Shown: in pieces, positions 1 to 32,491 of the stretch
How positions within the stretch are numbered: the first letter of the stretch is position 1
How the letters are laid out: every line of letters begins with the position of its first letter
From: Dehalococcoidia bacterium
GTDB taxonomy: Bacteria; Chloroflexota; Dehalococcoidia; UBA2247; RBG-13-53-26
Assembly (NCBI GenBank): GCA_016932645.1
Contig: JAFGCL010000028.1
Location: 1-32,491, forward strand
Length of the DNA: 32,491 nt
Direction of reading: 5' to 3'
Notes under the pieces: model-generated
Databases searched by the model: none
What the model saw: only the letters and a program-made list of their open reading frames with translations
Told to the model about the DNA's origin: nothing
Translations under genes and position numbers: made by a program

Positions 1-78
1 GTGTTGAGTCTTCCTGTTGCTGAAGAGATCGCGACCAAGTTCGACAAGAAGATGGTCGTGGAACACTACTCCCGGTAG
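1..78 (+). CDS. rpsD: 30S ribosomal protein S4, C-terminal end (partial at window edge)
   Basis: Frame 1 reads ...VLSLPVAEEIATKFDKKMVVEHYSR*, a typical S4 C-terminus, directly upstream of rpoA as in the canonical operon. Confidence 0.8.
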   Translation: MLSLPVAEEIATKFDKKMVVEHYSR

Positions 79-93
79 CCTTGAAAGGAGGCG

Positions 94-1050
94 GTGGCTT
101 TGTCTCACCTGGTGACACCAAGAGTTGAGTGCGTTGATAGCGAAGGCAGCCACGGGCGTTTTGTAGCTGAGCCGCTCGATAGAGGATTCGGCATTACTGT
201 GGGCAATGCCTTGCGGCGGGTCCTCTTGGGCTCTCTGCGGGGAGCTGCCGTGACATGGATAAGGATCGAGGGGATTCAGCACGAGTTCTCAACCATTCCT
301 CATATGAAGGAGGATGCTACCGAATTTCTACTGAATGTGAAGGGTCTGCGGTTTCGGCCGTTGACAGGGCAGGAGGGGAGGCTCGTCCTGGAGGTCGAGG
401 GAGACAAGGTGGTTCATGCCGCGGACATTAAACCATCGACTGACTTCGAGATCGCCAACCCCGATCTCTATCTGGCCACACTCGATTCATCGAAGGCCAA
501 GCTCTACGTTGAGTTCAATGTGGCGCTGGGCAAGGGTTACGTTCCGGCCAGCCACGGAGACGGCTTGCCCATAGGAACCATACCGGTGGATGCCATATTC
601 ACGCCGGTGCAGAAGGTGAGCTACGCAGTGGAGCCAGTGCGCACGGGGCAATACATCGGCTACGAGAGGCTGGTGTTGGATATCTGGACTGATGGAACCA
701 TCTCGGCTGCAGAGGCACTGAGTCAGAGCTCGCTGATACTGAAGGAGCAGTTCTCCACATTCCTGGCTGTGGTGCAGGCCGGAGCCAAGGACGCTGGCGG
801 ACCGCCGGCGGCGGCTCTGGGGGTCACCACGGAGCAGTATGAGATGCCGCTCGAGAAGCTGGGGCTTTCGCCGCGGGTGTTCAACTGCCTGAGAAGGAAT
901 AAGATCACCAAGGTGGGAGAGCTTCTGGAGAAGAGCGAGCGGGAGCTGATGGCGATGAAGAAACTGGGGAAGAAGTCGCTGGATGAGTTGAAAGAGCAAC
1001 TGCAGGAAAAGGGACTGTCTTTGATGGCGGAAGAAGGCGATGAGACATAG
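94..1050 (+). CDS. rpoA: DNA-directed RNA polymerase subunit alpha
   Basis: Alpha NTD motif GFGITVGNALRRVLLGSLRGAAVTWIRIEG and C-terminal helix-hairpin-helix domain; GTG start preceded by AAAGGAG. Confidence 0.98.
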   Translation: MALSHLVTPRVECVDSEGSHGRFVAEPLDRGFGITVGNALRRVLLGSLRGAAVTWIRIEGIQHEFSTIPHMKEDATEFLLNVKGLRFRPLTGQEGRLVLEVEGDKVVHAADIKPSTDFEIANPDLYLATLDSSKAKLYVEFNVALGKGYVPASHGDGLPIGTIPVDAIFTPVQKVSYAVEPVRTGQYIGYERLVLDIWTDGTISAAEALSQSSLILKEQFSTFLAVVQAGAKDAGGPPAAALGVTTEQYEMPLEKLGLSPRVFNCLRRNKITKVGELLEKSERELMAMKKLGKKSLDELKEQLQEKGLSLMAEEGDET

Positions 1051-1393
1051 AGTAGCGGGACGGAACCTGTCAAGGCCCACCAGCCACAGGATGTCGCTGT
1101 ATCACAACCTGACGACTGAGTTGTTGTGGCACGAGCGCATTGTCACCACGGTGACAAAGGCGAAGGAAGTAAGGGGGATGGCAGACAAGGTCATCACCTT
1201 GGGCAAGGAAGGCGGTCTTCATTCCAGGAGGCAGGCCCTGGTGCTGGTAAATGACAAGAAAGTGGTGGACAAGGCGTTTGGTGAACTGTCCAAGAGATAC
1301 GCGGACCGCAGCGGCGGGTACACACGCGTTCTCAAGCTGGGGCCACGCAAGGGTGATGCGGCCCCAATGGCGATAATCGAGCTGGTTAAGTAG
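1040..1393 (+). CDS. rplQ: 50S ribosomal protein L17
   Basis: L17 signature MRHRVAGRNLSRPTSHRMSLYHNLTTELLWHERIVTT; overlaps the rpoA stop. Confidence 0.97.
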   Translation: MRHRVAGRNLSRPTSHRMSLYHNLTTELLWHERIVTTVTKAKEVRGMADKVITLGKEGGLHSRRQALVLVNDKKVVDKAFGELSKRYADRSGGYTRVLKLGPRKGDAAPMAIIELVK

Positions 1394-1446
1394 GACAGGC
1401 TGGAGAGTGGCCCATCCGGTATCCAGGTGCACCGACTAGAATCGTA

Positions 1447-2193
1447 TTGGTCATGGAGTACGACGGCACGAGATATCACGGCTCGCAGTTGCAGAGCGAC
1501 GCCCCAACTATCCAGGGTGAGACGGAATCGGCTCTGCACAAGCTCACCGGCGAGCGGATCCGTGTCTCGATGGCCAGTCGCACCGATGCCGGAGTCCATG
1601 CCAAGGGACAGGTGGTAGGTTTCAAGGCCAAAGCGTCATTTCCTCCGAAGACCTGGGTTGAAGCCATGAATCACTACCTCCCCAAGGACATCTCGGTTAG
1701 AGAGGCCTATGAGGTGGAGGATCCCTTTGACGTGCGGCGTCGTGCCTCGAGCCGCGAGTACCGCTATCACATTCTGAACAGACATACGCCGTCCCCGTTA
1801 TGGCGGCATTTTAGCGAATCGGTGCCGCAACCTCTAGATGTTGAGGCTATGAATACTGCCTGCGCGGTTCTCGTGGGAGAGCGCGATTTCGCGCCATTCG
1901 CGCCAGCGACTTACACTCGTTCGACGCGGCGCCGGCTCTTGAGGGCCGAAGTGAACCGGAGGCGGGACTTGGTGCTCTTCGACATGGAGGCCACCTCGTT
2001 TCTGCCCCATCAGGTCCGCAACACCGTTGGCGAGTTGGTGAAAGTTGGGCTGCACAAGATGAGCATTGAGAGCTTCCAGGAGAAGGCTGGTTCGGGGAAA
2101 GCGGGGACGATGGGTCCGACTGCTCCGGCTCGTGGTTTGTGCCTGATGAACATCAACTACCCTGACTTCCCCCCATCTGAGGAGATATTATGA
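1447..2193 (+). CDS. truA: tRNA pseudouridine(38-40) synthase TruA
   Basis: [14 protein letters not shown] and catalytic [13 protein letters not shown] motif; exact start uncertain (TTG at 1447 is the only nearby in-frame start). Confidence 0.95.
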
Positions 2194-2624
2194 CGTACAG
2201 TGTAAAGGCTTCTGAAGTCAAACGGCGATGGTTTGTCATCGACGCTTCGGGTAAGACCCTAGGCAGGGTGGCCACCGAAGTGGCCAAGCTGCTGGAGGGC
2301 AAGCATAAGACGATGTACTCACCCCACGCTGACGTCGGGGACTTCGTGGTGGTGATCAATGCAGCTAAGATCCGCGTAACAGGCAAGAAGACCGAAGATA
2401 AGATCTACCGTCATCATACCAACTATCCTGGGGGGCTGAAGAGCATGGCTTTTGGTGATATGCTGGCGCGTCATCCGACCCGGCCGATCGAAATTGCGGT
2501 GAAGGGAATGCTGCCTCACAACAGCAGGGGCCGCGCCATGGCCAGAAGGCTCAAAGTCTACGCTGGTAGTACTCATCCGCACGAGGCTCAGGTAAAGGGT
2601 ACAACGGAGGCGTCAAGTGGCTGA
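2190..2624 (+). CDS. rplM: 50S ribosomal protein L13
   Basis: [29 protein letters not shown] and [16 protein letters not shown] overlap with truA. Confidence 0.97.
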
Positions 2625-3012
2625 ACGAAAGCACTTCTACGGGACGGGCAAGAGGAAGACTGCAATTGCCAGAGTGAAGCTGCTGCCTGGTGGTGGCAGT
2701 GTGGTGGTGAATGACAGGCCTCTGCAAGAGGCGTTCCCGGATGAGCCTCTGCGAGAGGTCATCTTCCAGGCCTTGAGGGTCACCAACACGCAGGATAAGT
2801 ACGGTGTTGCGGCGAAGGTGACGGGGGGAGGGATCTCGGGGCAGGCGGCGGCGCTTCGTCACGGTATTGCCCGGGCCTTGGTCGAGGCCGACGAGGGATT
2901 GAAGCCCGTCTTGCGCCAACACGGCCTGCTCACCCGAGATGCCAGGATCAAAGAGCGCAAGAAGTATGGGCTCAAGCGCGCACGCAAGGCACCGCAGTAC
3001 ACTAAGCGATAG
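2617..3012 (+). CDS. rpsI: 30S ribosomal protein S9
   Basis: [16 protein letters not shown] and C-terminal [17 protein letters not shown]. Confidence 0.98.
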
Positions 3013-3148
3013 TCGACTGTCGGACTTCTGGTGGCGATTCCCAAGGCGCTGCGGGCTGCCACTTGGTCTCTGTTCCCAGGAAGCATTGGGCAGGTTCTGG
3101 TTTGGCTTGGCCTGAAGTGAGGCGGGGGAGTGAGGTTTAGGGGCGTCT

Positions 3149-4213
3149 CTATTCGGATTGGGCCAGACGGGATTTCAAGGTGTCGATCACTGGAACCGGC
3201 ACCGGGTCAGTGCGGTTCAGCATGGCTAGGTAGTAACTGACGCAGTCGCCCAGAAGCACCATCCCGATCATCTGTGCCAGAGGGCTCCTGCCGATTGCCT
3301 CAATCCTCTTGTGCTTGATTCCGGCCTTGGTGAGGATTTCACTGGTGACTTGGTAGCGAGTGGAGACTCTGGGGTGAAGCGAAGCGGAATGCAGCAGCAC
3401 GACCATGACCTTCTGTCGCGTCTCTGCGGGCAAGGGATAGCCTACCACAGCGTTGTGATTCAACTCCGGGAAGACCTCGTGGAAAGCCCAGGCCTTGCTG
3501 TTCTCGTTGATCTGGGTCTTCCAGCGGAAAGCCACGTCTGACAATAGCCCGGCGCCGTAGATGACAACCAGACGCCCGAACATATCGGCGGCAAGTTGCT
3601 TCGCGAGATTGGCGTCAAGAGGCGTCCTCTCGGAGACGTTGTCCTCGATCCTCTTCATGACCCCCAACGATTCCTTCATGTCCGCCGACTTGTCCTGGAG
3701 AAGACGCAGGCTGTGGAAAATGCCGAGAAGAGACACGAAGCTGTGGGAGAAGGCCGCTCTTGGAGGCGCCTCATAGTCGATAGTGAGCACAGGAATGCGC
3801 TCTTTCTCGGCGAGAGCCTTGAGCTTGCCGCCCGAGGTCAGCACGATCTTCTTTGCCTGGGTGCGCAGAGAGTCACTGAAACAAGACAGGGTTTCTTCAG
3901 TGTTACCCGAATAGCTGGAGAAGATCATGAGAGTGCTGCGGTCGACAAAAGGCGGCAGGCCATAGTCACGATGAAGCCAAACCGGCAGGGTGTTCTCCAG
4001 CATGGCGAGACGGCGGACCAGGTCCCCTCCGATGGCAGACCCGCCCATGCCGGCAATGACCACCTTGTCCACCTTCAGGTAGTCTTTTGGGTAGCCGAAT
4101 TCCGTGGCGCTATGCCAAGCCCGCTCACATTGGTCTGGGAACATCAGGAGGTGCCTGAGCATGCCCGATGGGTCAAGCAGTCGATAGGTTTCTGGGCTTT
4201 CCAGTATACTCAT
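3149..4213 (-). CDS. Bifunctional phosphoglucose/phosphomannose isomerase (SIS domain)
   Basis: SIS-domain motifs VVIAGMGGSAIGGDLV, FSSYSGNTEETL, INENSKAWAFHEVFPELNHNAVVGY. Confidence 0.9.
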   Translation of the reverse strand: MSILESPETYRLLDPSGMLRHLLMFPDQCERAWHSATEFGYPKDYLKVDKVVIAGMGGSAIGGDLVRRLAMLENTLPVWLHRDYGLPPFVDRSTLMIFSSYSGNTEETLSCFSDSLRTQAKKIVLTSGGKLKALAEKERIPVLTIDYEAPPRAAFSHSFVSLLGIFHSLRLLQDKSADMKESLGVMKRIEDNVSERTPLDANLAKQLAADMFGRLVVIYGAGLLSDVAFRWKTQINENSKAWAFHEVFPELNHNAVVGYPLPAETRQKVMVVLLHSASLHPRVSTRYQVTSEILTKAGIKHKRIEAIGRSPLAQMIGMVLLGDCVSYYLAMLNRTDPVPVPVIDTLKSRLAQSE

Positions 4214-4216
4214 AAT

Positions 4217-5641
4217 TCACACCCCCAGCAGTTTTTTCCCCTCGGCAATCATGGAGTTGGCTCGCTCCAGGCTGCTGGCTTCAGCGTAGATACGAAGGAT
4301 GGGCTCAGTCCCGGAGAAGCGGACCAGCAGCCAGGAACCATCTGCCAGAGAAAGGTGGAAGCCGTCTGCGGTATTCACCTTGATGACCTTTGCACCGCTA
4401 ATCTCAGGAGGTGTCTTCCCCGCGATGCGGCCAATGATCTTTTCTCGATCGTCAGGAGGGAATTCCAGGTCGACGCGATTGTAGTGGTGAGGGCCGACTT
4501 TGCCATACAGGTGCTCGATCAGTTGTGATGGAGATTTCTTGAGCTTGTTCATCAGGTCCAGCAGGTAGAGGCCGGCCAGGATGCCATCGCGCTCCGGAAT
4601 ATGCCCTCTGAAACCGAAGCCGCTGCTTTCCTCGCCTCCAATAAGAGCATTCTCAGCCATCATGATCGGCGCCACGTACTTGAAACCCACCTTCGTTTCG
4701 TAGACCGGCACGTTGTAGATCTTCCCCAGCTTGTCCAGCATGCGTGTGGTGGTCACCGTCTTCACTATGGGTCCGCGCTCCCCGCGCACCTCGAATAGAT
4801 AGAGCGCGAGCAGGGCGAATATCTGCAACGGAGTCAGCGGTTGGCCCTTCTCATCCACCACACCGATGCGGTCGGCATCTCCATCCGTGGCCAACCCGAT
4901 GGAGGCGCCGTTGTCCCTTATCGTGGCGCAGAGCTTATTAAGATGGCGGGCGATCGGTTCCGGCTGGATACCGGGAAAGATCGGGTTTCGTTCGCCGTTG
5001 ATTTCTATGATTTCCGTGCTGCCGCCGCCAAGAACTTTCTTGAAGAGGCCGGACCCTGCGCCGAACATGGAGTCGACAGCTATCTTCAGACCGGATCGCC
5101 GCAGGCTCTGGATATCGACGAGGTGGGCGATGTGGTCGAGGTAGTCGGGTGCCATATCAAGGTAGTGGATGAGTCCCTTGGACAGTCCCTCTTCCAAATC
5201 CAGCCGTTTGATGTTGTCCTGGGCTATGATCTGCGGCAGCCGTGACTCGATCTCCGCTTCGACCTGGGTGGGAGCGCTGGAGCCGTCCGGGGACTTGATC
5301 TTGAAGCCGTTCCACTGACCCGGATTGTGGCTGGCGGTAATGATCACAGCTCCGGCGGCCTTCTCGTGCGTGACCCCGTAGCTCACGATGGGGGTGGGGG
5401 TGGCTTGGGGACAGAGGTGTGTCTTGATATCGTTGCCGGCGAACACCTCGGCGACAGCAGCGGCGAAGCGTTCGGAGGCAAAACGGGTATCATAACCTAC
5501 CACCATGCCGCGGGTGGCCAGCCCTTTGTCACGGAGATACTCGGCGACGCTCTGGGCGCAGTATCTGACGTTGGCGAAAGTGAAGTCGTCAGCGATGATG
5601 CCCCGCCAGCCATCCGTGCCGAACTTGATCTTCGGAATCAT
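4217..5641 (-). CDS. Phosphoglucomutase/phosphomannomutase family (alpha-D-phosphohexomutase)
   Basis: FGTDGWRG, catalytic TASHNP, metal loop [27 protein letters not shown]. Confidence 0.95.
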
Positions 5642-6879
5642 CGTTTCCGCTGGGCCCTTGGGCTCTTGGAGAGACCGGCGTCAGACCGGATTGCCGCCGC
5701 CTTGTCCGTCCTCTCCCAAGGCAGGTCTAGGTCGTCCCGGCCGAAGTGGCCATAGGCTGCTGTCTGCTTGTAGATGGGCCGGCGCAAGTTAAGGGTTTCA
5801 ATGATGGCGCCCGGCCGGAAATCGAAGTGCTTGTTTATCAGCTTCATAATGAGGGCCTCATCCACCTTGGCCGTGCCGAAAGTCTCAGCGGAGATGGAAA
5901 GAGGATGCGCTATACCGATGGCGTAGGCGACCTGAATCTCCAGGCGATCCGCCAGCCCAGCCGCGACAACGTTCTTGGCGGCGTAGCGGGCGAAATAGGT
6001 GGCAGAACGGTCCACCTTGGTGGGGTCCTTGCCGGAGAAAGCCCCGCCGCCGTGGCGGGCAACGCCTCCGTAGGTGTCGACCAGGATCTTGCGCCCGGTG
6101 AGGCCGGTATCTCCCATGGGCCCACCGATGACGAAGCGGCCGGTGGCATTGACATAGAACTTGGTCCGCTTGTCGAGAAGCTTGGCCGGAATGATCTTGT
6201 TGATTACCACCTCACGGATGTCGCGGTGGATGACGTCATTGCCCACCGTCTCGCTGTGCTGGGCGCCGATGACGACTGCTTCGATTCGCTTGGGTACTCC
6301 GTACTCGTACTCCACGGTAACCTGCGACTTGCCGTCGGGGCGCAGATACGGGAGAGTCCCATCCTTTCTGACTTCAGCCAGACGCCGGCAGAGCTTGTGG
6401 GACAGCATGATGGGCATGGGCATGAACTCGGGCGTCTCGTTGCAGGCGAAACCGATCATCATGCCCTGGTCACCTGCCCCCAAGCTTTCCTTCTCATTCG
6501 AGTTCTTGGCCTTCTCCCGCGTCTCTATGGAGTGGTCCACTCCCATGGCAATGTCTGACGACTGCTCCTTGATGGCGGTGATGACGCCGCAGGTTTCGCC
6601 GTCGAAGCCGTACTTGGCTCGGGTGTAGCCGATTTCCCAGACCGTCTCGCGGACTATCTGGGGTATCTCAACGTAGCAATTGGTGGTTATCTCACCCATT
6701 ACCACCACCAGCCCCGTGGTGACCGAGGTCTCACAGGCGACTCTGGCCATCGGGTCCTTCGACAAGATGGAGTCCAGGACGGAATCCGATATCATGTCGC
6801 ACATCTTGTCCGGATGACCCTCGGTGACTGACTCGGAGGTCAGCATGTATGAATTAGACCTCATGAAATTTAAAGTCAT
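5638..6879 (-). CDS. metK: S-adenosylmethionine synthase
   Basis: [56 protein letters not shown] at 6879 with GGGAGGG upstream; the ORF-track extension to 6933 overlaps ahcY and is unlikely. Overlaps the phosphohexomutase start. Confidence 0.96.
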
Positions 6880-6914
6880 CTCTTCTTTCCCTCCCCTGAT
6901 TGAATCTGTGCGCT

Positions 6915-8186
6915 CTAGGTGCCCATCTCCCAACTGTTCAGGTATTGTCTCTGTTCGCCAGTCAGTTTGTCAATTCTTATCCCCATCGACTGAAGCTTGA
7001 GGCGTCCTACCTCCATGTCGATCTTCCTGGGCACTGGATATACGCCAGGCGCCAGTCCTTTCTTGAGGTTGAACATGTATTCGGCGCAGAGGGCCTGGTT
7101 GGCGAAGCTCATGTCCATGACACTGGCCGGGTGGCCCTCGGCGGCAGCAAGATTGATCAGGCGCCCATCGGCCAAGAGGAACAGGCGGCGTCCGTCCTTC
7201 AGGGTGTATTCCTGCACAAATGGCCGCAGCTTCCTGTTCCGCTTCGACAGGCTTTCCAGCGCCGGGATGTTGATTTCTACGTTGAAATGGCCGCTGTTGG
7301 CCAGAATGGCGCCGTCCTTCATGACCTGCAGGTGGGCCTTGTCGATGATATTGCGACCGCCCGTGATGGTGACGAAAACATCGCCGATGCGGGCAGCTTT
7401 GAGCAGGGGCATGACCCGGTAGCCGTCCATGACGGCTTCGATGGCGCGTATGGAGTTGACCTCGACGACGATGACCTGTGCCCCCATGCCGCGGGCCCGC
7501 ATGGCTATGCCACGGCCGCACCAGCCATAGCCGCAAACCACCACATTCTTGCCGGCCCAGAGGATGTTCGTGGCGCGGGTGATGCCGTCCACGGTGCTCT
7601 GTCCCGTGCCATAACGGTTGTCGAAGAAATGCTTGGTCTCGGCGTCGTTCACCGCGATGATGGGATACTTCAACTTCTTGTTCTGTGCCATGCTGCGCAA
7701 CCTGATCACGCCAGTGGTGGTCTCCTCCATGCCTCCGATGACAGATTCGGCCAATGCGCTCCTGTGCTGATGCAAGGTGTTGACCAGATCGGCGCCGTCA
7801 TCGAGGGTGATGTGCGGCTTGTGGGCCAACGCGCCGGCGATGTGCTTGTAGTAGGTCTTGCTGTCCTCTCCTTTGATGGCAAATGTCGGTATGCCATCCG
7901 CCAGCATGGCGGCGGCCACATCATCCTGGGTGCTCAAGGGGTTGGAGGCGCAGAGAGCCAGTTCGGCGCCCCCGGCCCTGAGAGTGGTGGCCAGGTTGGC
8001 GGTCTCGGTGGTGATGTGCAAGCAGGCGGAAATCCTGACACCCTTGAGAGGCTTCTGTCTGGAGAACCTCTCGCGGATCAATTGGAGCACCGGCATCTCC
8101 CGCGATGCCCACTCTATTCTCAGCTTCCCTTCTGGGGCGAGAGACAGATCTTTGACGTCACCACCAGTGGCCTTCTTCGCGCTCAC
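6915..8186 (-). CDS. ahcY: Adenosylhomocysteinase
   Basis: [63 protein letters not shown] start with AAAGGAGA upstream. Confidence 0.97.
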
Positions 8187-8289
8187 GCAAGTCTCCTTTC
8201 TTTGGTTGGGTTGCTCGCAGGCTGTCCCACTTGAATCTCGGCGAACGGCCTGTTGCTGCGCCAGTGATCTAGATCAGACAATGAGGTGA

Positions 8290-8295
8290 ATTATA
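8290..8295 (-). promoter_or_regulatory. Probable extended -10 element (TGCTATAAT on the minus strand) for the ahcY-metK-phosphohexomutase-pgi/pmi transcript
   Basis: Minus strand reads CCTGCTATAATTC about 100 nt upstream of the ahcY GTG; TGnTATAAT matches the extended -10 consensus. No good -35 seen. Confidence 0.55.
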
Positions 8296-8433
8296 GCAGG
8301 AATTGAAGCCAAATGCCCGCAAAAAGGAGGTTCCCCTGCGCCAAACGGTGCTTTCCGAGGAGACTCGCCGGGGTGGATCGGTCTCTCAGACAATCCGGCG
8401 TCCGACGGAAGACATTGTTACGCACAGGACGAG

Positions 8434-9543
8434 CTACATAACGATGGCAGCCCTGGATACGAGGCCCTTTTCCTGATCCTCGAAGGCCTTGTTGATGTCC
8501 TCCAGCTTGTAGGAATGGGAGAGAATCTTCTCATATGGATATTTGTTCTTGGTGCGGACCAGGAAGTCAAGGGCCTTCTTCAGGGAGTCACGTCCGTACA
8601 TCACGACAGCGATGATGGACTTGGAATAGAGGACCATGAAGGCCGGGTCAGTCTCGAAAGTCCCATGCATGAGGCTGATGTTGCCGATCTCCAGTAGGCG
8701 TCCACCTACGCAGAGCATTTCCAGTCCTTCCGGTATCGCCTGCGGAATTCCGACCAGTTCGGCAACCACATCGACACCCCAGCCCCCAGTGAGTTCCTTT
8801 ACGCGTGTGGCACGTTCTTGCGGTGTCTTAAACTGCTTCATATCGACAACCTCGTCGGCGCCGAAGGCTTTGGCCAGTTCGAGCCGTTGAGGGATGCCAT
8901 CGATGACGATAACCTTGCTGGCGCCCATCTCTTTGGCCAGGGCCGTGGCGTATATGCCCAACCCCCCTGCTCCCTGGATGGCGATAGTCTCTCCGAATCT
9001 GAAGTTCACTCTCTCCAAGCCGTAGATCATCTCGGAGAGGGCGCAGTTGGCCGGGGCAACCATCTTGTCGGTTAGTTCATCCGGCACTTTGAATATGGTG
9101 TGGTTTGGCCGGACGTAGTAGTAATCGGCATACGGTCCGGTGAAGTGCGGTGGAAGCTCACATGGTCCCTGAAAGAATGGATTTGCAGGACATTCGGCGT
9201 GGCGCCCTTTCAGACATGCTGGGCAACGTCCACAGGGGTAGTAGTACATCCAGGTAACTCGGTCTCCAACCTTCAGTGGCTGACCGGCTGAATCGGTGGA
9301 AATACCTGGTCCAAGCTTGGCAACTCTTCCTACCGCTTCATGGCCCAGGATCGTCGGCAAGACCGCACCCAGTGCAACCAGATTCATGTCACCACGCCAC
9401 ATGTGCATGTCCGAGCCACAGATGTTGGCCACCGTGACCTTTGCCAGTATCGCACCCGGCTCAGGATCGGGTACAGGGTATTCCTTGATCTCCATGGGAA
9501 TTCTCAGACCCTTGTAGATCGCCGCTCTTCCCTTGTCTGCCAT
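8434..9543 (-). CDS. Zinc-dependent alcohol dehydrogenase (MDR superfamily)
   Basis: GHEAVGRVAKLG, structural-zinc cysteines CGRCPACLKGRHAEC, Rossmann motif GAGGLGIYATALAKEMGASKVIVID. Start at MADKGRA (9543) has GGGAGG upstream. Confidence 0.9.
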   Translation of the reverse strand: MADKGRAAIYKGLRIPMEIKEYPVPDPEPGAILAKVTVANICGSDMHMWRGDMNLVALGAVLPTILGHEAVGRVAKLGPGISTDSAGQPLKVGDRVTWMYYYPCGRCPACLKGRHAECPANPFFQGPCELPPHFTGPYADYYYVRPNHTIFKVPDELTDKMVAPANCALSEMIYGLERVNFRFGETIAIQGAGGLGIYATALAKEMGASKVIVIDGIPQRLELAKAFGADEVVDMKQFKTPQERATRVKELTGGWGVDVVAELVGIPQAIPEGLEMLCVGGRLLEIGNISLMHGTFETDPAFMVLYSKSIIAVVMYGRDSLKKALDFLVRTKNKYPYEKILSHSYKLEDINKAFEDQEKGLVSRAAIVM

Positions 9544-9754
9544 TTCGAATACCTCCCACTCTACGGATGATGCCTTTCCTGAATGACTACCCTGTTCGGC
9601 CCGTGGTGTGACTACCAGACGCACATGGTTCTCTCGGAACTGGGAGAATTGGTGGTCTCAGAAGATGCTACCACATTGTGAGCAAAGGTGCTATGTGCCT
9701 ATTGACACGATAGCTTTCGAAGGCCGTTCTTTGTCACTTGACCGTCGCGGCAGC

Positions 9755-10270
9755 TTAGGTTTGAAGCCATCGCGTCACTTCACCGAGCACCAGTTGGCGG
9801 TTGGATCGCGACACTGGCACTACTTGGACTCTGGGGTCGCACTTGACCCTGTCGGCAAACGGGTGCGGCTGAAGTGTAATGGTGCCTAGAAGCCGTATCC
9901 CGCTGTCCAGAGCTTCCGCCAGAGCGTCTCTGAAAGAAGAGGACAGGAGTTCCATCTTGCCGATCTCGTCTACCACGACTATGCTGCATTCCTGGAGCGC
10001 CCGGCGCATCGCCGGAACGGCGACTCGCTCCAGACATGCGACGTCCACTCCGTACTTGCCCACTCGTTGCGGCCCGCGAAAGTCCATGCTGGCCAGTACA
10101 GCTCGGTGGCCATCCAGCGTGACAATCTCGAAGCCAAGCCTTACCCTGCCCTAGCGAATCTCTTGAGTGTAAAACCCGCCGGGCTTGGCATTCGTTGCGT
10201 GAATGGACTCACGGATGATGGTGGTCTTTCCCGTGCCGGGGGCGCCGGTGAGCAGCAATGCCTGGGCCAA
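9755..10270 (-). pseudogene. THEP1-type nucleoside-triphosphatase, interrupted by in-frame TAG at 10151-10153
   Basis: Reading through the TAG gives LAQALLLTGAPGTGKTTIIRESIHATNAKPGGFYTQEIR*GRVRLGFEIVTLDGHRAVLASMDFRGPQRVGKYGVDV...CSIVVVDEIGKMELL..., with Walker A, Walker B and THEP1 motifs on either side of the stop in one frame. TTG start at 10270. Confidence 0.75.
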
Positions 10271-10288
10271 CTTAGTTGCCCCTTTCCC

Positions 10289-11323
10289 TCAAGGGGTTTC
10301 GAGATACCTCTTTCGCACTACGCCGGAGAGTTCTCCCAACTGTGCCAGCGCCTGTTCGGCAGCTTCCGCAGATAGCGACGCCAGCCCGCAGGCCGGGGTG
10401 ATGAGGCCCTGTTCCACGAAGCGCCTGAACGTCACGCCCTCATTGGCAAAGGGGGCTATGGCCTCCTCCAGTCGGTCCTTCAGACTGGCCACGGTCTCTT
10501 TGGCCAGGTGGTCCTCATCGTTTGGCACGATGCCCCAGGCGATGGCGCCTCCTTTGGCCACGAAGGAGCGGACATCGGCAGCGTATGCACTGAGAGCGCT
10601 GGCGTAGCTGTAGGCATCGAAGCTCAGGATGTTGATGGGAAGCCCTAGCAACAGCGACCAGTCGGTGTTGCCGCAGCAGTGCAGGCCCCGGAGGCCGCTG
10701 ATTCCGCCGAGTGTTTCCTCCAGCAGCTCCTTGACCTGCTCCGTTGGCAGGGCGACGAAGGCGGAGCCGAGCGATGTCAGGTATGGTTCATCAACGAAGA
10801 TGATCACGTTTCGTGAGACGCGGCTCAGTTCCTGATACTGCCACGCGGCCTTCAGTCTCAAGTGCCTGGCGATGGCTTCAGCCAGCGTGTCATCATAGAT
10901 GGCCCACTGCGCGCCGTCGGCAACGGCCAAGCCCCAGCTAATGGGCCCGGTGACCTGCCCTTTGATGGCCACAGCCTTGTCTGCCCGCGAAGCTATCAGG
11001 GCATGAAAGCCGGCGGCGTAGTCACGGCTGAAGCCATATGCTGAAGCATCGTTGTCGGCATACGCGGCGTAGAGCTTCTCCAATTCACCGTCGATATCCC
11101 GGGAACGGTCTATGTAGATTCGTGAGTCGTCCACCACAACTCCCGGGAAGCCCTCGCTGAACTGGGCATACATGTTCTCCTTCACGCTGCGGCCGGGCAA
11201 CTGCGGCCAGGCGGGAAGGGCCCGCAGTTGCCGGAGAACCGCGCTGCACGCGTCATCCGGATTAGTGTGGGGCAGGCTGCCGATCATCGTGGGCAGGCAG
11301 CCGAACTGGATATTCTCGGACAT
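10289..11323 (-). CDS. Cobalamin-independent methionine synthase C-terminal-domain-like protein (core-MetE/UroD superfamily)
   Basis: TMIGSLPHTNPDDACSAVLR, KGQVTGPISWGLAVADG, VDEPYLTSLGS, zinc-type motif LHCCGNTDWSLLLGL; no MetE N-terminal domain. Confidence 0.8.
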   Translation of the reverse strand: MSENIQFGCLPTMIGSLPHTNPDDACSAVLRQLRALPAWPQLPGRSVKENMYAQFSEGFPGVVVDDSRIYIDRSRDIDGELEKLYAAYADNDASAYGFSRDYAAGFHALIASRADKAVAIKGQVTGPISWGLAVADGAQWAIYDDTLAEAIARHLRLKAAWQYQELSRVSRNVIIFVDEPYLTSLGSAFVALPTEQVKELLEETLGGISGLRGLHCCGNTDWSLLLGLPINILSFDAYSYASALSAYAADVRSFVAKGGAIAWGIVPNDEDHLAKETVASLKDRLEEAIAPFANEGVTFRRFVEQGLITPACGLASLSAEAAEQALAQLGELSGVVRKRYLETP

Positions 11324-11337
11324 CAGACACCTCTAGC

Positions 11338-12201
11338 CTATTGTACATACTTACCGATGAGTGGAGCCAGTTCCCTCTTCAAGTTCGCCGGGATGTGCTC
11401 GCGGGAAGTGATGATGGCATCTTTGAGGGCGGTGTCGCACTGGCAACTCCGCTCTCCTGCTGCACCGGTGATGGACGCCTTCAAGATGTTCTTGGCTGTC
11501 TCGGCATTGTGCATCAGGTTGGCTACTACCATCTCCACTGTGACGGGATCGGCGCTCTCATGCCAACAGTCGTAGTCGGTGACAAACGCCAGTGTGGCGT
11601 AGCACATTTCGGCCTCCCTGGCCAGCTTGGCCTCCGGCAGGGCGGTCATGCCCACGATGCTGGCGCCCCAAGACCGGTAGAGGCGCGACTCGGCCTTAGT
11701 GGAGAAAGCAGGGCCTTCCATGACGACGCAGGTCCCCCCTAGCCGTGCCGTCGTCCCCAGCTTCTGTGCCGTTTGGTAGAGTATCTGGCTCAGGTGGGGA
11801 CAAAAGGGCTCGGCGAAGCCAACGTGCGCGACCAGGCCCCGGCCAAAGAAAGTGCTGACCCTGCCCTTGGTGCGGTCGATCACTTGGTCCGGAATGACAA
11901 GGTCCAGAGGATGGATGTCCTCCTTGAGGCTTCCCACGGCGCTGATTGAGATGATCCGATCAACGCCTAGCGACTTCAGAGCGAAGATGTTGGCCCTGAC
12001 CGGCAGTTCGCTGGGGCTGATGCGATGACCCTTGCCGTGCCTGGGCAGGAAGGCCATAGGCACGCCTTGAAGGGTGCCGGTCATGATGAGATCGCTGGGG
12101 TCGCCGAAAGGGGTTTCCACCTTCGTCTCTTTGAGATCACTCAACCCTTCGATCTGGTAGAGGCCGCTGCCTCCGATTACTCCGATCTTAGCTTCGACCA
12201 C
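11338..12201 (-). CDS. mtnP: S-methyl-5'-thioadenosine phosphorylase
   Basis: IGVIGGSGLYQIEGL, FLPRHGKGHRISPSELPVRANIFALKSLGVDRIISISAVGSLKE, VVMEGPAFSTKAESRLYRSWGASIVGMTALPEAKLAREAE. GTG at 12201 with AAAGGAGGA upstream. Confidence 0.93.
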   Translation of the reverse strand: MVEAKIGVIGGSGLYQIEGLSDLKETKVETPFGDPSDLIMTGTLQGVPMAFLPRHGKGHRISPSELPVRANIFALKSLGVDRIISISAVGSLKEDIHPLDLVIPDQVIDRTKGRVSTFFGRGLVAHVGFAEPFCPHLSQILYQTAQKLGTTARLGGTCVVMEGPAFSTKAESRLYRSWGASIVGMTALPEAKLAREAEMCYATLAFVTDYDCWHESADPVTVEMVVANLMHNAETAKNILKASITGAAGERSCQCDTALKDAIITSREHIPANLKRELAPLIGKYVQ

Positions 12202-13300
12202 TGGATCCTCCTTTGGTCCTGGTTTGTGGGGGCCTGAAGAGCTTGGCAATGCTGGCCTTGTAGGGTTTTCTAGCTATTCCGTGTTCAGTGATGATCGCAG
12301 AGACGTAGCGGTGCGGTGTTACGTCGAAAGCCGGATTGGCCGCCCGGACTCCAGGCGCGGCTACGGGAACGCCTTGAATGCAGGTGACTTCCTCCGGGTC
12401 CCTTTCTTCAATAGGGATTCTGTCGCCGGATGGCAGCGAGCGGTCGATGGTGGACAGCGGTGCGGCCGCATAGAAAGGGACATCGTTCTCATTGGCCAAG
12501 ACCGCCAGCGTGTAAGTACCGATCTTGTTGGCGGTGTCACCGTTGGCCGCGATGCGGTCGGCGCCCGTTATGACGCAGTCTATCTTCCGACGACTCAGGA
12601 AGTGGCCGGCCATGGAGTCGGTGATGAGGGTGACCGGGATGCCGTCTCGCCTCAGTTCCCAGGCGGTGAGGCGGGCACCCTGCAAGAGGGGGCGGGTCTC
12701 GGTGGCGATGACATCAATGTGCTTGCCCTGCTCCCTCGCGGCCTTTATGACGCCCAACGCGGTGCCATAGCCTCCGGTAGCCAGCGCTCCGGCGTTGCAG
12801 TGCGTCAGAACGGTGAAGCCGTCCTTGATGAGTGCCGCGCCAAGGCGCGAGAGCCTCGTGGTGGCTTCCCGCTCTTCGTCATGAATGGCCCTGGCTTCTA
12901 TGATCAGCGCTGACTTGATGGCGGCGATGTCTCTCTTGGTCTCCGTGGTTGCCAGCATGCGGTCGATGGCCCAGCGCAGATTCACCGCCGTGGGCCTGGT
13001 GGAGGCCAGCGCCTCGGCTATACGGTGCAACTCTCTCAAGAACCGCGGCCGGCTCTTGATCTCGATAGACTGAGCACAAAGCGCCAGACCATACGCGCCG
13101 GCGATGCCGATCAAGGGCGCGCCCCGAATGCGGAGCATCTTGATCGCTTCGGCGACTTCCTCATAGCCGGCAAGCTCAAGCTGAACCTCCTGGTGAGGAA
13201 GGCGCGACTGATCGATGATCCTGATCTTCCCGTGAAGCCACTCTATCGGTTCTATTGTCTGCATCACCGTTCTGCTGTTGAATACCTGCGGTTCAGCCAT
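12188..13300 (-). CDS. mtnA: S-methyl-5-thioribose-1-phosphate isomerase
   Basis: IRGAPLIGIAGAYG, LTHCNAGALATGGYGTALGVIKAA, ETRPLLQGARLTAWEL, ITGADRIAANGDTANKIGTY. Start may instead be the internal ATG at 13264. Confidence 0.95.
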   Translation of the reverse strand: MAEPQVFNSRTVMQTIEPIEWLHGKIRIIDQSRLPHQEVQLELAGYEEVAEAIKMLRIRGAPLIGIAGAYGLALCAQSIEIKSRPRFLRELHRIAEALASTRPTAVNLRWAIDRMLATTETKRDIAAIKSALIIEARAIHDEEREATTRLSRLGAALIKDGFTVLTHCNAGALATGGYGTALGVIKAAREQGKHIDVIATETRPLLQGARLTAWELRRDGIPVTLITDSMAGHFLSRRKIDCVITGADRIAANGDTANKIGTYTLAVLANENDVPFYAAAPLSTIDRSLPSGDRIPIEERDPEEVTCIQGVPVAAPGVRAANPAFDVTPHRYVSAIITEHGIARKPYKASIAKLFRPPQTRTKGGSSGRS

Positions 13301-13349
13301 TCAGTTTACCATTTTGAGGGCTTCAGAGAGAAAGTGGCCCGTCGAGCGC

Positions 13350-13379
13350 TTGAATGGCCGTCCCTGCGGATGATATAAT
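13350..13379 (+). promoter_or_regulatory. Sigma70-type promoter for the marR gene (TTGAAT-N18-TGATATAAT)
   Basis: -35 TTGAAT at 13350-13355, -10 TATAAT at 13374-13379 with extended TGn; 56 nt upstream of the ATG. Confidence 0.65.
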
Positions 13380-13435
13380 TAGCACCGGCCAAATGATAGG
13401 AACCACACTAAGCATGGCCGAGAGTGGAGGTCTAG

Positions 13436-13939
13436 ATGAAGGCTGAGGCGGGCAAAGCAGAACTCGTTCGCAGCATTCAAGCGCTCCAGGAGAAGCTGGA
13501 GGAGCTTGAGTTTGCGATAACGCCTATCATTCCGCATGACTGGCTCACAACCGACCTCACGATGCCTCAGCTGAAGGTCATGGTGATACTGTGGAGGGAA
13601 GGACCTGCCCGCATGAGCGAACTGGCGTCCGGTCTGGCGGTCACGTTGGCCACGGCAACTGGGGTTGTGGATCGCTTGGTTGAGAAGAGATTCGTCGTCA
13701 GAGAGGGCCTTCCCGGAGACAGACGGGTGGTAATCTGCCGTCTTACGCAGGATGGTCAGGATTTCATGAAGGCGCTATGGCTATCCGGCCGGGTGCAGAT
13801 AGGACGCATCCTGGAAGTCATGACTCCTGAGCAGCTCAAGATAGTGGAGCAGGGGACCGAGGTCTTCATTGAGGCAGCTATGAAGATCCAGGCGGCTTCT
13901 GCTGCGAAGAAGAAGGCTGCAGAATCGTCCGGGTCGTGA
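13436..13939 (+). CDS. MarR family winged-helix transcriptional regulator
   Basis: LTMPQLKVMVILWREGPARMSELASGLAVTLATATGVVDRLVEKRFVVREGLPGDRRVVICRLTQDG; GGAGG RBS. Confidence 0.92.
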   Translation: MKAEAGKAELVRSIQALQEKLEELEFAITPIIPHDWLTTDLTMPQLKVMVILWREGPARMSELASGLAVTLATATGVVDRLVEKRFVVREGLPGDRRVVICRLTQDGQDFMKALWLSGRVQIGRILEVMTPEQLKIVEQGTEVFIEAAMKIQAASAAKKKAAESSGS

Positions 13940-14110
13940 AGTCACGACTGCACAAGTGCTGCGATTCTCTATCATCCTTCCGTTCCCCCGGGCCTTGAGA
14001 GTCTTCAGTTGAGTGTTCAGATGACTGCTTTCTTGGGCAGAAGGCCCGTCCGCCATCGTGAGGGCTCCGTAGTCTACTCAAGGCACGCATGTCACCGTTC
14101 ATGAGTTGCG

Positions 14111-14341
14111 CTAGTTCATTCTCTCCTGGATGTGCTTCACCAGATCGTCGACGGTCTTGAACGTCTTCAGCTTATCTATGTCCACTTCCATATCAAAGCG
14201 GCTCTCTATGCCCACGATGGCCTGCACCCAGTTCAGGGAATCCAGGTGCAGATTGGCCAGCGGCATGTCGGTGGTTATGTCCTGTTCGCGTTTCTTGGCT
14301 ACTCTGGCGAGTATCTTCTTCAGCTCATCGAATACTGACAA
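14111..14341 (-). CDS. Acyl carrier protein
   Basis: 76 aa with phosphopantetheine site LHLDSLNWVQAIVGIESRFDMEVD. Confidence 0.88.
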   Translation of the reverse strand: MSVFDELKKILARVAKKREQDITTDMPLANLHLDSLNWVQAIVGIESRFDMEVDIDKLKTFKTVDDLVKHIQERMN

Positions 14342-14396
14342 TCGGGCCTCCTAGCTGTTCAACACGATTTCTGTCGGCAGTATTGCCCACACTGTC

Positions 14397-14700
14397 ATGA
14401 GGAGGTCTTTAACCCCTTTGTCCCCCACTCCTTTGGGATGCGGAAGAAGCCTGGGAGACACCCCCAGATCCCCCGGCAGGAGATACTCTCCTGCACCTCT
14501 CCTCGTCATTCGTGCGAAGGCGGGAACCCAGTTGGGTTACGGAGGGCCACGCTTCGTCGTGGCGACGGGACGAAGTCCGTAGGGTGAGCTCTGCCCACCA
14601 CTCGCTACGGTCTAGAGCCATCAACCCCCTCTGGCCCCCCAATCTCGGGGGGATAGGAAAGAATGCAGAGTAGCTTCGCACCTCTGCACGCCCCGCAAAT
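14397..14700. repeat. Candidate dispersed intergenic palindromic repeats (REP-like composite)
   Basis: Non-coding 360-bp gap containing CGTCATTCGTGCGAAGGCGGGAACCCA (14504-14530), a degenerate relative of the dispersed GTCATTCCCGCGAA..GCGGGAATCC palindrome, plus several hairpins (CCCCCC-N6-GGGGGG at 14635-14652). Confidence 0.45.
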
Positions 14701-14705
14701 CGCAA

Positions 14706-15737
14706 TCAGCCCGGGGTCCCCTTGAGCGCCTTCTCCAACTCCACGCGAAGCGTGCCGACGAAGTCGCTCTCCACGGCCAGCTTGGCCTCGCTTATCGCCG
14801 CGGCAATATGATCGGCGCGGCTGGCCCCGTGACAGACGATAGCCACCCCGTTTATGCCCCAGATGGGCCCACCACCGGTTGTGTCCGGTGTGCTGATCTG
14901 CTTCATTAGCTTCGAAGTGACGGACTCAACGGCAGGCTGCGGCAGCATGACCGCCAGTTCCTCAGATAGAAAGTGGTTGATTCCCTTGGCCATACCCTCT
15001 GAGTACTTCAGCAAGATGTTGCCGACGAAGCCGTCGCAGACGATCACGTTGGCCTTTCCGCCTGGGATGTCCATCCCTTCCACATTGCCGATGAAATTCA
15101 GGCCGCTCTCTTTCAGGAGGCAGTAGGCCTCCTTGACCACTTCTGTGCCCTTGCCCTCCTCTGCGCCAACGTTGAGAAGGCCCACGGTCGGGTTCTCTAT
15201 ACCGTGGAACTTCCTGACGAAGACGCTCCCGGCCACGGCGAACTTCAGCAGATCGCTGGCCTGGCAGCCCACGTTGGCTCCCATGTCCAGCATGAAGGTA
15301 TTAGGAGCCAGCTTCAAGAACGCGCCTCCAACGATGGGACGCTCTATGCCTGGCAGACAGCCCAGGTGCTGATAGGCGTTGACCATGAACGCGCCGGTCG
15401 AGCCGGCGCTGACTACCGCATCGGCCTTGCCATCTTTGACCAGTTTGGTGGCTATGGCCATGGAACTGTTGGGTTTCCGCATGGCGGCGATGATGGCGTT
15501 CTCACCATCCTTGACGACTTCAATGGCATCCACCAGTCGAATCGTTGAATCGTGAAAACCGTGCTTCTTGAGCTCAGCAGTCAGATCAGGCCTGAGGCCG
15601 GTAATGATCACCTCCACGTCCATCTCTCTAACCGCCCGAGCTGCTCCGCTCACTATTTCCGTGGGGGCATGGTCGCCTCCCATTCCATCCAGCGCTACCC
15701 TGATCTTCCTGGTGGAACCTGTGCCCTGCCTGCTTAC
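14706..15737 (-). CDS. plsX: Phosphate acyltransferase PlsX; start codon uncertain
   Basis: IRVALDGMGGDHAPTEIVSGA, SAGSTGAFMVNAYQHLG, DMGANVGCQASDLLKFA, VCDGFVGNILLKYSEG. Expected start position reads GTA; nearest in-frame canonical start is GTG at 15818 inside the upstream gene. Confidence 0.9.
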   Translation of the reverse strand, partial: VSRQGTGSTRKIRVALDGMGGDHAPTEIVSGAARAVREMDVEVIITGLRPDLTAELKKHGFHDSTIRLVDAIEVVKDGENAIIAAMRKPNSSMAIATKLVKDGKADAVVSAGSTGAFMVNAYQHLGCLPGIERPIVGGAFLKLAPNTFMLDMGANVGCQASDLLKFAVAGSVFVRKFHGIENPTVGLLNVGAEEGKGTEVVKEAYCLLKESGLNFIGNVEGMDIPGGKANVIVCDGFVGNILLKYSEGMAKGINHFLSEELAVMLPQPAVESVTSKLMKQISTPDTTGGGPIWGINGVAIVCHGASRADHIAAAISEAKLAVESDFVGTLRVELEKALKGTPG

Positions 15738-16849
15738 TCTCTGTTCCTCCTTCCCGCTCCGGCCGGCCGGCCATCGAGTGCCACATCCCAGGTATGGCTT
15801 ATGGCGTTCCCATGGCACACGCTGTGGCAGTTCATTTCTCGGGACTTGGCGCAAGCACCAAATCCGGGGCAGAGAAGTGACAACCTGTTCCTGGCATCTT
15901 CTCTGACGATCGCCTTGGGCTGCGAGCCATTCTCGCGGGCCACGTCGAAGACGCCGGAGGGGCAGGCCTTGATGCACTCCCCGCAGCCATCGCAGCGGGA
16001 ATGGTCGATGGTAATGAAGTAGTTCCCGGTGGCATCGGCGTACCCATACTGTATCTTCAGCCCGTCGCCGTTCCGGCTCTGTCCCCGCTCCCTGGCAAAG
16101 AGGGCGGCCCCAAGGGCGCCCATGAGCTGGGGGTCCTCGGCCAGCAGCGGCTCCAGCCCCACCTTCTCTCTCAGCTTCTGCACCATCCCGGCGTTCTTGG
16201 CGATCCCTCCGCTGATGCTGAAGTCCTTCTCAACGGAGACCCTCTTCAGAAGGTTCACGCTCCTGGTGGCGATGGCTTCATGGAGGCCCGACAAGATGTC
16301 TTCCCTCGCCACTCCCTTCCTCAGGTAGGAAAGCGCCTCGCTCTTGGCAAAGACCGCGCAAACGGTGTTAAAGGGGATGTTGTTCTTTGACTCCAGTGCC
16401 GCTTCTCCGATGCTGGGAAGCGGCATATCAAGCACCTCGGCGATTATTTCCAGAAACCTCCCCGTGCCACCGGCGCACTTGTCATTCATGATGAAGTTGA
16501 CCACGCGCCCCTGCTCATCGCAGCGGATGGCTTTGCAGTCCTGCCCGCCCATGTCCAGGATCGTCCTGACGGAGGGGAAGCAGTGGTTGACGCCGCGTGC
16601 ATGGCAACTGATCTCCGATATGTTCTCGTTAGCAAAGGGCACCAGGATTCTACCGTAGCCAGTGGCTACCGTGTACTTGACCTCCTTGAGCGACACGCCG
16701 GTGCCCTTCAGCAAGGACTGCATGGCGGCCTCCGAGGTCTTCACGCTTTCGGGCCCTGTGTCACAGATGACGGAGGAGAGCACCGATGCCTTGTTCAGCA
16801 GCACGGCCTTGGTGGCCCGCGATCCGATATCTATGCCGGCGACAATCAT
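15734..16849 (-). CDS. BadF/BadG/BcrA/BcrD-type ATPase (CoA-ester dehydratase/reductase activator) with fused C-terminal ferredoxin-like module
   Basis: VAGIDIGSRATKAVLL, ILDMGGQDCKAI, NDKCAGGTGRFLEIIAEVLD, FSISGGIAKNAGMVQKL; C-terminal IDHSRCDGCGECIKACPSGVFDV...LCPGFGACAKSREMNCHSVC. Confidence 0.9.
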   Translation of the reverse strand: MIVAGIDIGSRATKAVLLNKASVLSSVICDTGPESVKTSEAAMQSLLKGTGVSLKEVKYTVATGYGRILVPFANENISEISCHARGVNHCFPSVRTILDMGGQDCKAIRCDEQGRVVNFIMNDKCAGGTGRFLEIIAEVLDMPLPSIGEAALESKNNIPFNTVCAVFAKSEALSYLRKGVAREDILSGLHEAIATRSVNLLKRVSVEKDFSISGGIAKNAGMVQKLREKVGLEPLLAEDPQLMGALGAALFARERGQSRNGDGLKIQYGYADATGNYFITIDHSRCDGCGECIKACPSGVFDVARENGSQPKAIVREDARNRLSLLCPGFGACAKSREMNCHSVCHGNAISHTWDVALDGRPAGAGRRNRE

Positions 16850-17635
16850 CTATCTGGCTCCCTGCACCATGTTCTCTTTCGCTATTAAAGCCGCCCCAAT
16901 GGCTCCCGCCAGATCGGGTGTTGGCGGTATTAGAACGTTGTGGCCTACTTCCTCCGCCAGGATGCTGACGAGTCCGCTGTTGGCGGCCACCCCGCCGGTG
17001 ACGGCCACTTCCTTCTTGATACCCACTCTCTGCAACTGGGACATGATCCGGTGCACCATCGAAACATATATCCCAGCCACGATGTCCTCAACTGGTGTCG
17101 GCGGGTCACGGTGGATGTGCGAGATAACCTCCGATTCGGCAAAGACGGCGCATGTCCCCGTGATCTCGGCTCTGGCCTTCGCCTTGCTGGAGATGGTGGC
17201 CATTTCCTCCATTGAGAGCCGGAGGAGCTTGGCCATCTGCTGCAGGAATATGCCTGTTCCGGCGGCACACTTGTCCTGGTTCCCGTAGTCGGACACGCGG
17301 CCCCGTTCGTTGATCCTGACCACCGTAATGCTCTCCGCACCCATGTCTATCAATGTTCTGGCCTCGGGCAGAAGGTAGTGAATGCCCCGTGCCAGGCAGG
17401 TAGTTATGGCTTTCTGCTGCCGGCTGAACGAAACGGCCTTGCCTCCCGCGCCGGTGGAGACAACGTAGATGTCCCCGTCATGGCCGGCTCTGGCCAGGGC
17501 TTGTTCAAGGGCGGCTTTGGTGCTGGACTCGCTGGAATCGGAGGAAGGAGCAACGGCGGACGAGAGAATCCCATCGTCGCCCATCACCGCCACCTTCGTC
17601 CTCAGACTCCCTACATCAATGCCAACCGCTCTCAT
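16850..17635 (-). CDS. BadF/BadG/BcrA/BcrD-type ATPase (second activator paralogue)
   Basis: VGIDVGSLRTKVAVM, LIDMGAESITVVRI, NQDKCAAGTGIFLQQMAKLL, VAVTGGVAANSGLVSIL, DLAGAIGAALIAKE. Confidence 0.92.
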   Translation of the reverse strand: MRAVGIDVGSLRTKVAVMGDDGILSSAVAPSSDSSESSTKAALEQALARAGHDGDIYVVSTGAGGKAVSFSRQQKAITTCLARGIHYLLPEARTLIDMGAESITVVRINERGRVSDYGNQDKCAAGTGIFLQQMAKLLRLSMEEMATISSKAKARAEITGTCAVFAESEVISHIHRDPPTPVEDIVAGIYVSMVHRIMSQLQRVGIKKEVAVTGGVAANSGLVSILAEEVGHNVLIPPTPDLAGAIGAALIAKENMVQGAR

Positions 17636-17669
17636 TGTCGATGCCTATCTATTGCGAAATATAATACCA

Positions 17670-18941
17670 CTATCGCCGATCGTCCATGAGTTCGAAGAAT
17701 CGCTCCAGCTTCTCTCGTATCTCCTCCTCGGAAATCACCGTTGGATCGACCACGTCACAGTCAATGGTCAGCACCGGAACGTCCACGTCAGACAATGCAT
17801 CTTTAAAAAGCTTGATGACGGCGCACGTATGGCGGCAGCCAACGTCGGCATAGTATATGGCTCCATCCACTTTGTATCGCTTGGCGCTCTCGACTATCTC
17901 GCCGACAGCCTTCTTGCTCATCGGCCCGAACATGTGAGCCTCTGGCAGCATGTAGGACTTCCGGGCCACGCTTTCCAGCGGCTTGTCAGGGTCCAGACGG
18001 CCTTCGCCCCAGTTGCAGAAGAAGGGCTCGGTGGTGCTCACAGCGCCGTATTCCCGTAACAGCTTCTCCAGGAAGCCGATGAGATACATCGGCGGCATGA
18101 AAAGTGTCATCAGCCGATAGCGCTCCTTTGGCACTGCGCCTATGTGCTCGGCCACTGCGGCGGCCAGCTCATCGCGCAGCGTCCGCAGATACTCGGTAGC
18201 CTCGGGGCGGCCGGGGAAGAGATAGTCCACAGTCACCAACTCCAGGAACCCCTGCGGACTGAAGGGAGAGGGCACGGCCTCCCGCAACCGGTTGATCTCC
18301 CGGAAGAGCTCGATCTGCTCATCCATTTGGTGGACCGTTTCCGAGAGCTTGCCCCAATCCATCTTCAGCCCGGATTGCGCCTCGAGGAAAGCGACCATGT
18401 CCCGTAGCTCTTCGACGAAGTACTTCATTTCCTCTTCGGACCGCTGGAAGGGTCGGTCTAGGAGGAATCCGGGGCTGCCGGTGATCTTCATCAGCAACTC
18501 GCCGCACTTGGCGGTGTTGTCGCAGACCATGTTTGACCAGAGGACCGCGTTGGGGTGGGGCAGGGCTCCGATGCTCAGGGCGCCCGCCAGGCCGCGGTGG
18601 GGGGAGCATATCTCTGAGCCCAGGCCCTGTTCGGCGCCTGCCGCCAGCAGGTCGGCGTACTGGCCCAGGAAGAGGGCCGTCATCCAGGAGGTGGTCTCGG
18701 GGTGGAGGGGAACGATGTCCATGGCATAGAAGATCTCGCTGGGAAAGAAGACCGTATGGGCGGCGATGAACTTACCGTTCTGCCGGGCGGTGGCCAGTTG
18801 CGTGCAGTAGTCGATGAGCATCTGATAGTAGAGGACTTCGCTCTTCCGGGCGTCGGGACTTGCTCTGTTCATGCGCAGCATCAGGCGGCAGGCACGCAGG
18901 ATGGCGTCGATTCTGTCCGGAGCCTTCGCGGTGATGGTCAT
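17670..18941 (-). CDS. 2-hydroxyacyl-CoA dehydratase / benzoyl-CoA reductase-type subunit (HgdB/BcrB-like)
   Basis: HTVFFPSEIFYAMDIVPLHPET, EICSPHRGLAGA, MVCDNTAKCGELL, YYADVGCRHTCAVIKLFKDAL, TIDCDVVDPTVISEEEIREKLERFFE. Start ATG 18941 overlaps the preceding stop; the ORF-track N-terminal extension is out-of-frame neighbour sequence. Confidence 0.88.
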   Translation of the reverse strand: MTITAKAPDRIDAILRACRLMLRMNRASPDARKSEVLYYQMLIDYCTQLATARQNGKFIAAHTVFFPSEIFYAMDIVPLHPETTSWMTALFLGQYADLLAAGAEQGLGSEICSPHRGLAGALSIGALPHPNAVLWSNMVCDNTAKCGELLMKITGSPGFLLDRPFQRSEEEMKYFVEELRDMVAFLEAQSGLKMDWGKLSETVHQMDEQIELFREINRLREAVPSPFSPQGFLELVTVDYLFPGRPEATEYLRTLRDELAAAVAEHIGAVPKERYRLMTLFMPPMYLIGFLEKLLREYGAVSTTEPFFCNWGEGRLDPDKPLESVARKSYMLPEAHMFGPMSKKAVGEIVESAKRYKVDGAIYYADVGCRHTCAVIKLFKDALSDVDVPVLTIDCDVVDPTVISEEEIREKLERFFELMDDRR

Positions 18942-20104
18942 TTGCGCCTCGCCTCCAGCATCTCGAGGAATGCCTGCACCCTGGTCAGAATCTGTCCGGA
19001 GCCCGAAGTCCCGTATTCCACATCCAGCGACAGCATCGGTGTCCCGTTCCGGCTCAGCAGGTCGCTGAGCAAGGGCAGATCGTTGGAGTACGGTGAACAG
19101 TATCTGATGGTCTGGCTGATGACGCCTTCGACCCGGAACTCCCGAATCAGTTGCAGCATGCGCTGGAACCGCTCGTCGGACGGATACATGCGCGCGCAGG
19201 GGAAGTTGTTCAGGTACCGGCGGGCGATGGCCTTCAAAGGCTCCTGATGGTCGTCCACGGCCACCGGGTCGGCCCAGTACCGGGTGCCGGTGCAGAGCTC
19301 GTCGGTGACCACCAACCCGCCAATGCGCTCGATGGACTGGATGAACTCGGCGTTGTTCAGGGCGCTGCCGGCGATCATTATTCGGGCTTTGCCCTTGTGT
19401 CTTAGCTTGGAGCGTTCTAGGTCCCGGAGCAGCCCTCTCAAACAATCGTTGAAGGACTCCTTCGGCATGCGGGAACTGGCGTTCAGTACCTCCATCGTCT
19501 GGCTGCCGTTGATCGGAGGCTCATCCAGCTTCCTCAGATCGTTGAGCGCGCGGAGGAGCGACCGGGACTCATTGTGGAGGGCAATCGATTTCATCAGGGC
19601 GTCGTTGGTGATTTCTACCCCCAGATGAGCTTCCAGCCCCGTCTTCAGTTCGAGCACCTGGGTAAAGTAGAGATCATGGGCCCGTTCAGAGTATTTGCGA
19701 GGCACTGTCATCACATGACTGAAGGGCATCGGCACGTAGTTGCGCCACAGGTCGAAAAGGCGCCGGGCCGCGTCGCAGGTGGAGCCAGCCACGAAGCCGT
19801 CAAGGTACTCGTACTCTCCCCTCAGCCCAAGCTGCAGGCAGCTCCGGGCGAAGGAGCAGTTGTTGACGTAGAAGTAGGCCGTGCCGTCCTGCAGGTCGGT
19901 TTCTCTCGCGTATCCCGATATCCTCACCGGCAAAGCGCCGGCGGCATGCAGCAGTTCCTCCGGCACATAGGTGCATACCCATCCCATCACACTCTGGCCC
20001 TGCTTCTTGGCAGAGAGTATCTCAGGGGATTTGGGGAAGGTACTGTTGGCTTCTCTGAAGCGTTCCATCACGCTGGGAGGAGCCTTAATCTTGTCAACGC
20101 TCAC
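18938..20104 (-). CDS. 2-hydroxyacyl-CoA dehydratase / benzoyl-CoA reductase-type subunit (HgdA/BcrC-like)
   Basis: VMGWVCTYVPEELLHAAGALPVRISGYARE, NNCSFARSCLQLGL, GFVAGSTCDAARRLFDLWR, TDELCTGTRYW, LSLDVEYGTSGSGQILTRVQAFLEML. Confidence 0.88.
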   Translation of the reverse strand: MSVDKIKAPPSVMERFREANSTFPKSPEILSAKKQGQSVMGWVCTYVPEELLHAAGALPVRISGYARETDLQDGTAYFYVNNCSFARSCLQLGLRGEYEYLDGFVAGSTCDAARRLFDLWRNYVPMPFSHVMTVPRKYSERAHDLYFTQVLELKTGLEAHLGVEITNDALMKSIALHNESRSLLRALNDLRKLDEPPINGSQTMEVLNASSRMPKESFNDCLRGLLRDLERSKLRHKGKARIMIAGSALNNAEFIQSIERIGGLVVTDELCTGTRYWADPVAVDDHQEPLKAIARRYLNNFPCARMYPSDERFQRMLQLIREFRVEGVISQTIRYCSPYSNDLPLLSDLLSRNGTPMLSLDVEYGTSGSGQILTRVQAFLEMLEARRK

Positions 20105-20146
20105 CGTTCTCCCCCAACCGGCATTTGGTACATCGTATTACGAGGT

Positions 20147-20175
20147 ATGGTAGGCCACACGCGTGGCGCTGTCAA
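20147..20175 (-). promoter_or_regulatory. Sigma70-type promoter upstream of the dehydratase/reductase operon (TTGACA-N17-TACCAT)
   Basis: Minus strand TTGACA (20170-20175), 17-nt spacer GCGCCACGCGTGTGGCC, TACCAT (20147-20152), about 43 nt upstream of the GTG at 20104. Confidence 0.6.
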
Positions 20176-20229
20176 GATCGAGTGGGATTCCTCAATAAGA
20201 AGCGCAGAAGATGATTGCCACGGTCAAGG

Positions 20230-21579
20230 CTAGTAGTGGTAGACCCTGACTTCTTCCAGAACCGGCGTCATTGTGATATCCAGCGTAGTCAAAGTAGCCC
20301 GCCACTGCATGTACCGACCCGAAGGCAGGCCCGATGTGACCGGAGACGTCCCACCCACCGGTATCCAGGTTAGCGTCGCATTGTCCGCAGTGAACAGAGT
20401 GTCGCTGGCCCGGACTTCAAAGGGGATGTCGGTACTGGCCGGGATTGTCTCGTCCCAGAACAGAGCATCCCATCTCGCTCCAGCCGCACCTGTATCTCTC
20501 ACTTGAGAAGCCACAGTACCTGAGTTGACATATGTAGTTGTGTCAACAAAGGCCAGCGCGCCTCCGCCTGTCACGTTGGCTAGGGTATTGGCCACGTGTA
20601 TCCAGGAATCGCCGAGAGCGTCATATCTCCAGAAGTCAGTCGTCCCATTTCCCCTGAACGCGTAGATATAGCCTGAACCGGCGTACGCCAGTGCTCCTCC
20701 AGCACCAACTCTGGCGGGGGCATTGGCCATTGCTGCCCACGTGTTGTTGCCAATGTCATACTGCCAGAAGGCGATCTGATTGTTGCCCCTCAAGGCATAT
20801 ATGTAACCGGAGGCGTCAAAGGCCAGCGCCCCCCCTGCGCGTACCCTGGCCGGGGCATTGGCCATCGCCGTCCATGAGTTGCTGACAGTGTTGTACCTCC
20901 AGAAATTCGTTCGGTTATTTCCCCGAAACGCATAGATGTAACCGGCGCCATCGAAGGCCAAGGCACCGCCATCTGCCACATTGGCCGGCGTGTTGGCCCT
21001 GGTTCCCCAAGAGTTGTTGGCGATATCATACCTCCAGAAGGCATTGGTGCCGTTGCCCCGCATCGCGTAGACGTATCCGGAGCTATCGTAGGCCAGCGCC
21101 CCTCCTGCGCCGACATTGGCCGGCGCATTGGCCAGTGTTGCCCAGATATCGCTGACAGTGTCATATCTCCAGAAGGTCCTTCTGTTGTTGCCCCGGAGGG
21201 CATAAACGTAACGGACACCGTCATAGGCCAGGGCGCCGCCCATGCCAACCACATTCGGCGTACCTGTCATGGATGTCCAGGAATCGCCGGGAACGCCGTA
21301 CACCCAGAAGTTGGCACTCCCACCCCGCAAGGCATAGACATGACTGTCCCTGGCCAGCACCACATTGTCGGTGCTGCTCCTGGTATCAGTCTGACTCGCG
21401 ATCCCGGCCTCAAAGTCCGCACGAGTGGTCTGTACCCATTGAGTGGAGGTCCACGCCTGGAAGCTGTTGGCCAAGGAGGATTCAGAGTCCGTGAAGCTGC
21501 CAGCCACCTCCCCGATGCCGCCGGCAAAGAGGGCCAAGCCAAGGGTGAACACCACTACGAGCCACCGCATGCCCCGCAT
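20230..21579 (-). CDS. Secreted Kelch-like repeat protein with TasA/camelysin-like N-terminus and C-terminal surface-type beta domain
   Basis: Signal peptide MRGMRWLVVVFTLGLALFAGGIGEVAGSFTDSESSLANSFQAW, then repeats GGALAY..GYIYAFRGNN..FWRYD...SW..MANAPA. ATG 21579 has a GGGAGCGGGA RBS; an alternative ATG at 21612 overlaps the upstream gene. Confidence 0.85.
   Translation of the reverse strand: MRGMRWLVVVFTLGLALFAGGIGEVAGSFTDSESSLANSFQAWTSTQWVQTTRADFEAGIASQTDTRSSTDNVVLARDSHVYALRGGSANFWVYGVPGDSWTSMTGTPNVVGMGGALAYDGVRYVYALRGNNRRTFWRYDTVSDIWATLANAPANVGAGGALAYDSSGYVYAMRGNGTNAFWRYDIANNSWGTRANTPANVADGGALAFDGAGYIYAFRGNNRTNFWRYNTVSNSWTAMANAPARVRAGGALAFDASGYIYALRGNNQIAFWQYDIGNNTWAAMANAPARVGAGGALAYAGSGYIYAFRGNGTTDFWRYDALGDSWIHVANTLANVTGGGALAFVDTTTYVNSGTVASQVRDTGAAGARWDALFWDETIPASTDIPFEVRASDTLFTADNATLTWIPVGGTSPVTSGLPSGRYMQWRATLTTLDITMTPVLEEVRVYHY
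20566..21375 (-). repeat. Six tandem 135-bp (45-aa) Kelch-like repeat units inside the CDS
   Basis: GGALAY/F repeats at fixed 45-residue spacing (five intervals, no indels), preceded by one degenerate unit. Confidence 0.85.
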
Positions 21580-21589
21580 TCCCGCTCCC

Positions 21590-22828
21590 CTACTCTCGTT
21601 TTGCCCCGGCATCGGCCTGGGCGGGCTCCTTCCAGTGCACCTCCAGCATGGTGCTTATTTCAGCCACGATAAGCGCAATGCCGATGAGGCCCAGGAGTAT
21701 GAAGCCTATCGGCGTCTTCAGGTATTCGACGACATAACCGACATGAGGGACTTTGAAGCAGACCCTGCCAACCACATTCTCAGCCACTACCAGGTAGGGG
21801 TCGACATCCTCATTGGCATCACCCTTGGTTCTGAAGCGGTACGATTCGCCCACTTCCACGGCTGTGACCCGGTGGCTCATCAGTTTGCCGTTGGTCGTAG
21901 AGCGGAAGGTGATGATGTCGCCCACCTTGATATCCTCCGGTTTGACAGGCTTGGTGACCTGGACACATCCTACGGGCAGTGCCGGCTCCATGCTGCCGGA
22001 CAGCACGGTGTCCGCGCGCCAGCCGAAGTGGGGGGCCAGCATTGCCAGCACCACCATGGTCATGAGCACGACCACCAGGGCGATCCCGACATACTCCGCC
22101 ACCTTCGCCGCCTTCACCACCCATTTGGGCATCCTTGTCTGCCATCCGTCTTGGCGCGTACCGTTTGAAGGCGACTTCGCGCCAGGTTGAGTTGGATCGG
22201 CCTCCCCTGCTTTCGGCTGGAGAGTCTGGACAGCCGGCAGTTCGGCTTCGAGAGATATTGCGGCTCCGCTGACCCGGGAGGCCTGAGGCTCATCCTCAAT
22301 AGGACTGTGCTGCGGCCGCGTCTCGTTGTACTGGCCCTTCCAGTTTCCCAGCAGCGTTCTCGCCTCCGGCAAGGTCGCGAAGGTTGGGCTGGCGAGGACT
22401 TCATCCCTCAGCCTGGTCCCCAATAGCCACGCACCGTCCTCTTCCCAGCCGCCATCCGGTTCGGCCACTGCGGTTTCCACTGAGAGATGGCTCAGCCATT
22501 CGGCAACCGCCTCTGAAACCGATTCTGATCCACTGCCCAGGACGATGTACTTCGGGATTTCCCTGAGGACCAGCAAGTCGAACAGTCGGTCAACGATGTT
22601 TTCCAGTGATATCTGACGATCGGCCGATATTGACAGACATTCCAGCGTGTACCCGTCGAGTATGGCCAGGACTTCGAAAGGCTCGCCATCGGGTGTCTGC
22701 GCCTCCACGAACGCGCAGTTCCAGACGTGGTCCTTGTATCGTGGATGGAGCCTTCTCTGAGAGCTGAGGCGCGACCGCCGACGTCCCAATCCGGGGCGTC
22801 TGTTTCGCACCTTGGTAGTCTCAGCCAT
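21590..22828 (-). CDS. SipW-type signal peptidase I with an N-terminal degenerate IS3-family integrase (rve)-like domain
   Basis: C-terminal half has TM helix then DTVLSGSMEPALPVGCVQV, KVGDIITFRS, LMSHRVTAV, TKGDANEDVDPYLV. N-terminal half reads HPRYKDHVWNCAFVEAQTPDGEPFEVLAILDGYTLECLSI...LRDEVLASPTFATLPEARTLLGNWKGQYNETRPQHSP. Confidence 0.88.
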   Translation of the reverse strand: MAETTKVRNRRPGLGRRRSRLSSQRRLHPRYKDHVWNCAFVEAQTPDGEPFEVLAILDGYTLECLSISADRQISLENIVDRLFDLLVLREIPKYIVLGSGSESVSEAVAEWLSHLSVETAVAEPDGGWEEDGAWLLGTRLRDEVLASPTFATLPEARTLLGNWKGQYNETRPQHSPIEDEPQASRVSGAAISLEAELPAVQTLQPKAGEADPTQPGAKSPSNGTRQDGWQTRMPKWVVKAAKVAEYVGIALVVVLMTMVVLAMLAPHFGWRADTVLSGSMEPALPVGCVQVTKPVKPEDIKVGDIITFRSTTNGKLMSHRVTAVEVGESYRFRTKGDANEDVDPYLVVAENVVGRVCFKVPHVGYVVEYLKTPIGFILLGLIGIALIVAEISTMLEVHWKEPAQADAGAKRE

Positions 22829-23086
22829 CAGGATGCTCCCAGACCTGGTTCACTGACTGGTGTCTCCGTCAGCTTTCTCACTTCTCTTGGATATGGCCAG
22901 AAGACCGGGAGCCTGCCGCCGCCGGCCGACCGCGTGCTCTGGTCCTCGCGATTTCCCGTTCATATGTTCCCTTCTTCCTGTTCAAGGTCCTATACATCAC
23001 CTGAGCCGACCCCAAGGGGCCGGCTCTCAACCGTCGGGTTGCAGTCCCACAACCCCTCGGGCTACGACGCATTTCTACGGTTGCTG

Positions 23087-23113
23087 TCTGGGGCGGCACC
23101 AAGCCGCCCCAGA
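23087..23113. terminator. Strong hairpin downstream of the TasA-like gene (attenuator/processing or Rho-assisted terminator; no U-tract)
   Basis: Perfect 11-bp inverted repeat TCTGGGGCGGC-ACCAA-GCCGCCCCAGA, 12 nt after the stop of the TasA-like CDS. Confidence 0.5.
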
Positions 23114-23124
23114 TGCATAATGGA

Positions 23125-23751
23125 CTAGGCCTGAGTCAAGTTGAACGTGATGTCAATGCTCGCGGTGTCGCTCTGGATGACGTTGCCAACCGTAGAGTCT
23201 ATCTCCCAATAGAGCTCATAGGTGGTATCCAAACCAGCATCCAGCGCCACATTCTGGGCCTCCAGGAATGCTGCCAGTCCGGAGAACGGTATCAGACCGG
23301 TGAGGTCAGTCCCGTCCTGGATCAACCTGCAATACATGTACTCGTCAAGGTCGCCGTTGCCACCGTTGTTGTTGCCAGCCGCCTTTCCTTCCGGCTCGTT
23401 GGTGGTGTTCTCGTCGAAGTCCACTGTAACGTTATCGAAGGTCAAGTCGCCGTTTACAGTCCCATCATTGGTCAATATCCAGACAATGGTCCCATTGTCA
23501 CCAGGGGCAACGTTAGTGAAGACAACGTGACCGACTATCCCGTTGACATTGTCAGAGGGGGTCACGACGAAGTTTGCCCCCGTTGGGCTTGTACCCTCAA
23601 CCCACGTCAGCAGGTCCAGCGTCCCAGCGGTGAAGACGCTTGGATCGCCGGACTCGGTGTCGTCGAATGTTCCGTACAGGCCGCCAATCAGCAGCGCCAG
23701 CATGAGCACCATGACCGCGATCAGGGCAGACAGTCTAATCTTCCTCTTCAT
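23125..23751 (-). CDS. TasA/camelysin-like SipW-dependent secreted protein
   Basis: MKRKIRLSALIAVMVLMLALLIGGLYGTFDDTESGDPSVFTAGTLDLLTWVEG matches the SipW-dependent signal-type N-terminus (F-D-T-E...F-TAGTLDL). ATG 23751 has AAAGGAGGTGAG upstream. Confidence 0.88.
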   Translation of the reverse strand: MKRKIRLSALIAVMVLMLALLIGGLYGTFDDTESGDPSVFTAGTLDLLTWVEGTSPTGANFVVTPSDNVNGIVGHVVFTNVAPGDNGTIVWILTNDGTVNGDLTFDNVTVDFDENTTNEPEGKAAGNNNGGNGDLDEYMYCRLIQDGTDLTGLIPFSGLAAFLEAQNVALDAGLDTTYELYWEIDSTVGNVIQSDTASIDITFNLTQA

Positions 23752-24009
23752 ACTCTTCTCACCTCCTTTCCGATTCAACTGTTGACTATTCTAGAGGGCC
23801 ACCCTCACAGGTCCATCACATTCGGCCTTGCAGGAGACACAGTATTCCATCAGATGCGGCGTTCGAGTGTCGGGCTGGTTCACATGTGGGTCGGCATTTG
23901 TGATCACCAGTGGTTCAGCCGCTTGGATAGTGCCCGCTCGGCACCAGGGTGGCATTCAGGTGGTCTCGTCGTAGCATGGACTCCGGGGGATAGAGGAGTT
24001 CCCCCTGGG

Positions 24010-26049
24010 TCAGTTGCCGTCTGTCTTGAACGTGGCTACGGACTTCTCCAGCCCCTCTGACATTTCAGCCAGCGATTGGGCAGAGGCCAGGACTTCTTCT
24101 ACCCCGGCCGACATCTCCTCAACGGAGGCGGACACTTCCTCGGCGGAAGCGCTGTTCTCCTCGGCCACGCCACCGAGGTTCTCGATGGCACCCGATACCA
24201 GGGATGAGCTCTCTGCCATCATCTCTGTGGCGGCAGCATTCTCGTCAATGATCCTGCTGATCTGTTGCATGACGCTGACCATGTTCCCGCTCAAGGCATT
24301 CAGCTCCTCAGCTGCAGCTGATATCTGGTTCACCTGCTTGCCGACAACCTGCGCCCTCTCGAGGATGTCATCCAGGGCCCTTCCCGCTTCGGCCGCTAGG
24401 CCATATCCTGACTCGACTTCCTTGCCGCCTTGCCCCATGGCTTTGACGGCCTCTGAAACCCCGTTCTGTATGCTGCTGATCAATGCGGCTATTTCCTTGG
24501 TAGCCGCCGATGCCCTCTCGGCCAGCTTCCTGACCTCGTCCGCCACCACGGCAAAGCCCCTACCCTGCTCCCCGGCCCTGGCCGCTTCGATGGCCGCATT
24601 GAGCGCCAGGAGGTTCGTCTGTGCCGCGATATCATCAATGGTGGCGACAATGCTGCCGATTTCCTTGGAACGCTCTCCAAGGTCGGCCACTCGCAGTGAC
24701 ACGAGATCCATGGCTTCCTTGATCTTCTTCATCCCTTCAACGGTCTCATATGTGGTCCGGGCGCCCGTCTCTGCGGACTTGGCGGTGCTCTTCCATGCCT
24801 CGGTTCCGGCCTGGGCGTTCTGCAGTACCTGGGCGACAGACACGGATACCTGCTTGACCATCCGGTCTGCTTCCTCTGCACTGGCGGCTTGTTCCTGGGA
24901 TCCGCTTGCCATTTGTTCAATGGCTCTCGAGAGCTTCTGCTCGTTCAATACGATCTCCTGCAGACTCGCCGACTGCTCGGTGGTGCCCTTGGCCACCTGT
25001 TGAATCGCGTTGGTTATCTGCTGAGTGACCCGTGCCGTCTGTTCAGATGCCCTGCTGAGATGCTCACTGGCCTCGGCCACACTGGCGGCCGCGGTCTTGA
25101 CACCGCCGATCAACTCGCGCTGCCTTGAGACCATTTGGGAGAACGCATTGGAGAGGATGTCCTTCTCTGACCGAGGTTTGATCTGCACGCTGAGATCGCC
25201 GTTGGCTATCTTCGTGGTTACGTTGGCCATTTCCTTCATGTAGTCGACGACCTTGGCATAAGCTGCGGCCATGTCGCCGATCTCGTCATTGGATTTCACC
25301 TTGATCTCCTGGTCCACATCGCCCAAGGCCAATGCCTCGGACGTTCTCATGAGAGACGACAGGGGTTTCATGACCCAAGCCCTGGCGGCAAGCCAGAACA
25401 GGATCAGGGCCAGCACGCCGGTCGCACCAGCCAGCCATCCGAGGTTCGCTGTCTGAGATGCAGAGATGCCATTCACCTTTTCAATGGAATTCGCCGTGCT
25501 GACTGTCCATCCCCATGGCTCAAAGGACTTCACGTAGGAAAGCATGGCCTCTGCGCCCATCCCGTCTCCGGGTTGCCATGAGTACTTGTATGGCCCCTCG
25601 CCCTCATTTGCGGAAATACCGACCATGTCTGAGAAGACCGCTTTTCCATTGGCATCCCTGACATTGCTGACATTGGTGTTGACCCGTTCCGGCATAGAGG
25701 TGCTCGCCAGCAGAACCGGCTGGCAGTCGCAGACCCAGAAGTCGCCTTCCTGGTCTGAGCCAGAGGAGAGCGTGGCTATTTCGTCGAGGGCCCGTGCTTG
25801 AGCCTCACCCCTGGTAGTCATGCCCGATGTCTCGAGCTGGTAGTTGTACTGCAGTATGCTCCAGGCAGCTTCGGTCTGCTGTTCAGTCCCGTTCTCAATC
25901 TCGTGCAGAACGCTCCTCTGCATACTGGGAAGCGCAAAGGCGATGACGTACAGAATGAACACGTTGAGCGCCATGTCGGCGACAATCACCAGCTTGAGTG
26001 TCAGGCCGAGCCTGATCTTTCTACCTGCTATGGTCAGCATATGCGTCAC
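24010..26049 (-). CDS. Methyl-accepting chemotaxis protein (Cache-type sensor, HAMP, MCP signalling domain)
   Basis: Two TM segments flanking a sensor region, HAMP-like linker, [54 protein letters not shown]. Confidence 0.96.
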
Positions 26050-26151
26050 TCTCTCTCACTTGACACCAACTGCGGACCGTGTGAATGCCGTCTTGATTCT
26101 CACCCACGGCCGGCCGTATCTTCGTCAACCAAGATTGTCCCCGTGTGGATT

Positions 26152-26289
26152 CTATTGATCCGCAGGCTTGGTCCGCCATTTCCTGGCATCGTATTCCTTC
26201 AGCACCTGTCTGGCCATCTCGCAGTCCTGGCATTGGCAATGCTTGTGTGTCCGATATACCGCCAGTGCTTCCAGTTCCTTGTCTGTCAT
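26152..26289 (-). CDS. Small 45-aa Cys-rich protein
   Basis: Absent from the ORF track (too short). Minus strand ATG 26289 with upstream TTGAGG encodes MTDKELEALAVYRTHKHCQCQDCEMARQVLKEYDARKWRTKPADQ*. Confidence 0.45.
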   Translation of the reverse strand: MTDKELEALAVYRTHKHCQCQDCEMARQVLKEYDARKWRTKPADQ

Positions 26290-26856
26290 CGGCTTGCCTC
26301 AATTCTTGTCCTCTTGACATCCTGTCAGACCGTTGCTCCTCTGGGTCGCTTACTGACGACTTATGAATTGGCAGCGTACGCGGGCGGTCGTCCCCTCATG
26401 TGTGCTGGCTGCCAAATGCCTTCCTCGTCAATCTGCAAACTCGGGTGGTGCATTACATATTCATCACGCGGTACTTAAGCAGATTCTAGACAGGATGGTT
26501 CACAGCCCAATCTCAGGTCAGCCCCCTACCGTCACACGCTTCTCTCATTCCGTAATGGTTTTGTTACATTGGGTACTCGCCCCAGCCCTGAAAGAGAACG
26601 GCCGGATGGCCGGGCTCCGTTCGAGCCCTGGCAAGGGCAGACTGGGCATGATCAGCCGGGAGCCTAATGCTAGGGGCATCTTTGCCCGCAGTGACCGCTA
26701 GACCGCGGACTGGTTCAGGTGGAAAGCCACGCGATGGAGCGCAGGGTGGATGGGCGAACCAGACTGCGGAGAAGGTGTGGTGTTGAATGGGCGGACGGCA
26801 AGCAAAGGACCAACGAGCCAAGCCTCGCGCTCGACAGTAGTCAGATCACAGGCAGG

Positions 26857-27966
26857 TCAATGGCCCGCTTTCCTGGCCGCGATGTTCAGGTATAGCGCCG
26901 TTGTGCTGTGGGGGGGCTGCGTTTCCCCTTCCTTCTTCTCAAGCCGTATGGCATGCACGGTGCAACTCACCACGCAGTTGCCACAACCGATACAGCGGTC
27001 AGGATCGACTCTGGCTGTGCCGCCGACGACGGCGATGGCCTCCAACTGGCACCGGTCAGCGCATGCTTCGCAGCCGTTGCAGAGTTCCTGGTCCACCACG
27101 GCCCGGTGGTTGGTGGCGTAGAACTCGGCCGGACGCGGGAACTTCTTCAGTGTACTCAGGATGCCACAGCAATCTCCGCAGCAGCAGCAAATGTAATGCG
27201 GCCTCTCCACGTTCTCCGGCTGGAGCACCAAGCCGGCCTCTTGCGCCTTCGCCAGTATGTCGAGAGCCTCGCTCTTGGATATGCGGCGGGCGAGTCTCAG
27301 GTCGAGATGCTGCTGGGCCGTGGCCCCGAATATGAGACAGGTCTCTCTCAGCCCGGTGTGACGGCAGCTAATTCCGGCCACGTCTCTACCCTGCCGGCAA
27401 ACGCAATTAGCCACCGCAATCTGTCCCTCAATGCTGTCGACAATTTGCCTGATATCGTCATAGCTGCTCACGTAGCGTTCGTGCGGAACGCTCCTTTGCA
27501 CCGGGATCGTTCGCAGTTGAGGAATCCTGCTTCTGAACAACTCCTCGGCAAGGGCCTCATCCAGGTATTGCTGCACATCCAGGGCGAACTCCTTCGTCAG
27601 CCGCTCCACTTGCAGTTCGAACATGCCTACTATCAGCATGGCATTGCTGTAGCGCTTCTCTCCGCGGTCACTCCTCATTGAGATAGTCCCCTTGCTGAAC
27701 ATCCTGTCCAGCGCCGCCTCCATTTCGGGCATGGATGCACCGACGTCGCTCTCCGCGCGCGAGTGGATGCGGCTCAACGGCTCCGGTACGAGCGAGAGGT
27801 GTTTGGCCAGCGCCGCCTCTTCGGGAGTGAAAAGGTGCTTGAGTATCCTGATTTCGACGCCTGATTCGGTCCGGGGAAAGCCCACCGGCAACCCGTCCAG
27901 ATGCCTCTGCAGATCCCTGTAGACGTCATCAGCAGTCATGTCTGTTCTCCACTCATGATACAACAT
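26857..27966 (-). CDS. Cys-rich multi-[4Fe-4S] protein with N-terminal helical/wHTH-like region
   Basis: VANCVCRQGRDVAGISCRHTGLRETCLIFG, HYICCCCGDCCGILSTLKKF, CNGCEACADRCQLEAI, CIGCGNCVVSCTVHAI. Confidence 0.82.
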   Translation of the reverse strand: MLYHEWRTDMTADDVYRDLQRHLDGLPVGFPRTESGVEIRILKHLFTPEEAALAKHLSLVPEPLSRIHSRAESDVGASMPEMEAALDRMFSKGTISMRSDRGEKRYSNAMLIVGMFELQVERLTKEFALDVQQYLDEALAEELFRSRIPQLRTIPVQRSVPHERYVSSYDDIRQIVDSIEGQIAVANCVCRQGRDVAGISCRHTGLRETCLIFGATAQQHLDLRLARRISKSEALDILAKAQEAGLVLQPENVERPHYICCCCGDCCGILSTLKKFPRPAEFYATNHRAVVDQELCNGCEACADRCQLEAIAVVGGTARVDPDRCIGCGNCVVSCTVHAIRLEKKEGETQPPHSTTALYLNIAARKAGH

Positions 27967-28161
27967 TCGAAGTCAGGCGCCCCAGGAATCCGGCGATGGA
28001 TGGCGCCAACCCCAATCCTCCGGAGCTGATGACTGATGGCCAGCAGCCCAGGACTATGAGCTGACAGCTTGTGTTCAGGCCACCTTTCACAGCCGTTTGA
28101 CCACCCGGAGACGCATCTGCTAGTCTGTGGTCAGCCACAGGCGCCTTGGGAGGTGGGATAC

Positions 28162-28485
28162 ATGAGCATACTGGAGACCTATGTCGAGTCCCTCAAGGCA
28201 GGGGACGCTTCGCGAATTGCAGCACTGTTCGCCGAGGATGCCGTGTTTCACGACGAAGCGCCTGCGAAGATGGGCTTCGATCCAATCATCGTCAGGGGAC
28301 ACCGGGACATCGAGGAATTCTACCGTAAAACGTTCAAGCACGGCGGAATGAAGGTCAGCAACGTCGGGATCAACGGGAACGCCATGAGGTATGACGTGGT
28401 GGTGGGAAAGCTCTCGCTGCTCTGTCTGGGAGTGGTAACCGAGGAGAAGGGCCTGATCAAGCAGTACCGGGTCACAGCGGTTTAG
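28162..28485 (+). CDS. SnoaL-like / NTF2-fold protein
   Basis: YVESLKAGDASRIAALFAEDAVFHDEAPAKMG...RGHRDIEEFYRKTF pattern; ATG 28162 with GGGAGGTGGG upstream. Confidence 0.75.
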   Translation: MSILETYVESLKAGDASRIAALFAEDAVFHDEAPAKMGFDPIIVRGHRDIEEFYRKTFKHGGMKVSNVGINGNAMRYDVVVGKLSLLCLGVVTEEKGLIKQYRVTAV

Positions 28486-28596
28486 GCTGTAGCGAGCACG
28501 GTGATTGCAGGGTATGTCATCCCCTCCGGATGCTCTGCCGGCATCCAGTTCCGGCATCTCGTTGGGACGCCCGTTCCCAAGGGTGTTCACAGCATC

Positions 28597-28612
28597 GCCC
28601 GCCTGAGGCGGG
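28597..28612 (+). terminator. Short GC hairpin downstream of the SnoaL-like gene
   Basis: CCCGCC-TGA-GGCGGG inverted repeat; no U-tract, weak. Confidence 0.25.
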
Positions 28613-28699
28613 TTCCTGGCCATGACAGGGAAGAGGAGAGTGGGGGACCAAGGGGATTGGACGTCGCCGCATGCGGATGTGATGAGATAGGGAGCCACG

Positions 28700-29710
28700 A
28701 TGGTTACTGAGGATATCTATACTGAACTCATCAAGAAGATCAACTACCCTGACCTGAAATCGGAGCGCCTGCTCCGCATCTTCCGGAAGCTCGCTAACGC
28801 CGACGAGGCACACGTCCTTCTCGAACTGCCGGCTGAGCCGGCGGACATCGCGCGGAAGCTGGGCATCAGCGAAGACAAGGTCCGGGACATGATCCGGGAT
28901 CTCGCCGGAAAGGGCCTGATCATCACCACCGCCAAGGGACCGCGTATGGTGCGGGACGTGACGCAGTTCCACGACGCCAACCTGGCCAGCGCCGACAGAT
29001 GGGTGGATACTGAGCTTCTTGACCTGTGGAAGGACTTCTACGAAGTGGAGTGGTTTCCCACCATGGGCGACATCCCGGCTGACGCCTACGTCCAGTACAT
29101 CCGGGTGGTGCCCGCGTGGACGGCCATCGAGCGCAGCCCGGAGATAGCGCCTGGGGAACTGCGGAAGGAAGAGAACCTGAAAGAGCTGGTCAAGAGCGCC
29201 GACTCGATCGCCGTTGTTCCCTGTACGTGCCGTCGGTCCATGCGGCGATGCGATGCCCCGTTGCGCAACTGCGTCGTGTTCAATCGTGGGGCGGAGTACG
29301 CTATAGGCCGGGGCGCGGGACGCCAGGTATCAGTGGACGAGGCGATGGCCATATTCGCCGAATCCGAGAAACTGGGGCTGGTTCACACCTGGCCGTTTTT
29401 CGCCTCGCCGCGCCTCAACGAAGTGTGCAATTGCTGCAGCGATTGCTGCGGCATCTTCGATGCCGGCCTCAAGTTCGGGACCCTCGACCGCATCCTGGAA
29501 AAGGCCCACGTCCGGGCTGAGGTGGACAGGGAACTCTGCAATGGCTGCCAGGACTGTGTGGAGAGATGCTTCTTCGGTGCGATCGAGATGCAGAAGTCCC
29601 CTCCCTCGAAGAAGCTGAAAGCTGTGGTGAAGGCTGACAAATGCTTCGGCTGCGGGGTGTGCGTTCTTGGCTGCGAGGTCGGTGCTATTAGGATGAAGGT
29701 ACGCACCTAG
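28700..29710 (+). CDS. Cys-rich multi-[4Fe-4S] protein with N-terminal wHTH-like region (paralogue of 26857-27966)
   Basis: IARKLGISEDKVRDMIRDLAGKGLIITTAKG; VVPCTCRRSMRRCDAPLRNCVVF; EVCNCCSDCCGIFDAGLKF; CNGCQDCVERCFFGAI; CFGCGVCVLGCEVGAI. Confidence 0.82.
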   Translation: MVTEDIYTELIKKINYPDLKSERLLRIFRKLANADEAHVLLELPAEPADIARKLGISEDKVRDMIRDLAGKGLIITTAKGPRMVRDVTQFHDANLASADRWVDTELLDLWKDFYEVEWFPTMGDIPADAYVQYIRVVPAWTAIERSPEIAPGELRKEENLKELVKSADSIAVVPCTCRRSMRRCDAPLRNCVVFNRGAEYAIGRGAGRQVSVDEAMAIFAESEKLGLVHTWPFFASPRLNEVCNCCSDCCGIFDAGLKFGTLDRILEKAHVRAEVDRELCNGCQDCVERCFFGAIEMQKSPPSKKLKAVVKADKCFGCGVCVLGCEVGAIRMKVRT

Positions 29711-29901
29711 TTGCTGGCATCTTTTCCGGTCTCGGTGTCCCGCTGGGCCCGCCTTTCGCATATGCTCAACCAGAATCCGCGCGGCCGCCTATCTGCGGCC
29801 CTGCCCGGCCCTGTGATAACATGGGGCTGCAAACGCCTGGCTTCTTTCGCTAGCCGGGGGGATTGACGTCCCGCGCCTGCGGGACCATGGAGGTGTAGGC
29901 C

Positions 29902-31137
29902 ATGATCGAGGCGGCGTTGAGTGACAGCCAGAAGGAAATCCGAACCCAGGTTAGAGATTTCGTCAAATCAGTGCCCCGCCAGCTCATCCTGGACCTCGAC
30001 GCGGAGAGAGTCACCTATCCGAAGGAGTACCTGCAGGAGGCGGCCAGGAGGAGACTGCTGGGCTTGCGCTTCCCGGCTGAGTGGGGTGGCCGGGGACTGG
30101 ACTGGCAACACGAGATAGTGGCGCTGGAAGAGATCGGCACGCTGCCGATGTCACTGGCCTGCCTGTATTCGCTGGTCAGCATCTGCGGCGAGGCCTTCGA
30201 CAGGTTCGGCACCGAGGCGCAGAAACAAGCCTATCTCCGGCCCACTGTTGAAGCCAGGCTGTGCTGCGCCGAGGCGTTGACGGAGCCGCGGGGCGGCTCC
30301 GACTTCTTCGGCAGCACCACCGTGGCCAGGAAGAGCGGAGGGTACTACTACCTCACCGGACAGAAGCGATTTGTGGTGGGTGCCGAGGGAGCGGACTACT
30401 TCGTGGTGTACGCCAAGACCGATCCGGATGCCCCCGGCCGGAAGGCGCTGAGCCTCTTCGCGGTGGACAAGAAGATGGGCGTGGAGGCGAAGTACCTCTA
30501 CGGCCTCATGGGGACGAGGGGTGGCGGGGCAGGGAGGTTACTGTTCCGCGACGTGAAGGTCCCGGCAGAGAACATCATCGGAGGCGAGGGGCAGGGCGCC
30601 GAGATATTTTATGAGATGATGATACCGGAGAGAATGACCAGCGCCGCCGGCAGCCTGGGTATGGCGCGGAGTGCGCTGGAGATCGCCACCCGGTATAGCG
30701 ACAAGCGCAAGGCCTTTGGGGCCAGGATCAGGGACTTCCAGGCCGTCAGCTTCAAAGTGGCCGACAGCATCACAATGCTGGACGCGGCCAGCGGGCTGGT
30801 TCAGGGTGCCGCCGCGACCATCGACCGTGGCCATGACCGGCGACAGGCGCGGCGCATGGTGTCCGAGGCCAAGAAGTTCGCCACCGAAGTGGCCTGGCAG
30901 GTCATTAACCACTCCATGCAGATCATGGGCGGTATTGGGTACACCAGCGTGTATCCCATAGAGCGCATGCTGCGCGACTGTCGGCTGGCCATGATCTGGA
31001 CCGGGACCAGCGAGGTGATGAATCTGATCATCCAGCACGAGTACTACCGGGAAGTGCTGGCGGCCAGCGGGGCGGTCCGTGACGTGGAGGCCGATGCTCC
31101 GGCTGCCGAAGCGCCGGACGAGAAGGTGTACGAGTGA
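29902..31137 (+). CDS. Acyl-CoA dehydrogenase
   Basis: [96 protein letters not shown]. Confidence 0.95.
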
Positions 31138-32003
31138 AGTCGCCACAGGAACCGCTGCACCCGGCTACCGGAGTGTTCTTCCACGACGTCTTCCGTGGCA
31201 GGCAGTGGGATATCATCGGCGACAAGTTCCGGCGCTTTCCCGAGGCTCTTGGGAATGCCCTCAGCTTGCCGCAAGTGAGGTTGTATCATTCGCCGGCGGT
31301 GTCGGAGGAGCTTCTGCTCAAGATACACACGCCTCGCTTCGTCGATGATCTCAAGAGAGCCTGGTACTACGACGGCGTGCGCCATTCGGCGGGCGGCTGT
31401 GTTGAAGCGGTGGAGAAGATACTGTCGGGGGAACTGGTGAACGCTCTGGTCTTCAACGTGGCCGCCGGGCATCACGCTGAGCGTGACTACTCCTGGGGAG
31501 GCACCTACGCGTCCTGCGCCGGGCCGGCGTTCTGGAATGCCCGGCAGAAGTTCGGACGGCAACGGTTCGCCATAGTCGACACGGACGCTCACCATGGGAA
31601 CGGGACGCGGGACGTGTTCAGGGATGACCCTGATATCCTGCATGTCTGTTTCTGCGGCTCCAGCCGGTCGGAGTGCGAAGGTCTCAAGGTCTGCGTCGAC
31701 GCCGGCTGGCAGAGCAGCGATGGGGAGTACCTGGATAAGGTGAGAAGGGAGTTCATCGCCCGCGCCAGGGAGTTTCGGCCGGACCTGATTCTGCACAATC
31801 TGGGGCATGACACCTGCCAGGGAGACTACGGCGATTTGGGGTTGAGTCCGGAATTCTTCATTGACCTGGCCGGGGAGGTGAACCGGTGCGCCCGCGAGGT
31901 TTGTCAGGGCAGATACGTAATAGTCACCCATGGCGGATGCCGGGCCGACGTGGCCGAGTACATCTTCCCGGCGATCCTGGGCATACTGGCGGAAGGCCGG
32001 TGA
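31134..32003 (+). CDS. Histone deacetylase / acetoin-utilization (AcuC/HDAC-like) family deacylase
   Basis: [60 protein letters not shown] overlap with the acyl-CoA dehydrogenase. Confidence 0.87.
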
Positions 32004-32058
32004 CAGCACGCGATCAGGGAGTGCGGCTCTGAGGAATCAACTTGGCTTTCTGGCCTGC

Positions 32059-32491
32059 TCAGCCCTGGAACTTGAAGCCCCTCTCCTTGATCACCTTGGC
32101 GCAGGCGCGCACCACTTGCGAATCGTAGAGAGTCCCGTCACCACGCATCACCTCCGCCAGGGCATTGTCTATCCCCAGGGCCGGACGATAGGGACGGTGA
32201 GAAGACATGGCTTCCACGACGTCGGCGACAGCCAGTATCCGGGACTCCTGCAGGATGTCTTTCCCGTTCAAACCGAAGGGATATCCGGAGCCATTCAGCC
32301 GCTCATGGTGCTGGACCACAATGCGGGCGATGGGCCACTCAAACTCCACATTCTTCAGAATGTCGAACCCTACTTTGGGGTGAGCCTTGATCATGGAGAA
32401 CTCGATATCTGACAGTTTGCCCGGCTTGCTGAGTATCTCGGTGGGCACGGCGATCTTGCCGATGTCGTGAAGCAGGCCGGCTACACGTATA
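32059..32491 (-). CDS. HD-GYP domain protein (N-terminus truncated by window end)
   Basis: Reading in from the edge: IRVAGLLHDIGKIAVPTEILSKPGKLSDIEFSMIKAHPKVGFDILKNVEFEWPIARIVVQHHERLNGSGYPFGLNG...ILAVADVVEAMSSHRPYRPA. Confidence 0.92.
   Translation of the reverse strand, partial: IRVAGLLHDIGKIAVPTEILSKPGKLSDIEFSMIKAHPKVGFDILKNVEFEWPIARIVVQHHERLNGSGYPFGLNGKDILQESRILAVADVVEAMSSHRPYRPALGIDNALAEVMRGDGTLYDSQVVRACAKVIKERGFKFQG

Follow-up and report, generated by a model that had tools for sequence, protein, structure and literature searches.

A signal peptidase gene joined in frame to an IS3-family integrase core that has lost its catalytic site, in two species of Dehalococcoidia

The fused gene and its operon

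The window, by which we mean the whole stretch of 32,491 nucleotides analysed here from a Dehalococcoidia bacterium, carries on its minus strand a sip gene whose product begins with an IS3-type integrase core and ends with a signal peptidase. The gene lies between those of a TasA/camelysin-like secreted protein and a secreted Kelch protein (Table 1). An earlier interpretation, made from the letters of the DNA and called here the sequence-only reading, had described it as one uninterrupted frame, and it is indeed a single frame of 412 codons, stop-free and starting with ATG. In a profile search residues 12-175 match the NCBIfam model transpos_IS3 (NF033516, E 3e-14), and the N-terminal part also matches Pfam rve_3 (E 9.6e-7, over its cut-off) and rve (2.3e-6, under its cut-off), in agreement with the IS3-like character that had been given to residues ~15-180. 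The alignment to IS3 OrfB, which had been called gapless, is nearly so, with one extra residue (Q173 in RPQHS).

The C-terminal part was correctly recognized as a SipW/ER-type signal peptidase. Residues 249-396 match the SipW/archaeal-type family with an E-value of about 1e-29 (TIGR02228, 2.1e-29, over its cut-off); the SipW model NF046067 matches with E 2e-28, but at 99 bits versus an equivalog cut-off of 190. Ser279 (SGSMEP) and His319 (SHRV), the latter not Lys, are kept in the orthologue and in unfused relatives, and the family profile, the Ser/His pair and the adjoining TasA-type substrate gene together place the protein in SipW/ER-type signal peptidase I (S26B).

Table 1. Features of the fused gene and its surroundings; all coordinates are positions in the window.
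Feature	Position	Strand	Basis
Fused gene: dead IS3 integrase core and SipW-type signal peptidase, 412 aa	21590..22828	-	ORF and profile matches; orthologue L004:890-2266
Ribosome-binding site GGGAG, 7 nt upstream of ATG	22836..22840	-	
Residues 26-184: IS3 OrfB catalytic-core (rve) domain, RNase H fold, acidic	22277..22753	-	Profiles, charge, AlphaFold/Foldseek
Codon 39: former catalytic Asp 1, now Ala; Ala in sister too	22712..22714	-	Alignment to intact relatives
Codon 98: former catalytic Asp 2, now Gly; Ser in sister	22535..22537	-	Alignment to intact relatives
Codon 134: former catalytic Glu, now Trp; Glu retained in sister	22427..22429	-	Alignment to intact relatives
Residues 185-233: disordered fast-evolving linker, pLDDT about 30-40	22130..22276	-	dN/dS, AlphaFold
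TM helix 1, residues about 243-264, preceded by basic residues (N-terminus predicted inside)	22037..22102	-	Hydropathy, model
Signal peptidase catalytic region, residues about 265-372, with Ser279 and His319	21713..22036	-	Profile, alignment
TM helix 2, residues about 373-393	21650..21712	-	Hydropathy, model
Possible IS3 orfA start relic (MNGKSRGPEHAVGRRRQAPGLLA), suggestive only	22895..22963	-	
Leader hairpin, kept in sister; at no other locus in 10 family genomes	23002..23026	-	
TasA/camelysin-like secreted protein (M73); likely ATG at 23751 after AAAGGAGGTGAGAAG	23125..23751	-	
Secreted Kelch protein; ORF overlaps sip gene end; N-terminal SFTDSE..NSFQAW of SipW-substrate type	20230..21612	-	

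The upstream neighbour matches Peptidase_M73 (3.6e-5), with a weak TasA match, and the overlap of the Kelch ORF with the sip stop codon suggests translational coupling. The N-termini of both neighbours (FDDTES and SFTDSE..NSFQAW) resemble those of SipW substrates. Hydropathy and the basic juxtamembrane residues predict a cytoplasmic integrase core and an external Ser279/His319 site. This topology and the N-termini of the neighbours lead us to propose a working peptidase with a cytoplasmic acidic module, whose activity and substrates are predictions.

On the minus strand the interval from the TasA-like gene to sip contains two strong hairpins, that of Table 1 and another at about 23085-23117. 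Both occur in the sister species described below with paired-base changes, and the second (GAGCCGGCCCCTTGGGGTCGGCTCA) also is found only at this locus among 10 family genomes. They may perhaps be a processing or attenuation element that tunes the TasA:Sip ratio. No RNA family is present in the window at Rfam gathering scores, and a search of the leader at relaxed thresholds returned nothing past chance.

A second species and the origin of the fusion

Among 15 genomes of the order, a second fusion was recovered in a MAG of the same genus (G004, contig CALMBS010000424.1, L004/L048), so that the architecture does recur in another member of the Dehalococcoidia, where the sequence-only reading had proposed to look for it. 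The protein of this sister species has 458 aa and is 61% identical across residues 25-410, and the gene order TasA-like - fused sip - Kelch is common to both; the comparison set thus consists of two fused sequences, each from a metagenome bin.

The second occurrence bears on the possibility that the fusion is an artefact of annotation, either an assembly chimera or an internal peptidase start preceded by a frame that is open by chance. The window genome is a fragmented MAG (238 contigs, 73% complete), which leaves room for such an error; however, the same junction, within a matching operon, is present in an independently deposited MAG contig, the two proteins having diverged to 61% identity, and dN/dS upstream of the peptidase is well under 1. 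Moreover, codon 233, which alone between the domains is an in-frame ATG, lacks a ribosome site and reads CTG in the sister, and inspection for ribosome sites found no usable internal peptidase start in either species, so that the start of the fused protein is not an artefact. These observations refute the artefact in practice, and we consider it extremely improbable.

In everything searched, which is a part of the public genomes, the architecture occurs in no more than two species, both uncultured Chloroflexi and members of a single genus. Among 393 genomes of the class there are no further fusions, IS3 and Sip matches being apart except in these two species, and the 400 genomes examined from the phylum likewise have the two kinds of domain in separate proteins. 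No fusion was found in viral contigs, and a GTDB r220 scan with short peptide patterns, which rare members could escape, returned only the sister MAG and an Oligoflexia IS3. The fusion is absent from a third member of the genus (G003, 95% complete), which carries an unattached IS3 fragment and a Sip that is distant; therefore the fusion is not needed genus-wide. The free IS3 core of this species (L005:1471-2034, minus strand) has an intact DDE but is truncated, with a decayed right end, and is possibly a relic of the element family behind the fusion. An unfused TasA-Sip operon is present in a relative, G383 (L023), and its layout is the ancestral state.

The fused integrase domains of the two species derive from IS3 and share one origin: in the tree they form one clade with support 100/100 and a long shared stem, near those IS3 copies that have TGACCTGCCCCC ends, L024 of the same class among them. 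The Sip tree is weakly resolved beyond the fused pair. An AlphaFold model built with an IS3 alignment has RNase H topology, with pLDDT of about 80-93 over core strands and helices, and its best Foldseek matches are the catalytic cores of the IstA transposase and of retroviral integrase (E about 2e-6); the integrase-type fold anticipated from the sequence was thus obtained. A PDB sequence search with a two-row profile gave no match. The full-length model, with a pTM of 0.39, is weak beyond the two domains and was for this reason left out of consideration for domain packing.

Little is left of the rest of the element. The fused protein lacks the HTH half of OrfB, and neither a DDE triad nor OrfA, as a functional IS3 transposase would have, accompanies it. 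An orfA-like stretch at 22963-22895 (23 codons, 39% identity; shuffle p 0.002-0.018 in the window) is suggestive and not more, because the corresponding place in the sister species shows nothing. Terminal repeats of IS3 were also sought: the best left-end profile match in the 32-kb window does fall at the expected 22988-22935, with E 1.9 and shuffle p 0.15, and was rejected as not significant. With OrfA and the HTH half missing and the DNA ends not significant, an insertion upstream of sip followed by in-frame joining would be the simplest route.

Catalytic loss, charge shift and selection

The claim that all three DDE residues are replaced stands for the window protein (D39A, D98G, E134W) and must be narrowed for the sister, which has lost both Asp and keeps the Glu. 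Judged by these residues, the integrase part is catalytically dead. The loss extends beyond them. Across seven close intact relatives 91 columns are invariant: 33 are retained by both fused domains, mostly outside the catalytic motifs (including W36, D58, C64, W111, D142-E143, W163 and YN..RP.HS), and 34 are lost by both, including the two catalytic Asp. Most of the SDNGPEF and SPWENGYIESFN motifs is gone in both domains, and 34 residues derived relative to IS3 are identical in the two species, many of these being changes from a basic or neutral residue to an acidic one.

A second change concerns charge. The net charge of the integrase domain is -17 in the window and -15 in the sister (pI 4.3-4.4), as opposed to a mean of -1 (range -4 to +3, pI 6.8) among 11 intact relatives that include near-identical copies; several changes from Arg, Lys or neutral residues to Glu or Asp are common to both species. 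An acidic domain of this kind disfavours binding to nucleic acids. The sequence-only reading had offered such binding as one possible role, and a membrane-tethered regulator can be imagined in which the dead core binds DNA or RNA and ties the state of the peptidase or of the biofilm to gene control. Its ancestor was a DNA-binding enzyme and the domain sits ahead of the first TM helix; a bifunctional SipW also offers a precedent, Terra et al. in 2012 having reportedly described a second, regulatory role for the Bacillus protein. An influence of Bacillus SipW on matrix-gene expression is also reported (PMC13082335, where Terra et al. are cited). The parallel is sound in that a SipW can have a second role, but as an analogy it says nothing on the fused domain, which is strongly acidic, has lost the DNA-contacting SDNGPEF and ENGYIESFN motifs and has no HTH half. 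A short basic N-terminal tail (residues 1-25, with 9 K/R and 1 D/E) is not well kept in the sister. On this balance we regard nucleic-acid binding as improbable.

Selection was estimated from a single species pair with dS near saturation, and the linker served as internal control. Between window and sister dN/dS is about 0.22 in the integrase part (pN/pS 0.40, bootstrap CI 0.30-0.52), 0.52 in the linker (pN/pS 0.72, bootstrap 0.51-1.03) and 0.18 in the peptidase part. The integrase sequence is therefore under purifying selection, a conclusion that holds because a dS near saturation would bias the ratios upward, the true dN/dS then being lower. The term "domesticated", applied to the domain by the sequence-only reading, is fair in this sense of selection on sequence, since the domain is also kept in a second species; orthologues in the same place, a single origin, purifying selection and lost mobility, the marks of a domesticated transposase, are all found, in two species only.

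Purifying selection could, nevertheless, mirror the avoidance of misfolding alone. This is the substance of the main rival explanation, according to which the integrase core is a useless passenger: the fused frame would supply the sole start codon, and selection would merely keep the product soluble and folded. In line with it, the integrase part evolves fast overall (56% identity between the species, against 75% in the peptidase), the fusion occurs in two species only, and one catalytic residue is still drifting, being Glu in one species and Trp in the other. On the other hand, the dN/dS of 0.18-0.27 across both parts of the domain is lower than one would expect of a mere spacer, the 34 shared derived residues kept since the split and the consistent charge reversal look directed, and the domain has retained its full length although deletion could easily have shortened it. 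We therefore consider a passenger unlikely, if still the strongest competitor.

Proposed explanation and comparison with known systems

The explanation that we favour, with a probability of roughly 55%, is capture of an IS3 element upstream of sip, which gave a working peptidase a cytoplasmic interaction or anchoring domain. An IS3-family element would have inserted between tasA and sip, in the direction of the operon, in an ancestor of the genus; the end of orfB would have joined sip in frame, and orfA, the DNA-binding half of OrfB and the catalytic residues would then have been lost. What remained would be a folded, acidic, non-catalytic integrase core as the cytoplasmic N-terminus of a SipW-type peptidase that processes the adjoining TasA-like and Kelch proteins. 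The domain would be kept neither as a nuclease nor as a DNA binder; it may act in protein interaction or anchoring, through self-association or by docking to a cytoplasmic or secretion partner. A more specific proposal, tentative and rather doubtful at present, is that the core is dedicated to controlling or assembling the peptidase, bringing it into oligomers or to a cytoplasmic or Sec partner, so that biofilm-fibre processing is regulated from inside. If it is true, the integrase fold would have been put to a new use in a membrane enzyme, purely for protein interaction. The fusion also offers a natural test of cytoplasmic control of SipW-type peptidases.

Bacillus SipW, encoded in the tapA-sipW-tasA operon, processes TasA and TapA (PMC4551309). 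The fused protein is like it in its Ser/His catalytic region and two TM segments, and both operons include a TasA/camelysin-like gene, with flanking genes whose products have N-termini of SipW-substrate type; it differs in a 230-residue N-terminal extension with the integrase core and in scoring below the SipW equivalog cut-off, and the window has a Kelch protein in place of TapA. Sip fusions of other kinds recur in the class. In G268 (L121:442-1782, minus strand) a SipW-type peptidase is fused C-terminally to Kelch-like repeats, as read by eye, a partner of the type encoded beside sip in the window, and in family f6 (L117:1941-3740, L118:1857-3482) such peptidases carry C-terminal tails of 350-400 residues, Pro/Ala-rich and with apparently helical segments. 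In contrast to the window protein, the extra domains of these fusions are C-terminal and unrelated to transposases.

Compared with IS3 OrfB of the TGACCTGCCCCC-end group (e.g. the G208 copy L024), the fused domain has about 42% identity over the core, the same fold and the structural residues, whereas it lacks the triad, OrfA and the HTH half, is acidic, is joined to a membrane peptidase and is not mobile. The ancestral IS3 group, with intact copies in the class, is available together with the unfused operon and two diverged descendants, and the capture can therefore be followed in its steps, which are the loss of catalysis, the charge reversal and selection acting on the new protein.

For eukaryotes the domestication of transposases is well documented; in the open-licence literature we found no bacterial insertion-sequence enzyme made part of a membrane protein, and the fusion is a rare example from bacteria of a host protein that has incorporated a transposase. 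Conceptually it comes closest to primate SETMAR, a host enzyme whose gene likewise captured a transposase domain in frame and which retains specific DNA binding (PMC6326780). The protein described here is instead bacterial, IS3-derived and membrane-bound, and DNA binding has probably not been kept.
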